Shown: in pieces, positions 1-64,000 of the stretch
Layout of the letters: every line of letters begins with the position of its first letter
Position numbering within the stretch: position 1 is the stretch's first letter
Assembly (NCBI RefSeq): GCF_006538745.1
Contig: NZ_BJLR01000030.1
Location: 124,001-188,000 of the forward strand
Direction: 5' to 3'
Length of the DNA stretch: 64,000 nt
DNA from: Cellulomonas cellasea
Lineage (GTDB): Bacteria; Actinomycetota; Actinomycetes; Actinomycetales; Cellulomonadaceae
Translations under genes and position numbers: made by a program
Notes under the pieces: generated by a model
What the model was told of the DNA's origin: nothing
Seen by the model: only the letters and a program-made list of their open reading frames with translations
Database searches by the model: none

Positions 1-780
1 GAACGCGCGCGTACGGGGGTGCGTCGGGGCGTCGAGCACCTGCGCGGGCGGGCCCTGCTCGACGACGCGGCCGGCGTCCATGAACACGACGTGGTCGGCG
101 ATCCCGCGCGCGAAGCCGATCTCGTGCGTGACGACGAGCATCGTCGTGCCGGTGCGCGCGAGGTCCGCGATGACGTCGAGGACCTCGCCGACGAGCTCGG
201 GGTCCAGCGCGGAGGTCGGTTCGTCGAAGAGCAGCACGCGGGGCCGGGTCGCGAGCGCCCGGGCGATCGCGACGCGCTGCTGCTGACCGCCCGAGAGCTG
301 GCGCGGGCGGGCGTCGGCCTTGTCGGCGAGCCCGACGCGGGCGAGCAGGGCGCGCGCCTCGACCTCGACCTCGGCGCGCGGGCGGCCCTGCGCGGAGACG
401 GGCGCCTCGACGAGGTTCTCGAGCACCGTGAGGTGCGGGAAGAGGTTGAACGACTGGAACACGAAGCCGATGCCCGTGCGCTGGCGCAGGACGTCCTTCT
501 CCTTGAGCTCGCGCAGCGCGTCGCCCCGGCGCCGGTAGCCGATGATGTCGCCGTCGATCGCCACGAACCCGCGGTCGACGCGCTCGAGGTGGTTGATCAC
601 GCGCAGCAGGGTCGACTTGCCTGAGCCCGACGGGCCCAGGACGACGGTCACGGTGCCCGGCGCGAGGTCGAGGTCGATGCCCGCGAGCACCTCGAGCGTG
701 CCGTAGCTCTTGTGCACGTCGTGGACCTCGATGCGCCCGACGCCGGTGCGGGTCGCGGGCAGGGCGGGTGCGGCGGTCAT
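1..780 (-). CDS. Polar amino-acid ABC transporter, ATP-binding protein (3' end outside window)
   Basis: Energises uptake of an amino acid or amino-acid-like solute together with the downstream-named permease at 777-1934. Seen in the reading frame from ATG at 780: Walker A GPSGSGKST (residues 49-57), Q-loop region FVFQSFNLFPHL, signature LSGGQQQR (from about 162), Walker B LLFDEPTSALDPE (about 183) and H-loop VVTHE (His about 219). This is the GlnQ/HisP/TcyN subfamily. The gene is cut by the window edge after about 260 codons, close to its normal C-terminus. Its ATG overlaps the permease stop by 4 bases (ATGA). Context (two flavin monooxygenases, a GNAT enzyme and a Cys-rich leader) suggests a sulfur-containing amino acid as substrate; that part is inference. 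Confidence 0.93.
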   Translation of the reverse strand, partial: MTAAPALPATRTGVGRIEVHDVHKSYGTLEVLAGIDLDLAPGTVTVVLGPSGSGKSTLLRVINHLERVDRGFVAIDGDIIGYRRRGDALRELKEKDVLRQRTGIGFVFQSFNLFPHLTVLENLVEAPVSAQGRPRAEVEVEARALLARVGLADKADARPRQLSGGQQQRVAIARALATRPRVLLFDEPTSALDPELVGEVLDVIADLARTGTTMLVVTHEIGFARGIADHVVFMDAGRVVEQGPPAQVLDAPTHPRTRAF

Positions 781-1934
781 CCGTGGTCTCCGTGCGTCGG
801 TGCGGTCGGGGTGGTGCGCGTGAGGTGGCCACGGGTGCCGGTGCCCCGGGCGAACCCGGGCGGGACGCTCGCCGGCACCGGGCGGCCGGTCGCGCGGGCG
901 CCGAGCACCGCGAACGTCCAGCGCACGCGCTGCAGCGGCGTCGGGGGCAGGGTCCGCAGCGCGCCGCGGGCGTAGTACCGCTCGAGGTAGAACTGCGCGA
1001 CCGTCAGCACCGTCGTGAGCACGAGGTACCAGATCGCCGCGACGAGCAGCAGCGGGACGACGCGCTGGTTGCGGCCGTAGATGACGCCGACGGTGTAGAA
1101 CAGCTCCCCGTACGCGAGCACGTAGACCACCGAGGTGCCCTTGACCAGGCCGATGATCTCGTTGATCGAGGTCGGCACCACCGTGCGCATGGCCTGCGGG
1201 AGCACGATGCGCCACTGCTGGCGCGCCCGCGGGATGCCGAGCGACGCCGCGGCCTCGTGCTGGCCCTGGTCGACGCCGAGGATCCCCGCGCGGACGATCT
1301 CGGCCGAGTACGCCGCCTGGGAGAGCCCGAGCCCGAGCACCGCAGCGCCGAACTTGTCGATCACGTCGAGCGTCCCGACCTCGGCGAACGCCGGCCCGAA
1401 CGGGATGCCGAACGACAGCGTCGGGTACAGGTAGGCCAGGTTGTACCAGAGCAGCAGCTGCAGGATCAGCGGCACCGAGCGGAACACCCAGACGTAGGAC
1501 CACGCGACCGACTGCAGGAGCGGCGAGCGCGAGAGCCGCATGAGGGCGAGGACCGTGCCGAGCCCGAAGCCGACGACCGCCGCGGCGGCCGTGAGGCGCA
1601 CGGTCCCCCACAGCCCGCCGAGCACCGACGGCCACGTGAGGTACTGCGCGACGACGTCCCACTCCCAGTGCTCGTTCGTCACGAGCGAGCTCACGACCAT
1701 CGCGACGAGCACGGCGACGACGGCGGTGGCGACCCACCGCGCGGGGTGCCGGGCGGGCACGACGCGCAGGTCCGCGAACGACGTCGCCCCCGGTGCGGCC
1801 GCGCGCGCCCGACCGACGGCCGCGCCGCCCGTCGGGGGCGCGGCGTCGCCTGCCTGCGCCGGTCCGTCGGGGCGCAGCGGGGGCGGCGGCGCGAGCTGGC
1901 GCGACTCGTCCTGGGGCAGCGAGACGGTGCTCAT
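777..1934 (-). CDS. Polar amino-acid ABC transporter permease (HisM/GlnP type)
   Basis: Membrane permease of the 3-TM polar amino-acid ABC family, 385 residues. ATG at 1934 is chosen because it overlaps the stop of the GNAT gene (ATGA). A Pro/Ala-rich cytoplasmic extension of about 60 residues precedes the first membrane segment (around 65-85), then the BPD_transp_1 core. The EAA loop is visible as EAAASLGIPRARQQW, followed by the IVLPQAMRTVVPTSINE segment typical of HisM-like permeases. The last 50 residues are basic and cytoplasmic. A substrate-binding protein is not present in the window and is expected beyond position 1. The long N-terminal extension is unusual compared with short enterobacterial homologues but common in actinobacteria. 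Confidence 0.92.
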   Translation of the reverse strand: MSTVSLPQDESRQLAPPPPLRPDGPAQAGDAAPPTGGAAVGRARAAAPGATSFADLRVVPARHPARWVATAVVAVLVAMVVSSLVTNEHWEWDVVAQYLTWPSVLGGLWGTVRLTAAAAVVGFGLGTVLALMRLSRSPLLQSVAWSYVWVFRSVPLILQLLLWYNLAYLYPTLSFGIPFGPAFAEVGTLDVIDKFGAAVLGLGLSQAAYSAEIVRAGILGVDQGQHEAAASLGIPRARQQWRIVLPQAMRTVVPTSINEIIGLVKGTSVVYVLAYGELFYTVGVIYGRNQRVVPLLLVAAIWYLVLTTVLTVAQFYLERYYARGALRTLPPTPLQRVRWTFAVLGARATGRPVPASVPPGFARGTGTRGHLTRTTPTAPTHGDHG

Positions 1935-2575
1935 GAGGTGACTCCCAGCCACTTCTCGAAGGGCAACGGTCCGGCCGGCTGGACGGCCGGGTCGAACAGG
2001 GGCGTGTAGCCGGTGTGCAGGTACAGCGCGGCGGCCTCGGGCTGCCGCGGTCCTGTCGTGAGGTAGACCCGCGCGTAACCGGCGCGCGCGGCACGCTCCT
2101 CGAGCTCGGCGAGGACGACGCGCGCGAGCCCCCGGCGGCGGTGCGCGCTCGCGGTCCAGATGCGCTTGAGCTCGGCCGTCGCGACCACGGGCGTGGCGTC
2201 CGCCGCGCGGGCGTCCGCCCGGGCCAGCCGGCCGGCGTCCCCGAGCTCGGGCTCGACGCGGCGGCGGAACGCGCCGCCGGCGACCGGGAGTCCGTCCTCG
2301 AGCACGAGGACGAGCTCGCCGTCCGGCGCCGCGAACTCGTGCGCCGGGTAGCGGGCCATCTCGGCGCGCAGCGCGTCGACCCCGAAGTGCTCGGCGTACC
2401 GCGTCGCGTACTCGTGCGCGAGCTCGTCGAGGAGGGGGCGCACGAGCGGGTCGTCGAGGAGCACCGACCGCACCTCGCGCACCGCTCCGGCGCTCGCCCC
2501 GCCGGTCGCCCCGGTGGGCCGGCCGGCTGCCGGTTCGCCGGGGACGCGCGCCGGGCGGGTCGTGGTCGCGGTCAC
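1931..2575 (-). CDS. GNAT family N-acetyltransferase
   Basis: Predicted acetyl-CoA-dependent N-acetyltransferase, 214 residues. The acetyl-CoA binding motif A is visible as AHRRRGLARVVL, followed by the beta5/alpha4 region ARVYLTTGPRQPEAAALYLHTGY and a C-terminal FDP...PFEKWL strand. GTG at 2575 overlaps the DUF1684 stop (GTGA) and the stop overlaps the permease start, so it lies in the middle of a coupled operon. In Bacillus, GNAT enzymes are linked to flavin monooxygenases and amino-acid ABC transporters in the ytm and yxe operons, where YxeL acetylates S-(2-succino)cysteine. A similar protecting-group role here is an inference from context, not from the sequence itself. Confidence 0.85.
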   Translation of the reverse strand: MTATTTRPARVPGEPAAGRPTGATGGASAGAVREVRSVLLDDPLVRPLLDELAHEYATRYAEHFGVDALRAEMARYPAHEFAAPDGELVLVLEDGLPVAGGAFRRRVEPELGDAGRLARADARAADATPVVATAELKRIWTASAHRRRGLARVVLAELEERAARAGYARVYLTTGPRQPEAAALYLHTGYTPLFDPAVQPAGPLPFEKWLGVTS

Positions 2576-3510
2576 CGGGCGGCCTCGGCGTGCGCGGCGC
2601 CCACGGCCCCGGCGACCACCCGGTGCGGCGCACGCTCCCCGACCTCGACCGCGTACGGCACGTGGTTGCCGGCGACGGGCGCCGGGCACGTGCCGTGGTC
2701 GCTGAACGCGAACGGCAGGTTGAGCAGCCGGTTCAGGTCGAGCCGCACGGTGGTCGCCGCGTCGGCCGGGCGCTCGACGTGCAGCACGCGCCACGGCGCG
2801 GTGCCGGGCGCCTCGTCGGTGAGCAGCAGCGTCGCGTCGGTGCCGCCGGGCGCGCCCGTGAGCCGCAGGGTCGTCACGGTGCCGCCGCGCACGAGGTCCA
2901 CCTCGCCGACGAGCGTCACGTGGTGCACGAGCCGCGGCTGCGCGGCGCCGACGGTCACCGGCTGCGGCTCGTCGTACCAGCGCACGGGGGCGTCGAGGAT
3001 CCAGGAGGCGTCGTACGGGAACGTCGCGACGCCGTCGAAGCCGAGCCGCGCGGGCGCCCAGGCGTCCCGCAGCCGCAGCGCGTCGCGCCCCGTCCGGCGC
3101 ACGAGCTCGACCGCGACCTCGGCGGGCTCGCCCCGCGGGTCGTCGGCCGCGCGGCCGGCCGGGCGGAAGCGCGCGACGACCTGCGAGCCCCCCTCCTGGA
3201 CCGCGAAGTCGGCGGTCCCGTCGAGCGCGTCGGCGGCGCCCGTCAGGACCAGCCCGTCCGCGCGCTGCGCGAGCAGGTGCACGTGGCCGGCCGGGTCGGT
3301 CCACCACGTGCCGGGGACCCCCTCGACGGCCGACGGCCGCGACGCGAGCCAGCGCAGGGCGACCGGGGTCAGCCAGCCGTGCGGCTCCGCGAGCGCCCGC
3401 TCGCGCTCAGCACGCCACCGGGTCCACGCGAGCGGGGCGCCGGGGCGCGGGTCGTCGGGGTCGGGGGGCGTGCCCGTCGTCGTGCCGGGTCGCGTCGTGG
3501 TGCTCGTCAT
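2572..3510 (-). CDS. DUF1684 family protein
   Basis: 312-residue cytoplasmic protein of the DUF1684 family, whose biochemical function is unknown. The family hallmarks are an N-terminal W..ER...L..P.GWL segment and the C-terminal LDLNRLLNLPFAFSDHGTCP...NHVPYAVEVGE block, both visible here. A purine-rich stretch GAGAGGA lies 7-13 bases before the ATG at 3510, so this gene has its own ribosome site, while its end overlaps the next gene by 4 bases. DUF1684 genes often lie beside flavin monooxygenases and ABC transporters, as here. No catalytic residues can be assigned. Confidence 0.88.
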   Translation of the reverse strand: MTSTTTRPGTTTGTPPDPDDPRPGAPLAWTRWRAERERALAEPHGWLTPVALRWLASRPSAVEGVPGTWWTDPAGHVHLLAQRADGLVLTGAADALDGTADFAVQEGGSQVVARFRPAGRAADDPRGEPAEVAVELVRRTGRDALRLRDAWAPARLGFDGVATFPYDASWILDAPVRWYDEPQPVTVGAAQPRLVHHVTLVGEVDLVRGGTVTTLRLTGAPGGTDATLLLTDEAPGTAPWRVLHVERPADAATTVRLDLNRLLNLPFAFSDHGTCPAPVAGNHVPYAVEVGERAPHRVVAGAVGAAHAEAAR

Positions 3511-3538
3511 GGGAGGTCCTCTCGGGGTGCGGTGGTGG

Positions 3539-4936
3539 TCAGCCGACGAGCGCCGCGGCGGCGCGCTCCGGGTCGGTCGCGCGCGGGCGGGTCGTGGCCG
3601 GGCGGGCGAGGCCGAGGTGGTCGCGCAGCGTCGGGCCGGCGTACTCGGTGCGGAACGAGCCGCGCTCCTGCAGCAGCGGGACGACCCGGTCGAGCACGTC
3701 GTCGAGCCCGCCGGGCGTCAGGTGCGGCACGAGGATGAAGCCGTCGCTCGCGTCGGCCTGCACGAAGCGGTCGAGCTCGTCCGCCACGTGCTGCGCGGTC
3801 CCGACGAACGACCCGCGCGACGTGACCTCGATGACGAGCTCGCGGATGGACCAGCCGTTCGCCGCCGCCCGCGCGCGCCACTCGGCCACGACGGGGCGGG
3901 GGTCCTTGACGTGCCGGACCCGCCCCCGCGTGATGCCGTCGGCCTGCGGGTCCGGCTCGACGTCCGGCAGCGGGCCCTCGGGGTCGTACGCGGTGAGGTC
4001 CGTGCCCCAGACCTGCTCGAGGAAGGCGATCGCGGTCGGCCCCGGCACCTGCTGGAGCCGGATCTCCCGCGCGCGCTCGCGGGCCTCGGCGTCGGTGTCC
4101 CCGAGCACGACGGTCGTCGCGGGCAGGATCTTGAGGGAACCCGCGGGGCGTCCCGCGGCCTCGAGGCGCGTGGCGACGTCCCGGTAGAACGCCTGTCCCG
4201 CCTCGAACGTCGAGTGCATCGAGAAGATGACGTCGGCGGTCCGGGCCGCGAAGTCCCGGCCCTCGGGCGAGTCGCCCGCCTGGAACAGCACCGGGTGGCC
4301 CTGCGGCCCGCGCGGCGTCGTGAACTCTCCGCGCACGTCGAAGTGGCGCCCGTGGTGCTCGACGGGGTGCACCGCGCCCGGGCGCAGGAACACGCCGGCC
4401 TCGGTGTCCGCGACCACCGCGTCGTCGTCCCACGAGTCCCACAGGGCCCGCGCGACCTCGACGAGCTCCGCGGCACGCTCGTAGCGCTCGGCGTAGGGCA
4501 GGAACCCGCCGCGCCGGAAGTTGGCGCCCGTGAACGCGTCCGGCGACGTCACGAGGTTCCACGCCGCACGGCCGCCCGAGAGGATGTCGAGCGTGGCGAA
4601 CTGCCGCGCGAGCTCCCACGGCTCGTTGAAGGTCGTGCTGATCGTCCCCGCGAGCCCGAGCCGCTCGGTCACCGCCGCGAGCGCGGCCAGCACCGGCAGC
4701 GTGTCGGGTCGCCCGACGACGTCGAGGTCGTGGATGAGCCCCTTGTGCTCGCGCAGCCGCAGGCCCTCCGCGAGGAAGAAGAAGTCGAGCTTCGCCGCCT
4801 CGGCCCGCCGCGCGAGGTGCTCGAACGACGCGAAGTCGATCTGGCTGCCCGAGCGGGGGTCGGTCCAGACGGTCGTGCTGTTGACGCCCGGGAAGTGGAT
4901 GCCGAGGTGGATCTGCTTGCGGGGCCCCTTCGTCAT
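3539..4936 (-). CDS. NtaA/SnaA/DszA-family flavin-dependent monooxygenase
   Basis: FMN-dependent monooxygenase of the bacterial luciferase superfamily, NtaA/SnaA/DszA/YtnJ branch, 465 residues (usual size about 440-470). Seen: N-terminal KQIHLGIHFPGVNSTTVWTDP typical of the branch, the SGGRAAWNLVTS block (about 135-150) that contributes to the FMN site, PVLFQAGDSPEGRDFAA and the C-terminal LRDHLGL. Enzymes of this branch cleave C-S or C-N bonds using reduced flavin supplied by a separate reductase, which is not in the window. ATG at 4936 is preferred; an in-frame GTG at 4945 overlaps the previous gene's stop (GTGA) and is a real alternative. Likely role: oxidative release of sulfur from an organosulfur or modified cysteine substrate (inference). 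Confidence 0.9.
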   Translation of the reverse strand: MTKGPRKQIHLGIHFPGVNSTTVWTDPRSGSQIDFASFEHLARRAEAAKLDFFFLAEGLRLREHKGLIHDLDVVGRPDTLPVLAALAAVTERLGLAGTISTTFNEPWELARQFATLDILSGGRAAWNLVTSPDAFTGANFRRGGFLPYAERYERAAELVEVARALWDSWDDDAVVADTEAGVFLRPGAVHPVEHHGRHFDVRGEFTTPRGPQGHPVLFQAGDSPEGRDFAARTADVIFSMHSTFEAGQAFYRDVATRLEAAGRPAGSLKILPATTVVLGDTDAEARERAREIRLQQVPGPTAIAFLEQVWGTDLTAYDPEGPLPDVEPDPQADGITRGRVRHVKDPRPVVAEWRARAAANGWSIRELVIEVTSRGSFVGTAQHVADELDRFVQADASDGFILVPHLTPGGLDDVLDRVVPLLQERGSFRTEYAGPTLRDHLGLARPATTRPRATDPERAAAALVG

Positions 4937-4941
4937 CGCGG

Positions 4942-6105
4942 TCACGCGATCGCAGCGGAGAAGCGGTTCGCGGGCCGGCGCAGGTTCAGCGTGTCGCGGA
5001 ACGTCGTGCCGGGGTACGCGGAGCGGAAGAGCCCGCCGGCGCGCAGCCGCGGGACGACCTCGTCGACGATCTGGGCGACGTCGGTGTGCAGCGACGCGGG
5101 GCGCAGCGTGAAGCCGTCGGCCGCCCCGGTCTCGGTCCAGTCCTGCACGAGCTGGGCGAGCCCGCGGGCCGTGCCGACGTGCGCGAACGAGCCGGTCTCC
5201 CAGCGCGTGCCCTCGAGCGACTGGAGCAGGTCGAGGCGCGCCTGGGCGCTCGCCTCGTCGGGGCCGAGGACCACGAGCGCGTCGACGAGCACGCGCAGGG
5301 ACCCGGGGTCGCGCCCGGCCTCGGCGGCGGCCGCGCGGACCTCGGCGCGCCGGGCGGCCGCGTCGGACTGGCTCGTGGCCCGGATGCGCACGACGTCGGC
5401 GTGCCGGGCGGCCAGCGCGAGGGAGGCGGGCGACTGCGCGCGCACGACGACCGGCGGCTGCCCCTGCGGCGAGCGCGGCGTGATCGACGGGCCCTTCACG
5501 GCGAAGTGGATGCCGTCGTGGTCGACGTAGTGCAGCTTGGAGCGGTCCACGAACCGGTGCGTCGCGACGTCGCGGATCTCGGCGTCGTCCTCCCAGCTGT
5601 CCCAGAGCCGGCGCACGATCTCGACCGCCTCGTCTGCCTCCGCGACCGCGTCGGCCTCGCTCTGCGCGGGCTTGCGTCCGAACGCCGCCGCGACCTCGTC
5701 GGTCGTGGACCAGCCGACCTGCCACGCCGCCCGGCCGCCGCTCGCGTGGTCGACCGTCTGGATCGCCTTCGAGACGTGGAACGGCTCGGTGTGCGTCGTG
5801 TCGACGGTCGCGACGAGCCCGATGCCGCGCGAGCGCGGTGCGAGTCGCGCGGCCACGAGCACCGCGTCGAGGCGTCCGCGCAGCGTCGTGTCGCGGCTCG
5901 GCTGGAGCGCGAACGCGTCGTCGAGCAGGACGAAGTCGAGCGCACCACGCTGGGCGGTCTCGACGAGCTCGACGAGCCGCTCGGGGTCGAACAGCCGGCG
6001 GGCCTCGGAGCCGACCGTGCGCCACGCGGCGGGGTGCGCGCCGGCGTCGGACAGGTCGAGCCCCAGGTGCACGGGCGGGTTCGCGGTGGGGTCGGGGCGA
6101 GGCAT
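4942..6105 (-). CDS. NtaA-like LLM-class flavin-dependent oxidoreductase, short form
   Basis: Second luciferase-like enzyme of the operon, 387 residues, about 80 shorter than its downstream partner. The FMN-site block is conserved as HASGGRAAWQVGWSTTDE, the AVEIVRRLWDSWEDDAEI segment parallels the partner's ALWDSWDDDAVV, and the C-terminus TTFRDTLNLRRP is equivalent to the partner's LRDHLGL. This suggests an old duplication. ATG at 6105 has a GGAACG element upstream and no start further 5' shows similarity. About 190 bases of structured leader DNA separate it from a cysteine-rich leader peptide at 6299-6406. Substrate unknown; a role in organosulfur oxidation is inferred. Confidence 0.87.
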   Translation of the reverse strand: MPRPDPTANPPVHLGLDLSDAGAHPAAWRTVGSEARRLFDPERLVELVETAQRGALDFVLLDDAFALQPSRDTTLRGRLDAVLVAARLAPRSRGIGLVATVDTTHTEPFHVSKAIQTVDHASGGRAAWQVGWSTTDEVAAAFGRKPAQSEADAVAEADEAVEIVRRLWDSWEDDAEIRDVATHRFVDRSKLHYVDHDGIHFAVKGPSITPRSPQGQPPVVVRAQSPASLALAARHADVVRIRATSQSDAAARRAEVRAAAAEAGRDPGSLRVLVDALVVLGPDEASAQARLDLLQSLEGTRWETGSFAHVGTARGLAQLVQDWTETGAADGFTLRPASLHTDVAQIVDEVVPRLRAGGLFRSAYPGTTFRDTLNLRRPANRFSAAIA

Positions 6106-6209
6106 GGGCGTTCCGTTCTGCGGGTGCGGGCACGCCGGCGGGCACGCCGGTGGGGCGCGGACCGAGGGGCGTACGGGTCGACCGCTGAGCACGCGAGGGC
6201 GCGCGGTGG

Positions 6210-6244
6210 CACGTCGCGACGGGCAGCGAGGTGCCCGTGACGTG
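6210..6244 (-). promoter_or_regulatory. Strong mRNA hairpin between leader peptide and first structural gene
   Basis: The minus-strand transcript can fold CACGTC-ACGGGCA with TGCCCGT-cgc-GACGTG around a 6-base CCTCGC loop, a 13-bp stem with one 3-base bulge. It lies 54 bases after the leader stop and about 105 bases before the first structural ATG. No U-tract follows, so it may be a pause, an anti-terminator partner or a Rho-related element rather than a classic terminator. Confidence 0.5.
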
Positions 6245-6260
6245 TCAGCGGGAGGGGTGC

Positions 6261-6278
6261 GGGCGGTCAGTGCCGCCC
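6261..6278 (-). promoter_or_regulatory. Short GC hairpin after the leader stop codon
   Basis: GGGCGG and CCGCCC are separated by a 6-base loop, 20-38 bases downstream of the leader stop in the minus-strand transcript. Together with the hairpins at 6210-6244 and 6356-6377 it makes the leader region capable of alternative folds, as expected for attenuation. Functional status is inferred only. Confidence 0.35.
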
Positions 6279-6298
6279 GGTCACGAGGAGAGCCGTGC

Positions 6299-6406
6299 TC
6301 AGACGAGCGCGCTGCGACAGCAGGTGAGCGCGCGGCTGCCACCCGGCGGACAACAGGACGTGCGCGGTCGCACGTCCGGTCCGGCGGCGGTGGGTCGCCC
6401 GCTCAT
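6299..6406 (-). CDS. Cysteine-rich leader peptide (putative Cys-responsive uORF)
   Basis: 35-codon reading frame from ATG at 6406 to TGA at 6299. It has two Cys-Cys pairs (residues 18-19 in RTSCCPPGG and 29-30 in RALTCCRSALV). An AAGGAG Shine-Dalgarno sequence (6415-6420) lies 8 bases before the ATG, one of the best ribosome sites in this part of the window, which argues that the frame is translated. It precedes two flavin monooxygenases and an amino-acid ABC transporter. In mycobacteria, poly-cysteine uORFs attenuate sulfur-acquisition operons according to cysteine supply; the same role is inferred here. No homology to a named family is claimed. Confidence 0.7.
   Translation of the reverse strand: MSGRPTAAGPDVRPRTSCCPPGGSRALTCCRSALV
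6356..6377 (-). repeat. Inverted repeat inside the Cys leader peptide
   Basis: Perfect 9-bp arms GGACGTGCG (6356-6364) and CGCACGTCC (6369-6377) around CGGT. It covers leader codons 10-17, immediately before the first Cys-Cys pair. A ribosome stalled at those Cys codons would keep this stem open, which is the geometry expected of a sensor hairpin. Confidence 0.5.
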
Positions 6407-6425
6407 CTCGTCGTCTCCTTCATCC

Positions 6426-6444
6426 GACCGGCACCGTGCCGGTC
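6426..6444. promoter_or_regulatory. Interrupted palindrome upstream of the leader ribosome site
   Basis: GACCGGCAC-C-GTGCCGGTC, 9-bp perfect arms with a single central base, 5 bases upstream of the AAGGAG of the leader peptide. It could be a repressor operator or a 5' UTR hairpin. The rest of the stretch 6445-6540 shows no gene and no convincing -35/-10 pair. Confidence 0.4.
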
Positions 6445-6540
6445 CGGTCGCGCATCGTTGCCGTGGGCGTCGCCGCTCACGACCAGGTCCTCACCCGGGG
6501 CACCCCGCCGTGCGGAGGGTTGCCGTCCAGCCAGCCGGGG

Positions 6541-7164
6541 CTACGCGCTGGAGCTCATGACCACCGCGGTCCGGGGACTGCGGTGCGGGGAAACTAGCAC
6601 CGTCACGTGAGCGGTCAACTGTTTCGCGGAAATGCTCAGATGCTGGACGTCGTGTCCACGGCCGCGGGCACGGCGACGCGACCCCGGGCGCGTCGTGGCG
6701 TCCGGGGTCGCGGGGTCGTCCCAGTGCTCGTAGAAGGCTCGGAGCACGGCGTTCGCGTGCCGCACGGTCCGCGGTTGGTACCGGTCGTCCAGGTACTGCT
6801 TCGGGGTGACGGGGTTGACCGTTCCAGCCGTGGCGACGGACGACGTGCGTCCGTCCGCACCGGGCTTGACGGCCGACCGGAGCCACAGCGAGTACTCGCG
6901 CCCGTCGTCGGGAGTCGCCTTGTCCCACTCGACACGTACGGCGCTGAGCCAGCGCCACCACCGCAGGAGGTCGTAGGCGCAGCTGCGCACGCTCCCGGGG
7001 CGGTTCCCTCGGGAAGTGAACTCGATGAGGAAATGCTCAACGGGTTCTACGGGACGGCCTACAGCATCAACGACGAGCCACGGCGACGGGCCGGCCACGT
7101 TGATGACTGCGCCCCAACACGGGAGCGTCAGCGTTCGAAGGTCTCGTGCAGCCGAACCGTGCAC
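6541..7164 (-). pseudogene. Tyrosine recombinase/integrase remnant, N-terminal part only
   Basis: Residues about 38-148 match the N-terminal SAM-like core-binding domain of actinobacterial phage-type integrases: FTSRGNRPGSVRS, YDLLRWWRWL, VKPGADGRTSSVATAGTVNP, KQYLDDRY.PRTVRHANAVLRAFYEHW. After about residue 148 (near 6720) the frame runs into unrelated Arg-rich sequence. The catalytic domain (R...HxxR...Y) is absent, so it cannot be an active recombinase. The nominal GTG start at 7164 is not trusted. No partner phage genes or att repeats were found nearby; read it as the scar of a lost element. Confidence 0.75.
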
Positions 7165-7261
7165 CGGAGTCCTCCTCGAGCAGCCTGACCTGTCGAGAAC
7201 GGTCTAGTGCCAGGGAGTTCGCGTCGGCGCTGCTGCGGCCGCGTGTCGCTGCTCAGTCCGG

Positions 7262-7468
7262 TCAACACCCCCAGCGCACGCGCCGCAGCTGGCGGACCGG
7301 CTCGGCGTCCTCGGGCGCACCACGCGGGGTGCGCTCGAGCACGACACAGATGTCCTGCTGCGGCGCGACGTTCCACGACGGCGCGGTCTCCTCGTCGACG
7401 ATCTCCTGCACGGCCAGGGCGCCCGCGATGTCGGCGTCCCGGCGCGCGCTCGCGTACCTGCCACACAT
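7262..7468 (-). pseudogene. Truncated SRAP (YedK/HMCES) domain gene
   Basis: The frame starts MCGRYASARRDADIA, with the invariant Cys2 that forms the DNA-protein crosslink with abasic sites in SRAP proteins. It continues through PSWNVAPQQDICVVLER and QLRRVRWG, then stops after 68 residues, just where intact proteins read RWGLVPSWAKD. About 70% of the domain, including the active-site Glu and His region, is missing. The break lies about 100 bases from the integrase remnant, so both may have been cut by one deletion. Not expected to function. Confidence 0.75.
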
Positions 7469-7623
7469 GCGACCACCCTCGCGCACGGGGCGGCGCTCCG
7501 CGCGTCGCGCACGCCGGCGTTCCGCGCGACCGCCGGCGGCGAGCACGGGGTGACCGACGGGCCCAGCATCGCGACGCAGATGTCGTCGTGGTCCCCGCAG
7601 CGCAGCTGTGAGCCGTCGAGGCG

Positions 7624-8502
7624 TCAGGTCCCGCTGGTGCGCAGGTCCGGCAGCAGGGGGCTTTGCGCGGTCGTCGAGCCGTCGGCCGACGTCACCGGGA
7701 ACGAACCGTAGACGGCGGTCACGTCGATGATGACGTGCGTCGTGGTGGGCGAGAAGACCCGGAGCGTCGGCCGGCCCTCGAAGAGCCCGACGGCCGTGAC
7801 GGCGGAGTTCGCGACGGTCTGGTTGGTGACGTAGTTGAGCGTCGAGGTCGTGGGCCGCGCGACCCCGTAGGGGAACAGGGTGATGTGGCCCGCGCCGACG
7901 GGCCCGGTCACCGTCACGTTGAGGAAGACGCTCGCCACGTCGAGGTCACCCGTCGCTGAGTCGAGTGCGACGTCGATGACTCCGCCGGCGACGAGTCGAC
8001 CGAGCGAGTCGACCGCCCCCGGCGTCTGCGCGACGATCGACACCCGCCGCACAGCATGCCGGGTGTCGAGCACACGCTTGGGCGCAGGCGCGTAGATCAT
8101 CGGCAGGTACGAGACGAGGTCCTGGAGGTCGAGGTTCGTCACGAGGTAGCCCTGCTCGACCCCCGTGCCGTCGCGGTCCAGGCCGATGAGCGGCCCCGCG
8201 GCGGTGTTCTTGATCTCACCGACCTGGGGGGTCCACCCGGCGGGGTCCGACGGCTCGAGGCGCAGGTGGGCGCCCGCGGAGTTCGCGAGCGAGAGGGTCG
8301 GCTCGGTGCTCGCCGTCGTGAGCCGCGTCCCGGCGGTGCCGGCGTCGGTCGCGCGTCCGGCGAGAACCGGGTCACCGGCCGCCGCGGAGGCGGGCGCCGA
8401 TCCCAGTGCCGTCGCCGCGGCTGCCCCTGCGACCGCGAAGCCACCCATCCGGAGCAGCCTGCGGCGGCTCACGTCCTGCGTGGTGGTGTCGTCAGTGCTC
8501 AT
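7624..8502 (-). CDS. Tat-exported cell-surface protein with RVLDTR-type domain
   Basis: 292 residues from ATG at 8502. The N-terminus SRRRLLRMGGFAVAGAAAATALG followed by ASA is a twin-arginine signal with a signal peptidase I site. The C-terminal two thirds contains the RVLDTR...VFLNVTVTGPVGAGHITLFPYG...STLNYVTNQTVANSAVTAVG...HVIIDVTAVYG pattern, a beta-rich module seen in many secreted actinobacterial wall proteins and amidases. There is no catalytic domain and no anchor, so it is probably released or wall-associated. Function unknown. It stands alone: degraded genes lie downstream and 286 bases of non-coding DNA upstream. Confidence 0.75.
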   Translation of the reverse strand: MSTDDTTTQDVSRRRLLRMGGFAVAGAAAATALGSAPASAAAGDPVLAGRATDAGTAGTRLTTASTEPTLSLANSAGAHLRLEPSDPAGWTPQVGEIKNTAAGPLIGLDRDGTGVEQGYLVTNLDLQDLVSYLPMIYAPAPKRVLDTRHAVRRVSIVAQTPGAVDSLGRLVAGGVIDVALDSATGDLDVASVFLNVTVTGPVGAGHITLFPYGVARPTTSTLNYVTNQTVANSAVTAVGLFEGRPTLRVFSPTTTHVIIDVTAVYGSFPVTSADGSTTAQSPLLPDLRTSGT

Positions 8503-8788
8503 GGCGTCCCCGTCTCTCGGTGCCGTGACCACCGTCGCACCCCCGGTGCGCCACACACGTCCTCGACGGGGCCGACGGGTCGCACGTGGTCGGCGTCGCC
8601 GTCACGCTTGTCACCCGTCCATCGGTGCGTCAGGGTGAGACTTGAGATCTTCGCGCGGACCTCTCGGGGTCGACGTCGCGGACGATCGTCGCGAGCGCCC
8701 GACGCGCTCGAGCTTCAGGGGAGCAGGCGACCTCGGGGTGGTGCGCCCGACCCGCACGACGCAGGCCGTCGCCGCCCGCGCCCACCCG

Positions 8789-9799
8789 TCACAGCACCCG
8801 CGCGAGCGAGTCGAGCGCCGCGAACGGGTCCTCGCCCACGGGGATCAGCACCATCGACGCCACGCCCGCGTCGTGCAGCGCGGCGACCCGGGCCCGCGCC
8901 TGCTCCGGGGTCCCGGTCACCGCGAGCTGGTCGACCCACGCGTCGGGCATCCGCTGCGCGAGCTCCGCACCGGACGCGCAGGCGTCCCGCAGCGCAGCGA
9001 AGTCGGCCGCGAACGGCAGCGGCGCGAGGTGCGGCACCCAGTCCGCCCCGCCGATCGCCGCGAGCCCAGGACGCACGGCCGCCCGTGCCGCACCCCCGTC
9101 GGCGTCGACGGCCGCGACCGCGTAGCCGACGATCCGGTGCTCCCCCGTGGGCCCGATGTGCGCCCGGGCCTCGGCGACATACTCGGGCGTCACCGGCTCG
9201 GCCAGCACGGTGCCGTCGGCGACCCGGCCCGCGAGGGCGAGCGAGCGCGGTCCGCGCACGCCGGCGAGCAGCCGCGGGACGACGGGCGGCGGCGAGGACA
9301 GCCGCACGCCCGCGACGTCGACGTGGCGCCCGTGGGCGTCGAGCCGCTCACCGCGCAGGAGCGCGCGCAGCGCGACGAGGTGCTCGTCGAGCAGCGTGAG
9401 CGGGCTCGCGGGCCACGCCCCCACCTGGCGCATCCACCCGGGCATCCCGTGCCCGACCCCCACGTCGAGGCGCCCGGGGAAGAGCTCGGCGAGCGTGCCG
9501 ACCTCCATCGCGGCGAACGCGACGTTGCGGGCCGCGGCCGGCAGGATCCCGATGCCGACGCGGATGCTCTCCGTGACCGCGAGCGCGACCCCGGCCTGGG
9601 CGATCCCACCGCGGAACTCGAGGTCCTCGACGACCCAGAGCTCGTCGAAGCCGAGCTCCTCGGCGCGCCGGGCAAAGCGCACGAAGCCCTCGGCGGGAAG
9701 GTCGCGGGGCAGCATCACGCCGACCGCGCGGGCGTCGTCCCGCGCACGCGCCGGGGTGCTCGCCGCGGCGTCGCGGGCGGTCTCGTCGGAGGAGGTCAC
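8789..9799 (-). CDS. LLM-class (luciferase-like) flavin/F420-dependent oxidoreductase
   Basis: 336 residues, single luciferase-like TIM-barrel domain. Seen: FARRAEELGFDELWVVEDL, VGIGILPAAARNVAFAAMEVGTLAELFPGR and GHGMPGWMRQVG near residue 120, then a C-terminal VTGTPEQARARV segment. It is closer to F420-dependent reductases than to the NtaA-type enzymes at 3.5-6.1 kb, so it is a separate lineage. The cofactor cannot be decided from sequence. GTG at 9799 lies 7 bases after a CAGGAT box (9807-9812), compatible with leaderless transcription. It is divergent from the transglutaminase-like gene at 9948. Confidence 0.82.
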   Translation of the reverse strand: MTSSDETARDAAASTPARARDDARAVGVMLPRDLPAEGFVRFARRAEELGFDELWVVEDLEFRGGIAQAGVALAVTESIRVGIGILPAAARNVAFAAMEVGTLAELFPGRLDVGVGHGMPGWMRQVGAWPASPLTLLDEHLVALRALLRGERLDAHGRHVDVAGVRLSSPPPVVPRLLAGVRGPRSLALAGRVADGTVLAEPVTPEYVAEARAHIGPTGEHRIVGYAVAAVDADGGAARAAVRPGLAAIGGADWVPHLAPLPFAADFAALRDACASGAELAQRMPDAWVDQLAVTGTPEQARARVAALHDAGVASMVLIPVGEDPFAALDSLARVL

Positions 9800-9947
9800 A
9801 GGGGTGATCCTGGCACGCCGGCGGGCCCGTCCGGCGACCCCGGGGAGGGCACTGGCGCAAACGTCCGCGCGGCCTCACACTTCACGTGCACCGCCCCCGA
9901 TCTCCGCTCGGCACACCCCCCGAGACCCCCCGAGAGGACCCACGTCC

Positions 9948-10745
9948 GTGCTGCGCACCGTCACCTCGCACCTGTCCCTCGACGTGCGCGGACCCGCCGA
10001 GCTCTACCTCGCCGTCGCCGTCGCGGACGGCGCCTACGACCGCACCGAGCACCTCACGGTGACGCACGACGACGGGCCGCTCGACGCGCTCGAGATCAAG
10101 TCGCACCAGGGCGCGCGCCTGCACCGCGTGCACGCCCCCGTGGGCCGCGTCGCGATCGACTACCGGGCGACCGTCGCGGGCCACGCCGAGCCGCCCACGG
10201 TCGTCGACGCGGACCTCGTCGAGTACGTGCGGCCGAGCCGGTACGCCGAGTCGGACCGCCTGCTCGCGTTCTCCCGCGACCAGTTCCGCGGGCTGGCGGG
10301 CGTGGACCTGCTCGACGCGGTGGTCACCTGGGTGCGCGGCAACCTGTCGTACGTCTCGGGGTCGAGCTCACCGACCGACGGCGCGACGGACACGCTGCTC
10401 AAGCGGCGCGGGGTCTGCCGCGACTTCGCCCACGTGACGGCGGCGCTGCTGCGCGCCAAGGACGTCCCGGCGCGTCTCGCGTCGGTGTACGCCCCGGGCC
10501 TGCGGCCGATGGACTTCCACGCGGTCGTCGAGGCGTACGTGGACGGCGCGTGGCTGCTCGTCGACGCGACCGGGCTGGCACCGCGGTCGACGATGCTCCG
10601 GATCGCGACGGGACGCGACGCGACGGACACCGCGTTCCTGTCGAACTACCACGGGGCGGTGAACCTGCGGGCGCTGACCGTCACCGCGACGTCGCAGGGC
10701 GACCTGCCGACGGACGACGGGCACACCCTGACCGTCCTGCGCTGA
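9948..10745 (+). CDS. Transglutaminase-like domain protein (Bact_transglu_N + core)
   Basis: 265 residues. The N-terminal beta domain (about 1-90) is followed by a transglutaminase core with an intact triad: Cys in KRRGVCRDFAHV, His in MDFHAVVEAYVDGAW and Asp in LLVDATG. This contrasts with the pseudoenzyme at 47325-49736. The GTG start at 9948 has GAGAGGA 9-15 bases upstream. Family members are soluble cysteine proteases or transglutaminases of mostly unknown substrate. No signal peptide is visible. It stands alone between the oxidoreductase and dnaG. Confidence 0.85.
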   Translation: MLRTVTSHLSLDVRGPAELYLAVAVADGAYDRTEHLTVTHDDGPLDALEIKSHQGARLHRVHAPVGRVAIDYRATVAGHAEPPTVVDADLVEYVRPSRYAESDRLLAFSRDQFRGLAGVDLLDAVVTWVRGNLSYVSGSSSPTDGATDTLLKRRGVCRDFAHVTAALLRAKDVPARLASVYAPGLRPMDFHAVVEAYVDGAWLLVDATGLAPRSTMLRIATGRDATDTAFLSNYHGAVNLRALTVTATSQGDLPTDDGHTLTVLR

Positions 10746-10808
10746 CCCGGGCGCGGGGGCTCGGGCCGCCGCGGCACCGACCGCCCGGCACCCATCGCCG
10801 GACCGGCG

Positions 10809-13148
10809 TCAGGCGCTCTCGCGCAGCATCCGCCGCCGGCTCTCGAGCGCGATGAGCTCGGCGAAGACCCGCTGGTAGCCCTCGGGGTCGCTCGCGGAGT
10901 CCATCCGCTGGAGCCGGCCCTTGAGGTCGGCGATCGCGCGCGTCACCCCGAGCTCGACGACCTTGCCGACGACGTCGCGGACGTAGGACGCGAGCGCGTC
11001 GGGCCGGTCCTCGGGCAGCGGCGCGACGGCGAGCTCGGTGACGAGCGGGACGACCATCGACGACGCCTGCTCGCTCACCGCCTCGACCCACGAGCTCGAC
11101 GAGCCGCTCGCGCTCGCCGCGACGAGCTCGCGCGCGGACACCATCCCGCCCGCCGCGCGGACCGCCTCGTGCACCGCCCGGTACGCGGGCACGCTGAACG
11201 CGTCGGCGCCGAGGTCGTCGAAGTCCGGCGGGACGAGGTGCGGGTACTGCAGCACGACCTCGAGCGCGGTGCGCTCGGTGCGGACCACGGGGTCGCGCGG
11301 GTCCGGGCGCGAGAGCCGCGCACCGGTGGCCTGCGGCGCTCCGGCGTCGCCGCCCGCGCCGCCGTCGTCCCACGGCTCGGCCGGTCCCGGGTCGTCGCGG
11401 TAGGGGTCGTCGCCGTACCGGTCGTTGCTGTACCGGTCGTTCTTGTACCGGTCGTCCCCGAACCGGTCGGACCGTCCGCCCGGGCGCCCGCCGCGGTCCT
11501 GCCCGGGCCGGCGCGGGCCGTCGGACCGCCCCGACCAGCCGCCGCGGTCGTCGCGCCCGCCCCCACCGGGCCGTGCGCCGTCCCGTCGTGCTCCCCCACC
11601 CTGACCGCCCGCCCCGCCCTGCCAGCGGGGTCCGTCACCGTTGCCGGCCCAGCGCGGTCCACCGGGGCCGCCCGCGCCACCGGGCCGCCCGCCGTCGCGC
11701 GCCGAGCCACGGTCGTCACCGCCGGGCGCGCGCCCGTCCCCCTCGCGCCGGGGTGCGCCGCCGCTGCCCGGGCGCGCGGCGGGCCCCGACCGGACGGCCG
11801 AGCCGACCGCGTGGCGCACCGTGTCCTCGTCCATCCCGAGCCAGCCGGCGAGCAGGCGCGCGTACTCCAGGCGCAGCCCGCGGTCGCGGATCCCGGCGAC
11901 GACGGGGACGGCGGCGCGCAGCGCGTTGACCCGCCCCTCGGCGCGCTCGAGGTCGAACGAGCGCAGAGTCGTGCGGATGACGAACTCGAACAGCGGCTGG
12001 CGCGCCTCGACGAGCCCCCGCACCGCGTCGGGTCCCTGCGCCTGACGCAGCTCGCACGGGTCCATGCCGCTCGGCTCGACCGCCACGAACGTCTGCGCGG
12101 AGAACGTCTGGTCCTCCCCGAACGCGCGCATCGCGGCCTTCTGCCCCGCCGCGTCGCCGTCGAACGTGAAGATGATCTCGCCGCCGACCGAGGCCCCGGA
12201 CGCGAGCTGCACGCCGCCGCCGGCCCCGGTGTCGCCGACGAGCCGCCGGACGACGCGCGCGTGGTCGCTGCCGAACGCCGTGCCGCACGTGGCGACGGCG
12301 GTCCCCTCGCCGGACAGGTGCATCGCCATGACGTCGGTGTAGCCCTCGACGACCACGACGCGCTTGGTCTTGGCGATCTCGCGCTTGGCGAGGTCGATGC
12401 CGTAGAGGACCTGCGACTTCTTGTAGAGCGCGGTCTCGGGGGTGTTGAGGTACTTGGGCCCCTGGTCGTCCTCGTAGAGCTTGCGCGCCCCGAAGCCCAC
12501 GGTGTCGCCGGTGACCTCGCGGATGGGCCACACGAGCCGCCCGCGGAACCGGTCGTACAGCCCGCGGTTGCCCTCGCTCATCAGGCCGGTGGCCTTGAGC
12601 TCGGCCTCGGTGAACCCGCGTCCGCGCAGGTGGCGCAGCAGCGCGTCCCAGCCCTGCGGGGCGTACCCGACGCCGAACTGCTCGGCGGCGGCGCGGTCGA
12701 ACCCGCGCTCGGCGAGGAACGTGCGCGCGGCCGCGGCGCCGGGCGTCGCGAGCTGCTCGGAGAAGTAGGTCGCGGCGACCCGGTGGGCCTCGAGCAGCCG
12801 CTGGCGGCGGCCGGGCTCCTCGCCGGGTCGCGGCGCGCCACCGTCCTCGTAGCGCAGCTGGATCCCGACGCGCCCCGCGAGGTACTCGACGGCCTCGGCG
12901 AACGGCAGCCCGTCGATCTTCTGCACGAACGAGATGACGTCGCCGCCCTCGGAGCACCCGAAGCAGTGCCACAGGCCGACCTGGGGGCGCACGTGGAAGG
13001 ACGGCGAGCGCTCGTCGTGGAACGGGCACAGGCCCTTCATCGAGCCGACGCCCGCGGACTTGAGCGTGACGTGCTCGCCGACGACGTCCTCGATCCGGGC
13101 ACGCTCGCGGACGGCCTGCACGTCCTCCCGCTTGATGCGTCCCGCCAC
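10809..13148 (-). CDS. dnaG: DNA primase
   Basis: Synthesises RNA primers at the replication fork; 779 residues, longer than the usual 580-660. Zinc finger C41-P-F-H44...C62-F-G-C65, catalytic core with EGYTD (E268) and DGD (D330, D332) of the TOPRIM fold, and a C-terminal DnaB-interaction region ending ALESRRRMLRESA. Two odd parts. The E-to-D spacing of 62 residues is about 18 longer than in E. coli because of a Gly-rich insertion. A low-complexity Gly/Arg/Asp/Tyr linker (about 450-600) joins the core to the C-terminal domain. GTG at 13148 follows a TAGGAT box by 6 bases, so the message may be leaderless. Confidence 0.97.
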   Translation of the reverse strand: MAGRIKREDVQAVRERARIEDVVGEHVTLKSAGVGSMKGLCPFHDERSPSFHVRPQVGLWHCFGCSEGGDVISFVQKIDGLPFAEAVEYLAGRVGIQLRYEDGGAPRPGEEPGRRQRLLEAHRVAATYFSEQLATPGAAAARTFLAERGFDRAAAEQFGVGYAPQGWDALLRHLRGRGFTEAELKATGLMSEGNRGLYDRFRGRLVWPIREVTGDTVGFGARKLYEDDQGPKYLNTPETALYKKSQVLYGIDLAKREIAKTKRVVVVEGYTDVMAMHLSGEGTAVATCGTAFGSDHARVVRRLVGDTGAGGGVQLASGASVGGEIIFTFDGDAAGQKAAMRAFGEDQTFSAQTFVAVEPSGMDPCELRQAQGPDAVRGLVEARQPLFEFVIRTTLRSFDLERAEGRVNALRAAVPVVAGIRDRGLRLEYARLLAGWLGMDEDTVRHAVGSAVRSGPAARPGSGGAPRREGDGRAPGGDDRGSARDGGRPGGAGGPGGPRWAGNGDGPRWQGGAGGQGGGARRDGARPGGGGRDDRGGWSGRSDGPRRPGQDRGGRPGGRSDRFGDDRYKNDRYSNDRYGDDPYRDDPGPAEPWDDGGAGGDAGAPQATGARLSRPDPRDPVVRTERTALEVVLQYPHLVPPDFDDLGADAFSVPAYRAVHEAVRAAGGMVSARELVAASASGSSSSWVEAVSEQASSMVVPLVTELAVAPLPEDRPDALASYVRDVVGKVVELGVTRAIADLKGRLQRMDSASDPEGYQRVFAELIALESRRRMLRESA

Positions 13149-13154
13149 GGGGCA

Positions 13155-13160
13155 ATCCTA
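13155..13160 (-). promoter_or_regulatory. -10 box of dnaG, leaderless geometry
   Basis: TAGGAT on the minus strand, 6 bases before the GTG at 13148. No Shine-Dalgarno sequence fits between them. No clear -35 is visible. Confidence 0.5.
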
Positions 13161-13288
13161 GGTCCGGCGCAGGGCGCAGCCGGCCCGCGCGCGGGACGTC
13201 ACCCGGCCTCCGCGAGAGCCCCCACCGAGCCGCAGCACGCCCGTGGCCGGCGCCCGGTGGCGACGGCGGCCGGGACCCCGGCGCGCGC

Positions 13289-14563
13289 TCAGTGCCGCGG
13301 CGGGTGGACCAGGCGCGCGTGCACCTCGGCGGCCGAGACGTCGGTCAGCGAGGCGACCTGGTCGATCACGACCCGCAGCCGGGCGGCGTCGTCGGCGGCC
13401 GCGGCCCAGTCGGCGGCGAAGGGCGGCTCGAGCGCGAGCGGCGCGCGGTCGGAGAGCACGCGCACGAGGTCGACGAGGATCTCGCGCTGGCGGTGGTAGA
13501 GCGGCTCGAGCTCGCGCGGGGCCATCACGTAGGCGACCGCGAGGCCCTTGAGCACGAGGATCTCGGCCTGCGTCTCGACGGGGACGACGAGGTCGGCGGC
13601 GTAGCGGGTCAGCGGCCCGGGGCCGTACTGGGCGCGCGTCGCGGCGTGCGCGGCGCCGGCGAACCGCCCGATGAGCTGGCTCGTGGCGTCCTTGAGGTGC
13701 GCGAGCGCGCCGCGGGACCCGTCGAAGCCCTGCGCCCACAGGTCCGCCTCGTTGAGCCGGTCCATCGCGTCGGCGAGCTCGTCGGGCCCGATCGCGTCGC
13801 CGTACCAGGCGTCGACGGCCTGCAGGACGCGGGCCCGCTCGTCGTCGTCCGTCAGCACCCGGAGGTCGAGGCGGCCGCCCACGACGGCGTCCTCGACGTC
13901 GTGCACCGAGTAGGAGATGTCGTCCGCGAGGTCCATGACCTGCGCCTCGAGGCACTTGCGGGCGCCGGGGGCGTCGGCGCGCAGCCAGGCGAACACCGGC
14001 AGGTCGTCCTGGTAGACCCCGAACTTGTGCGTCGGGCGGCCGTCGCTCAGCAGCGGCCCCTCGCCGAACGCCCACGGGTACTTGACCGACGCGTCGAGGC
14101 TCGCGCGCGTGAGGTTGAGGCCGACCGCGGTGCCGTCCGGCCCGACGACCTTCGGCTCGAGCCGGGTCAGCAGGCGCAGGGTCTGCGCGTTGCCCTCGAA
14201 GCCGCCGATGTTCCGGGCGAGCTCCGCGAGCGCGCGCTCGCCGTTGTGCCCGAACGGCGGGTGCCCCAGGTCGTGCGCGAGGCACGCGGTGTCGACGACG
14301 TCGGGGTCGCAGCCGAGCGCCTTGCCGATCTCCCGGCCGACCTGCGCGACCTCGAGGGTGTGCGTCAGGCGGGTGCGGACGAAGTCGTCGGACGCCGGGC
14401 CGAGCACCTGGGTCTTGGCGCCGAGCCGGCGCAGCGCCGAGGAGTGCACGAGCCGGGCCCGGTCCCGCTCGAACGGGGTCCGGGCGCGGGACTTCGGTGC
14501 CTCCGTGACCCAGCGGGCGCGGTCGACCTCGGTGTAGCCGTCGGTCAGGGTCTGCGCGCTCAC
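13289..14563 (-). CDS. dgt: Deoxyguanosinetriphosphate triphosphohydrolase-like protein
   Basis: HD-domain dNTP triphosphohydrolase converting dNTP to deoxynucleoside and triphosphate, controlling the dNTP pool. The metal-binding HD signature is intact: RTRLTHTLEV (first His), ACLAHDLGHPPFGHNGE (His-Asp and following His) and the downstream DLADDISYSVHDVED (final Asp). The size of 424 residues fits the actinobacterial Dgt-like class. Start GTG 14563 is chosen because a TAGGGT box ends exactly 6 bases upstream; an in-frame GTG at 14569 would lie directly on the -10 box. It lies 140 bases upstream of dnaG, a common pairing in this phylum. Confidence 0.95.
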   Translation of the reverse strand: MSAQTLTDGYTEVDRARWVTEAPKSRARTPFERDRARLVHSSALRRLGAKTQVLGPASDDFVRTRLTHTLEVAQVGREIGKALGCDPDVVDTACLAHDLGHPPFGHNGERALAELARNIGGFEGNAQTLRLLTRLEPKVVGPDGTAVGLNLTRASLDASVKYPWAFGEGPLLSDGRPTHKFGVYQDDLPVFAWLRADAPGARKCLEAQVMDLADDISYSVHDVEDAVVGGRLDLRVLTDDDERARVLQAVDAWYGDAIGPDELADAMDRLNEADLWAQGFDGSRGALAHLKDATSQLIGRFAGAAHAATRAQYGPGPLTRYAADLVVPVETQAEILVLKGLAVAYVMAPRELEPLYHRQREILVDLVRVLSDRAPLALEPPFAADWAAAADDAARLRVVIDQVASLTDVSAAEVHARLVHPPRH

Positions 14564-14569
14564 GCGCAC

Positions 14570-14599
14570 ACCCTAGTTCGCTGCTCGCGGGCGGGTCAG
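14570..14599 (-). promoter_or_regulatory. Promoter of dgt, leaderless geometry
   Basis: Minus strand: CTGACC (14594-14599), 18-base spacer, TAGGGT (14570-14575), then 6 bases to GTG. The same CTGACC-N18-TAnnnT layout occurs before the leu leader peptide at 41375-41404. Confidence 0.5.
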
Positions 14600-16473
14600 G
14601 CGAGCCTCCACACCTGGACGCCCGGGCCGTCGCCGGGCAGGCGCAGGGCCTCGGGCGTCACGTCGAGGGCCGCGCCGCCGTAGAGGTTCTCGGCGTCGTG
14701 ACCGGGCGCGAGCAGGTGCCGCGGGAGGTCCGCCCCGGACCACGGCGCGCGGGCGGCGAGCACGAGCACGCGCTCGTCGGCCGTCTCGCGCAGGAACGCG
14801 ACCGCGTCGGGCCCGACGACGGCCCAGCGCAGGCCGCCCTCGCGCAGCGCACGGCTCCCCCGCCGGACCGCGATCAGCGTGCGGTAGACCTCGAATGTCG
14901 CGGCGTCCCACCGCGCGCCGTCGCCCCCGGCGATCGCGTCCCACGGCATCGGCACGCGCGCATGCTCGCCGTTGGTCCCGCGCAGCCCGCCCTCGTCGCC
15001 CGCGAACATCGCGGGCGTCCCGGGGTAGGTGAACAGCAGCCCGGCGGCGACCTCGACGCGCTCGCGGGAGCCCACGACCGTCCGCAGGCGTGCCGTGTCG
15101 TGCGAGCCGAGCATGTTCCACTGGTGCCGCGTCACGGCCCACGGGACGGCGGCGTCGAACTCGCGCATCGAGCCGACCATCGCGTGGCCGTCGCGGCTCG
15201 GCACGGGCACGGGCATCCCGAGGAAGCCGAGCCCCGAGCCGGGCTCCGCCAGCCATGTCCACACCGGGCGGGTGAACGCCGAGTAATTCATGTTCGCGTG
15301 CCAGCCGTCGCCCGCGAGGTCGGGGCCGGCGTCGTGGAAGTGCTCGCTGACGAGCACCGAGTCGGGGTTGACGGCCTGCATCGTGCGCCGGATCGTCCGG
15401 GCGACCTCGTGCGTGCGGTCCTCGCTCGCGTAGCGCCCCGTCATGTTGGCCACGTCGATCCGCCAGCCGTCGAGCGCGTACGGCGGGCGCAGCCAGCGGG
15501 CGATGACGGAGTCGGGGCCGTCGATCATGCGCTGCGCGAGCGCGCCCGCCGCGTAGTTGAGCTTGGGCAGCGACGCGTGCTCGAGCCAGCCGACGTAGCC
15601 GGGGTCGGCGTCCGTCCAGTAGTAGAACGACGCCTCCTCGCTCGTGCGGTCCGCGCGGGCGCGCTCGAACCACTCGTGGCCGGCGCCCGTGTGGTTCGTC
15701 GTGAGGTCCCCGACGAGCCGCAGCCCGCGCGCGTGCACCGCGGCGGACAGCGACGCGAACGCCGCGTCGCCGCCGAGCAGGGGGTCGACGTGGTCGAACG
15801 AGCGCGCGTCGTACCGGTGGTTGGAGCGGCTCGGGAAGATCGGCGTGAGGTACAGGGTGTCGACGCCGAGGCGCTCGAGGTGGTCGAGGTGGGCCTCGAC
15901 GCCCGCGAGGTGCCCGCCGAAGAGCTGCTGCGAGACGCCCGGTCCGGCCGGGATCGGCTCGTCGTCCCAGCGCGCCGGCACCGCCCAGTCGGGCAGCTCG
16001 CCCCCGGGGAGACCGTCGTGCGAGCCGGCGCGCGCGAAACGGTCGGGGAACACCTGGTAGACGACGGCCGACGAGAGCCACGCCGGCGCGGGCGCGTGCA
16101 CCGTGAGCCGGAAGTCCGCGACGTCCGGCACCTCGCGCGCGTGCACGCCGCGGCCGTTGAGCCAGCGGTAGCCGCCCGGCTCGTCGAGCAGCGCCCGGTA
16201 GCCCGTGACCGGGTTGTGCACCGGGACGTCCGCGACGTACCAGCGCTCGTGCTCGTCGGACCGGTCCAGGCGCGCGGGCTCGATGCGCGGCTCGCCGTCG
16301 CGGACCGTGCGCACCCAGACCGCCCGCTCGGCGCCCGACGCCGGGACGCGGAACCGGACCGGGACGACGTCGCCCAGCGCCGGGGTGCCGGCCGGGACGT
16401 AGACCTCCGAGCCGTCGTGGTGCGGCTCGTCGAGCAGGTGGCGCACGCGGGTGGTGGCGTCGAGCGCCGTCAC
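14596..16473 (-). CDS. GH13 cyclomaltodextrinase/neopullulanase-type glycoside hydrolase
   Basis: Cytoplasmic enzyme hydrolysing imported maltodextrins; 625 residues and no signal peptide. An N-terminal beta domain (about 1-130) resembles CBM34, which marks cyclomaltodextrinases and neopullulanases. GH13 motifs are complete: DLTTNHTG, GWRIDVANM (nucleophile Asp), VSEHFHD (acid/base Glu) and MLGSHDTAR. GTG at 16473 overlaps the malG stop (GTGA), so it is the last gene of the malEFG operon and co-regulated with uptake. Exact bond preference (alpha-1,4 versus 1,6) cannot be read from sequence. Confidence 0.93.
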   Translation of the reverse strand: MTALDATTRVRHLLDEPHHDGSEVYVPAGTPALGDVVPVRFRVPASGAERAVWVRTVRDGEPRIEPARLDRSDEHERWYVADVPVHNPVTGYRALLDEPGGYRWLNGRGVHAREVPDVADFRLTVHAPAPAWLSSAVVYQVFPDRFARAGSHDGLPGGELPDWAVPARWDDEPIPAGPGVSQQLFGGHLAGVEAHLDHLERLGVDTLYLTPIFPSRSNHRYDARSFDHVDPLLGGDAAFASLSAAVHARGLRLVGDLTTNHTGAGHEWFERARADRTSEEASFYYWTDADPGYVGWLEHASLPKLNYAAGALAQRMIDGPDSVIARWLRPPYALDGWRIDVANMTGRYASEDRTHEVARTIRRTMQAVNPDSVLVSEHFHDAGPDLAGDGWHANMNYSAFTRPVWTWLAEPGSGLGFLGMPVPVPSRDGHAMVGSMREFDAAVPWAVTRHQWNMLGSHDTARLRTVVGSRERVEVAAGLLFTYPGTPAMFAGDEGGLRGTNGEHARVPMPWDAIAGGDGARWDAATFEVYRTLIAVRRGSRALREGGLRWAVVGPDAVAFLRETADERVLVLAARAPWSGADLPRHLLAPGHDAENLYGGAALDVTPEALRLPGDGPGVQVWRLA

Positions 16474-17351
16474 CCCTTCACCGAACCGGCGGTCAGGCCC
16501 GAGACGATGTAGCGCTGCAGGAACTGGAACAGCAGGAGCACCGGGATCGCCGCGAGCACGGCCGCCGCCGCGAACAGGCCCCACGGCGCGTTGCGCTCGT
16601 CGGAGGCCCACACGTACAGCCCGACGGCGAGCGTGTAGTTCTCGACGCGGCTCAGCACGATCTTCGCGAGGATGAACTCGCCGAACGCCGAGACGAACGA
16701 CAGCAGGCCGACGACCGCGAGGATCGGCGAGACGAGGCGCAGGATGATCGTGAAGAAGATCTGCGCGTGGCTCGCGCCGTCGATCTTCGCGGCCTCGTCG
16801 AGCTCGCGCGGGATCGTGTTGAAGAACCCGTACATGAGGAACGCGTTCACGCCGAGCGCGCCGCCGAGGTACACGGCGATGAGCGCGAGCCGGCTGTTGA
16901 GGCCGAGCGCGGGGAACACGTCGCCGAGCGTGAGCAGCAGCAGGAAGATCGCGACGAACGCGAGCATCTGCGGGAACATCTGGACCAGCAGCAGCGCGGT
17001 GAGCGACGCGCGCCGCCCCTGGAACCGGAAGCGGGAGAACGCATACGCGGCAGCCGCGCCCATGAGCACCGTGCCGAGCGCCGTGGCCGTGCACACGACG
17101 AGCGAGTTGACGGCCCACAGCGGGAAGTCGGTGCGCGCGAGCTCGGCGTAGTTCGCCCCGCTGACCTGGCTGAAGAGCTTGTTCGAGCCCGTGAGCGTGC
17201 CGCCGGCGTTGAGCGAGGCGGACACCACGTAGAGCAGCGGGGTCACGCACACGACGACCATCACGACGCCGACGACGTGGCGCCAGCCGACCTCGCGCCA
17301 CCACCGGACGCCCGTCACGGGCGCGTGCAGTTCGAGAGACGCGCGGGCCAT
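16470..17351 (-). CDS. malG: Maltose/maltodextrin ABC transporter permease MalG-type
   Basis: Inner-membrane permease, 293 residues, six predicted TM segments starting at HVVGVVMVVVCVTPLLYVV (about 25-43). The EAA loop reads ELDEAAKIDGASHAQIFFTI, contacting the ATPase (MsmK/MsiK type, not encoded here, as is usual for actinobacteria sharing one ATPase). The C-terminus FLQRYIVSGLTAGSVKG is the MalG hallmark. ATG at 17351 shares one base with the malF stop (TGATG), implying coupled translation. Confidence 0.95.
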   Translation of the reverse strand: MARASLELHAPVTGVRWWREVGWRHVVGVVMVVVCVTPLLYVVSASLNAGGTLTGSNKLFSQVSGANYAELARTDFPLWAVNSLVVCTATALGTVLMGAAAAYAFSRFRFQGRRASLTALLLVQMFPQMLAFVAIFLLLLTLGDVFPALGLNSRLALIAVYLGGALGVNAFLMYGFFNTIPRELDEAAKIDGASHAQIFFTIILRLVSPILAVVGLLSFVSAFGEFILAKIVLSRVENYTLAVGLYVWASDERNAPWGLFAAAAVLAAIPVLLLFQFLQRYIVSGLTAGSVKG

Positions 17352-18970
17352 CACAGCTCCTCGAGGGTCTTGGTGCGCCGGAAGGCGGCGTAGGAGATCG
17401 CGCCGACGATGACGAAGATCAGGATCGACACCGCGCTGGCGAGGCCGTACTGCTTGACGCCGCTCTCGAAGGCCACGGCGTAGACCATCGAGATGAGGAT
17501 GTCCGTGTGCCCGACCAGGACCGGCGAGCTCTCGAAGTTCGGCCCGCCGCCCGTGAGCATGTAGATCAGCGTGAAGTTGTTGAAGTTGAAGGCGAAGCTC
17601 GAGATCAGCAGGGGTGCGACCGAGATCATCAGGAGCGGCAGCGTCATCGAGCGGAACACCCGGAACGCGCCCGCGCCGTCCATGCGCGCCGACTCGATCA
17701 CGTCGGACGGGATCGCCTGCAGCGCACCCGTGCAGACCAGGAACATGTACGGGAAGCCGAGCCAGAGGTTGACCAGCAGGATCGAGAGCTTCGCGAGCCA
17801 CGGGTCCGTGAGCCACGGGACGTCGGCGCCGCCGAGCAGCACCTCGTTGACGAACCCGAACCGCGGGTTGAGCATGCCGCGCCACACGAGCGCCGCGAGG
17901 AAGCCCGGGAAGGCGTACGGGAGGATCAGCAGCGAGCGGTAGAACCGGCGGCCGCGCACCCGCGGGTCGTTGAACACGATCGCGAGGAACAGCCCGAGCC
18001 CGAAGGTCGTGACGACCGAGAGGATCGCGAAGGCGAACGTCCACGCGAGGATCGTGAAGAACGGCCCGGACAGACGCGAGTCGCTGAACATCGCGGTGTA
18101 GTTCTCGAGCCCGACGCCCACGCGCCAGCCCGGCGTCAGGCGCGAGCCGTCCTCCGCGGTGAACGTGCCGTAGCGGGACGGGGTGTACACCGTCCCGGAC
18201 TCGAGGTCCGTGAACGTGTCGGCCGCCTCGTCGTACGCGACGCTCGGCGTGTAGACGTAGCCCGTCGAGCCGTCCTGCGTGCGCAGGCTGCCCTCCGACG
18301 CGTCGTCGGACACCGGCACGCGCAGCTCGGTGATCTCGCCCTGCCGCTGCGCGATCTGCGCGAGCCCGAGGACCTCGAAGCCGTCGGCGCCCGTGATGCG
18401 GTCGCCGTCGGCCTGCGCGCCGTCGAGGGTCTCGAGCGGCTCGGCGGAGGTCCCGACGCGCACGTGGCCGTCCTCGTCGACGATCCCGAGCGCGAGCTCG
18501 TCGCCGCGCGCGAGCACCGTGACGGGGTACGTCGGGGAGCCCTCGACCCGGCGCTCGGTCTGGACCTGGATGGCCTGGATCGCGTCGGCCTTGGTCGAGT
18601 TGTGGCCGTCGCCGTAGTTCGTGAAGGAGACGTAGCCGGTGTAGGCCATCACGAAGAGCTGGTACACGAGCAGGAACAGCAGGCCCGGCACGAGGTACTT
18701 GCCGGGGAGCATGCGGCGGGAGAAGTAGACCCAGTTGACCGCGACGAGCGCGAGCACCAGGAACACGACGATGCCCCACGACTGGACGGCGGCCGCCGCG
18801 AGGATGCCGTAGAGGCCGAGCGCGTCGACGAGGGCGACGAGCACGAGCTTGACGACGAAGCCGGGCTTGACGTCCCGGGCGTGCGAGGTGACCGACCTGC
18901 GGCGGGGCTCGGGGGCCGGGGTCCTCGGCTCGGGGCCGGCCTTCGCCGGCTCCGTCTGCTGGGTGCTCAT
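17351..18970 (-). CDS. malF: Maltose/maltodextrin ABC transporter permease MalF-type
   Basis: 539 residues. N-terminal Pro-rich cytoplasmic tail, TM segments from about 37, then a large extracytoplasmic loop (about 120-300) between TM3 and TM4 equivalent to the MalF P2 loop, which docks the binding protein. The permease core includes EAA motif ESARMDGAGAFRVFRSMTLP and the GGGPNFESSPVLVGHTDIL end. GGAGG lies 6 bases before the ATG at 18970. Two hairpins separate it from malE (19040-19116). The long P2-like loop points to a maltose/maltodextrin rather than a generic sugar permease. Confidence 0.95.
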   Translation of the reverse strand: MSTQQTEPAKAGPEPRTPAPEPRRRSVTSHARDVKPGFVVKLVLVALVDALGLYGILAAAAVQSWGIVVFLVLALVAVNWVYFSRRMLPGKYLVPGLLFLLVYQLFVMAYTGYVSFTNYGDGHNSTKADAIQAIQVQTERRVEGSPTYPVTVLARGDELALGIVDEDGHVRVGTSAEPLETLDGAQADGDRITGADGFEVLGLAQIAQRQGEITELRVPVSDDASEGSLRTQDGSTGYVYTPSVAYDEAADTFTDLESGTVYTPSRYGTFTAEDGSRLTPGWRVGVGLENYTAMFSDSRLSGPFFTILAWTFAFAILSVVTTFGLGLFLAIVFNDPRVRGRRFYRSLLILPYAFPGFLAALVWRGMLNPRFGFVNEVLLGGADVPWLTDPWLAKLSILLVNLWLGFPYMFLVCTGALQAIPSDVIESARMDGAGAFRVFRSMTLPLLMISVAPLLISSFAFNFNNFTLIYMLTGGGPNFESSPVLVGHTDILISMVYAVAFESGVKQYGLASAVSILIFVIVGAISYAAFRRTKTLEEL

Positions 18971-19039
18971 GCGTCCTCCAACGCGCGATCCTGCTGCCCC
19001 CGGACCGAGCGAGCGGTGGGGTGCGGGGGTGGGCCTGGG

Positions 19040-19078
19040 CCGAGGGGGTCCCGGCGTGCGCCGCCGGAACCCCCTCGG
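19040..19078 (-). terminator. Hairpin between malE and malF (attenuator/mRNA stabiliser)
   Basis: Arms CCGAGGGGGT (19040-19049) and ACCCCCTCGG (19069-19078), extended by inner CCGG pairs. It follows malE by 34 bases in the transcript and has no U-tract. Such hairpins usually let the binding-protein mRNA accumulate above that of the permease genes. Confidence 0.6.
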
Positions 19079-19082
19079 GTGT

Positions 19083-19116
19083 GCTGACCTCGGGTTTGTG
19101 CGCCCGCGAGGTCAGC
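19083..19116 (-). repeat. Inverted repeat across the malE stop codon
   Basis: Perfect 10-bp arms GCTGACCTCG (19083-19092) and CGAGGTCAGC (19107-19116) with a 14-base loop. The arm at 19107-19116 contains the malE TGA (19112-19114). With the next hairpin it forms a tandem 3'-end structure. Confidence 0.55.
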
Positions 19117-20344
19117 CGTCGATCGCGCCCTGGATGTTGGTGACCATCGCGGTCCACGCACCGGCGGGGTCGGTCGCCTGACCGCCGATGAGCTGGACCT
19201 CGGTCGTGCCCCAGAAGCTCCAGACGGAGCCCATCTCGGGCAGCGACGGCATCGGGGCGCCGGTCGCGCCGGCCTCGTTGAAGCCCGCGAGGACCTCGTC
19301 GTCGATCTTGTCGGCCGACGCGGTCAGCGCCGGGACGCGGCCGCCGGTCGCGTACAGCTCGTCCTGGATCTCCTCGGTCGTGAGGTAGTTCGTGACGAAG
19401 TCGTTCGCGAGCACCGAGTTCTCGGTCTTGGCGCTGATGAACGCGCCCTGGACGCCGACGAACGGCTGGGCCTCCTCGCCGCCCGCGCTGGGGACGGGGA
19501 GCACGGTGATGTCCATGCCGGCCTCGACGAACGCCTCGGCGTACCAGGGGCCCGTGACGATGTACGGGGTCTGGCCGTCGAGGAACGCCTGCTTGGCCTT
19601 GTCGCCGTCGATCGCGGGGTCGAGGACCTTCTCGGCGCCGAGCTTGGCGAGGTACGCGGCGAACGCGGTGCCGGCCTCGCCGCCGAGCGCGAGCTCGGGG
19701 GTGTAGGAGCCGTCGGCCGCCTGCGCGAAGACGGGGGCGCCGAAGGACGTCTGCAGCGGGTACAGGTGGTACGCGTCGCCCTGGTCGCCCTGCTGGATGA
19801 CCACGGGGAACGGCGTGCCGGCCGTCTTGCCCTGCGCGACGAGCTCGTCGAAGGTCGCGGGCGTCTCGGTGAGGAGCGCGTCGTTGCGCACGAGCGCGAT
19901 GTTCTCGATCGCGTACGGCACGCCGTACTGCTTGCCGTCGTAGGCGAACGCGGTGATCGCGGACTCGGCGAAGTCGCCGGCCTTGTCGCCGAGCTCGACG
20001 GGGGCGACGACGCCGTTGTTGACGAACTCGCCGGTCCAGTCGTGCGCGCCGATGACGACGTCGGGGCCCTCGCCGGTGGGGACCTGGGTCACGAAGTCGG
20101 TGCGGATGTCGCCCGAGGCCTTCTGCACGAGGTCGAGCTGGACGCCCGTCTCCTCCTGGTAGGACTCGGCGACCGGCTTGAACGAGTCGATGCGGGTCTC
20201 GTCGACCCAGACCGTGAGGGTTCCGGTGAGCTCGGGGGCCGCCGAGCTCGCGTCGCCGGTGGGCTCGTCCGACGAGCCGCTGCAGGCCGCGAGCGTGAGG
20301 GTCACGCCGAGGGCCGCCGCAACGAGGGGGATGCTCCGTCGCAT
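19112..20344 (-). CDS. malE: Maltose/maltodextrin-binding lipoprotein
   Basis: Extracellular solute-binding protein of family 1 (MalE class), 410 residues. Lipoprotein signal: MRR, hydrophobic core and lipobox LAACSGSS with Cys about 21. Typical MalE features: GTLTVWVDETRIDSFKPVAESY, KASGDIRTDF, GPDVVIGAHDWTGEFVNNGVVAPVE and ENIALVRNDALL. SD GGAG lies 8 bases before the ATG at 20344. The promoter region upstream holds operator-like sites and the divergent LacI gene. It captures maltodextrins released by the alpha-amylase encoded at 23525-25051. Confidence 0.95.
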   Translation of the reverse strand: MRRSIPLVAAALGVTLTLAACSGSSDEPTGDASSAAPELTGTLTVWVDETRIDSFKPVAESYQEETGVQLDLVQKASGDIRTDFVTQVPTGEGPDVVIGAHDWTGEFVNNGVVAPVELGDKAGDFAESAITAFAYDGKQYGVPYAIENIALVRNDALLTETPATFDELVAQGKTAGTPFPVVIQQGDQGDAYHLYPLQTSFGAPVFAQAADGSYTPELALGGEAGTAFAAYLAKLGAEKVLDPAIDGDKAKQAFLDGQTPYIVTGPWYAEAFVEAGMDITVLPVPSAGGEEAQPFVGVQGAFISAKTENSVLANDFVTNYLTTEEIQDELYATGGRVPALTASADKIDDEVLAGFNEAGATGAPMPSLPEMGSVWSFWGTTEVQLIGGQATDPAGAWTAMVTNIQGAIDG

Positions 20345-20417
20345 CTTCGTGTCTCCAAGGATCTGTGGGACTGCCTCCGTCGGGGGTGTCCCACCGACGC
20401 CGGCCTGGTGTGACGGA

Positions 20418-20446
20418 CGCTAACCCGCTTGTCTTGGTTGTTGCAA
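20418..20446 (-). promoter_or_regulatory. malE promoter
   Basis: Minus strand TTGCAA (20441-20446), 17-base spacer, TTAGCG (20418-20423), giving a 5' UTR of about 65 bases. The -35 lies within a TTGCAACTCGTTACGGTAA stretch that may also be part of the operator. Confidence 0.5.
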
Positions 20447-20465
20447 CTCGTTACGGTAACTTTCA

Positions 20466-20479
20466 GGCAACGCTTTCAC
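20466..20479. promoter_or_regulatory. LacI-family operator-like site between malE and lacI genes
   Basis: GGCAACGCTTTCAC has the central CG and near-symmetric AACG/CGtT core of LacI/CcpA-class operators. It lies 20 bases upstream of the malE -35 and about 70 bases before the regulator start, suitable for control of both divergent units. Confidence 0.45.
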
Positions 20480-20549
20480 GGCGTGTCCTCCAGGGCCTCA
20501 GAACCGGACTGCGTCCCGCTACGCCCCACATCCCGGACGAGGAGGTCCC

Positions 20550-21587
20550 GTGTCCCTTACGCTGCCCCACGTGCGCACGCGACTGATGGACCTGGCCGAG
20601 CAGGCAGGCGTCAGCACGGCCACGGTCTCGCGCGTGCTCAACGGCAAGCAGGGCGTCTCGGCGCAGACCCGCCAGGCCGTGCTCGCCGCGCTCGACGTGC
20701 TCGGCTACGAGCGCCCCGAGAAGCTGCGCACGCGCTCGGCGGGGCTCGTCGGGCTCGTCGTCCCCGAGCTGTCCAACCCGGTCTTCCCGGCGTTCGCCCA
20801 GGTCATCGAGTCGATGCTCTCGGAGCGCGGGTACACCCCGCTGCTGTGCACGCAGTCCCCCGGCGGCACGACCGAGGACCAGTACGTCGAGATGCTCCTC
20901 GAGCACGAGGTCGACGGGATCCTGTTCGTCTCGGGCCTGCACGCCGACACGACGGCCAGCAAGGAGCGGTACCACCGCCTGCGCAGCCGGGGCATCCCGA
21001 TCGTGCTGGTCAACGGCCACGCCGAGGGCGTCGACGCCCCCTCGATCTCCAACGACGACCCGTCGTCGATGGAGCTGTCCGTGCGTCACCTCGTCTCGCT
21101 CGGGCACCGGCGGATCGGGCTCGCGATCGGCCCCGACCGCTTCGTGCCCGCGCAGCGCAAGGTCGTCTCGTTCGCCGAGCAGCTCCGCCGCCAGCTCGGC
21201 GAGGAGGACGCCGCCGCGCACGTCGTCACCACCCTGTTCACGGTCGAGGGCGGCCAGGCCGCCGCCGGCGAGCTCATCGAGTCGGGCCACACCGCGATCA
21301 TCTGCGGCTCCGACCTCATGGCCCTCGGCGCGATCCGGGCCGCCCGCCAGCGCGGCCTCGACGTCCCCACCGACCTGTCCGTCGTCGGCTACGACGACTC
21401 CCCGCTGATCGCGTTCACCGACCCGCCGCTCACGACCGTGCGCCAGCCCGTGCAGGCCATGGGCCACGCGGCGGTCAGCGCGCTGGTCGCCGAGATCAGC
21501 GGCACCAAGGCCCCCCGCAGCGAGCTCCTGTTCCACCCGGAGCTCATCGTGCGGGCATCGACGGGCGCAGCGCCCGCCGTACGCTGA
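20550..21587 (+). CDS. LacI-family transcriptional regulator of maltodextrin genes
   Basis: 345 residues. N-terminal HTH MDLAEQAGVSTATVSRVLNG with hinge helix region, then a periplasmic-binding-protein-like sensor domain (GLVVPELSNPVFP, DGILFVSG, GHRRIGLAIGP, GYDDSPLIAFTDPPLTTVRQP). It lies divergent to malE and upstream of an alpha-glucosidase, so it most likely represses the maltodextrin regulon and is released by a sugar ligand. GTG at 20550 has AGGAGG only 4 bases upstream; in-frame GTG 20571 and ATG 20586 are alternatives that still keep the HTH. Confidence 0.92.
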   Translation: MSLTLPHVRTRLMDLAEQAGVSTATVSRVLNGKQGVSAQTRQAVLAALDVLGYERPEKLRTRSAGLVGLVVPELSNPVFPAFAQVIESMLSERGYTPLLCTQSPGGTTEDQYVEMLLEHEVDGILFVSGLHADTTASKERYHRLRSRGIPIVLVNGHAEGVDAPSISNDDPSSMELSVRHLVSLGHRRIGLAIGPDRFVPAQRKVVSFAEQLRRQLGEEDAAAHVVTTLFTVEGGQAAAGELIESGHTAIICGSDLMALGAIRAARQRGLDVPTDLSVVGYDDSPLIAFTDPPLTTVRQPVQAMGHAAVSALVAEISGTKAPRSELLFHPELIVRASTGAAPAVR

Positions 21588-21711
21588 ATCCCAGCAGCAC
21601 GACCCCGCGCAGCCGGTAGCGACCGGCGTCGGCGCGTCCCCACGGGCGCGACCCCGCGCACCTGCACCGGGCGCAGCAGCCCATCCCCACCCCGAAACGA
21701 GGCACCGCTCT

Positions 21712-23454
21712 GTGACGACCACCGACCCCCAGACCCGCACGCTCGACACGACCCTCGTGCACGCCGAGGGCTCCCCCGCCGAGGAGTGGTGGCGCCACGC
21801 CGTCATCTACCAGGTCTACCCGCGCTCGTTCGCGGACGGCTCCGGCGACGGCATCGGCGACCTGCCCGGCATCACCTCCCGGCTCGACCACCTCGCGACC
21901 CTCGGGGTCGACGCCGTGTGGCTCTCGCCGTTCTACCGCTCGCCCCAGGCCGACGCGGGCTACGACGTCGCCGACTACCGCGACGTCGACCCGCTGTTCG
22001 GCACGCTCGCCGACTTCGACGTGCTGCTCGAGCGCGCGCACGGGCTCGGCATGCGCGTGATCGTCGACCTCGTCCCGAACCACACCTCGGACGAGCACGT
22101 CTGGTTCCAGGCCGCCCTGGCCGCCGGACCGGGCAGCGCCGAGCGCGAGCGCTACCTGTTCCGCGAGGGCCGCGGCGTCGACGGCGCCGAGCCGCCGAAC
22201 AACTGGCACTCGATCTTCGGCGGCCCCGCGTGGACCCGGACGACGAACCCTGACGGCACGCCCGGCCAGTGGTACCTGCACATGTTCGACACCCGCCAGC
22301 CCGACCTGAACTGGGAGCACCCTGAGGTCCGCAGCGAGTTCGAGGACGTGCTGCGCTTCTGGCTGGACAAGGGCGTCGACGGGTTCCGCATCGACGTCGC
22401 GCACGGCATGGTCAAGGCCCCGGGCCTGCCCGACTGGGACGGCGAGGTCACGATGGTCGACGGCGCGAGCCCGGCCGACGACGGCTCGACGGGCGCCGGC
22501 AACCAGGGCCCGATGTTCGACCAGGAGGGCGTCCACGACATCTACCGCGCGTGGCACCGCATCCTCGCCGAGTACGACGGCGACCGTGCGCTCGTCGCCG
22601 AGGCGTGGGTCGAGCCGCTGACCCGCCTCGCGCGCTACGTCCGCCCGGACGAGATGCACCAGGCGTTCAACTTCTCGTTCCTCACGACCCCCTGGGACGC
22701 CGCCGCGCTCCGCTCGGTGGTCACGGCCTCGCTGGTCGCGAGCGACGGCGTCGGTGCGCCGACGACCTGGGTGCTCTCGAACCACGACGTCGTGCGGCAC
22801 GCGTCGCGCCTCGGCCTGAGCACGCCCGGCGCCCGGCCCAACGGCATCGGCGTGGGCGACGAGCAGCCCGACGAGGAGCTCGGTCTGCGCCGCGCCCGCG
22901 CCGCGTCGCTGCTCATGCTGGGCCTGCCCGGCTCGGCGTACCTGTACCAGGGCGAGGAGCTCGGGCTGCCCGAGCACACGTCCCTCGACGACGACCTGCG
23001 CCAGGACCCGGCCTGGTGGCGCTCGGGCCACACCGAGCGCGGCCGCGACGGCTGCCGCGTGCCGCTCCCCTGGTCGGCCGACGCGCCCGGGCTCGGCTTC
23101 TCGCCGACCGGCGCGACCTGGCTCCCGCAGCCCGCGTCGTGGAGCCGCTTCGCGCTCGACGCGCAGCAGGGCGTCGAGGGCTCGACGTACGAGACCTACC
23201 GGGCTGCGCTGCGCGTGCGCCGGGAGAACGACCTCGGCTCGGGCTCGCTCGCGTGGGTCGACGCACCGGACCTCCTGGGCGGCGAGGTGCTCGCGTTCCT
23301 CAACCGCGACGTGCTCGTGCTGACGGTCTTCGGCGGCGCGCCGGTCGCGCTGCCCGAGGGCGCCGAGGTGCTGCTCGCGAGCGGCGACGTCGCGGTCGAG
23401 GACGGGCGCGTCGTCGTCCCGGCCGACACGACCGTGTGGGCCCGCCTGGCCTGA
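21712..23454 (+). CDS. GH13 alpha-glucosidase (oligo-1,6/alpha-1,4 type)
   Basis: Cytoplasmic exo-acting glucosidase, 580 residues, no signal. Start of the barrel WWRHAVIYQVYPRSFADGSGDGIGDL is typical of the alpha-glucosidase/trehalose-synthase-like GH13 group. Catalytic motifs: DLVPNHTS, GFRIDVAHG, LVAEAWVE and LSNHDVVRH, all intact. The gene lies 124 bases after the LacI gene, same strand, and converges on the amylase gene with a shared terminator at 23471-23509. Its job is to finish degradation of imported malto-oligosaccharides to glucose. Confidence 0.94.
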   Translation: MTTTDPQTRTLDTTLVHAEGSPAEEWWRHAVIYQVYPRSFADGSGDGIGDLPGITSRLDHLATLGVDAVWLSPFYRSPQADAGYDVADYRDVDPLFGTLADFDVLLERAHGLGMRVIVDLVPNHTSDEHVWFQAALAAGPGSAERERYLFREGRGVDGAEPPNNWHSIFGGPAWTRTTNPDGTPGQWYLHMFDTRQPDLNWEHPEVRSEFEDVLRFWLDKGVDGFRIDVAHGMVKAPGLPDWDGEVTMVDGASPADDGSTGAGNQGPMFDQEGVHDIYRAWHRILAEYDGDRALVAEAWVEPLTRLARYVRPDEMHQAFNFSFLTTPWDAAALRSVVTASLVASDGVGAPTTWVLSNHDVVRHASRLGLSTPGARPNGIGVGDEQPDEELGLRRARAASLLMLGLPGSAYLYQGEELGLPEHTSLDDDLRQDPAWWRSGHTERGRDGCRVPLPWSADAPGLGFSPTGATWLPQPASWSRFALDAQQGVEGSTYETYRAALRVRRENDLGSGSLAWVDAPDLLGGEVLAFLNRDVLVLTVFGGAPVALPEGAEVLLASGDVAVEDGRVVVPADTTVWARLA

Positions 23455-23470
23455 CCGCCGCTGCACGACG

Positions 23471-23509
23471 ACGGCGCCGGTCCCGGGACGACCCCGGGGC
23501 CGGCGCCGT
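23471..23509. terminator. Bidirectional terminator hairpin between convergent GH13 genes
   Basis: Perfect 10-bp outer arms ACGGCGCCGG (23471-23480) and CCGGCGCCGT (23500-23509), with inner CCCGGG/CCCCGG pairing. It starts 16 bases after the alpha-glucosidase stop and 15 bases beyond the amylase stop on the other strand, placed to serve both. Confidence 0.7.
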
Positions 23510-23524
23510 TCTCGTGCGCGCGGC

Positions 23525-25051
23525 TCAGCCCTCCGCGAGCGCCCCGACGTGCAGCGCCACCGCGCTCCCGGCGGGCACGCGCACGGCGACCTCGCCGTCC
23601 TCGACCCGCAGCGCCTCGCCCGCGCACCGCGGACCGTCCGGGCCGGCCGGGCCGGCCGCCGCCGTCGGCCCCGCGAGCACGTCGCAGTACGCCCCGTCCC
23701 GCAGCGTCGTCGGCACGCGCGCCTCGAGCGTCGCGTCGCCGCCGTTGACGACGACGGTCCCCCGCTCGCCGCGGCTGAGCGCGAGCGCGTCGCCGTCCTC
23801 CCACCGCGCCCCGACCGGGTCGTCGCCGACCGCCGAGCGCCAGCCGACCATGCCCTCGACCGCGCGCCACCGGTGCTGGCACACCCACTCACCGTCGGCG
23901 TAGGCCCGCTCGGGGCCCGCGTCGTCGGGGCACGCGGCGTCGAGCACCGCGCCGTCGCCGTCCTGCTCGGGCCCGGCGTCGCGGTCGCTGAACGCGTAGC
24001 CCGAGTACACGACCGGGCGGCCGTAGCCCGTGGCGAGCATCAGCACGTTGGCCAGCACGTACGGCGCGCCGTCCGGGTACGCGAGCGTGCTGCCGCCCCG
24101 CTCGGTGTCGTGGTTCTCGACGAAGATCCACGCCTTCTCGGACGGCAGGTACGACGACCCAGCGCCGAGCTCGGTGACCAGGCGCAGCGACCCGCCGCGG
24201 ATCATCCCCGTCGCCTCGCGGCCCCAGGCGAACTCGAACACGTCGCCGAACGGGGTGTACTGCTCGGGCACCACGGGCTCGCCGCCGCCCCGGATGACCT
24301 CGGAGACGATCCGCGTGCCCGCGGGGAGCCGCTCGACGACGGCGGCGACGTCCTCGGCGGGCATGTGCTTCGCGGCGTCGAGGCGGAAGCCGTCGACGCC
24401 GAGGCTCAGCACGTCCTCGAGGTAGGCGACGAGCCGGTCCTGCACCGCGGGGCGCCCGGTCGCGAGGTCCGCGAGGTTGACGAGCTCGCAGTGCTGGACC
24501 TCGTAGGCGTCGCGGTAGTCGGCGATGTCGTCGGCCGGCGGCACGCCGCAGTGGTGGAAGTCCCCGGCGGCGTCGGACCAGGTGCCCGGGTAGTCGTAGT
24601 GCGAGTACGGCGACCCGGCCCACCCGGTCCCGGGCTCGTCCTGACCGGTCATGTGGTTGATCACCGCGTCGACCACGACGTCGACGCCCGCGTCGTGGCA
24701 CGTCCCGACCATCGCGGCGAGCTCCGCGCGCGTCCCGAGCCGGGACTCGAGCCGGTAGGAGACCGGCTGGTAGGCGGTCCACCACTCCTCACCCCGGACG
24801 TGCTCCTGCGGCGGCGACGTCAGCACCCAGCCGTAGCCGGCGGGGCCGAGGCGGTCGGTGCACTCCCGCCCGATCGCGTCCCACGTCCACTGGAAGAGCT
24901 GGACGCCGACGTCGCGGGACGCGGCCGGCTCGGGGGTGTCGTCCTCGGCGGGCGCGCACGCGGCGGCGCCGACGGCGAGCCCGAGGGCGACGAGCACGGC
25001 GGACGCGCGCCGGCGCAGCCGTGGGGTGGGTCGAGGTGTGCTGCGCTGCAC
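23525..25051 (-). CDS. Secreted alpha-amylase lipoprotein (GH13)
   Basis: Endo-acting extracellular amylase, 508 residues. Signal peptide ending VGAAACAPAEDD suggests a lipoprotein (Cys about 32). Barrel opening VQLFQWTWDAIGRECTDRLGPAGYGW resembles Streptomyces alpha-amylases. Motifs: DAVINHMTG, GFRLDAAKH, IVSEVI (acid/base Glu) and FVENHDTER. A C-terminal beta domain (about 400-508) is present but no CBM20 starch-binding domain. GTG at 25051 has AGGAG 4 bases upstream. A strong inverted repeat at 25075-25102 just upstream is a likely LacI-family operator. Surface anchoring would keep products near the MalE lipoprotein. Confidence 0.94.
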   Translation of the reverse strand: MQRSTPRPTPRLRRRASAVLVALGLAVGAAACAPAEDDTPEPAASRDVGVQLFQWTWDAIGRECTDRLGPAGYGWVLTSPPQEHVRGEEWWTAYQPVSYRLESRLGTRAELAAMVGTCHDAGVDVVVDAVINHMTGQDEPGTGWAGSPYSHYDYPGTWSDAAGDFHHCGVPPADDIADYRDAYEVQHCELVNLADLATGRPAVQDRLVAYLEDVLSLGVDGFRLDAAKHMPAEDVAAVVERLPAGTRIVSEVIRGGGEPVVPEQYTPFGDVFEFAWGREATGMIRGGSLRLVTELGAGSSYLPSEKAWIFVENHDTERGGSTLAYPDGAPYVLANVLMLATGYGRPVVYSGYAFSDRDAGPEQDGDGAVLDAACPDDAGPERAYADGEWVCQHRWRAVEGMVGWRSAVGDDPVGARWEDGDALALSRGERGTVVVNGGDATLEARVPTTLRDGAYCDVLAGPTAAAGPAGPDGPRCAGEALRVEDGEVAVRVPAGSAVALHVGALAEG

Positions 25052-25074
25052 GGGGCTCCTGCCGTCGTCGGGAC

Positions 25075-25102
25075 GGCTGCAAGCGTACAGAAACTTGCAG
25101 CC
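25075..25102. promoter_or_regulatory. Palindromic operator upstream of alpha-amylase
   Basis: Perfect 9-bp arms GGCTGCAAG (25075-25083) and CTTGCAGCC (25094-25102) with a 10-bp spacer, 24-51 bases before the amylase GTG. The CTTGCAG half-site is the motif found in front of Streptomyces alpha-amylase genes, where the LacI-family repressor MalR/Reg1 acts. Likely target of the regulator at 20550-21587. Confidence 0.65.
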
Positions 25103-25163
25103 GACCCGGGCGGGAACCGACCTGCCCGTCGGGCGCTCCGGGGACCGCGAGCGCCGGCGCCAC

Positions 25164-26393
25164 TCAGCCGCCCGAGACGCTCAGCTCGGCCTCGTGCAGC
25201 GCGCGCCGGAAGTCCTCGCTCAGCTCGCGCGACGCGAGCCACCCCTCGGGCAGCGTCGGGCGCTTGGGCGAGCCCGCGCGTCCCCGCTGCCCCTCGGCCG
25301 CCTCGCCGGGGTACGGCTGGTCCAGGTCGAGCGCCCCGAGCCGCTCGTCGAGCTCGGTCAGCGTCGACACCAGCCCGAGCTTCGCGCGCAGCTCGCCGCC
25401 CACGACGTAGCCCTTGAGGTACCAGGCCATGTGCTTGCGCATCTCGCGCAGCGCCTTCGACTCCTCGCCGAAGTGCTCGATCATCAGCTCCGCGTGCCGG
25501 CGCACCACCGCAGTGACCTCGCCGAGCCCGGGCCTGCGTCGCTCGTCCGACCCGGCGAACGCCGCCGCGAGGTCCGCGAAGAGCCAGGGCCGGCCCTGGC
25601 AGCCACGCCCGACGACGACGCCGTCGCACCCGGTCTGCGCGACCATGGCGAGCGCGTCCTCGGCTGACCAGATGTCGCCGTTGCCGAGCACCGGGATGTC
25701 GGTCACGGCCTCCTTGAGGCGGGCGATCGACTCCCAGTCGGCCGTGCCGGAGTAGTAGTCGGCCGCGGTCCGGGCGTGCAGCGCGACCGCCGCGACGCCG
25801 ACCTCCTGTGCGACGAGCCCCGCCTCCAGGTAGGTCAGGTGGTCGTCGTCGATGCCCTTGCGCATCTTGACCGTCACCGGGACGCCGTAGGGGCTCGCGG
25901 CGTCGACCGCGGCGCTGATGATCGAGCGGAACAGGTCCCGCTTCCAGGGCAGCACCGCTCCCCCGCCGCGCCGCGTGACCTTGGGGACCGGGCACCCGAA
26001 GTTGAGGTCGACGTGGTCGGCGCGGTCCTCGGACGCGATGAGGCGCACCGCGGCGGCGACCGTCGCCGGGTCGACGCCGTAGACCTGCACGGAGCGCGGC
26101 TTCTCGTCGGGCTCGTGCGAGATGATCCGCATCGACTCCTCGCCCCGCTCGACGAGCGCGCGCGACGTCACCATCTCGGCGACGTAGAGCCCGGCGCCCG
26201 ACTCGCGGCACAGCCGGCGGAAGGCCGCGTTGGTCACGCCCGCCATCGGGGCGAGCACGACGGGCGTGTCGATCGTCAGGGGCCCGATGCGCAGGGGCGG
26301 GAGCACGCGCGTGCCGGTCCCCGGCGCGGCGTCGGCCGGGGCGCCGCCCGGCGTGGGGGCGGGCACGGTGGGGGTCACGGTCGCAGGCGTCAC
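25164..26393 (-). CDS. dusB: tRNA-dihydrouridine synthase
   Basis: FMN-dependent reductase making dihydrouridine in tRNA D-loops, 409 residues. Seen: VVLAPMAGVTNAAFRRLCRE, VAEMVTSRALV, catalytic Cys in DLNFGCPVPKVTRRGGGA, KMRKGIDDDHLTY, ALHARTAADYYSGTADW and GNGDIW...GCDGVVVGRGCQGRPW, typical of the DusB branch. About 45 residues of Pro/Ala-rich sequence precede the barrel. GTG at 26393 is chosen because GACAAT (26400-26405) lies exactly 6 bases upstream, a leaderless arrangement; a GTG at 26378 is an alternative. Divergent from the sigma-factor gene. Confidence 0.94.
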   Translation of the reverse strand: MTPATVTPTVPAPTPGGAPADAAPGTGTRVLPPLRIGPLTIDTPVVLAPMAGVTNAAFRRLCRESGAGLYVAEMVTSRALVERGEESMRIISHEPDEKPRSVQVYGVDPATVAAAVRLIASEDRADHVDLNFGCPVPKVTRRGGGAVLPWKRDLFRSIISAAVDAASPYGVPVTVKMRKGIDDDHLTYLEAGLVAQEVGVAAVALHARTAADYYSGTADWESIARLKEAVTDIPVLGNGDIWSAEDALAMVAQTGCDGVVVGRGCQGRPWLFADLAAAFAGSDERRRPGLGEVTAVVRRHAELMIEHFGEESKALREMRKHMAWYLKGYVVGGELRAKLGLVSTLTELDERLGALDLDQPYPGEAAEGQRGRAGSPKRPTLPEGWLASRELSEDFRRALHEAELSVSGG

Positions 26394-26399
26394 CCCTCG

Positions 26400-26405
26400 A
26401 TTGTC
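26400..26405 (-). promoter_or_regulatory. -10 box of dusB, leaderless geometry
   Basis: GACAAT on the minus strand, 6 bases before the GTG at 26393. A GAGGG element in the 6-base gap touches the start codon and is too close to act as an SD. Confidence 0.45.
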
Positions 26406-26439
26406 CCCCACGCGCCGGCGGGCCCCCGGGGCGGGTCGC

Positions 26440-26520
26440 GGAGCACCCGGGTGACGCCGGCGGCGCCGGGCACGTGGGGGCGTGCCCGGCGGCGACCGGG
26501 ACAGGAGCACCCGGGTGACG
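26440..26520. repeat. 17-bp direct repeats with palindromic core flanking a hairpin
   Basis: GGAGCACCCGGGTGACG occurs identically at 26440-26456 and 26504-26520, 64 bp start to start. Each copy holds the perfect palindrome CACCCGGGTG. Between them lies a perfect inverted repeat, GCCGGGCACG (26465-26474) and CGTGCCCGGC (26481-26490), with a TGGGGG loop. All lie between the divergent dusB and sigma-factor starts, so they are candidate operator sites or transcript structures. Confidence 0.6.
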
Positions 26521-26528
26521 TCGCGACT

Positions 26529-26562
26529 CAACCTTCGGGGCACGTCGTGCGTCTTCTACGGT
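26529..26562 (+). promoter_or_regulatory. Candidate promoter of the sigma-factor gene
   Basis: CAACC (26529-26533), 16-base spacer and CGTCTT (26550-26555) look like an ECF-type -35/-10 pair and would place the start near an in-frame GTG at 26563. A sigma-A-like TACGGT (26557-26562) is an alternative -10. If the first reading is right the sigma factor may activate itself. Confidence 0.35.
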
Positions 26563-26571
26563 GTGACCACC

Positions 26572-27246
26572 ATGACGAGCGGCACCCTCGCGTTCCCCGG
26601 TGACCCCCCGGACCTGCCCTCCGAGGAGGTCGTCCTGGTCGAGCGCGTCGCCCGGCGCGGGGCCGCGCAGCGCGCCCAGACCCGCGAGGTCGACGCCGCG
26701 GGCCGCGACGCGGAGTTCGCCGCCTTCATGTCCGAGCACGGCGACGACCTCCTGCGCACCGCGTGGCTGCTGTGCAGCGACGCCCACCGTGCCGAGGAGC
26801 TGACCCAGCAGGCGCTCGTGCGCACGTACGCCGCGTGGTCCCGCGTCCGCACCGGCGACCCGCTGGCGTACACCCGCCGCGTGCTGGCGAACCTCCGCGT
26901 CGACTCCTGGCGGCGTCGGCGCCGCGAGGTGCTGACCGCGCCCGAGGACCTGCCCGACGGCACGTCCTCCCGCGCCGGCTCGACCCCGGCGGCGGGCCGC
27001 GACCACCAGGTCGCCGCCGCCGACCGCGACCTGCTCGTGCGCGCCCTGGCGACCCTGTCCCCCCGCCAGCGCCGCATCGTCGTCCTGCGCCACCTCGTCG
27101 GGATGCCGGAGGCCGAGGTCGCCGCCGACCTCGGCGTGAGCGTGGGCACCGTGAAGTCCACGGCGTCCCGCGCGCTCGCCACGCTGCGCGGTGTGCTCGC
27201 CGCCGACCCCTCCGCCCCCATCGCCCGTGCGAGGAGCCCCCGATGA
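26572..27246 (+). CDS. SigE-family ECF RNA polymerase sigma factor
   Basis: 224 residues from ATG 26572 (GTG 26563 adds three). Region 2: EFAAFMSEHGDDLLRTAWLLCSDAHRAEELTQQALVRTYAAW, binding core polymerase and the -10 element. Region 4: LATLSPRQRRIVVLRHLVGMPEAEVAADLGVSVGTVKSTASRAL, a HTH for the -35. The pattern fits the actinobacterial SigE-family (TIGR02983-type) sigma factors. About 40 extra N-terminal residues precede region 2. Its stop overlaps the next gene's ATG (ATGA), which encodes the probable membrane anti-sigma partner. Confidence 0.92.
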   Translation: MTSGTLAFPGDPPDLPSEEVVLVERVARRGAAQRAQTREVDAAGRDAEFAAFMSEHGDDLLRTAWLLCSDAHRAEELTQQALVRTYAAWSRVRTGDPLAYTRRVLANLRVDSWRRRRREVLTAPEDLPDGTSSRAGSTPAAGRDHQVAAADRDLLVRALATLSPRQRRIVVLRHLVGMPEAEVAADLGVSVGTVKSTASRALATLRGVLAADPSAPIARARSPR

Positions 27247-28712
27247 CCCGCACCCCGCCCCCGACCCGGCTCCTCGACCCCCGCGAGGACGAGGTCGTGG
27301 CCCGCCTGCACCGCTACGCGACCGCCGGCGCACCGCCCATGCAGCTCGCCGCGGACGACGTGATCCGCGCCGCGCACCGCCGCACGACCGCCCGGCGCGC
27401 GCGCGGCGCCGCCGTGAGCACCCTGACCGTCGCCGCCCTCGCGCTCGGCGGCACCTACCTCGCGGGCCTCGACCACGTCCCCGACGACACCCCCGCCGTC
27501 GCCGGGGACGTGCGGGTCGTGACCGTCGCCGAGGGCGTGACGGCCGCGTCCTTCCCGGCTCGCGTGCGCGGCGAGGCGAACGCCGTGGACCTCGGCCTGC
27601 GCTTCCCCGATGTGCCCGTCAGCCGCGCGATCACGCTCAGCGAGGACGCCGGGACCCTGTACGTCGACCTGCCGCTCGACCCGGGGTCGACCGCGACGGG
27701 CGCGAGCGTGCACACCGTGCGGCTCGACCCGTGGGTCGACGAGGAGGCGACCGCGACGACGTTCCGCACGGTCGCGAGCACCGACGGCCGCGAGATGCTC
27801 GTCGTGGGGACCGTGCCGCAGTGGGTCGACGACCCGGTCGTCGAGCTCGTCGGCGAGGAGGAGCCCGGGTTCGTGCCGACCGGCGGCGGGGACGCGGTCG
27901 ACCGCGTGCAGGTGCCGACGTTCGACGCCCCGGGCGACGGCACCGGCCGGGTCTACGCCGCGGTGCTCTCGGCGGACTCGGCCGCGTCGCGGGGCTGGCT
28001 GCGCATCGACGACCTGCGGCTCGTGCCCGTCGTCACGGGGGCCGGCGGCGCGCAGGTGCTCGGCGGGGAGTGCCGCGGCGAGGAGCCCGCCTGCGTGCTC
28101 GACACCGTCCAGGGGCTCCTCGAGGAGGTCGACGCCGCGACCGTCGAGGTCGCCGACGGGATCACCGCGACCGCGCGGCTCGGCGTCGACCTGGGACAGG
28201 TCGGGGGCTCACCGGTCACGACCCCCCGGCTCGACCTCGGTCTCGACCTGCCCGCCGGCGCCGCGCCCGGTCGGCTCGCGATCGTGCACGGCCCGGACGC
28301 GCCGCCCGCGACGACGACCGTCCCCGCGTCGATCGGGATCGCGGACGCGGGACCGCTGCCCGACTCCGCCTGGCGGACGGCCCTCGGCGGCTCGCGCGAG
28401 GAGGCGACGACCGACCTGGTCAGCACCACCACCGCGTACGCCGCGCTCGACGGCGCGTGGGTCCTCACGGGGACGGTGCCCGGCTCGGTCGACCCGGGCG
28501 CGCTGGCCCGCATCGAGCTCGCGGCCCCGGTCGTCCGCGCCGACGGCACCCGCGGGACGACGATCGACGTGCCCACGTTCGACCCGCTGTCGGGCGACGG
28601 GCGGCGGACCTACGTCGTCGTCGTCGGTCCGGACGCCGGCCTGCCCGATCCCGCGAGCGGGGAGTCGCCGCTCGCGCCCGTCCCGACCACGTTCGTCCCG
28701 GATCGCCTCTGA
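27243..28712 (+). CDS. Single-pass membrane protein, probable anti-sigma factor with duplicated outer domain
   Basis: 489 residues. A short cytoplasmic part (about 1-55, LLDPREDEVVARLHRYA...DDVIRAAHRRT) is followed by one TM (about 57-77, STLTVAALALGGTYLAGL) and a large outer region. The outer region appears duplicated: VAEGVTAASF...LDLGL-like, GTVPQWVDDP..., VQVPTFDAPGDGTGRVYAAVL matches VADGITATAR..., GTVPGSVDPG..., IDVPTFDPLSGDGRRTYVVVV. No ZAS zinc motif is visible, so the anti-sigma role rests on the 4-base overlap with the sigma gene and topology. Confidence 0.65.
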   Translation: MTRTPPPTRLLDPREDEVVARLHRYATAGAPPMQLAADDVIRAAHRRTTARRARGAAVSTLTVAALALGGTYLAGLDHVPDDTPAVAGDVRVVTVAEGVTAASFPARVRGEANAVDLGLRFPDVPVSRAITLSEDAGTLYVDLPLDPGSTATGASVHTVRLDPWVDEEATATTFRTVASTDGREMLVVGTVPQWVDDPVVELVGEEEPGFVPTGGGDAVDRVQVPTFDAPGDGTGRVYAAVLSADSAASRGWLRIDDLRLVPVVTGAGGAQVLGGECRGEEPACVLDTVQGLLEEVDAATVEVADGITATARLGVDLGQVGGSPVTTPRLDLGLDLPAGAAPGRLAIVHGPDAPPATTTVPASIGIADAGPLPDSAWRTALGGSREEATTDLVSTTTAYAALDGAWVLTGTVPGSVDPGALARIELAAPVVRADGTRGTTIDVPTFDPLSGDGRRTYVVVVGPDAGLPDPASGESPLAPVPTTFVPDRL

Positions 28713-28762
28713 CGCACCCGCGCGTCCCGTGGCCCGCGAGGGCGTCGTCGGGCACGGTGCTG

Positions 28763-28768
28763 CACAAT
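28763..28768 (+). promoter_or_regulatory. -10 box of the first YibE/F gene, leaderless geometry
   Basis: CACAAT, 6 bases before GTG 28775. No SD sequence fits. No convincing -35. Confidence 0.5.
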
Positions 28769-28774
28769 CGCACC

Positions 28775-30091
28775 GTGCCCGACTCCCCTGCCGCCCCGGA
28801 ACGGGCCCCCGAGGCGCCCGCGCCCGCCGCCGCGCCGCCCGCCGGGCACGTCGACCACCCGCGGCGCACCGCCGCGACCCGCACGCGGCTGCTCCTCACG
28901 GCCGTCCTCGTCCCGCTCGGCCTCGCCGCGCTGCTCGGCATGGCGCTCACGTGGCCCGGCGAGCCGCAGCCGACGACCGGCGAGCTCGTCGACGTCGAGG
29001 TGCAGTACCCGACCGCCCGCGTCACGGGCACGTCGGTCGAGTCGTGCGAGGGGACGAGCGAGGACCGGCTCGCCGACGGCACCGTCCCCGAGCAGGTCCA
29101 GTGCCTCCGGGTCTTCGCGACGGTCACGAGCGGGTCCGAGGAGGGCCGCGACATCGACCTCTGGGCGACCGCGACGCTCCAGCCCGAGGACGTCCGCGAC
29201 GGCGCGGCGATCGTCGTCCAGCGCTACCCGGCGACCGCGACGGACGGCGAGCTGTGGGCGTGGCACGACTTCGAGCGGACCGTCCCGCTCGGGACCCTCG
29301 CGCTCGTGTTCGCGGTCGTCACCGTGCTCGTCGCGGGCATGCGCGGGCTGCGCGCGCTGATCGGGCTCGTCCTCGCGTTCGCCGTGATCGGGACCTACAT
29401 CCTGCCCGGGCTCGTGGCCGGAGAGGACGCGCTGCTGATCGGCCTGTGCGGCTCGACCGTCATCATGATCGCCGTCCTGTACCTCGCCCACGGGTTCTCC
29501 GAGCGCACGTCGACGGCGCTCCTCGGCACGCTCGCGGGGCTCGGGCTCACCGCGGGGCTCGGCGTGCTCGGGGCGCGCGCCGCGCACCTGTCGGGCGTGA
29601 CGTCCGAGGACTCCTACCGGCTCGCGGGGCTGCTCGGCGACCAGGGCGCGACCGCGCTGCGGGGGCTGTTCCTGTGCGGGGTCGTGCTCGCGGGCCTCGG
29701 CGTGCTCAACGACGTGACGATCACGCAGGCGTCGGCCGTGTGGGAGCTGCGCGCGACGTCGCCCGACGCGGACCGCGCTGAGCTGTTCAGCCACGCGATG
29801 CGCATCGGGCGCGACCACATCGCCTCGACGGTCTACACGATCGCGTTCGCGTACACCGGTGCGGCGCTCCCCGTCCTGCTGCTGCTGGAGATCTACGGGC
29901 TGCCGCTCGGGCAGACGCTCACGAGCGGGGCGTTCGCCGAGGAGATCGTGCGCACGCTCGTCGGGTCGATCGCGCTCGTGCTCGCGATCCCGCTCACGAC
30001 CGCGCTGGCCGTGCTCGTCGTCACGGCGTCCCCGCCGCCGCGTCACGCGCAGCAGGGTCATCGGGCGCACCCGCACGTGCACGCGCACTGA
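28775..30091 (+). CDS. YibE/F-like multi-TM protein (paralogue 1)
   Basis: 438 residues, YibE/F family (PF07907), function unknown. One N-terminal TM (about 47-68), an outer domain of roughly 120 residues with two Cys (ESCEGTS, VQCLRVF), then about seven TM segments. Family core: VLAGLGVLNDVTITQASAVWELR and AMRIGRDHIASTVYTIAFAYTGAALP near the end, with EEIVRTLVGSIALVLAIPLTTALA. The C-terminus is His-rich (HRAHPHVHAH), suggesting metal contact. GTG start fits a leaderless promoter. The 3' end overlaps that of paralogue 2 on the other strand by 71 bp. Confidence 0.88.
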   Translation: MPDSPAAPERAPEAPAPAAAPPAGHVDHPRRTAATRTRLLLTAVLVPLGLAALLGMALTWPGEPQPTTGELVDVEVQYPTARVTGTSVESCEGTSEDRLADGTVPEQVQCLRVFATVTSGSEEGRDIDLWATATLQPEDVRDGAAIVVQRYPATATDGELWAWHDFERTVPLGTLALVFAVVTVLVAGMRGLRALIGLVLAFAVIGTYILPGLVAGEDALLIGLCGSTVIMIAVLYLAHGFSERTSTALLGTLAGLGLTAGLGVLGARAAHLSGVTSEDSYRLAGLLGDQGATALRGLFLCGVVLAGLGVLNDVTITQASAVWELRATSPDADRAELFSHAMRIGRDHIASTVYTIAFAYTGAALPVLLLLEIYGLPLGQTLTSGAFAEEIVRTLVGSIALVLAIPLTTALAVLVVTASPPPRHAQQGHRAHPHVHAH

Positions 30092-31367
30092 CGGCGTCGG
30101 GCTCCGGCGCGTCGCCGCTGCCCTGCCCGTCGCCACCGCCCGGCCCGACGGCGCCGTCCTGCGCGTCGTCACCGCCCGGCTCGTCCGCGCCGTCCTGCTC
30201 GTCCGCGCCGCCCGTCGCGTCGCGTGCCGCCCGCGCCGGGCCGCCGACGACGAGCGCCGCGACCGCCGTCGTCACGGGGATGGCGAGCACGAGGCCGATC
30301 GAGCCGACGAGCGTGCGGACCACCTCCTCGGCGATCTCGCCGCTCGTGAGCGTCCCGAGCAGCGCGCGGTCGGACAGGCTCACGAGCAGCACGAGCGGCA
30401 GCGCGGCGCCGACGTACGCGAAGGCCACGGTGTACACGGTCGAGGCGATGTGGTCGCGCCCGATGCGCATCCCACGCGCGTACAGCTCCCGCCGGCTCGC
30501 GTGCGGGGCGCTCGCCCGCAGCTCCCAGACAGCCGACGCCTGCGTGATCGTCACGTCGTTGAGCACTCCGAGCCCCGCGACGACGATCCCGCACAGCAGG
30601 ACCCCGCTCAGGCTCACGTCCGGGGCGTACTGGCGCAGGTCGAGCGCGTTCTCGTCGACGAGACCGGTGAGGTGCGCCGCGCCGCTCGCCCACCCCGCGA
30701 GCAGGGCCGTCGCCGCGAGGCCCCCGAACGTGCCGAGCAGCGCGGTCGTGGTGCGCGCCGTGACGCCGTGCGCGAGGTACAGCAGCACGAACATGAGCGC
30801 CGACGCGGTCACGAGCGCGACCGGCACCGCGGGCCGCCCCTCGAGCAGCGCGGGCAGCGTGAACCACGCGATGCCGGCGAACGACACGACGAGGCCGACG
30901 AGCGCCGCGAGCCCGCGCCAGCGCGCGACGGCGAGCACGAGCACCGCGAACACCGCCGCGAGCATCCCGATCGGGGCGTCGCGCACGAAGTCGACGAACA
31001 CGTACGGGCTGCCCTCCCCGACCGCCTCCGCGAGGTAGAGCACCGTCAGGACGTCCCCGGGCTCGACCTCGGGGACGTACTCGGGCGGGACGAGCACGGG
31101 CGTGCTGCTGCCGTCGGCGAGCTCGCCGACGACCTGCGTCTCCGGCGGCGCGTCCGGGGCCAGGTCGATCGACATCACGAGCACGCGCTCGAACGTCGTG
31201 CCGGGAGCCGTGGTCTTCAGCACCGGGAGCGCGTCGCGGTCGGGCCACAGCCACCACGCGCCGAGCACGGTCACGAGGAGCGCGGGGACGACGAGCGCGG
31301 CGAGCACGACGCGCACGCGCCGGCTCGCGCGCGGCTCGGGGCCGCCGCCGTGGACGTGCCCGGTCAC
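30021..31367 (-). CDS. YibE/F-like multi-TM protein (paralogue 2)
   Basis: 448 residues, same family as the convergent neighbour. The core VVAGLGVLNDVTITQASAVWELR and MRIGRDHIASTVYTVAFAYVGAALP is nearly identical, as is EEVVRTLVGSIGLVLAIP. The N-terminal outer domain is different and lacks the Cys pair. It starts with a His-containing TGHVHGGG. The C-terminal tail (about 60 residues) is Asp/Gly-rich and is encoded antisense to the end of paralogue 1. GTG 31367 is used; GTG 31379 is possible. It lies 29 bases after glyS and may be read from the same transcript. Confidence 0.88.
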   Translation of the reverse strand: MTGHVHGGGPEPRASRRVRVVLAALVVPALLVTVLGAWWLWPDRDALPVLKTTAPGTTFERVLVMSIDLAPDAPPETQVVGELADGSSTPVLVPPEYVPEVEPGDVLTVLYLAEAVGEGSPYVFVDFVRDAPIGMLAAVFAVLVLAVARWRGLAALVGLVVSFAGIAWFTLPALLEGRPAVPVALVTASALMFVLLYLAHGVTARTTTALLGTFGGLAATALLAGWASGAAHLTGLVDENALDLRQYAPDVSLSGVLLCGIVVAGLGVLNDVTITQASAVWELRASAPHASRRELYARGMRIGRDHIASTVYTVAFAYVGAALPLVLLVSLSDRALLGTLTSGEIAEEVVRTLVGSIGLVLAIPVTTAVAALVVGGPARAARDATGGADEQDGADEPGGDDAQDGAVGPGGGDGQGSGDAPEPDAVSARARAGAPDDPAARDAAAGTP

Positions 31368-31396
31368 GGACGCGCCCACGACGGCGTCACGCCCGG

Positions 31397-32782
31397 TCAG
31401 GCGCCGACGAGCCGCGTCGCGAGGTACGCGGTGACCTGGTCGAGCGCGACCCGCTCCTGCGACATGTCGTCGCGGTGCCGGATCGTGACCGCCTGGTCGT
31501 CGAGCGTGTCGAAGTCGACCGTGATGCAGAACGGCGTACCGATCTCGTCCTGGCGGCGGTAGCGGCGGCCGATCGCCCCGGCGTCGTCGAACTCGACGTT
31601 CCACGACCGGCGCAGCTCGGCGGCGAGGTCCCGCGCCTTGGGCGAGAGCTGCTCGTTGCGGCTCAGCGGCAGCACCGCGGCCTTGACGGGCGCGAGGCGC
31701 GGGTCGAGCCGGAGCACCGTGCGCTTGTCGACGCCGCCCTTGGTGTTGGGCGCCTCGTCCTCGACGTAGGACTCGACGAGGAACGCCATGAGCGAGCGTG
31801 TGAGGCCTGCGGCCGGCTCGATGACGTACGGCACGAAGCGCTCGTTCTTCGCCTGGTCGAAGTACGACAGGTCCTGGCCGGAGTGCTCGCTGTGCGTCGA
31901 CAGGTCGAAGTCGGTGCGGTTCGCGATGCCCTCGAGCTCGCCCCACTCGGAGCCCTGGAAGCCGAAGCGGTACTCGATGTCGACGGTGCGCTTCGAGTAG
32001 TGCGACAGCTTCTCCTTCGGGTGCTCGTAGTGGCGCAGGTTGTCGCGGCTGATGCCGAGGTCGGTGTACCAGTCGGTGCGCGTGTCGATCCAGTACTGGT
32101 GCCAGTCCTCGTCCGTCCCGGGCTCGACGAAGAACTCCATCTCCATCTGCTCGAACTCGCGCGTGCGGAAGATGAAGTTGCCCGGCGTGATCTCGTTGCG
32201 GAAGGACTTGCCGATCTGGCCGATGCCGAACGGCGGCTTCTTGCGGCTCGTCGTCACGACGTTCGCGAAGTTCACGAAGATGCCCTGCGCCGTCTCGGGG
32301 CGCAGGTAGTGCAGCCCGGACTCGTCCTCGATCGGGCCCACGTACGTCTTGAGCATCATGTTGAAGTCGCGGGGCTCGGTCCACTGGCCGCGCGTGCCGC
32401 AGTTGGGGCACGCGATGTCGGCGAGGCCGTGCTCGGGCACGCGGCCCTTCTTCTCCTCGAACTCCTCGAGCATGTGGTCCTCGCGGAACCGCTTGTGGCA
32501 GCTGAGGCACTCGGTGAGCGGGTCGGTGAAGACGCCGACGTGGCCCGAGGCGACCCAGACCTGGCGCGGCAGGATGACCGACGAGTCGAGCCCGACGATG
32601 TCCTCGCGCGCGGTGACCATGGTCCGCCACCACTGCTTCTTGATGTTCTCCTTGAGCTCGACCCCGAGCGGGCCGTAGTCCCAGGCCGAGCGCGTGCCTC
32701 CGTAGATCTCCCCGCTCGGGAACACGAAGCCCCGGCGCTTGGCGAGGGAGACGACGTTGTCGAGCCGGGACGGTGCAGCCAC
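31397..32782 (-). CDS. glyS: Glycyl-tRNA synthetase (alpha2 type)
   Basis: Class II synthetase charging tRNA-Gly, 461 residues. Seen: [34 protein letters not shown] (motif 1 region), zinc-type Cys pairs CLSCHKRF and [45 protein letters not shown] (motif 2) and [14 protein letters not shown] (motif 3). The C-terminal anticodon domain is short. GTG 32782 is chosen because GGAG (32792-32795 region) lies 8 bases upstream; GTG 32791 would overlap it. A TAGCCT box at 32839-32844 may be its -10. Divergent from the zinc transporter. Confidence 0.97.
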
Positions 32783-32893
32783 TGCGATCACTCCAGGGGA
32801 CGAGGGCCCGCGACTGGGTGGCGCGGGGATGACAGCACAGGCTACCGGGGTGGCGCTGCGGTGCGCGGAGGTGCTCCGGACGGGTCGCGCGTT

Positions 32894-32922
32894 TTGACAA
32901 CGGTTTTCATCCTCGTGAGAAT
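32894..32922 (+). promoter_or_regulatory. znuA promoter (TTGACA-N17-GAGAAT), leaderless
   Basis: Consensus -35 TTGACA (32894-32899), 17-base spacer, -10 GAGAAT (32917-32922), then 7 bases to ATG 32930. Transcription would start at or next to the A of ATG, giving a leaderless message; no SD is present. This is the best promoter match in the window. Confidence 0.75.
32895..32909. promoter_or_regulatory. Zur-type operator over the znuA -35
   Basis: TGACAA-CGG-TTTTCA, near-palindromic 15-mer close to the actinobacterial Zur box (TGAAAATCATTTTCA type). It overlaps the -35 and early spacer, so zinc-loaded Zur would block RNA polymerase. Assignment to Zur rather than Fur rests on the zinc transporter downstream. 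Confidence 0.7.
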
Positions 32923-32929
32923 CGTCCGC

Positions 32930-33928
32930 ATGGATCTCCCCCGCACCCCGGCGCGCCCCGACCACGGACGCGCGGTCCGCCGCGCCCGGACGGGCCTCGC
33001 GCTGACCGCTGCGGCGGCGCTCGTGCTCGGCGGGTGCGCGAGCACCCCCGCGGACGACGGCAGGCTCAGCGTGCTCGCCTCCTTCTACCCGCTGCAGGTC
33101 GTGGCGGCGGGCGTCGGCGGCGACCGCGTGAGCGTCGACTCGCTCACCCCGCCGGGAGCCGAGCCGCACGACCTCGAGCTCTCCCCCGCCCAGGTCGCCC
33201 GCCTCGGCGCCGCGGACCTCGTGGTCTACCTCGGCGAGTTCCAGGCCGCCGTCGACGACGCCGTGCAGGCCAGCCCGCCGGAGCGCGCGCTCGACGCCGC
33301 CGACGTGGTGGAGCTGCTCGACGCAGCCGCCGAGGAGGGCGCCCACGAGGGCGAGGCGCACGCGGACGAGACCCACGAGGGCGAGACCGCCGAGGAGCAC
33401 GCCGAGCACGGCGAGCACGACCCGCACTTCTGGCTCGACCCGAGCCGCATGCCCGCGCTCGTCGAGGCGGTCGCGGACGAGCTCAGCGACCTCGACCCCG
33501 AGGGCGCCGACGAGTACGCCGCGAACGCCGCCGCGCTCAGCGAGCGCTTCACCGAGCTCGACGCGGCCTACGAGACCGGTCTGGCCACGTGCAGCAGCCG
33601 CGTGCTCGTGACCTCCCACGCGGCGTTCGGCTACCTCGCGGACCGCTACGACCTCGAGCAGGTCGCGGTCGCCGGCATCGACCCCGAGGGCGAGCCGTCG
33701 CCGGCGCGCCTCGCGGAGATCGGGGAGGTCATCCGCAGCGAGGGCGTGACCACCGTGTTCTTCGAGACCCTCGTCAGCCCGAAGGTGGCCGAGGCGCTCG
33801 CCGCCGACGTCGGCGCGACGACGGCCGTGCTCGACCCGCTCGAGGGCCTCGCCGACGACTCGCAGGACTACTTCAGCATCGCCGAGTCCAACCTCGAGGC
33901 GCTGAAGGTGGCATTGTCCTGCTCGTGA
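32930..33928 (+). CDS. znuA: Zinc ABC transporter substrate-binding lipoprotein
   Basis: 332 residues. Lipoprotein signal with lipobox LVLGGCAS. Cluster A-I metal-binding protein: [32 protein letters not shown] (first ligand His), a His/Glu/Asp-rich loop (about 135-165, [14 protein letters not shown]...[17 protein letters not shown]) that supplies or buffers zinc, [12 protein letters not shown] (His ligand) and a C-terminal Asp region. The His-rich loop and upstream Zur box point to Zn rather than Mn. The stop overlaps the ATPase start (GTGA). Confidence 0.95.
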
Positions 33929-34701
33929 GCTCCCCCGTGATCGACGCCCGCGGCGTCGACGTGACCCTCGGTGGGCACCCGATCCTGCGCGGCGTCGACC
34001 TGCGGGTGCACCCCGGCGAGGTCGTGGCGCTGCTCGGCGCCAACGGCTCCGGGAAGTCGACCCTCGTGCGCGCGCTGCTCGGCATCGTCCCCGTGAGCGC
34101 CGGCGACGTGCGCCTGTTCGGTGCGCCGCTCGGCTCGCGCGGTGCGCACGACCGCGTCGGCTACGTCCCGCAGCGGCTGCCCGCGGGCGCCGGCGTGCCC
34201 GCCAGCGCCCTCGAGGTCGTCCTGGCGGGCCTGCTGCACGGCCGCCGCCTGCGCCTGCCGCGCGGTGCGCACGCCCGCGCGCTCGCGGCGCTCGACGAGG
34301 TCGGGCTCGCCGACCGCGCCCGCCGCCCGGTGCACGAGCTGTCGGGCGGGCAGCAGCAGCGCGTCCTCATCGCCCGCGCGCTCGTGCGCGACCCGGACCT
34401 GCTCGTGCTCGACGAGCCCACCTCGGGCATCGACCTGCCGACGCAGCAGACGTTCGTCGACACCGTCGAGCGCCTGCGCACCGGCGGGGCGACCGTCGTG
34501 GTGATCCTGCACGAGCTCGGTGCGTTCGCCCCGCTCATCGGCCGGGCGGTCGTCCTGCGGCACGGTCGCGTCGTGCACGACGGCGCGCCGCCCCGGCCCC
34601 GCGACGAGCACGCCGGCGCGCACCACGACCACCTGCACGCCCATCCCGACCCGGAGCCGCCCGGCACGGGACCGTCGCTGTCCGTGGAGGTGACCCCGTG
34701 A
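33925..34701 (+). CDS. znuC: Zinc ABC transporter ATP-binding protein
   Basis: 258 residues. Walker [11 protein letters not shown]-loop YVPQRL, signature LSGGQQQR, Walker [13 protein letters not shown] and H-loop ILHELG. GTG at 33925 overlaps the znuA stop. The C-terminal 30 residues are His/Asp-rich ([18 protein letters not shown]), a possible cytoplasmic zinc-sensing or zinc-acquiring tail seen in some ZnuC proteins. It couples ATP hydrolysis to zinc import with ZnuB. Confidence 0.95.
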
Positions 34702-35642
34702 GCCTCGTGGACCAGCTCGTCGCGATGGTGTCGTCGCCCCTCATGCTGCGGGCGCTGATCGCCGCGGTCGTCGTCGGCGCCGCCGCGCCCGTCGTCGGCA
34801 CGTTCCTCGTCCAGCGCCGGCTCGCGCTCATGGGCGACGGGATCGGGCACGTCGCCCTGACCGGTGTCGCGCTCGGCTGGCTCGTCGGCAACGCGGCGTC
34901 GGTCGTGCCGCAGGACTCCCTCGCGCTGCCCGGTGCGGTCGTCACGGCCATCGCCGGGTCGATCGCGATCGAGCTCGTGCGCGAGCGCGGCCGCACGAGC
35001 GGCGACCTCGCGCTCGCCCTCATGTTCTACGGCGGCATCGCGGGCGGCGTGCTGCTCATCAAGGTTGCCGGCGGCACCAACGCCAACCTGATCAGCTACC
35101 TGTTCGGGTCGATCTCGACCGTCTCGAACGCCGACCTCGCGTGGACCGTGGGGCTCGCCGTGGTGGTGCTCGCGGTCGGGCTCGGCCTGCGCGCCGCGCT
35201 GTTCTCGGTGAGCCACGACGAGGAGTTCGCGCGCGCGAGCGGGCTGCCGGTCCGGGTGCTCAACATCCTCGTCGCGACGATCGCCGCGCTGACCGTGACC
35301 GTCGCGATGCGCGTCGTCGGGCTGCTGCTCGTGAGCGCGCTCATGATCGTCCCGGTCGCGATCGCGCAGCTGTTCGCGCGGTCGTTCGGCCGCACGATGG
35401 CCGTCGCGTCCGCGACGGGGATCGCCGTGAGCGTCGTCGGGCTCTCGTTCACCTACTGGTACGACTACCCGCCGGGCGCGACGATCGTCGTCCTCGCGGT
35501 GCTGGTGTACGCGGCGGCGTCCGTGACCCGCCCGCTGCTCCGGCGCGGCACCCCGGTGCACGACCCGCACCCGGACGTGCTCGACGACCTCGAGCTCAAC
35601 GGCGCCGAGGGCGCGACGGGACGCGGCGCCGACTCGTGCTGA
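34698..35642 (+). CDS. znuB: Zinc ABC transporter permease
   Basis: ABC-3 family permease, 314 residues, about eight TM segments. Hallmarks: FLVQRRLALMGDGIGHVALTGVALG, FYGGIAGGVLLI, SYLFGSI, VGLLLVSALMIVPVAIAQL and the final YWYDYPPGATIVVL. GTG at 34698 overlaps the znuC stop (GTGA). The C-terminal cytoplasmic tail contains HDPHPDVLDD, again metal-liganding. Last gene of the operon; the next gene has its own promoter. Confidence 0.95.
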   Translation: MSLVDQLVAMVSSPLMLRALIAAVVVGAAAPVVGTFLVQRRLALMGDGIGHVALTGVALGWLVGNAASVVPQDSLALPGAVVTAIAGSIAIELVRERGRTSGDLALALMFYGGIAGGVLLIKVAGGTNANLISYLFGSISTVSNADLAWTVGLAVVVLAVGLGLRAALFSVSHDEEFARASGLPVRVLNILVATIAALTVTVAMRVVGLLLVSALMIVPVAIAQLFARSFGRTMAVASATGIAVSVVGLSFTYWYDYPPGATIVVLAVLVYAAASVTRPLLRRGTPVHDPHPDVLDDLELNGAEGATGRGADSC

Positions 35643-35676
35643 CAACCCGTCGGTAAGGATGCCCTCACCTCGCCGA

Positions 35677-35682
35677 TAGACT
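35677..35682 (+). promoter_or_regulatory. -10 box for the DedA-like gene, leaderless geometry
   Basis: TAGACT, 6 bases before GTG 35689. A GGGAGG run ends at the start codon and is too close to act as an SD. Confidence 0.45.
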
Positions 35683-35688
35683 CGGGAG

Positions 35689-36300
35689 GTGCTCGAGCAG
35701 ACGGACGTCGCGGAGGCCTACGGGCTCGGCGGCAAGCCCTTCTGGCTCGTCGTCGTCCTGCTCGTCGTCATCGTCGCGGCCCGGTCGCACGGCACGTACT
35801 GGCTCGCGCGGGGCGTCGCGCACGGGGCGAGCGGCCTCGGCGCCCGGCGCGCGTCCGACCGGCCCTCGCGGCTCGGCGCGGCAGGGGCGCGGCTGCTGGC
35901 CTGGGGTGCGAGCCCGTCGGGCCGCCGGGCCGGGGAGGCGCTGCGCCGGGTGGGCCCCGTCGCGGTGACGCTCGCCTACCTCACGGTCGGTGCGCAGACC
36001 GCGGTCTTCGCCGCCGCGGGGCTCGCGCGCATGAGCTACCCGCGCTTCGTCCTCGCGTCCGTCCCGGGCTGCCTCGCGTGGGCGTTCGTCTGGGCCACCG
36101 TGGGGCTCGGTGCGCTGTGGGGTGCGGTGGCGCTCGCCGCACGCTCGCCGTGGCTGCTGGTGACGGTGGCGGTCGCGCTGCTCGTCCTGGCGGTCGCCGT
36201 CACGCGCCGGAGGCGCACCCGACGACACCCGGCGGACATGGCGGACGCCGCGCTGGACCGCCCCGAAGCCGCACCGATGGGCGCGGACGAGCACCTCTGA
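35689..36300 (+). CDS. Small DedA/VTT-like membrane protein
   Basis: 203 residues with four or so TM segments. The RVGPVAVTLAYLTVGAQTAVFAAAGLARMSYPRFVLASVPGCLAWAFVWATVG region resembles the VTT (SNARE-associated) domain of DedA proteins, including the G...M...F......G..W pattern. It is shorter than classical DedA and the N-terminal membrane loop is reduced. DedA proteins are linked to lipid-carrier flipping and membrane homeostasis; for this short form the role is uncertain. It converges on the lipoprotein gene with a 15-base gap. Confidence 0.65.
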   Translation: MLEQTDVAEAYGLGGKPFWLVVVLLVVIVAARSHGTYWLARGVAHGASGLGARRASDRPSRLGAAGARLLAWGASPSGRRAGEALRRVGPVAVTLAYLTVGAQTAVFAAAGLARMSYPRFVLASVPGCLAWAFVWATVGLGALWGAVALAARSPWLLVTVAVALLVLAVAVTRRRRTRRHPADMADAALDRPEAAPMGADEHL

Positions 36301-36315
36301 CCCGAGCGGCCCGGC

Positions 36316-37200
36316 TCACCCCTGCGGTCGTGGCGGGTGCCCGGGAAGCCCCGAGAGCTCCCACGGGAGCACATAGCCGTACGAGACCACGCTCACGACG
36401 TCCCCGTCAGCGGACCGGCCGAGGAACGTGGGATATCCGCCGTCGCCCCAGCCCGACGAGAACAGGAACCCGTCGGCAGGGCCCCCGGCCGGTCCGCGCA
36501 GGACGCAGACGGTCGAGAAGTCGTCGCGGCCTTCCGGATAGAACGCCTCGAGGTAGTCGGCGGGCACGCTCGCCGGGTCGGCGTCGTCCCAGGCGACCGC
36601 CGGGACCACCGGGGTGCCCGACGCCACGAAGCCGCCGTCGCCCCCGTCCGTCCCGAACCCGAGGTGGACCTCCTCGTCCCACGCGACCGGCGGGTCCTCC
36701 CCGAGCCGGAGCTCCGCGAACGCGACGCGCCTGCCGCTGCTGGGCGAGTCCATGACCCCGAGGGCGATCGCTGCCTCCACCGTCGAGTCCGCGACCCGCA
36801 CCGATGCGATGCCGCCGTAGGCCGCGTCGAAGCCGCTGCCCGAGGCCAGCCAGCCGTCCACCAACGTGAGGTCGGCGACGTGCTCGACGACGAGCCGCCC
36901 GTCGGCGAGCTCGTCGGGCCAGCCGGCCGCCTCCGGGCCGGCGGGACGGAGGAACGACTCCCCGGGCAGAGCGCGGTCCCGCGGGCACGCGCTGAAGACG
37001 ATGTCGCGCTCCTCCACCGGGGCCGGGCCGGGCTCTACCGGGGGCGCGACGGGTCCGACGCTCGCCTCTCCGGAGGGACCCGTCGACGAGCCGCGCGCCT
37101 CACCCGTCGGCGACGGTGAGGTCGCGGGAGCCGAGACAGCTGCACAGCCCGCGAGGACGAGGACGACGCACGAGGCGGAGAGCCAGCGGGAGCGGCACAC
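36316..37200 (-). CDS. DUF4241 family lipoprotein
   Basis: 294 residues. Signal peptide with lipobox LVLAGCAA, a Ser/Pro/Gly linker (about 22-65), then a DUF4241-like domain ending GFLFSSGWGDGGYPTFLGRSADGDVVSVV, the family's signature SGWGDGxYP block. DUF4241 has no known activity and occurs in toxin-immunity-like and metabolic contexts; no partner is present here. GTG 37200 follows a CACGAT box (37207-37212) by 6 bases, again compatible with leaderless mRNA. Weakly biased composition; otherwise nothing suggests transfer. Confidence 0.75.
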   Translation of the reverse strand: MCRSRWLSASCVVLVLAGCAAVSAPATSPSPTGEARGSSTGPSGEASVGPVAPPVEPGPAPVEERDIVFSACPRDRALPGESFLRPAGPEAAGWPDELADGRLVVEHVADLTLVDGWLASGSGFDAAYGGIASVRVADSTVEAAIALGVMDSPSSGRRVAFAELRLGEDPPVAWDEEVHLGFGTDGGDGGFVASGTPVVPAVAWDDADPASVPADYLEAFYPEGRDDFSTVCVLRGPAGGPADGFLFSSGWGDGGYPTFLGRSADGDVVSVVSYGYVLPWELSGLPGHPPRPQG

Positions 37201-37266
37201 GCACCCATCGTGCCCGCCGGCCCCGCCGGCGCCACACTCGGACGCCCGCAGGTCACCCGTTCGCCG

Positions 37267-37623
37267 TCAGGCGCTGTCCCCCACGCAGAACTGGTTGCCG
37301 TCCGGGTCGGCGAGCACGACCCAGGCGTAGCCGTCGTGCTCGTGCCGCCCGACGAGCGTCGCGCCCGACGCGAGCAGGCGCTCGGCCTCCGCCTCGCGGC
37401 CCACGGACGCGCCGAAGTCGATGTGCACGCGGTTCTTGCCGGGCGTCGGCGCCTCGACCTTCTGGAAGCCGAGGACCGGGCCACCCATGGGGCCGGGCGT
37501 CACCATGACGAACCAGCCGTCGGCGATGTCCCGCACCTGCCCGCCGGTCTGCTCGGCCCACCAGGCGCTCAGCGCCCGGGCGTCGAGGGTGTCGAACGTG
37601 ACCATCGCCGGTGTGAGCGTCAT
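37267..37623 (-). CDS. VOC-superfamily (glyoxalase-like) protein
   Basis: 118 residues, a single glyoxalase/bleomycin-resistance fold module. Seen: VTFDTLDARALSAWWAEQTGG, NRVHIDFGA (metal-side strand), EAERLLASGATLVG and DPDGNQFCV. Usual for small dimeric VOC proteins of unknown substrate. ATG at 37623 has no SD but TAGCGT (37630-37635) lies exactly 6 bases upstream, a leaderless arrangement. Stand-alone gene between the DUF4241 lipoprotein and uppS. Confidence 0.85.
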   Translation of the reverse strand: MTLTPAMVTFDTLDARALSAWWAEQTGGQVRDIADGWFVMVTPGPMGGPVLGFQKVEAPTPGKNRVHIDFGASVGREAEAERLLASGATLVGRHEHDGYAWVVLADPDGNQFCVGDSA

Positions 37624-37629
37624 GCCCCG

Positions 37630-37635
37630 ACGCTA
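37630..37635 (-). promoter_or_regulatory. -10 box of the VOC gene, leaderless geometry
   Basis: TAGCGT on the minus strand, 6 bases before ATG 37623. The identical hexamer and spacing occur at 42891-42896 before the first PQQ gene. Confidence 0.5.
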
Positions 37636-37757
37636 GGGGCGACCACCCACACGCCGGACGCCCCGCGACGCCGTCGGCCCACCCCGGCCGGGTCCCGGGC
37701 CGCTCCCGACCGCACCGGCTGGGCGCACCGTGCGCGTCGGCGCCGCCGCCCGACGCG

Positions 37758-38549
37758 TCAGGCCGCGCCCGAGGGTCCAGCCTGCGGACGGTCGACCGCC
37801 CCGCCGTACCGGCGGTCGCGCCGCGCGTACGTCTCGACCGCGCGCCACAGGTGCCGGCGGTCGACGTCGGGCCACGGCTCGTCGAGGAACACGAGCTCGG
37901 CGTACGCGGCCTGCCAGATCATGAAGTTCGAGGTGCGCTGCTCGCCGCTCGAGCGCACGAACAGGTCGACGTCGGGCAGGTCCGGCTCGTCGAGGAACCG
38001 CGCGATCATCTTCTCGTCGACCTTGTCCGGCTTGATCCGGCCCGCGGCGACCTCGTGCGCGATGGCCTTCGCCGCGTCCGCGACCTCCGCCCGGCCGCCG
38101 TAGTTCACGCACATCGTCAGCGTCACGGTGTCGTTGCCCCGCGTGAGCTCCTCGGCGATCTCGAGCTCCTTGATGACCGAGCGCCACAGCCGCGGCCGGC
38201 GGCCCGCCCAGCGCACGCGCACGCCCCACGAGTTCATGAGGTCCCGCCGGCGCCGCAGCACGTCGCGGTTGAAGCCCATGAGGAAGCGGACCTCCTCGGG
38301 CGAGCGCGACCAGTTCTCGGTCGAGAACGCGTACGCCGAGACGTGCTTCACGCCGATCTCGATGGCCCCGGCCACGACGTCGAGCAGCGACGCCTCCCCC
38401 GCGGCGTGCCCGGCGGTCCGGGGCAGCCCGCGCGCGTTGGCCCAGCGGCCGTTGCCGTCCATGACGACGGCCACGTGCTTCGGCACGAACTCGAGCGGGA
38501 TCGCGGGCGGGCGGGCACCGCTCGGGTGCGGCGGCGGCGGGACGGGCAT
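37758..38549 (-). CDS. uppS: Isoprenyl transferase (cis-prenyltransferase, undecaprenyl/decaprenyl-PP synthase)
   Basis: Builds the polyprenyl diphosphate lipid carrier for cell-wall synthesis from IPP. 263 residues. Conserved regions: [13 protein letters not shown] (Mg-binding Asp), [27 protein letters not shown] and [24 protein letters not shown] Pro-rich N-terminus precedes the fold. ATG at 38549 shares one base with the recO stop (TGATG), the usual actinobacterial recO-uppS pairing. Confidence 0.96.
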
Positions 38550-39280
38550 CAGATCCTCTCGACCATGGGGAGCGAGCGCAGCGTGCGCTCGAGGTGGAAC
38601 TGGCAGTACGCGGCGACGACGCCGTTGCCCTCGCGCCGGTGCCGCTCGGCGCTGGCCTCGACGGTCGGCCAGTCGCCCGCGAGCAGCGACGCGAGCAGCT
38701 CGAACGTCTCCGGGGCGGGCGCGGTGGCGCCGGGCGGGCGGCACGCACGGCAGACGGCACCGCCCTGCGCGACGGCGAAGGACGTGTGCGGGCCGGGCGC
38801 GCCGCAGCGGGCGCAGTCGGTGAAGCTCGGCGCCCAGCCCGCGATCGCGAGCGCGCGCAGGAGGTAGGAGTCGAGCACCAGGCCGGGGGCGTGCTCGCGC
38901 GACGCGAGCGAGCGGACCGCGCCGACGAGCAGCCAGTACTGCTGCAGCGCGGGCTCGTGCTCGGCCTCGACGAGGCGCTCGGCGGTCTCGAGCATGACGG
39001 TCCCCGCGGTGTACAGCGCGTAGTCCTCGCACACCGGCCGGCCGTACGCACCGAGGGTCTCGACCTGCGTGACGATGTCGAGGTTGCGGCCCGTGCTGAG
39101 CTGCAGGTCGACGTGCATGAACGGCTCGAGGCGCGAGCCGAAGCGCGACGTCGTGCGGCGCACGCCCTTGCCGACCGCGCGGACCTTGCCGTGCTGGCGG
39201 GTCAGCAGGGTCACGATGCGGTCGGCCTCGCCCAGCTTGTGGGTGCGCAGGACGATGCCCTCGTCGCGGTAGAGGCTCAC
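38549..39280 (-). CDS. recO: DNA repair protein RecO
   Basis: RecA-loading mediator of the RecFOR pathway, 243 residues. N-terminal OB fold: [40 protein letters not shown]. Helical domain with zinc-type Cys pairs CARCGAPG and CRAC. GTG at 39280 has GGAGG a few bases upstream in the minus strand. Expected neighbour of uppS and leuA; here leuA lies immediately upstream, 228 bases away, past a double terminator. Confidence 0.95.
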
Positions 39281-39430
39281 GCCCCCATCCTCCCCCGCGC
39301 CACCCACGCCCCGCGCACGCGACGGGCCACGGTCACGCGATCGGCACGCACCCGCCACGCGTCCGGCACCGGTGCGGACCACAGGCGCCGCACCGGGGCT
39401 GCTGGTGCCGCGTCCCGCGTCCCGGTCCCG

Positions 39431-39490
39431 GTCCGGGGCGGGCGGGCCCCGGACGGGCCGGCGCCCCCGCACGCGTGCGAGGGCGCCGGC
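39431..39490 (-). terminator. Tandem hairpin terminator after leuA
   Basis: Two adjacent stems: GTCCGGGG/CCCCGGAC (39431-39454) and a longer one with arms GCCGGCGCCC (39457-39466) and GGGCGCCGGC (39481-39490) plus inner CGCAC/GTGCG pairs. It starts 19 bases after the leuA stop. No U-run, as is usual in high-GC actinobacteria. Confidence 0.65.
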
Positions 39491-39508
39491 ACCGCGGTCG
39501 CCCGGTGC

Positions 39509-41317
<1,809 letters not shown>

Positions 41318-41336
<19 letters not shown>

Positions 41337-41368
41337 CGACGAAGGAGGAGGAGCGCACGCGAGAGCAT
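41318..41368 (-). CDS. leuL: Leucine leader peptide
   Basis: 16 residues, MLSRALLLLRRRGEAF, ATG 41368 to TAG 41318. Four consecutive Leu codons (CTC CTC CTC CTT) followed by Arg codons, placed 66 bases before leuA. The stop lies inside the attenuator hairpin. TAGCAT ends 6 bases before ATG, so it is probably translated from a leaderless 5' end. Leu-rich leaders before leuA are known in actinobacteria; low charged tRNA-Leu would stall the ribosome and allow leuA expression. Confidence 0.8.
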
Positions 41369-41374
41369 GCCGCC

Positions 41375-41404
41375 ATGCTACCCCGGGGTGCGTGGCGCGG
41401 TCAG
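41375..41404 (-). promoter_or_regulatory. Promoter of leuL-leuA
   Basis: Minus strand CTGACC (41399-41404), 18-base spacer, TAGCAT (41375-41380), 6 bases to the leader ATG. It lies just after the stop of the upstream PQQ gene (41412), so leuA is an independent transcription unit. Confidence 0.6.
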
Positions 41405-41411
41405 CCGGGTG

Positions 41412-42884
41412 TCACCGGAGCGCGACGACGAGCCGCGGCCCGATGCCGACGAGGTGCGTCCCGAGCTGCTCGACGCGCGTCACACCGGGCGTGAGCAGCA
41501 CCTCCCACGCGGTCCGGCCGTCCCGGACGCCGAGCGCCTCGAGCACCGTCCCGCGCCCCGGCTCGACGCGCGCGACGATCACGTGCGAGCCGTCCGTGAA
41601 CGGCTGGTCCGACGACGTGAGCGTCACCTGCCGGCGCCACAGCTGCTCGCCGTCGTCCACGTCGACGCCCACCTCGAAGCCCGCGCCGTGCAGGACCGCG
41701 ACCCCGTCGAGCTCGAGCAGGACCCCCGCGGACGGGCCGGGCGACTGCCACTGCTCCTCGCCGGTGAGGCGCGACACCGCGCGGACCCGCCCGCCGAACG
41801 GGCTGCCGGGCAGCGAGCTCCACGCGTAGAGCCGCTCCTCGGGCCGGTCCGAGACGCGCGGCTCGGACAGCGTCCCGCGCGTCGTGAACCGCTCGCGGCC
41901 GTCGGGCTCATACACGGTCGTGCGGATCATGAGCGCGGACCCGGCAGTGCCGTACGCACCCACGAGCACCGACCCGTCGTGCAGGAGCCCCACGTGGTCG
42001 CGCGGACGGTTGCCGCGGTCCACGACCTGCACCGCCCGGCCCGTCGCCTCCGCGAGGACCAGCGACGTGCCCCCGGTCGCGACGAGCAGGGCGCCGTCGG
42101 CCTCGCGCAGGACGACGCGCTGGGGCGGCACGGTCACCGGCGGGTCGAGCACCTGGGTGCGCCACACCGGCGCGCCGGTCCGCGCGTCGGCGCGCTCGAC
42201 GACGACCCCGGACTCGTCCGCGAGCGGCAGCACGAGGTCCCGCCCGACGACGACGGCCCCGGCGACCGTGCCGCGCGCGTCGCGCTGGTCGAGCACGCGG
42301 CCGTCGACCGCGTCGAGCACGACGACCGGCCCGGCGACCGGCTCGGTGCGGACCGCCGAGCGATCGGGCTCGGTCAGGCAGACGACGGCCGCCGCCTCCG
42401 CCGGCGCGGGGTCGACCGCGAGGCAGCGGCGCAGCGTGCCGAGGGGACCCCCCGGGAGCGTGGCGCGCCAGCGCACCGCGCCGGTCACGAGGTCGAGACC
42501 GGCGGCCGCGCCGTCCTCCACGTCCGACGCGTAGACCACGACCGTGTCCCCCGCGAGCACCGCGCGGGGCGACCACGGCCCCCGCGTCGTCCACGCGACG
42601 GCCGGCGGCCCCTCGAGCGGGCGGATCGCGCCCGGGAGCTCCGTGGGCGCGGTCAGGACCCGCCGCTCGTGCGCGAGCGACCAGCGCGGGAGCCCGACGA
42701 GCACCGTGAGCACGAGCGCGACGAGGACGGTCGTCGCCGCGAGGGCCCGCAGGACGTGCCCGCGGCCCCAGCCGACGAGCGCGGCTCCGGTGGCGCGCAG
42801 GTCCGGCGCGGGCGCGGGCGTCCCGGCGTCGTCCTCGTCGAGGACGACGTCCTGCATCGACGGCCGCTCCGCGTGCGGGGCCAT
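41412..42884 (-). CDS. PQQ-type beta-propeller membrane protein 1
   Basis: 490 residues. Cytoplasmic N-terminus MAPHAERPSMQDVVLDEDD, one TM (about 45-67, VLRALAATTVLVALVLTVLVGL), then an outer beta-propeller with PQQ-like repeat blades (AGLDLVTGAVRWRATLPG, VVVLDAVDGRVLDQ, VERADARTGAPVWRTQVL, VSRLTGEEQWQSPG, DVDDGEQLWRRQ). Such propellers bind proteins or ligands and usually do not use PQQ. ATG 42884 follows TAGCGT (42891-42896) by 6 bases. One of three adjacent paralogues sharing an MQ/MH-x-V motif near the start. Confidence 0.8.
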   Translation of the reverse strand: MAPHAERPSMQDVVLDEDDAGTPAPAPDLRATGAALVGWGRGHVLRALAATTVLVALVLTVLVGLPRWSLAHERRVLTAPTELPGAIRPLEGPPAVAWTTRGPWSPRAVLAGDTVVVYASDVEDGAAAGLDLVTGAVRWRATLPGGPLGTLRRCLAVDPAPAEAAAVVCLTEPDRSAVRTEPVAGPVVVLDAVDGRVLDQRDARGTVAGAVVVGRDLVLPLADESGVVVERADARTGAPVWRTQVLDPPVTVPPQRVVLREADGALLVATGGTSLVLAEATGRAVQVVDRGNRPRDHVGLLHDGSVLVGAYGTAGSALMIRTTVYEPDGRERFTTRGTLSEPRVSDRPEERLYAWSSLPGSPFGGRVRAVSRLTGEEQWQSPGPSAGVLLELDGVAVLHGAGFEVGVDVDDGEQLWRRQVTLTSSDQPFTDGSHVIVARVEPGRGTVLEALGVRDGRTAWEVLLTPGVTRVEQLGTHLVGIGPRLVVALR

Positions 42885-42890
42885 CCCTGC

Positions 42891-42896
42891 ACGCTA
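42891..42896 (-). promoter_or_regulatory. -10 box of PQQ protein 1, leaderless geometry
   Basis: TAGCGT, 6 bases before ATG 42884. The hexamer overlaps the stop codon region of PQQ protein 2 (stop at 42894), an example of a promoter embedded at a gene junction. Confidence 0.45.
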
Positions 42897-44573
42897 GTCC
42901 TGACCGAGCGCCACGACCTCCGTTGCGGTGCGCCCGAGCAGCCGCCGGCCCGCGCGCTCGACCGAGCGGACGTCGGGCGGCAGCACCGCGGTCCACGCCG
43001 CGCGACCGTCGACCGGGTCGACGGCGACGAGCACGGGCGACCCGTCGGCGAGCACGAGCGGCACCAGGACGTGCACGCCGTCGGTCTGCACCGCACCGAG
43101 GCCAGCGGACGCGCGGCTCCCGGACCACGTCGTCGCGTCGGACGCCCACAGGACGTCGCCGGACTCGGCGTCCCGGGCGGTCAGCGCGCCCGTCGCGGAG
43201 GCCGTGACGACGCGGCCGCCGACGACCAGCACCGAGTCGGCCGGGGTCCGGGCGGTCCACCGCTCCCCCACCGGTTCCGCGCCTGCGTCGGCTTGCTCGG
43301 GCCCCGCGTCGGCCGCCCGCGCGTCCGCCGCCTCCGCGCCCGCGTCGCCCGCGTCGCCCGCGTCGCCCGCGCGCAGCGTCATGCTCGACCCGTCGTCCCC
43401 CTCCGCCGGGTCGCCCCCGACGCCCTCGGGCCGCGCCGTCAGCGTGAGGTCCGGCTCCGAGCCGTCGTCCGCGGCGAGCACGACCGGCACGTCGGGTCGC
43501 GCCACACCGGCAGGCCACGCGTCGACCGCGTCGCCGTCGGCGTCGAGCACGCGGACCGCTCCCGCGTCGACCACGAGCAGCCCGCGCTCGACCCGCGCCA
43601 CGGCCTGCTGCGGCCCGCGCGCGTCGGCGGCGCGGGCGTCGACGTCGGACGTCCACGCCTCGGCGCCGCTCCGGGCGTCCTCGCGCGTGACGCGCACGGC
43701 GCCGCCGGGCACGGTGCGCGTGACCACGAGGTCCGGGCCGAGCGCCGTCAGGTGGACGTCGCTGCGGTCCGCCGGGTCGTCGCGCACGAGCGTCCCCGTG
43801 GCGGCGTCGAGCACGACGACCCGCACGTCGCCGCGCCGGCCGAGCCCGCCCCACGCCTCCTTGCCGACCGCGGGCACCGCGACGCACGCCACGGTCGCGT
43901 CGCCGCCCACCGCACGACCACCAGCACCAGCACCAGCACCAGCACCAGCGTCCCCGCCGGCACGACCCACCGGGTCCGCCGCCGCGGCGCCCGGCCCGCC
44001 GTCGCCCAGCCGCGCGCCCGCGCCCCCCGACGTGAGCACGCACGTCAGCTCGCCCTGCGGACCGACGGCGTCCACGTCGGCGTCCCACCGCGGCTCGCCG
44101 GTCGCGGCGTCGTAGGCGGCGACGCCGCCCCGGCCCGCGGCGGTGACGCCGAAGGTGACGACGAGCCCGTCGCCCGTGACGAGCCCGTCGAGCAGCGGGC
44201 GCCGCCACCGCTCGAGCCCGGAACCGCCGGCCGGGTCGACCGCGTCGAGCACCGCCGGCGCGAGGGCGAGCGCTGCGGCCCGGGCACGGTCCGCCCGGGC
44301 GTCCCGGACGGTGCCGACCGCGAGCGCCGCGACGACGACGAGCCCGGCGGCGACGAGCCGCACGCGGTGGCGCCGCACGCGGTGGCGCCGCACGAACGCC
44401 CCGCCCGCACGCGCGCCGGCCCGCGTCCCGCCCGGCGCACGGTCCGCGCTCCCGCCGGGTCCGGGCCCCGCGGCGTCACCCGCGAGCGCGTCGCCCCGGT
44501 CGGCGTCGGACCGCTCGACGAGCTCGACCTCGTGCATCGACCGGCGCGCGCCTCCCACCCGGCGGCTCACCAC
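42894..44573 (-). CDS. PQQ-type beta-propeller membrane protein 2, with low-complexity insertions
   Basis: 559 residues. Motif MHEVELVE at residue 13, TM (about 73-93, VRLVAAGLVVVAALAVGTV), then propeller blades: VAAYDAATGEPRWDADVD, VVVLDAATGTLVRDD, VTREDARSGAEAWTSDVD and ALTARDAESGDVLWASD. Two insertions are unusual: GDAGAGAGAGAGGRAVGG and a run of AGD/AEA/ADA triplets (about 400-430), both encoded by short tandem DNA repeats. The true start may be ATG 44537 (MHEVEL), matching the paralogues' motif, or GTG 44570/44573. Confidence 0.75.
   Translation of the reverse strand: MVSRRVGGARRSMHEVELVERSDADRGDALAGDAAGPGPGGSADRAPGGTRAGARAGGAFVRRHRVRRHRVRLVAAGLVVVAALAVGTVRDARADRARAAALALAPAVLDAVDPAGGSGLERWRRPLLDGLVTGDGLVVTFGVTAAGRGGVAAYDAATGEPRWDADVDAVGPQGELTCVLTSGGAGARLGDGGPGAAAADPVGRAGGDAGAGAGAGAGGRAVGGDATVACVAVPAVGKEAWGGLGRRGDVRVVVLDAATGTLVRDDPADRSDVHLTALGPDLVVTRTVPGGAVRVTREDARSGAEAWTSDVDARAADARGPQQAVARVERGLLVVDAGAVRVLDADGDAVDAWPAGVARPDVPVVLAADDGSEPDLTLTARPEGVGGDPAEGDDGSSMTLRAGDAGDAGDAGAEAADARAADAGPEQADAGAEPVGERWTARTPADSVLVVGGRVVTASATGALTARDAESGDVLWASDATTWSGSRASAGLGAVQTDGVHVLVPLVLADGSPVLVAVDPVDGRAAWTAVLPPDVRSVERAGRRLLGRTATEVVALGQD
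43339..43365. repeat. 9-bp tandem repeat, coding
   Basis: Unit CCCGCGTCG x3 (43339-43347, 43348-43356, 43357-43365) with degenerate flanks, encoding Ala-Gly-Asp triplets in PQQ protein 2. Confidence 0.8.
43919..43948. repeat. 6-bp tandem repeat, coding
   Basis: Unit CACCAG x5, encoding alternating Gly-Ala in PQQ protein 2. The unit is a multiple of three, so copy-number change would keep the frame. Confidence 0.85.
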
Positions 44574-44588
44574 GCGGGCGCCCGACGC

Positions 44589-46124
44589 TCAGCCGAGCGC
44601 ACGGTGCTCTTCCGCGGTCGTCAGGACGAGGTGGCCCGCGACCGCACGCACCCGGCGCGTGTCCGGCGGGACGGGGACGGACCAGTACCGCACGCCGTCG
44701 GGCACGCCGCGCCCGACGAGGTGCGTCGCGCCGTCCGGGGCGAGCCCGGGGCCGAGCACGAGCGCGCCGTCCGTCACGGGCTGCCACGGCAGCGGCGCGC
44801 CGAGCTCCTCGTCCCACACCTCGGCACCGGTGCGCGCGTCGACGACGCCGTAGCGGCTCGCGCCGACGACCACGAGGCGGTGGTCGACGACGAGCGCGGG
44901 GTTGAGCGCCGTGGTCGCCCGCCACCGCTCCTCGCCCGTCGCGGTGTCGTGCGCGACGACGGCGTTGCCCGCGTCGAGGACGACGAGGCGCGGCTCGGAG
45001 CCGTCGTCCACGGCGAGCGGCGCCGGGAGCCCGGGCACGGTCGCCGTGACGGCCCCCGTCGCGTCGTGCACCGCGCCGCCCTGCGCCGGGGACCAGGTGC
45101 CGAAGCCCGCGCGCAGGGGCTCGACGCGCAGGAAGCTGAAGTCCGGCGCGGTCGTCAGCTCGGCGCCGTCGGCGACGGCGAGCACGCGCGTCGCGGACCC
45201 CGCCACGACGACGAGGTCGCGCGTCACCTCGACGGACGTGAGCGCCCGCACGCTCGTGCCCCGGATGGGCACGGGACTGCGCCAGCCCCACCGCACCTCG
45301 CCGGTCACGCCGTCGCGCCGCGCGACCACGACGTGCTCGTCGTCGTCGACCGTCACGACGACGACGTCGTCCCTGACCCGCCCGGCGGCCACGAGCTCCC
45401 CGAGCAGCGTCCAGGTGCCGAGCGTGCGCCCGTCGCGCGCCGACAGCGCGCCGACCCGGGTCTCCGGGAGCGCCACGTCGACCTCCGAGAACGCCCCGAC
45501 GTCGCCGGACGTGACCGTGCCGTCCGGGTCGTCGGCGTAGACGGGGTCGGGCTCGGCCGCGAGGCAGACGACCACCGCGCCGACGTCGGTGCCCGGGTCG
45601 GGGCAGCGCACCGGCCCGGACTCCATGGCCGCACCGGGCGCCGGGGCGACGTCCGCGCTCCACCGCTGCTCCCCGGTGCGGGCGTCGTGCGCGGTCGCGT
45701 GCCACGCGCTCGTGCCCGGCTGCACCACGACGAGCAGCCCCCGCGCGACGAGCAGCTGGTCGCCGGGTCCCGCGGGCGTGCTCCACAGGACCTCGGGCGG
45801 CCCGTCGAGCGGGCGCACGACGCCGGGCACGCCCGCGAGGCGTTCCGCGCGCTCCCGGTCGCGCTGCACCCCGAGCACGCCGACCGCGGTCACCGCGACG
45901 ACGAGCGCGACGGGCACGGGCCACCAGCGGCGCAGGAGCCCGCGGACGTCCGGCGCCGGGGGCCCGTCGCCGGGTCCGGCGCCGTCGCTCGCCGCGGGCG
46001 CAGCACCGGGGGGGACCTCCTCGTCGGCGGGCGGCACGTGCCGCCGTCGCGCGCCCGTGTCCGGGAGGCCCTCCTCGAGGACCTCGACGGGCTGCATCCT
46101 CGCAGCGGGCCGCACGGGCGCCAT
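44589..46124 (-). CDS. PQQ-type beta-propeller membrane protein 3
   Basis: 511 residues. Start MAPVRPAARMQPVEVLEEG parallels protein 1 (MAP, nine residues, then MQ). A Pro/Ala/Gly linker is followed by one TM (about 75-95, RWWPVPVALVVAVTAVGVLGV) and propeller blades: ATAHDARTGEQRWSADV, ALSARDGRTLGTWTLLG, VARRDGVTGEVRWGWRSP, VVAHDTATGEERWRATT and GVVDARTGAEVWDEEL. ATG 46124 follows TAGAGT (46132-46137) by 7 bases. First of the three-gene PQQ group in transcription order, directly after the RDD-FHA gene. Confidence 0.8.
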   Translation of the reverse strand: MAPVRPAARMQPVEVLEEGLPDTGARRRHVPPADEEVPPGAAPAASDGAGPGDGPPAPDVRGLLRRWWPVPVALVVAVTAVGVLGVQRDRERAERLAGVPGVVRPLDGPPEVLWSTPAGPGDQLLVARGLLVVVQPGTSAWHATAHDARTGEQRWSADVAPAPGAAMESGPVRCPDPGTDVGAVVVCLAAEPDPVYADDPDGTVTSGDVGAFSEVDVALPETRVGALSARDGRTLGTWTLLGELVAAGRVRDDVVVVTVDDDEHVVVARRDGVTGEVRWGWRSPVPIRGTSVRALTSVEVTRDLVVVAGSATRVLAVADGAELTTAPDFSFLRVEPLRAGFGTWSPAQGGAVHDATGAVTATVPGLPAPLAVDDGSEPRLVVLDAGNAVVAHDTATGEERWRATTALNPALVVDHRLVVVGASRYGVVDARTGAEVWDEELGAPLPWQPVTDGALVLGPGLAPDGATHLVGRGVPDGVRYWSVPVPPDTRRVRAVAGHLVLTTAEEHRALG

Positions 46125-46131
46125 GAGGCCG

Positions 46132-46137
46132 ACTCTA
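46132..46137 (-). promoter_or_regulatory. -10-like box at the RDD-FHA stop codon, before PQQ protein 3
   Basis: TAGAGT, 7 bases before ATG 46124. Its TAG is the stop codon of the RDD-FHA gene, so the match may partly be chance. Confidence 0.3.
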
Positions 46138-47328
46138 GGCCAGCCGGCGCTCCACCGGCGGGGGGACGACGCGCAGCCCGCAGTCGCCGAACGACACCGT
46201 CGACCCGAGCGGGACGCGGACACGCTGGTCGACCCCGCACACGATCTGCTGGCCGTCCGCGAGGGTCACGAGGGTCCCGTTGGTCGAGCCGCGGTCGGCG
46301 ACCCACAGGCCCCGGTCGTCGACGCCGAGCTGCAGGTGGGTCTTGGAGACCGAGCGGCCCGGGTCGACGACCCGCACCAGCTGCTCGGTCCCGGTGCCGA
46401 CGGGGTTGCGGCCGACGAGCACGGCGCCGTCGACCGTGACGGTCCGCCCGTCGCTCAGCTCGAGCGCGACGGCCCGGGGGTCGAGCGGCTCGGCCGGCGC
46501 CGGGCGCTCGTCGGCCCGCAGCGGGGCGCGCCGGGTCTCCTCGAGCGCGGGGTCGAGCGCGAACACCGCGGGCCGCAGCATCGGGATGGCGCGCGTGTCG
46601 ACGTCGGGCGCGACGCCGGGCTCGCCGAGCGGGGGCAGCACGAGCGACGGGCCGGTGGTGCGGCGCTCGGCCAGCAGCGCGCCCAGCCGGCGGCCGGCGA
46701 CGTCCTGCGGGGCAACGGGGCGCACGGGCTCCTCGGCCGGGGCCGACTCCACGAGCGACCAGTCCTCGTCGGCCGTCGGCCGGGCCGCCGGGCGCGGGCG
46801 CACCGGGGTGACGCCCCGCGAGCGCTGGGCACGGCCGCCGTCCCGCCGCCCGGCGAGCGGGCCCTCGACGGTCCGCAGGTCGACGACCTCGCCGCCCGCG
46901 ACCCGGTCGTGCCAGCCGCGGCCCCGGCCCGTGCGGTCCAGCAGCGGCGACGCGAGCACCACGAGCGACCCGACGACCACGACCGAGCCCGCGGCGACCA
47001 CGAGCCCGCGCAGCAGCACGCGCGCGAGGCCCAGCGGGCGGCCCGTGCGCGCGTCGACCGTGCGCAGCCCGAGCAGGCGCCGGCCGAGCGTCCAGCCGAA
47101 CGTCCCGTGGGTCCACCACTGCACGAGCGCCTGCACGAGCAGCAGCGCCCACGCACCGAGCAGGACGCCCGGGGCGGTGGGCGTCGCCGCGGGGTCGGCG
47201 CCGAGGTCGCGCACCGTCCGCAGCGCGACCGCGAGGACCACGCCGCCGCCGAGGACGAGGGCCACGGCCTGGTCGAGCAAGAACGCGGCGGCGCGGCGTC
47301 CGAGCGACGCCGGTGCGGGGTGGCTCAT
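46135..47328 (-). CDS. RDD membrane domain protein with C-terminal FHA domain
   Basis: 397 residues. The RDD domain (about 8-155) has three TM segments and the signature GRRAAAFLLDQAVALVLGG, GTFGWTLGRRLLGLRTVDARTG and DRTGRGRGWHDRVAGG. A long Pro/Arg/Glu linker leads to an FHA domain (about 300-395): VLVGRNPVG, SVSKTHLQLGVDD, VADRGSTNGTLV and VSFGDCGLRVV. FHA domains bind phosphothreonine, so it is a probable membrane-anchored target or adaptor of the kinase at 58052-59731. ATG 47328 overlaps the previous stop (ATGA). Confidence 0.92.
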   Translation of the reverse strand: MSHPAPASLGRRAAAFLLDQAVALVLGGGVVLAVALRTVRDLGADPAATPTAPGVLLGAWALLLVQALVQWWTHGTFGWTLGRRLLGLRTVDARTGRPLGLARVLLRGLVVAAGSVVVVGSLVVLASPLLDRTGRGRGWHDRVAGGEVVDLRTVEGPLAGRRDGGRAQRSRGVTPVRPRPAARPTADEDWSLVESAPAEEPVRPVAPQDVAGRRLGALLAERRTTGPSLVLPPLGEPGVAPDVDTRAIPMLRPAVFALDPALEETRRAPLRADERPAPAEPLDPRAVALELSDGRTVTVDGAVLVGRNPVGTGTEQLVRVVDPGRSVSKTHLQLGVDDRGLWVADRGSTNGTLVTLADGQQIVCGVDQRVRVPLGSTVSFGDCGLRVVPPPVERRLA

Positions 47329-49736
47329 GAGCGGGGTCCTTGCTCGTGGGTCGTGGGGGTGTCCGGGGTCGCGCGCCGCCGGGTGCGGCGCGGGGGCCGT
47401 CCGGGCGGACCGCCGGCGCGCGGGACCCGGCGCGAGCGGCGCAGCGACGCGAGCGAGACGCGGGCCCGGACCCGGCGACCCCAGGGCAGCGCGCCGTGCA
47501 TCTCGGTGACCGCCTGCTCGACGCGCCGCCAGTACGCGGCGGCCTCGGCGAGCGTCGGTGTCCCGGGCCCGAACACCGCGGCGTCGGCCTCGGCGGCGAG
47601 CCGGGTCACGACCGAGCCGGCCCGGTGCGCGGACCACGCGGCCCCGGCGCCGGAGACGCCCGACAGCGCACGCGTGAGCTCGTCCGCGGTCTCGCGCCGC
47701 GTCGCGAGCGGCGACGGCGGGTGGCGCAGGTCGCGTGCGGCGTCGAGCACCTCGTCCCAGCCCCCCGCGACGCGGACCACGGCGTCGGGGTGCTCGCGGC
47801 GCCGGCGCCGGCGGCGGGCCTTGACCGCGAGCACGACGACCAGCGGGCCGAGCAGCACGACGAGCGGGATCGCGACGACGCCGGCGACGCGCGCGACGCG
47901 CAGCCACACCGGGCCGCCCTCGTCGCCGGAGTCCGGGTCCTCGGCCTGCGGCTGCTCGGTGTCGTCCTCGGGCGGCGTGACGGGCTCGGGCGGCGGCGGC
48001 GGGGGCTGGACGACCTGCGGCTCCGGGTCGGACGGCTTGGTCGTCGACTCCTCCTGCGGCGTCTGCGAGCGGGGCGGCGTCGGGTCGAACGGGACCCAGC
48101 CGTGCCCCGTGAACGCGATCTCGACCCACGCCTCGACGTCGTCGCCGGTCACGGTCATCGACTCGGCGCCGCGCTCCTCCTCGCCGGGCACGAAGCCGAG
48201 CACGACGCGCGAGGGCAGGCCCATCTGCCGGGCCATGAGCGCCATCGCCGACGCGTACTGCTCGCCGTCGCCGACCATGAGGTCCGAGCCGAGCAGCGTC
48301 GTCAGGCGGTCGGCGCCGTGCCCCGACAGCGACGGGGAGTCGCCCGCCTCGGTCAGGCCGTGACTGAAGAAGCCGCCCTCGGCGAGCGCCTTCTGGAGGC
48401 TCCGGGCGATCTGCACGGGCGTGCCGGCGTCGCGCGCGACGTCCGCCGCGGTCGCGCCGATCACGTCGGGCACCCCGCTGTCGTCGGGGACGACGACGGG
48501 TGCCTGGGGCGCCTCGCCGACCGTCGCGTCGTCGGGGACCGGGGGCACCACGGTGTCGAGCGTGTACCGCAGGCCGCGCTCGACGCCGCCCGTCAGCACC
48601 GCCGCGCCGGTCGCGTCGTTGTAGCGCAGGTCGCCCGCGACGACGGGATCCTCGAAGCGCACGGCGGTCGCCTGGCCGACGGTCGGCAGCCACACGCCCG
48701 AGAGCTGCTCGACCTCGATCGTGACCCGGGCGCGGTCGCCGCGGGTCGTAGTCTCGATCGTCTCGCCGACGCGGCGGAACTCCCCCGAGCCCTGCGCGGA
48801 GCCGTCGCCCGCGACGTTCCACACGACGCCGTCGAACTGGTCCATCGTCGCGAGGCGCACGCGCGCACCGGCCGGCAGCCCGCTCACGGTGAACAGCGGG
48901 TCGTCCTTGGCCTTGACGATCTTGCGGAACGCGGACAGCGGGCTCGGGTACGCGCGGGGGTCGAACGGCGGGACGAGCTCGTCGCGCAGGACGTACCGCG
49001 GCGTCGAGCCGGTCACGAGCGGTCCCCCCAGGACACCGCACCCGGCGACGACCGCGACGAGCACGCCGAGGGCCACGAACCGGCGCGGGCGCACCCCGCC
49101 CGCGCGCCACGCCGCCCAGCCGACGAGCACCGCGGCGAGACCGAGACCGGTCGCGACGGGCGCGATCACCTGGCGCGTCCCGAGCAGCACCGCACCGACG
49201 AGCGCGACGCCGGGGACGACCGCGGCGAGGGCGGCCCGCCCCGGGGAGCGCACGCGCAGCGCCGTCGCGGTCACGGTCACGGCACCCACGAGCGCGAGCA
49301 GGAACGGCGCCGCGAGCAGAGCGCCGCTCGTCCCCACGGGCGGCTGCAGCGTGAGCACCTGCTTCCAGGACGCGGTCGCGCCGACCGCGAGCTCGGTGAG
49401 CGTGCGCAGGGTCGGGACGACGCCGCCAACGGTCGTGCTGGGCGCCGCGAGCGCGCCGCCCGCGAGGAAGTAGGCGAGCACGACGAGCGCCACGACGACG
49501 ATCGCGGACCAGCGCCGGACCGCGCCGAGCACGCCGATCGCGGCGCCCAGCACGAGCCCGCCGGCGAGGGCCGGGACCGCGGCCCGTGCGCCGTAGACGG
49601 GGACGAGCGGCACGAGCGCGGCCGCGAGCACGCCGACGAGCAGCACGACGTCGACGACCGCGGGCCACCCGCTGCGCGGAGCGCCGCCGCGGACGCCCCG
49701 GCCCGAGGTCGCTGTCGCGGTCGCGGTCGCCGTCAT
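47325..49736 (-). CDS. TgpA-like transglutaminase-fold membrane protein, catalytic Cys and His replaced
   Basis: 803 residues. About six N-terminal TM segments (1-235), an outer transglutaminase-like domain (about 250-560), a Pro-rich linker (PPPPPPEPVTPPEDD), one TM (about 620-645) and a cytoplasmic DUF4129-like tail. The expected GDCEQFAS is GDGEQYAS: the nucleophile position is Gly491 (codon 48264-48266). The His of HAWVEV is Glu535 (VEAWVEI, codon 48132-48134). Asp551 (FDPTP) remains. So the fold is kept but the enzyme should be inactive. It is the 'tgm' position of the PFNA-type cluster. ATG 49736 overlaps the DUF58 stop by one base. Confidence 0.9.
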   Translation of the reverse strand: MTATATATATSGRGVRGGAPRSGWPAVVDVVLLVGVLAAALVPLVPVYGARAAVPALAGGLVLGAAIGVLGAVRRWSAIVVVALVVLAYFLAGGALAAPSTTVGGVVPTLRTLTELAVGATASWKQVLTLQPPVGTSGALLAAPFLLALVGAVTVTATALRVRSPGRAALAAVVPGVALVGAVLLGTRQVIAPVATGLGLAAVLVGWAAWRAGGVRPRRFVALGVLVAVVAGCGVLGGPLVTGSTPRYVLRDELVPPFDPRAYPSPLSAFRKIVKAKDDPLFTVSGLPAGARVRLATMDQFDGVVWNVAGDGSAQGSGEFRRVGETIETTTRGDRARVTIEVEQLSGVWLPTVGQATAVRFEDPVVAGDLRYNDATGAAVLTGGVERGLRYTLDTVVPPVPDDATVGEAPQAPVVVPDDSGVPDVIGATAADVARDAGTPVQIARSLQKALAEGGFFSHGLTEAGDSPSLSGHGADRLTTLLGSDLMVGDGEQYASAMALMARQMGLPSRVVLGFVPGEEERGAESMTVTGDDVEAWVEIAFTGHGWVPFDPTPPRSQTPQEESTTKPSDPEPQVVQPPPPPPEPVTPPEDDTEQPQAEDPDSGDEGGPVWLRVARVAGVVAIPLVVLLGPLVVVLAVKARRRRRRREHPDAVVRVAGGWDEVLDAARDLRHPPSPLATRRETADELTRALSGVSGAGAAWSAHRAGSVVTRLAAEADAAVFGPGTPTLAEAAAYWRRVEQAVTEMHGALPWGRRVRARVSLASLRRSRRVPRAGGPPGRPPRRTRRRATPDTPTTHEQGPRS

Positions 49737-50884
49737 CAGCTCACCACCCGGCGCAGGACGCGCGGCAGGTCGTCGAGCGTGCCGAGCGTCGCCAGGCTCA
49801 GGGAGCCCTGCGTGCGCACCTGCACCTCCTCGCCGGCCGTGCAGCGCATGACGACGGTGCGGGTCCCGACGGGCACGTGCCGCGCACCGGCGCGCAGGTC
49901 GCCCGCGGACGGGACCGACCCGGTGACCAGCACCGCGACCGACGCCTCGGGGGCGTCGCGCGCGACGCGCCGGCCGAGCGCGGACATCCCGGTGCCGCCG
50001 ATCGTGAGCTGCACGCCCGCGCAGTCGTCGAGCAGGAGCGGCGGGGTCTCGACGCGCAGGCGTCCCCCGCCGGCGAGCACCGCGAGGTCGCGCTCCTCGC
50101 GCAGCGTCTGCACGCCGAGCGACGCGACGGTCGAGACGGCGAGCTCGAACTCGTCGTCGTCGGCGTAGTCGCGCGGGTCGGTCGAGAGCGCGAGCGCGGT
50201 CTGCGTGCGGCGCGTGTCCTCGAACTGCTTGACCATGAGCGCGCCGCGGCGGGCGGTCGTGCGCCAGTGGATGTAGCGGCGGTCGTCGCCCGCGACGTAG
50301 TCGCGCAGGGCGTGGAAGGACAGGTCCGAGTCGGACAGGTCGCGCGTCGACTGCCCCTCGAGGTCGCGCAGCAGGCCCGCGCTCGCGCCCGCGAGCGACA
50401 CGAGCTCGGGGTGCACGTAGAGCTCGACGGGCTCGGTCCAGCGCACCCGGCGCCGCGCCAGGCCCAGCGGGTCGCCGCGCACCGAACGCACGGGCCCCAC
50501 GACCACGACGGCGCGCCGCGACGTCGGGATCGCGAAGATGTCGTCGTGCTCGGCGCCCGGGCCGAGGGACGGCAGCGCGAGGTCGGCGGCGCCCGCACCC
50601 ACGGGGAGCTCGATGCGCGCCGGGAGCGAGCGCCGGCGGGCGACGTTGCGCACCGCGAGCCGCCCGACCGCGCGCTCGCCGACGCGCACGCGCCGGTCCG
50701 CGAGGTCGAGGTCGACCGCGTATCGCTCGCGCCCCACCGTCATGAGCAGCGCGACCACGACGAGCCCCGCGAGCGCGGCGCCGCCGACGGCCGCCTCGAC
50801 CCAGCCGAGCACCCGTCCCAGCACGAGGCCGACGACCGCGGCGACCGCGGCCGCCCAGCCGGCACCGGAGACGCGCAGGGCCAC
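49736..50884 (-). CDS. DUF58 domain protein
   Basis: 382 residues. Two N-terminal TM segments (about 5-50), a beta region (VGERAVGRLAVRNVARRRSLPARIELP) and the DUF58 core SDSDLSFHALRDYVAGDDRRYIHWRTTARRGALMVKQFEDTRR, followed by a von Willebrand A-like fold (TQTALALSTDP). DUF58 and MoxR proteins nearly always occur together and are thought to form a chaperone-like pair. GTG 50884 lies 2 bases after the MoxR stop. Confidence 0.93.
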   Translation of the reverse strand: MALRVSGAGWAAAVAAVVGLVLGRVLGWVEAAVGGAALAGLVVVALLMTVGRERYAVDLDLADRRVRVGERAVGRLAVRNVARRRSLPARIELPVGAGAADLALPSLGPGAEHDDIFAIPTSRRAVVVVGPVRSVRGDPLGLARRRVRWTEPVELYVHPELVSLAGASAGLLRDLEGQSTRDLSDSDLSFHALRDYVAGDDRRYIHWRTTARRGALMVKQFEDTRRTQTALALSTDPRDYADDDEFELAVSTVASLGVQTLREERDLAVLAGGGRLRVETPPLLLDDCAGVQLTIGGTGMSALGRRVARDAPEASVAVLVTGSVPSAGDLRAGARHVPVGTRTVVMRCTAGEEVQVRTQGSLSLATLGTLDDLPRVLRRVVS

Positions 50885-50886
50885 CG

Positions 50887-51996
50887 TCAGGCCGCCCGCT
50901 GCGCCGGGGGTGCCGTGGACGCGACGATCCGCTCGATGACCTGCACGGCGGTCACGCCCGCGAACTCGGCCTCGGTGTCGAGCACGAGCCGGTGCGCGAG
51001 GATCGGCACGGCGAGCGCCTTGATGTCGTCGGGCACCACGAACCCGCGCCCGTCGGACGCGGCCCACACCTTCGAGCAGCGCACGAGCGCGAGCCCGCCG
51101 CGCACGGACGCCCCGAGGGAGGTCTGCGCGTCCTCGCGCGTCGCCTCGAGGAGCCGCGCGACGTAGTCGAGCACCGCGGCGTCGATGTGCACGGTGCCCG
51201 CGAGGTCCGCCATGTCGGCGACGGCCTTGGTCGTGATCTTGGGCTGCAGGCCCGTCGTGCGGTCCTTGGCGCCGGCGAGGATCTCGACGGTCGACGCGCG
51301 GTCCGGGTAGCCGAGCGAGGTCTTGATCAGGAACCGGTCGAGCTGCGCCTCGGGGAGCCGGTAGGTCCCGGCCTGCTCGATGGGGTTCTGCGTCGCGATG
51401 ACCATGAACGGGCGGCCGACCGGGTGCGTCACGCCGTCGACGGTGACCTGGCCCTCCTCCATGACCTCGAGCAGCGCCGACTGCGTCTTGGGCGACGCAC
51501 GGTTGATCTCGTCCGCGAGCAGCACCGACGTGAACACCGGGCCGGGGTGGAACTCGAACCGCCCGGTGCCCTGGTCGTAGATCGTCACGCCCGTGACGTC
51601 GCTCGGCAGGAGGTCGGGCGTGAACTGGATGCGGTGGTGTGTGCCCTGGACGGTCGCCGCGATCGCCTTCGCGAGCGACGTCTTGCCGGTGCCCGGGGCG
51701 TCCTCGAGCAGCAGGTGCCCGTCGGAGAGCATCGCCGTCAGCGCGAGGCGCACGGCGTGCTCCTTGCCGAGGACGGCGCGGCCCACGTTGGCCACGAGCG
51801 CGCCGAAGGTCTCGGCGAACCACGTCGTCTGTTCGGGGGTCATCGGGGCTCGGTTCTCCTTGGTGGTGGCCGTCGCGGCCAGGGCCGTGGCGGTCGGGCG
51901 GGTCGTCGTGCCGAGGGGCGCGGACGCCCCGGCACCTGCGGCGGGCTGGGCGGGCTGGGCCGGCTCGGCAGGCCCGTACCGGGCGTCGGGGGTCAT
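50887..51996 (-). CDS. MoxR-family AAA+ ATPase
   Basis: 369 residues from ATG 51996, which overlaps the FN3 stop (ATGA); the first 51 residues are low-complexity Ala/Pro/Gly. An alternative start at ATG 51843 (MTPEQTTWFAETFG) matches the family N-terminus and has AAGGAG 12 bases upstream. Core: LLLEDAPGTGKTSLAKAIA (Walker A), FHPGPVFTSVLLADEINRASPKTQSALLE (Walker B), VIATQNPIEQAGTYRLPEAQLDRF (sensor 1 and Arg finger) and SLGASVRGGLAL. Acts with the DUF58 partner, probably remodelling surface protein complexes. Confidence 0.95.
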   Translation of the reverse strand: MTPDARYGPAEPAQPAQPAAGAGASAPLGTTTRPTATALAATATTKENRAPMTPEQTTWFAETFGALVANVGRAVLGKEHAVRLALTAMLSDGHLLLEDAPGTGKTSLAKAIAATVQGTHHRIQFTPDLLPSDVTGVTIYDQGTGRFEFHPGPVFTSVLLADEINRASPKTQSALLEVMEEGQVTVDGVTHPVGRPFMVIATQNPIEQAGTYRLPEAQLDRFLIKTSLGYPDRASTVEILAGAKDRTTGLQPKITTKAVADMADLAGTVHIDAAVLDYVARLLEATREDAQTSLGASVRGGLALVRCSKVWAASDGRGFVVPDDIKALAVPILAHRLVLDTEAEFAGVTAVQVIERIVASTAPPAQRAA

Positions 51997-54900
51997 CCGC
52001 CGGCCCCCGCAGCGGGCGCGGGCCCGGTCACGGTGGCGGGCCGCTCGGACCACGGGCCCCAGCCGACGGCGTTGCGGGCGCGGACGCGGACGAGGACGTC
52101 CCCGCCGCCGGGCACGTCGACGACGACGGGCTCGGTGGGCAGGGCCGCGTTGCCGTTGCGGTCGATGCGAGCGGCACCGCGGAGGACCTCCCACTCGTAC
52201 TGCGTGACGTCCCGGCCGTTGGCCTCGGCCGCGCTCCAGCGGAACGCGAGCTTCTCGGCGGACGGGCTCGTCGCGGAGTCGATCGGCGGCGCGCCGGGTG
52301 CGCTGGGCTCCCCCGCACGCGCGCCGGCGACGGTCTCGGCGCTCCAGCCCACCGCGTTGGCGACCTGGTAGCGCACCGTGACGTCGCCCTCCTGGTCGAT
52401 CGTGCCGGGCGGCGAGCCGGAGACCCAGTCGCCGCCGTTGACGCGGTACCGGCGTGCCGTGATCCCGGTCCCGCCGTCGGCCGCGTCCGAGGCGCCGACC
52501 GTGACCTGGTCGACGCCCCCGGTCGTGACCGTGAGGTTCGGCGCCTGCGGGACGGTCCGGACGGTGACCGGCGCGAACGGGACCGGCTCGCTCCAGATGC
52601 CGCGCGAGTTGCGCGCCCGGATCACGAAGGAGTAGCTCGACCCGCCCGGGAGGCCCGTCACGGGGTGGCTCGTCGTGCCGCCACCCACGGAGATCGTCGA
52701 CGGGCCGCCGGTGATCTCGTAGTCGGTGACGACGAAGCCGCGACCGCCGGCGCTCGACGGCGGCTGCCACCGCAGCTCGACCGCGGCCTGCCCCCACGAG
52801 CCGCCGTCGACGGCCGTCGCCACGGGCGAGCCGGGCGGCTGCGGCCCGCTCCAGACCTCCGCCGTCACGGTCCCCCACGCGGACGCGCCCGCCTTGTTCA
52901 GCGCGCGCACGCCGATCGTGTAGGTGCGGCCGCGCTCGGCCCCGGGGATACGGAAGCTGAGCTCGCCGCCCACCGCGACCGGCGCCCCGCCGTCGACCGT
53001 GACCTCGTAGCCGCGCACCGGGTCGCCGTTGTTCGCCGGCGGCGTCCACGTGGCGACGATCTCGGGCTCGCTCGACCAGCCGGTCTCCCCCGACGTGGCG
53101 GTAACCGCGGGCGGCTCCGGGGCCTTGGCCGGCACGATCGTCACCGACGACGGGCTCCACCCGCTCGGCTCGGGCGCCCGGTTCTGTGCCCGCACCCGGA
53201 CCGTGTACGCCTTGCCGTTGTCGAGCCCCGTGAAGCGCTGCGACAGCGTCGACGTCGTGACCGACGCGGGCCCGTTCGAGGGCGCCGGCGTGATCTCGAC
53301 CGTGTAGCTCGTGATCGGCGAGCCGGTGCTGCGCGGCGCTTCCCAGCGCACCGTGAGCTCGCGGTCCCCCGTCGAGACCTCGACGGGCGCGCCGGGCGGG
53401 TCCGGCACGGCGTCGGGCCGCGCGGGCGCGGACGCCGGGCTCGGGTCGGACCAGTCCACGGCGTTCTGCGCCGCGACCGTGAACGTGTACTCGGTGTCGT
53501 TGGTGAGGTTGTCGATCGTGCAGGTGGTGCTCGCGCACGCCCGGACGGCGCCGCCCGGGTTGGCGACGACGCGATACCCGGTGATCGGCGCGCCGCGGTC
53601 GGCGGGGGCGTCCCACGCGAGCACGACCGTCCGGTCGCGGACCTCGACCACGCGCGGTGCGCGCGGGGCGTCCGGCTTGCCGCGCACGAGGACGGTGATG
53701 CGGCCCTCGACCTCGCGGTCGGGGTCCCCCGTGGCGTCGCGCACGCGGAAGCGGGTGACCATCGCCCCCACGAAGTCGGCGTTCGGGCGGACCGAGACGG
53801 TGCTCGACGTCGGGCTCGCGGTGCCCGCGCCCGGCGTCTCGACGACGGCGCCGACGACCGTGAGCACGCCGTCGGGGAACGGGTTGAGTGCGTTCTCGAG
53901 CACGTTCACGACCGTGTCGCGGCCCTGCACGCCGTCAGTGATCGTGCGGTCGACGACGCGCGCGAGCTGCCGGGTGCTCGCGGTCACGCGCAGGTCGACC
54001 TGCACGTCCATCGACCCCGCGCGCCCGTAGCCGATCTTGACCGCGAGCGAGCCGAGCGTGCCCTTGGGCGTCGTGCGGGCCGCGGAGACCCGCAGCGTGC
54101 TGCCCTCGAGCGTCGCGGTGAAGCCCGCCGGGACGGCGGACGTGAGCTGGTAGGTGTACGGCGTCGTCGTGGTGGTCTCGCCCTCGGGCCCGCGCGTGAG
54201 GGCCCGCAGGTCGACCGCGATCGGGGCCTCGCCCGGACCCATGTCGAGCGCCGTCGGCTCGAAGGTCGGCGGGTGGTCGTCGAGCGCGTAGACCGTGATG
54301 GCGAGGGTGATGACCGACGTCCGGCCGTCGGGGTCCCCCGCGCTCGTCCGGTCGGTGACCGGGACGGTGATCGACGCGGGCCCGGCGTAGCCCGCGGCCG
54401 ACTGGAAGCGCAGCGTCGTGGCGTCCTTGACGAGCGCGGTGCCGTCCGACTTGGTCGCGGTGACGGCCGCGGGGTCGGCGATGCTCGCGGTGCGGCCGGG
54501 CGCGACCTGGACCTGCTCGTCGAGCGGGATCTCGAGCGGCTCGCCCGAGGCGACGCGCAGCTCGGGCGCCTTGGGCCGGGGCGTCGGCGGGAAGAAGCCG
54601 AGCGCGGGCACCGTGATGAACGCGTAGGACGAGACCCGGTCCGCCTGCGGGGAGACGTTGGTCAGGAGGTACGGCACGGTCTGCGCGTGGTCGACGAGCG
54701 TCACGACGACGTTCCCCTGCGGCGTCACGGTCGCGACCTCGGCCGCCGAGGCCGGCACGGAGACCCGCAGGTCGCTGAGCGGGCCGCTCGGGTTCTGCGC
54801 GACCTCGAGCACGTCCACCTCGACGCTCTCGCGGCCGATCGTGTCGATCGGGGGGACGACGACGTCCTGCGCGATGGGCGCGAGCACGGCGGCGTCGTCC

Positions 54901-57900
54901 GCGACCGTCACCGTCAGCACGGCGGACGCCCGGCCGCCGCGGATGTTCGTCGCGGTGTACACGATCTGCAGCACCGCGGGCTCGTCGGGCGCCTGGACCA
55001 GGATGCGGCGGCCCTCGACGCGCGCGTCGACGCCCTCAGCCGTCTCGAGGTCCGTCACGAGGCTCAGCTCGCCGCCGTTGGGGTCGACGTCGTTCGCGAG
55101 CACCCGCACCTCGACGCGCTCGCCGGGCCGGACCTGAACCGCGTCGTCGCGCGCGACCACGGGCACGGTCGTCGTGGGCCGCGGGCTGATCCCCACCCGG
55201 ATCGTCGCGACCGCGCGCTGGCCGACCCAGTCCTCGACCGCGTACGTGAACGTGTCCGTGCCGAGCTCGCCCGGCAGCGCCTCGTACTCGAGCCAGTCCG
55301 CCCCGACCTCGACGATGCGTCCCTTGGTGGGGGCGACGGCCGCCCCGAGGAGCGTCACGCCGTCGCCGTCGTCGTCGATCCCGACGAGCGGCACGGGGAT
55401 CCGGATCGTCTCGCTCTCGAAGACCCGGGCCGTCAGGTCGCGCGGGCGCGGCGGGGACTTCGTGGTCGCGTCGGACTCGTGCACGCGCACCGTGAGCGTC
55501 GCCGCGGTCGTGTTGCCGAGCGCGTCCCGCACCGCGAACGTCGCGCGCGCGGTGAGCGGGGACTCGGGCGCCTGGTAGCGCAGCACGTCGCCGGACACGA
55601 AGAGCAGGCCCTGGCCGTCGCCGAGCGGCTCGGCGAGCTCGGGCACGAGCGTGAGCCGGTCGCCGTCGGGGTCGTAGGCGTCCTCGAGCACCGGGACGGT
55701 CACGACGCCGCCCGTGCGCACCGAGACCTCGACGTTCTCGACCACGGGCGGCTGGTTCGTCGCGGACGGCGGGACGGGGTGCACCGCGATCTCGCTCGTC
55801 GCGGACGCCGTCCCGTTCGACACGACGTACCGGACGGACACCGGCGCCTCGAGCGTGCGCGTCGCGGAGACCTGCACGAGCTGGTGACCGATCACCGCGA
55901 CCCGGAGCCCGGAGTCCGCGGGGGCCTCGACCGACTGGACGACGAGGACGCCGCCCGCCGGGTCGGTGTCGTTCGCGAGCGGGTCGACCGTGACCTCGCC
56001 GCCCGCGGGCAGGTACGCGCGGTCGCGCACGGCGACGGGCGGCTGGACCTCGGACGGCCACTCGCGCACGTCGACGCGCGCGAGCCCGGTCGCCTGCTGC
56101 GGCGGCGCGGCCACGACGAACGGCACGTAGTACGTCCCGGGGCGCGCGGCGCTCACCGTGAACGTCCCGGCCGCGAGGTCGGTCGTGAGGGTCAGGCCGG
56201 CGACCTCCTCGACGCCCGCGAGGCGCACGGGCTCGGCCGAGGAGCTGCGCACCGCGGCGAGCGGCTGGACGAGCGCGGGCAGGTCGACGTACGTCACGAC
56301 GTGCACCGGGTCGACCTGCGGCGCGAGCGAGCCCGCGGCGCGCACGTCGACCTCGAGCACGCCCTCGGCCGTCTCGACGCCGTCGGTGACCGTGAGGCGC
56401 ACCTGGTTGCGCCCGAGGGTCCCACCCTCGGCGCGGAACGTCACGGAGCCGTCCTGCCGGAAGCTCACGCCCCCACCGTCGGAGACCGCGCCCACGAGCA
56501 CGAGGTCGTCCCCGTCGGGGTCGGCGAAGTCGGCGAGCGCGTTGTAGGTGGCCTGGGCGCCCTGCTCGACGCGCATCGACCCCGTGCGGACCTGCACCGG
56601 CGCCTCGTTGACGCCGTCCTCGCGCACGGTGAGGGTCACGCTCGCGGTCGAGGGCGCGCTCGTCCCGCGGCCGTCGGTGATCGTGTAGGTGAACGTCGCG
56701 CTGCCCGTGGCGTCGGGGGCGACCGTGAGCTGGAGCGAGCGCCCGCCGTAGATCGCCTCGAGCCGCCCGAACTCCTGGGGCACCGGGTCGAACTCGCTGA
56801 CCGCGAGGATGCCGCAGTCCGACGACGAGTCGTTGTCGATGACCGGCAGGATCGTCGCGCGGCCGGGGCGGACGCCGAACCCGTCGTCCTGCGCGGTCGG
56901 CGGGGCGGACTGGGTGCCGCACTCCGCGACGAGGTCCTGCGTCGTCTCGGTGCCCTCGGCGTCCTCCTGCTCCTCCTCGAGCTCCTCCTCGGGGACGATG
57001 TCCTCCCAGTTGGGCTCGCGCAGCGCGGTGTCCTCGAGCGGCATCCACACGCGGCCGCGCAGCGTGTCGTTGAGCACGACGACGCCCCGGTTGACCCGGA
57101 ACGTGAGCTCGTCCTGGGACGACATGTCCTCGAGGTCCTCGACGACGGGCCCGGAGCCGCCCGCGCACTGGCGCAGGTAGCTCCCGGTCGCCGACGCCCA
57201 CGCGGCGTGCGCGCAGTCCCGGACGCGCACGGGAGCGGCGGGCCGCCCGGAGCCGCCGGTGACGCGCTCGACCGGGTCGCCGCCGCCGAGCGGGACCTCG
57301 AGCAGGGCGGTCCGGCTCGCGACGAGCACGTCGTCGGCCGCGGGCCCGGGCTGCTGCAGCACGAGCCCGTCGCCGTCGAGCTCGACCTCGCCGCGCAGGG
57401 TCACGAGCGTCGAGCCGGTGAGCCCGACGGGCTCGTCGCCGACCGCGGTCAGGTGCTCGACGCCCGCCCCGAGGCTCCCGACCGGCTCGGCGACGGGTGT
57501 GCCTGCTTCGAGCCGAACGCGCGTGACGTCCCCGGTCGTGCCGTCGACGCCGAGCGCGAGGCCGTCCCGCGTGACGACGACCCGGCCGTCGTCGCCGAGC
57601 TCGAGGTCGGGCGGGTCGGACGAGACGCGCAGCGCGTCGAGGCTCGCGAACGGGCGCACCCACGCGTTCCCGCCGGCGTCGAGCACCGCGACCGTGCCGC
57701 CGCCCATCGACGCGGACGCCTCGCCCGGGACGGGCACCTGCGCGACGAGCGTCACGCTCGCGGGGTCGACGACCGAGACGCTGCCGGGCTCGAGGAGCAG
57801 CACGTCGCCCGCGTCCTGCAGCACGTCGAAGCGGGCGGCGGTCGTCACGAGGCCCGAGTTGAGCTCCTCGACCTGCGTGTTGAAGCGCCCGAGCTTTGCC

Positions 57901-58055
57901 TGGCTCGTCGCGGTCAGCCACACGCCGCCGTCGTTGAGGTCGACGCGCGCGAGCGGGAACCCGGGGTTGACCAGCGCGAGGACCGCGAGCACGACCGGCA
58001 CGGTCACGACGGCCGCGGCGGAGACGGTGCGCCGGCGCACGGACGCGAGCCTCAC
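51993..58055 (-). CDS. Giant Ig-like/fibronectin type III surface protein
   Basis: 2020 residues from GTG 58055 (overlaps kinase stop, GTGA). One N-terminal TM (about 12-30), a propeller-like outer region (about 40-350), an acidic stretch (EEELEEEQEDAEG, near 370), about eight Ig/cadherin-like modules marked by DPDGD, NDTDPAGG, YDPDGDRL, DDDGDGV and NDVDPNGG, then about six FN3 modules (1470-2010) with ITGYRV, GYEVTV, SYSFVIRARN and VRVRARNAVGWGPWSE. The terminal WGPWS (1999-2003) resembles the class I cytokine-receptor WSxWS box. Matches the FN3 component of the PFNA cluster; likely an extracellular ligand- or wall-binding sensor. Confidence 0.9.
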   Translation of the reverse strand: MRLASVRRRTVSAAAVVTVPVVLAVLALVNPGFPLARVDLNDGGVWLTATSQAKLGRFNTQVEELNSGLVTTAARFDVLQDAGDVLLLEPGSVSVVDPASVTLVAQVPVPGEASASMGGGTVAVLDAGGNAWVRPFASLDALRVSSDPPDLELGDDGRVVVTRDGLALGVDGTTGDVTRVRLEAGTPVAEPVGSLGAGVEHLTAVGDEPVGLTGSTLVTLRGEVELDGDGLVLQQPGPAADDVLVASRTALLEVPLGGGDPVERVTGGSGRPAAPVRVRDCAHAAWASATGSYLRQCAGGSGPVVEDLEDMSSQDELTFRVNRGVVVLNDTLRGRVWMPLEDTALREPNWEDIVPEEELEEEQEDAEGTETTQDLVAECGTQSAPPTAQDDGFGVRPGRATILPVIDNDSSSDCGILAVSEFDPVPQEFGRLEAIYGGRSLQLTVAPDATGSATFTYTITDGRGTSAPSTASVTLTVREDGVNEAPVQVRTGSMRVEQGAQATYNALADFADPDGDDLVLVGAVSDGGGVSFRQDGSVTFRAEGGTLGRNQVRLTVTDGVETAEGVLEVDVRAAGSLAPQVDPVHVVTYVDLPALVQPLAAVRSSSAEPVRLAGVEEVAGLTLTTDLAAGTFTVSAARPGTYYVPFVVAAPPQQATGLARVDVREWPSEVQPPVAVRDRAYLPAGGEVTVDPLANDTDPAGGVLVVQSVEAPADSGLRVAVIGHQLVQVSATRTLEAPVSVRYVVSNGTASATSEIAVHPVPPSATNQPPVVENVEVSVRTGGVVTVPVLEDAYDPDGDRLTLVPELAEPLGDGQGLLFVSGDVLRYQAPESPLTARATFAVRDALGNTTAATLTVRVHESDATTKSPPRPRDLTARVFESETIRIPVPLVGIDDDGDGVTLLGAAVAPTKGRIVEVGADWLEYEALPGELGTDTFTYAVEDWVGQRAVATIRVGISPRPTTTVPVVARDDAVQVRPGERVEVRVLANDVDPNGGELSLVTDLETAEGVDARVEGRRILVQAPDEPAVLQIVYTATNIRGGRASAVLTVTVADDAAVLAPIAQDVVVPPIDTIGRESVEVDVLEVAQNPSGPLSDLRVSVPASAAEVATVTPQGNVVVTLVDHAQTVPYLLTNVSPQADRVSSYAFITVPALGFFPPTPRPKAPELRVASGEPLEIPLDEQVQVAPGRTASIADPAAVTATKSDGTALVKDATTLRFQSAAGYAGPASITVPVTDRTSAGDPDGRTSVITLAITVYALDDHPPTFEPTALDMGPGEAPIAVDLRALTRGPEGETTTTTPYTYQLTSAVPAGFTATLEGSTLRVSAARTTPKGTLGSLAVKIGYGRAGSMDVQVDLRVTASTRQLARVVDRTITDGVQGRDTVVNVLENALNPFPDGVLTVVGAVVETPGAGTASPTSSTVSVRPNADFVGAMVTRFRVRDATGDPDREVEGRITVLVRGKPDAPRAPRVVEVRDRTVVLAWDAPADRGAPITGYRVVANPGGAVRACASTTCTIDNLTNDTEYTFTVAAQNAVDWSDPSPASAPARPDAVPDPPGAPVEVSTGDRELTVRWEAPRSTGSPITSYTVEITPAPSNGPASVTTSTLSQRFTGLDNGKAYTVRVRAQNRAPEPSGWSPSSVTIVPAKAPEPPAVTATSGETGWSSEPEIVATWTPPANNGDPVRGYEVTVDGGAPVAVGGELSFRIPGAERGRTYTIGVRALNKAGASAWGTVTAEVWSGPQPPGSPVATAVDGGSWGQAAVELRWQPPSSAGGRGFVVTDYEITGGPSTISVGGGTTSHPVTGLPGGSSYSFVIRARNSRGIWSEPVPFAPVTVRTVPQAPNLTVTTGGVDQVTVGASDAADGGTGITARRYRVNGGDWVSGSPPGTIDQEGDVTVRYQVANAVGWSAETVAGARAGEPSAPGAPPIDSATSPSAEKLAFRWSAAEANGRDVTQYEWEVLRGAARIDRNGNAALPTEPVVVDVPGGGDVLVRVRARNAVGWGPWSERPATVTGPAPAAGAGG

Positions 58056-59731
58056 GGCGCGCACCCCTCGGCGGCACGCGCGGACGCCCCGCGGTCGGCG
58101 CGCACGATCGACACCTCGACGCACACGGGGCTCCCGGTCGCCGCGGCGGCGGGCACCGTGACGGTGGGCTCGTCGACGAGCTCGAGCTCGGCCTCACCGG
58201 TCGCGGCGCGCACGCCCCACAGGTAGAGGTCGCCGTCGGCGGGCTCGGGGTTGGTCCACGTGAACACCACCGCGCCGTCGGGCTGGCGCACGCCCGTGAG
58301 GTCCGCGGGTGCGGGGACCGCCGCCGCCACGCCGCTCGCGGGCGGCGCGAAGCCGGTCGGGTCCTGCGTGACGGTCCGCGAGCCCGGGTCGCCGAGCGTG
58401 AGCGCGACGACCACGACGAGCGCGGCGACCACGACGCCGCCCGAGACCAGGCCGGCGACGAGGCGACCGCGCCCCGCGGGCTCGGGGTCCGGCTGCGGGA
58501 TGAGGATCTCGCGCGCGGCCGTCTCCGTGCCGAGCTCGTCGGCCCGCACGCGGCGACCCGCCGCCGGGGCGCTCGTCGCGGCGGGCGCCGCCGGGGACGA
58601 CGGCTGCGGTCCGGCGGCGGCGCGCAGCCGGTGCGCGACCGTCCCGGCGGGTGCCGGGTCGGGCGAGACGCTCGTGACGGGGCGCAGGCGCGTGCCGTCG
58701 TCCTCGCCCGCCCGCAACGACCGGCGGGTGGTGGGGGCCGGCCGCGGGCCCGACGGGTCGATGCTGACGACGGGACGCAGGCGCGTGCGGTCGTCGCCGT
58801 CCTCGTCCTCGCCCGCTCCCCCGACGTCGCGGCCGGTCCCGGCGGCAGGCACGCGGGCCTCGTCGGTCAGGTCCAGCGGGGTCACCGCGAAGCCGAGCTC
58901 GGCCTCGACCTGCTGCAGCGAGCGCGCCAACGCGACGGCGCTCGGGTGCCGGCCCGCAGGCGAGCGGCTCATCGCGCGGGCGAGCACCGCGTCGAGGCTC
59001 GCCGGGACGTCCTGGCGGCCCGTCGGCGGCACGGGCGCGCGCTCGATGCGGGCCACGAGGTCCGCGGCGCCGTTCGCGCCGCCCGGGACCTCGAACGGCG
59101 TGCGGCCCGCGAGCAGCGAGTAGACGGTCGCCGCGAGCGAGTACACGTCGGAGCGCGCGTCGCCGGTCGGGCGCTCGGCGAGCAGCTCGGGCGGGGACCA
59201 CGGGATCGACATGCCGATCGCGACGCCCGCGCCGGCCCCGGTCGTCGCCGCGATGCCGAAGTCGGTCAGCGCCGGCCAGCCGAAGTCGGTCGTCAGGACG
59301 TTCGCGGGCTTGATGTCGCGGTGCAGGATCCCGGCGCGGTGCGCCGTCTCGACCGCCGACCCGAGGCGCACGCCGATGCGCAGCGCCTCCGCCACGGAGA
59401 TCCGCTCGACGCGGTAGCGCTCCGCGAGCGCCGGACCCGAGCAGTACTCCATGACGAGGTACGGGCGGCCGTCGACGGCGATGTCGGCGTGGAAGATCGT
59501 GACGATCGACGGGTGGTGCGAGAGCTGGGCCATGAGGTTGGCCTCGGTCTGGAACCGCACGCGCAGGTCGTCGTCGAGCGAGCCCGCGAGCAGCACCTTG
59601 ACCGCGACCGAGCGCCGCGGCATGTCCTGCTCGTAGAGGAAGACGTCAGCGAACCCACCGAGGCCGAGCACCCGGACGAACCGGTGCCCGGCGATCCTCG
59701 GGGGGGCAGAGGCGACGCGGCGTGCAGTCAC
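58052..59731 (-). CDS. Membrane Ser/Thr protein kinase (Pkb2-like) with outer FN3-type domain
   Basis: 559 residues. Kinase domain (about 15-275): Gly loop LGLGGFADVFLY, VAVKV (K45), HRDIKPANVL (D139), TDFG (D157), GMSIPWSPPELL activation/P+1 region and DVYSLAATVYSLLAG. A Pro/Arg/Asp linker, with repeated TRLRPV segments that could be phosphorylated, leads to one TM (about 420-443). The outer part (about 465-559) is FN3-like (LTGVRQPDGAVVFTWTNPEPADGDLYLW), not PASTA. GTG 59731 overlaps the FHA gene stop. Likely signals to the FHA and RDD-FHA proteins. Confidence 0.95.
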   Translation of the reverse strand: MTARRVASAPPRIAGHRFVRVLGLGGFADVFLYEQDMPRRSVAVKVLLAGSLDDDLRVRFQTEANLMAQLSHHPSIVTIFHADIAVDGRPYLVMEYCSGPALAERYRVERISVAEALRIGVRLGSAVETAHRAGILHRDIKPANVLTTDFGWPALTDFGIAATTGAGAGVAIGMSIPWSPPELLAERPTGDARSDVYSLAATVYSLLAGRTPFEVPGGANGAADLVARIERAPVPPTGRQDVPASLDAVLARAMSRSPAGRHPSAVALARSLQQVEAELGFAVTPLDLTDEARVPAAGTGRDVGGAGEDEDGDDRTRLRPVVSIDPSGPRPAPTTRRSLRAGEDDGTRLRPVTSVSPDPAPAGTVAHRLRAAAGPQPSSPAAPAATSAPAAGRRVRADELGTETAAREILIPQPDPEPAGRGRLVAGLVSGGVVVAALVVVVALTLGDPGSRTVTQDPTGFAPPASGVAAAVPAPADLTGVRQPDGAVVFTWTNPEPADGDLYLWGVRAATGEAELELVDEPTVTVPAAAATGSPVCVEVSIVRADRGASARAAEGCAP

Positions 59732-61359
59732 GCACCCCGCTCCACGGTGAACGTCACGCCGTCCCCGAGGTCGACGACCTCGCCGGCAGCGACGACGGTC
59801 GCCTCGCCGGGGTGCAGCCGCCGGGCACGCTCGCCCGGCCGGGACACCAGGATGCCGTTGGTCGAGTTCAGGTCGGTCACGAGCACGTCGTCGCCCTCGG
59901 CACGGACCTCGGCGTGCGTGCGCGAGATGTCCTGCTGCGGGCTCGGGACGGTCACGAGGCGCGGGAGCTCGCGGTTCGTGACGCGGGAGACCTGCGGGGC
60001 GCGGCCGAGCAGCACCGAGCGGTCGAGCGCGACGACGAGGCCGGTCGAGAGCACGAGCTTCGCGGTCGGGTCGACCTCGGGCGCGACGACGCGGAACGGT
60101 CCGGGGACCTCGTCCCCGGCCCACGAGGGCAGCTGGTCGCGGATCGCCACGAGGTCGCTCGACAGGATCGTCAGGCCGTCGTGGTCGTCGCCGAAGTCGG
60201 GGTCCGTCTGCGCGGCGGCCTCGCCCTGGAGGACCGCCTCCGCGGCGGCCACCACGTCCGCGCCATAGGTGTCGTCGTCGTCGAGGTCGTCGTCCGGCAC
60301 CAGGGCCGGGGTCACGACGGCGTGGTCCGTGGGCCGCTCGGTGACGGGCAGGACCGGCGTCGGCGTCGACCACGTGCGGCCGAGGTCGGCCTGCGGGTCG
60401 CGGGGCGCCTCCGGGTCGGCCTGCTCGCGCGCCGGCGCGGCCGTCTCGGCGGCCTGGAACGCGGGCAGGGGGAGGTCGGCGATGTGCAGGGGCAGCACGG
60501 GGGCCACGGGCACGGCCGGAGCTGCGGACGCGGTGGGCACGGCGGCGGCCGGGGCGACCACGGGCTGGGGCCCGGTGCGGCCGCTCGCGAGCGGGAGCTC
60601 GCCGGACCGGGTCGCGGGCTCCGGGTCGACGTCCGGGGCGGGCTCGTCGGACGGCGTCGCGGCGACGGGCTTCACGAGGTCGACCGCACCCGGGGGCGCG
60701 ACCTCGACGGCGGACGGGGAGTCCTCGACGCCGACGGTCGCGGAGGCGACCGGCTCGACGAGCGTCGACCCGTCCGCCGTCGACCCGACGGCGGGGCCGT
60801 CCACGGTCAGGGCACCGGCGGCCGCGCCGGCGTCGTGGGCGCTCACGTCAGCGGCGGGCGCGCCCGCCGCCTCGTCCGCCTCGGACGAGGGGGTCTCGGT
60901 GGCACCGGCACCGTCGCGCACGGCGAGCGGGACCTGCACCGCGGAGGCCCGCACGACACCGCTCACGACCGGGAGAGCCGCCTCGGCGCTCCAGGCCCCG
61001 GTGCCGGCGACGCGCACGGTGACGACGTCCGCGCCCTCGGCGACGCGCTCCGACCAGGTCGTGACCTCACCCGCGGCCAGCACGGACGACCCGTCGAGCC
61101 CGCTCACCTCGACCTCGACCGGGCCGCGCAGCGCGGCGTGCACGCGGCCGCCGGTGAGGTCGACCAGGGCGAACGGCTGCAGCCGGGCGATGCCGCCGGT
61201 CAGCAGCACCTCGAGCTGGTCCGCGAGGCCGCCGTCGGCGGGCACGGCGTCCCACACGGCCCGCACCACGGAGGGCGGCGTGGTCGGCGCGAGCAGCGCC
61301 ACGACCCCGCCTGCGACGACCGCGTGCCAGTCTCCAGGGGTGTACTCGGGCACGATCAC
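59728..61359 (-). CDS. Large FHA-domain protein
   Basis: 543 residues from GTG 61359 (overlaps the phosphatase stop, GTGA). An N-terminal folded region (about 1-160, VPEYTPGDWHAVVAGGVVALL...) is followed by a 250-residue Ala/Pro/Val-rich disordered linker and a C-terminal FHA domain (about 430-540): VLLGRAPQVSRVT, QQDISRTHAEVRAEGDD, VTDLNSTNGILV and VVDLGDGVTFTVE. All key FHA residues (Gly-Arg, Ser-x-x-His, Asn-Gly) are present, so phosphothreonine binding is expected. No TM or signal; cytoplasmic partner of the kinase/phosphatase pair. Confidence 0.9.
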   Translation of the reverse strand: MIVPEYTPGDWHAVVAGGVVALLAPTTPPSVVRAVWDAVPADGGLADQLEVLLTGGIARLQPFALVDLTGGRVHAALRGPVEVEVSGLDGSSVLAAGEVTTWSERVAEGADVVTVRVAGTGAWSAEAALPVVSGVVRASAVQVPLAVRDGAGATETPSSEADEAAGAPAADVSAHDAGAAAGALTVDGPAVGSTADGSTLVEPVASATVGVEDSPSAVEVAPPGAVDLVKPVAATPSDEPAPDVDPEPATRSGELPLASGRTGPQPVVAPAAAVPTASAAPAVPVAPVLPLHIADLPLPAFQAAETAAPAREQADPEAPRDPQADLGRTWSTPTPVLPVTERPTDHAVVTPALVPDDDLDDDDTYGADVVAAAEAVLQGEAAAQTDPDFGDDHDGLTILSSDLVAIRDQLPSWAGDEVPGPFRVVAPEVDPTAKLVLSTGLVVALDRSVLLGRAPQVSRVTNRELPRLVTVPSPQQDISRTHAEVRAEGDDVLVTDLNSTNGILVSRPGERARRLHPGEATVVAAGEVVDLGDGVTFTVERGA

Positions 61360-62195
61360 GGCTGGACCTCCGTCGTCCTGGTTCGCGGCACGGTCGCACC
61401 GTCGAGCATCTCGTCCCACGCGCTCGGCGCGAGCTCCGCGCCCGCACGGGGCACGGTCACGTGCACGTCCTCGTCGCCCACGGCGGTCGCCACGTCGACC
61501 ACGACGGCACTGACGTTGTCGTGGCCGCCGGCCTCGACCGCGCGCTGCACGAGCTGCTGCGCGGCCTGCTGCGGGTCGCTGTGCTCGGCGAGGATCGCCG
61601 AGATCGCGTCGTCGTCGAGCTCACGGGTCAGGCCGTCCGAGCACACGAGGACCCGGTCGTGCGGCCCCGCGGGGATCAGCCAGTAGTCGGGCTCGGGGCT
61701 CGGGCCCGTGCCGAGCGCCCGCGTCAGCACGTGCCGCTCGGGGTGCGTGCCGGCCTGCGAGGAGCTCAGCTCACCCGAGTCGAGCATCTCCTGGACCACC
61801 GAGTGGTCCACGCTGATCTGCTCGAGGACGCCCTCGCTCACGCGGTACACGCGCGAGTCGCCCACGTTGAACACGAGCCAGTAGGAGCCGTCGTCGTGCT
61901 CCGCGACGGCGACGCCCGCGACGGTCGTCCCGCCCGCACGTCCCTCGAACGTGTCCCGGATGCGCTCGGCCGTGCGGGTGAAGCACGCGTGCACGTCGTC
62001 CGCGGAGGCGACGGTGCGCCCCGCGAGGTGCGCGAACTCCTCGACCGCGAGCCTGCTGGCGACGTCACCGGCGTCGTGGCCGCCCATGCCGTCCGCGACC
62101 AGGAACACCGGGGGGTACGCGAGCAGGGCGTCCTCGTTGACGGACCGCACGAGACCGCGGTCGGTCGCCGAACCCCACGACGTGCGCACTCTCAC
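61356..62195 (-). CDS. PP2C-family Ser/Thr protein phosphatase
   Basis: 279 residues. Metal-dependent phosphatase motifs intact: GLVRSVNEDALL, FLVADGMGGHDAGDVAS (metal Asp), FNVGDSRVYRV, LVCSDGLTRELDDD (metal Asp) and GGHDNVSAVVVDV (metal Asp-Asn). It reverses phosphorylation by the kinase encoded two genes on. Start GTG 62195 has GGAG about 10 bases upstream; an in-frame ATG at 62234, close after a GATAAC box (62240-62245), is an alternative leaderless start. First gene of the cluster transcript. The C-terminus beyond about 240 is a short tail. Confidence 0.95.
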   Translation of the reverse strand: MRVRTSWGSATDRGLVRSVNEDALLAYPPVFLVADGMGGHDAGDVASRLAVEEFAHLAGRTVASADDVHACFTRTAERIRDTFEGRAGGTTVAGVAVAEHDDGSYWLVFNVGDSRVYRVSEGVLEQISVDHSVVQEMLDSGELSSSQAGTHPERHVLTRALGTGPSPEPDYWLIPAGPHDRVLVCSDGLTRELDDDAISAILAEHSDPQQAAQQLVQRAVEAGGHDNVSAVVVDVATAVGDEDVHVTVPRAGAELAPSAWDEMLDGATVPRTRTTEVQP

Positions 62196-62297
62196 CCCCG
62201 CTGCTCCTCGGGCGCGCTGCAGCCGCACCCACATGCTTGGTTATCGGCCACATCGTGCCCTACATGAGCAAGACAAGTGTAAAGATCCCCGGGCGTC

Positions 62298-63806
62298 TCA
62301 GATGCCCAGCTGGTACACGCCCCAGTACGCCAGCACGACGAGGACCACGGCCGCTCCGACGACCGACGTCCACAGCTCGACGGCCGCGACCCGGCCGGTC
62401 GTGACCCGGTCCCCCGCCTCGCGCACCCGGCGCGCCCGGTCCAGCAGCGCGACCCCCGCGACGACCGCGGCGATGCCGAGCACGCGCACCCCGATCCAGC
62501 CGCCCTGGACGACCCACGCGTTGCGCTCGTAGCCGAGCGCGAGCCGCGCGACGGCCACGAGGTACCAGACGAGCGACGCGACGGTCGCGACCACGAGCAG
62601 CCGCAGCGCGTCGGCCCTCCCCCGGACCCCCGGTGCGAGGCCGTCGGGCTCGTCGGCCCCGCCGCGGCGGCGGCGCACGGCCCGGGTGAGCACGGTGCCG
62701 AGGTGCGCGAAGGGGCCCACCGCGAGCAGCGCGACGCCGCCGCCGACGGTCGCGAGCACCAGGTCGCCGTCGCCGAGCCACCGGGGCGTCGGCACGGGCG
62801 CTGCCCAGTAGCCCTGCACGGGCTGCGCGCCGGCGATGCGCGGGCTCGCGCGCGACGTGTCGGGGAGCCCGCGGACCCAGCCCGTGAGGTCGCGCAGGAA
62901 GTCCTCGACGACCACGCCGCCCACGCGGATGCCGTGGCTCGCGCCCTCGTAGTACCGGACGGTGTAGTCGGCACTGCCCGCGATAGCGGTGTCCCGGATG
63001 ATCTGCTCGGCGCCCTGCACGAGCGGCATCGACGCGTCGCCCGTGCCGTAGACGACCAGCACCGGCTGGCGCATCTGGCGCTGGTACGGCGCGACGTCGA
63101 AGTCGGCGTACTCGAAGCCACCGCCGGGCAGCGACATGCCGACCGCGCGCGGGATCGCGCGGAACACCCCGGTCGGGACGCCGGTCTTGCGCAGGTAGGA
63201 GTCGGTCGCGAACGCGGCCTGCTGGCGCGGGGGCACGACGGGCGCCGAGACGAGCGCGACGAACGCGAGGGACGGGTCCTGCGCGGCCATGACCGGCGCG
63301 ATCCAGGCTCCCTCGCTCTCGCCGTACAGCCCGACGCGGGCCGGGTCGACGTCGGCCCAGCCGCGCAGCACCTCGACCGAGCGCGCGTAGTCCGCCGCCA
63401 TCGCGACGTAGTCCCGGTGCCGGGCCGTGTACGTGTCGAGCCGCTTGTCGGGGACCATCGTGACGACGCCCGAGGCCGCGAGCGCGTACGCCTGCTCCTC
63501 GAACGCGGTCGAGAACTTCCCCGTGCCGGCCCCGTGCACGAACACGACCCCGGCGCGGTCGCCGGGCGCGCCGACCGGCTCGCTGATCTGGGCCTGCACG
63601 ACCGCGCCGTCGAGCTGGACGCTGACGACCGTGGTGCGGACCTCGTACGCGACGGGCTCGGGCGCGCCGCCGATCGCGGTCGACGGGCTCTGCACCTCGA
63701 GCGGGTCGGTGAGCGGCACGGGGTCCCACTGCGGGCCCATCACGGCGCCGAGGACGGCGAGCACGATGATGCCGACGACCGTCCCCGCGGCGACCCGGTT
63801 CGGCAT
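62298..63806 (-). CDS. Alpha/beta hydrolase with C-terminal membrane segments
   Basis: 502 residues. An N-terminal anchor (about 5-27, AAGTVVGIIVLAVLGAVMG) is followed by an outer alpha/beta-hydrolase domain with oxyanion VFVHGAGTG, nucleophile elbow GLYGESEGAW (Ser), Asp in VVYGTGDASMP and His in GASHGIRVG. After about residue 325 there are four more TM segments. Substrate unknown, perhaps an acyl ester at the cell surface. ATG 63806 follows GATAAT (63813-63818) by 6 bases with no SD, a leaderless layout. Its end lies about 100 bases before the phosphatase start. Confidence 0.88.
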   Translation of the reverse strand: MPNRVAAGTVVGIIVLAVLGAVMGPQWDPVPLTDPLEVQSPSTAIGGAPEPVAYEVRTTVVSVQLDGAVVQAQISEPVGAPGDRAGVVFVHGAGTGKFSTAFEEQAYALAASGVVTMVPDKRLDTYTARHRDYVAMAADYARSVEVLRGWADVDPARVGLYGESEGAWIAPVMAAQDPSLAFVALVSAPVVPPRQQAAFATDSYLRKTGVPTGVFRAIPRAVGMSLPGGGFEYADFDVAPYQRQMRQPVLVVYGTGDASMPLVQGAEQIIRDTAIAGSADYTVRYYEGASHGIRVGGVVVEDFLRDLTGWVRGLPDTSRASPRIAGAQPVQGYWAAPVPTPRWLGDGDLVLATVGGGVALLAVGPFAHLGTVLTRAVRRRRGGADEPDGLAPGVRGRADALRLLVVATVASLVWYLVAVARLALGYERNAWVVQGGWIGVRVLGIAAVVAGVALLDRARRVREAGDRVTTGRVAAVELWTSVVGAAVVLVVLAYWGVYQLGI

Positions 63807-63812
63807 CCGGCG

Positions 63813-63818
63813 ATTATC
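63813..63818 (-). promoter_or_regulatory. -10 box of the hydrolase gene, leaderless geometry
   Basis: GATAAT on the minus strand, 6 bases before ATG 63806. Best -10 match among the leaderless candidates of this window after znuA. Confidence 0.55.
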
Positions 63819-63871
63819 GCGCACCCCCTCACCCGCACCGGGAGCCACCCCGGGGCGCAGGGCGGTCGTCG

Positions 63872-64000
63872 TCAGAAGCCCATCCGCCCGAGCTGCTTGG
63901 GGTCGCGCTGCCAGTCCTTGGCGACCTTGACGTGCAGGTCGAGGAACACGCGCGTGCCGAGCAGCGCCTCGATCCCCCGGCGTGCCTCCGTGCCGACCTC
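63872..64000 (-). CDS. era: GTPase Era, C-terminal end (5' part outside window)
   Basis: The last 42 residues before TGA at 63872 read [21 protein letters not shown], then [21 protein letters not shown]. This is the highly conserved end of the Era KH domain, which binds the 3' end of 16S rRNA during 30S assembly. The GTPase domain lies beyond the window. Transcribed toward the hydrolase gene, 65 bases away. Confidence 0.93.

Follow-up and report, generated by a model that had tools for sequence, protein, structure and literature searches.

The operon leader described here is probably a two-stage sulfur sensor, in which a SAM-IV riboswitch would gate a Cys-sensing upstream open reading frame (uORF) and Rho would link this uORF to the operon that follows. 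It lies on the minus strand of a 64,000-nucleotide stretch of DNA from Cellulomonas cellasea (hereafter the window), where a SAM-IV aptamer is followed by the uORF, a C-rich spacer and the first gene of the operon, LLM1. These parts, with their order and spacing, could be read directly from the window and recur in related genomes, where the enrichment of Cys codons is seen as well.

The uORF occupies positions 6299 to 6406 on the minus strand, exactly where a preliminary description of this DNA had placed a 35-codon frame with Cys pairs. Its translation from 6406 to 6299 is MSGRPTAAGPDVRPRTSCCPPGGSRALTCCRSALV, ending in ...SCCPPGGSRALTCCRSALV, as identified from the ORF listing and the comparison of related loci. 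The Cys codons are TGT TGT TGC TGT, and the last of them stands 5 codons before the stop. The strong AAGGAG site that had been claimed is likewise present, read from the sequence at 6420 to 6415 on the minus strand, 8 nt before the ATG at 6406, and serves as the putative Shine-Dalgarno (SD) sequence. Cys had also been called rare elsewhere in the window, in agreement with the ten window ORFs taken as genes, which contain 12 Cys in 4,357 codons, all of them TGC (UGU 0/12). The window peptide returned no NCBIfam family at E up to 1 and none at E up to 10, and neither it nor four related peptides matched Ms4527A, Ms5788A or NF042934 (NCBIfam, E up to 10). The observation of a Cys-rich leader ORF is confirmed as real.

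What the preliminary description overlooked is a riboswitch aptamer just upstream, at 6562 to 6452 on the minus strand, so that the leader ORF appears as the second half of a tandem device. The aptamer is complete (model positions 1-116, 111 nt), scores 93.3 bits against a gathering cut-off of 38 for SAM-IV (RF00634), and is the sole Rfam match in the whole window at gathering thresholds; its covariance-model score and full length place it within the SAM-IV family. The uORF ATG stands 45 nt past the end of the aptamer on the same strand. Across the SAM-IV loci compared, uORFs start at a median of 33 nt past the aptamer (n=21) and directly controlled genes at 32 nt (67 loci); as the uORF starts where directly controlled genes start, SAM-IV could most simply control uORF translation. 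With a SAM-IV ahead of the leader, Cys is probably just one input out of two. In place of a leaderless poly-Cys uORF, the predicted 111-nt aptamer and an SD stand before the ATG.

Other elements around the aptamer are less distinct. A weak promoter-like sequence, TTGACC-16-TAGTTT, was read by eye at 6591 to 6618 on the minus strand, whereas a sigma-70 scan at 9/12 matches found no promoter at the leader. The sequence fits the nTGACn / TAnnnT form, which is reported for Streptomyces lividans in the accessible part of PMC8079986. A weak hairpin was predicted between the aptamer and the uORF SD (6425 to 6450, minus strand), and many relatives have a hairpin at this position with differing stem sequences. 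As an expression platform this hairpin was rejected, since such hairpins do not, on average, exceed mononucleotide shuffles in stability (mean z -0.6, with 9 of 36 below -1); the alignment of 13 aptamer-uORF linkers was too divergent for pair counting. An integrase-like ORF at 6541-7164 on the minus strand, which shares 22 nt at its 3' end with the aptamer, matched Phage_int_SAM_1 with 19.4 bits, under the 22.3 cut-off, and may be a fragment marking an insertion beside the operon.

The operon itself is likely of a sulfur-scavenging type. Two NtaA-type monooxygenases and an amino-acid ABC transporter had been proposed downstream of the leader, and the corresponding domains were recovered as two TIGR03860 matches, an ABC permease, an ATPase and a family-3 binding protein. 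All genes lie on the minus strand. LLM1 (4942 to 6105, 387 aa, no Cys, Met only at the start) and LLM2 (3539 to 4936, 465 aa, no Cys, 2 Met) are putative NtaA/DmoA-family FMN monooxygenases, with TIGR03860 scores of 284.3 bits, narrowly above the cut-off of 279.7, and 435.1 bits, respectively. They are followed by a DUF1684 protein (2572 to 3510, domain match, 1 Cys, 1 Met), a GNAT acetyltransferase (1931 to 2650, PF00583, exact start uncertain), an ABC permease (BPD_transp_1, 777 to 1934, domain match, start taken at MSTVSL) and an ABC_tran ATPase domain at approximately 211 to 684 (converted from residues 471-628 of L271:14984-17095), whose gene runs to about the left edge of the window. The left flank beyond the window contains a family-3 amino-acid-type binding protein (SBP_bac_3), a DAO oxidoreductase and further luciferase-like genes. 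The NtaA/DmoA monooxygenases, GNAT and amino-acid ABC domains suggest the use of organosulfur compounds. Together, LLM1, LLM2 and the DUF1684 protein contain only 1 Cys and 4 Met in their 1,164 residues, a marked sulfur sparing that would be in line with genes used under sulfur shortage. The combination of GNAT, an amino-acid ABC transporter and two LLM monooxygenases presumably resembles the S-alkylcysteine salvage operons of B. subtilis (ytm/yxe), which would yield cysteine.

The arrangement recurs widely before LLM1. Homologues of this gene (E up to 1e-40) were present in 99 of the 221 genomes of the window's family, from which 50 loci were sampled (L045-L074 and L155-L174; these are the first 51 table rows, with the window included and only G061:C127 omitted). 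By pattern search, 36 of the 50 loci contain the SAM-IV core, and a covariance model built from 24 SAM-IV sequences, including that of the window, returned the same 36 in sense orientation, plus L168, where the element faces away. An SD-led short ORF stands behind the sense SAM-IV in all 36 of these loci, with uORFs chosen on the requirement of an SD-like motif of at least 4 bases. The 36 peptides are all distinct and 17 to 50 aa long, as exemplified by MNGRAPGRTVVLSCRCRPCPPSCRAC, MSSDGRPTTALWILRPCCPGACCR and ...ALSTCCR; at least two Cys occur in 34 of them and a single Cys in the other 2, CCR-stop ends 19, CC is found in 25, and CC or CxC in 31. Furthermore, a more permissive search, up to 800 nt upstream, found an SD-led short ORF with at least two Cys at 13 of the 14 LLM1 loci without a sense SAM-IV, including ...RMCCSPGRPVVPGRVCC and variants in six loci of one genus as well as MTVASMPRSCCRCCR; at L169, no acceptable Cys uORF was found over the same distance. 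Oerskovia douganii (L076) likewise carries a Cys uORF without a sense SAM-IV. Since the Cys uORF stands alone at these 13 loci, the riboswitch looks like a second layer.

Cys codons are strongly concentrated in these short frames. They make up 127 of the 1,183 codons of the 36 uORFs (10.7%; 99 UGU and 28 UGC), or 123 of 1,148 (96 UGU) with the window copy excluded, while the other two frames of the same DNA contain 3.3% and 1.2% Cys, and LLM1, taken over 24 of the 36 loci, contains 1 Cys in 9,215 codons. The rare codon UGU accounts for 99 of the 127 Cys codons in the uORFs, whereas short ORFs arising by chance in the surveyed loci use it for 37% of theirs. The last Cys lies 0-3 codons from the stop in 34 of the 36 uORFs, the window copy being one of the two exceptions.

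How the uORF might be coupled to the operon was considered from the spacer and from predicted folds. The 193-nt spacer between the uORF stop and LLM1 (6106 to 6298, minus strand; C 48%, G 30%) is a candidate Rho-loading region, and its C minus G value lies at the 99.5th percentile for 190-nt stretches of its own strand and at the 98.9th of the other. The 36 spacers range from 92 to 332 nt, and C exceeds G in every one of them (mean 51% C, 29% G), with C minus G of at least 0.17 in the 24 of 24 spacers examined. LLM1 coding sequences also contain more C than G in 24 of 24 cases, but to a lesser degree (0.41 vs 0.35, against 0.51 vs 0.29 in the spacer). The C-rich, G-poor and putatively untranslated stretch expected of a Rho-dependent attenuator is present. 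A scan of 5900-6800 found no intrinsic terminator, and inspection by eye of the minimum free energy folds of 14 leaders revealed no recognisable shared terminator or anti-terminator.

A different coupling, which we consider unlikely, would be a translational attenuator of the mycobacterial type, in which a ribosome stalled on the Cys codons melts a structure hiding the ribosome-binding site (RBS) of LLM1, with SAM-IV merely modulating this effect. Such a mechanism would suit the closeness of the Cys codons to the uORF end, and translation attenuation has been reported for cysteine genes of M. smegmatis (work cited in the accessible text of PMC13236596). However, when 18 leaders were folded with and without a ribosome footprint at the first Cys, the last Cys or the stop, the gene RBS was paired at 0.33-0.62 and this value shifted by at most about 0.12, in either direction, so that RBS masking was rejected; moreover, the pairing partners of the RBS differ among leaders, and the spacers are 92-332 nt long. 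With neither a terminator nor a ribosome-responsive RBS mask detected, base composition is what supports a link between stalling and the operon, and the C-rich spacer makes Rho-dependent attenuation the preferred link. In this Rho-dependent form, terminator or RBS-mask structures would be unnecessary.

A two-stage sensor with a Rho-dependent link could work as follows. SAM bound to the aptamer would switch off the initiation of uORF translation. When SAM is low, the uORF would be translated, and the ribosome would run into a cluster of Cys codons, most of them UGU, shortly before the stop. With ample Cys-tRNA, the ribosome would finish and leave, the C-rich spacer would be exposed, and Rho would terminate transcription before LLM1; with scarce Cys-tRNA, the stalled ribosome would shield the leader, and the operon would be transcribed. 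The output would thus approximate a NOR gate, with the uptake/oxidation operon on only when SAM and cysteine are both low. SAM binding, uORF translation, stalling, Rho action and the sign of both inputs are what we infer from these parts, the signs being taken from how SAM riboswitches and amino-acid attenuators generally behave. The Cys-responsive attenuator put forward in the preliminary description stands in so far as SD-led Cys clusters recur, are mostly UGU and precede a sulfur-type operon, but the classical terminator and RBS-mask forms were not found, and the SAM-IV was missing from that proposal.

SAM-IV and Cys uORFs also occur together outside LLM1 loci. The window's genome contains four SAM-IV elements, one of which directly precedes a gene that we take from its start to be cysteine-desulfurase-like. 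A parallel for this placement in S. lividans is given in the available portion of PMC8079986. A second SAM-IV, 7 kb left of the window (L271, about 7636-7745, minus strand), is followed by GGAGG, by MRALHDATRRPVVHHAAPCCR-stop (TGT TGT CGC TGA; ...PCCR-stop) and by a peptide-type ABC permease; another (L004) is followed by a 19-codon ORF with one Cys, whose stop overlaps the next GTG start. Two sister species have a further SAM-IV followed by MAHWQCPDAPCVGCRRMLLVPRACR, in which all four Cys are UGU.

The association was quantified over 26 genomes with 120 SAM-IV matches, of which 119 had enough sequence and 117 yielded an SD-start within 115 nt. A strict rule (best SD-start within 115 nt opening a short ORF with at least two Cys, one of them within three codons of the stop) was satisfied at 19 of the 117 loci, compared with 3.5% at random positions (p 3e-8), and at 9 of 106 without the 11 LLM1 loci (p 0.009; 8 of the 9 at least half UGU), although both p values are optimistic since the genomes and loci are related. 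Four of these nine (L215, L221, L225 and L230) precede LLM genes by position. A looser test gave a mild excess, with at least two Cys in 9 of 22 short ORFs behind SAM-IV against 24% (996 of 4,144) of chance SD-led short ORFs.

Among 17 further genomes reached via named loci, 16 contained 29 SAM-IV matches, one of them under the cut-off, and 20 of the 29 are without a listed SD-led short ORF behind them. In Streptomyces sp. NBC_00620 (L147) the peptide behind SAM-IV is ...HIDLQRVAGALCRP and in Actinacidiphila paucisporea (L115) ...RRHIDLQRVAAALC..., in both cases before an LLM gene, and both peptides match NF042934 above the cut-off. In a Klenkia MAG, SAM-IV is followed by ...VIDLVRTDSALCR, in Rhodococcus (L277) by MMCCCCRRQTPDTPC... 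(MMCCCCRR...), and in the genome of Mycobacterium sp. DL99 (L282) by MYVSVNCWCLL...; the genes behind the latter two leaders are, as we assume from their starts, metC/metY-like, and the same tandem may therefore exist in Mycobacteriales. Sense SAM-IV elements were found at 5 of 80 named LLM-homologue loci under default filters (L075, L079, L115, L133 and L147). L075, from Cellulosimicrobium funkei, was taken as a member of the window's family from its near-identical leader; at L079 the SAM-IV belongs to another gene, presumably cysteine-desulfurase-like from its start; and at L133 no Cys uORF was found behind SAM-IV. Among distant LLM homologues, the pairing is thus exceptional. On the strand opposite its SAM-IV, L011 has a divergent short ORF, MSTSTNRRHGLSDVVFAAVARCRCC, with no riboswitch ahead and no NCBIfam match, which is likely a Cys leader peptide.

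These occurrences raise the possibility of a wider rule, which in our estimation is as open to being wrong as right: a serial gate from SAM-IV to a Cys-tRNA-sensing uORF might recur among actinobacteria as a device put together on several occasions from unrelated peptides, turning sulfur-scavenging operons on only when the methionine/SAM and cysteine arms are both low. The same even judgement covers the unrelated leader peptides themselves, namely the CCR-stop type of the window's family, the HIDLxR..ALC type of Streptomyces and relatives, and the MCCCCRR type of Rhodococcus before a metC/metY-like gene.

Another explanation, which we regard as improbable, is that the uORF is a mere landing place through which SAM-IV controls ribosome traffic, with effects on Rho or on downstream translation, and that its cysteines are not sensed. 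Ten SAM-IV loci (L196, L199, L201, L203, L204, L205, L209, L214, L222 and L264) would fit it, as they carry uORFs of 9-16 codons without Cys whose stop overlaps the start (ATGA or GTGA) of a gene of more than 300 codons; together with the ORF of L004, these are probably translational-coupling mini-ORFs. They imply that an action of SAM-IV on a uORF is not tied to Cys, and that the Cys type would be one of at least two. Furthermore, uORFs under riboswitch control for which no sensing role is known are described in the available parts of PMC12810186 and PMC11260477. Nevertheless, a landing place would leave unexplained both the Cys and UGU enrichment and the Cys uORFs at 13 of the 14 LLM1 loci without a sense SAM-IV.

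The manner in which the uORFs diverge also bears on what they do. Three clades comprise 24 of the 36 loci. Within them, the third codon position does not vary most, and the largest clade has 79 synonymous against 473 non-synonymous differences, a pattern that would be expected of a codon sensor. Coding-type conservation of the whole peptide was ruled out in the three clades by this dominance of non-synonymous differences. The preliminary description had proposed to look for conserved Cys pairs amid drift elsewhere; clustered Cys codons in an SD-led ORF do recur while other residues diverge, but the Cys columns are not invariant, with Cys set against another residue in 36 of 201, 26 of 125 and 34 of 72 pairwise comparisons in the three clades. 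The first residues are also alike within a clade, so kinship accounts for part of the likeness.

It is in turn very improbable that the product of the ORF is a functional small protein rich in Cys, such as a metal-binding one, made under sulfur limitation. The ORF's own SD, its recurrence and the CC or CxC motifs in 31 of the 36 peptides would agree with such a product, whereas the peptides vary in length from 17 to 50 aa, have little in common between clades except Cys and change mainly by non-synonymous substitutions, and spending cysteine on a protein during sulfur limitation makes little sense. As for a chance ORF of GC-rich DNA, four Cys had been called unlikely by chance, and the window statistics are weaker than was claimed, since only this frame among the 19 SD-led ORFs of 15-60 aa with a start codon in the window has at least four Cys, but 19 of 328 window ORFs of that size, this one included, do so without the SD filter. 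The window alone is therefore insufficient proof, and the comparative data supply it: position, SD and Cys codons recur in many species and a second copy exists in the same genome, by which chance is already refuted.

SAM-IV, Cys attenuators and riboswitch-controlled uORFs are each already known. A SAM-IV followed by a Cys-sensing uORF was not found described in the full-text papers searched, among which subscription papers are thinly covered, including the accessible parts of PMC9971707, PMC8079986, PMC2965389, PMC3890552, PMC8632094 and PMC1262725. Riboswitches and leader-peptide attenuators are usually seen as alternatives, whereas here the one seems to gate the other, and such an arrangement would detect the coincidence of signals from two branch points of sulfur metabolism. 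It would give riboswitch-controlled uORFs a concrete role, could serve as a natural part with two inputs, and leads one to expect unannotated sulfur-starvation operons, for which a SAM-IV with a UGU-rich short ORF behind it would be the search pattern.

Mycobacteria reportedly possess leaderless poly-cysteine uORF attenuators, said to have been described by Canestrari in 2020, which respond to Cys and stand before sulfur genes. As far as the available accounts of these uORFs (Ms4527A, Ms5788A) extend, they share with the window uORF a short ORF, clustered Cys codons, sulfur genes and an actinobacterial host; the window uORF differs in having an SD, a SAM-IV ahead, a monooxygenase/transporter operon and no RBS-masking fold. 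The preliminary description had already judged the peptide and its target to be different from the mycobacterial ones, which is borne out by the lack of a match to an NCBIfam leader family and by the SD and aptamer before the uORF. The NF042934 'putative leader peptide' of Streptomyces and relatives (HIDLxR...ALC) similarly has a Cys near the end of a short leader, and in L147 and L115 it also stands directly behind SAM-IV and before an LLM gene, as in the window. That type has an amino-acid motif that is conserved, whereas peptides of the window's type have nothing but Cys clusters in common and do not match NF042934. The S. lividans leader 'metL' (MSTTSDRTPATEATTTPGARCMCRRMCAF), annotated as methionine-dependent in Table 4 of PMC8079986, includes the cluster CMCRRMC and might sense Cys.

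Cys leader peptides of other operons offer closer parallels for individual features. According to the accessible text of PMC8632094, uORFC-8-2 before cysS in Rhodobacterales is a presumed ribosome-mediated attenuator with tandem Cys codons, as in the window, but it has an apparent intrinsic terminator, uses mostly UGC and belongs to another phylum, and no riboswitch is mentioned in that text. The Cys leader peptides of cys operons treated in the available part of PMC1262725 also have Cys near the stop and no terminator found, and Rho was proposed for them from pyrimidine-rich motifs; they precede other genes, no riboswitch is mentioned there, and their polyY is not conserved, whereas here C exceeds G in 36 of 36 spacers.

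On the side of the riboswitch, the window's leader resembles the Mbox-pe20 uORF (PMC12810186) and the uORFs of B12 riboswitches (PMC11260477), where, in the portions available, a riboswitch governs uORF translation; the Mbox of M. tuberculosis does so together with Rho-dependent termination (PMC12810186). The main Mbox termination site lies before the uORF, so that this precedent is partial (PMC12810186, available text). The same portions do not describe the Mbox and B12 uORFs as amino-acid sensors, while the window uORF seems to add an amino-acid-specific signal. Tandem riboswitch logic gates, such as SAM plus AdoCbl as NOR and T box plus ppGpp as AND (PMC5912903, in its accessible part), are alike in that one leader reads two related metabolic signals. 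In contrast to these gates, the second input here would be read by a translating ribosome whose loading is gated by the first, placing the two sensors in series.
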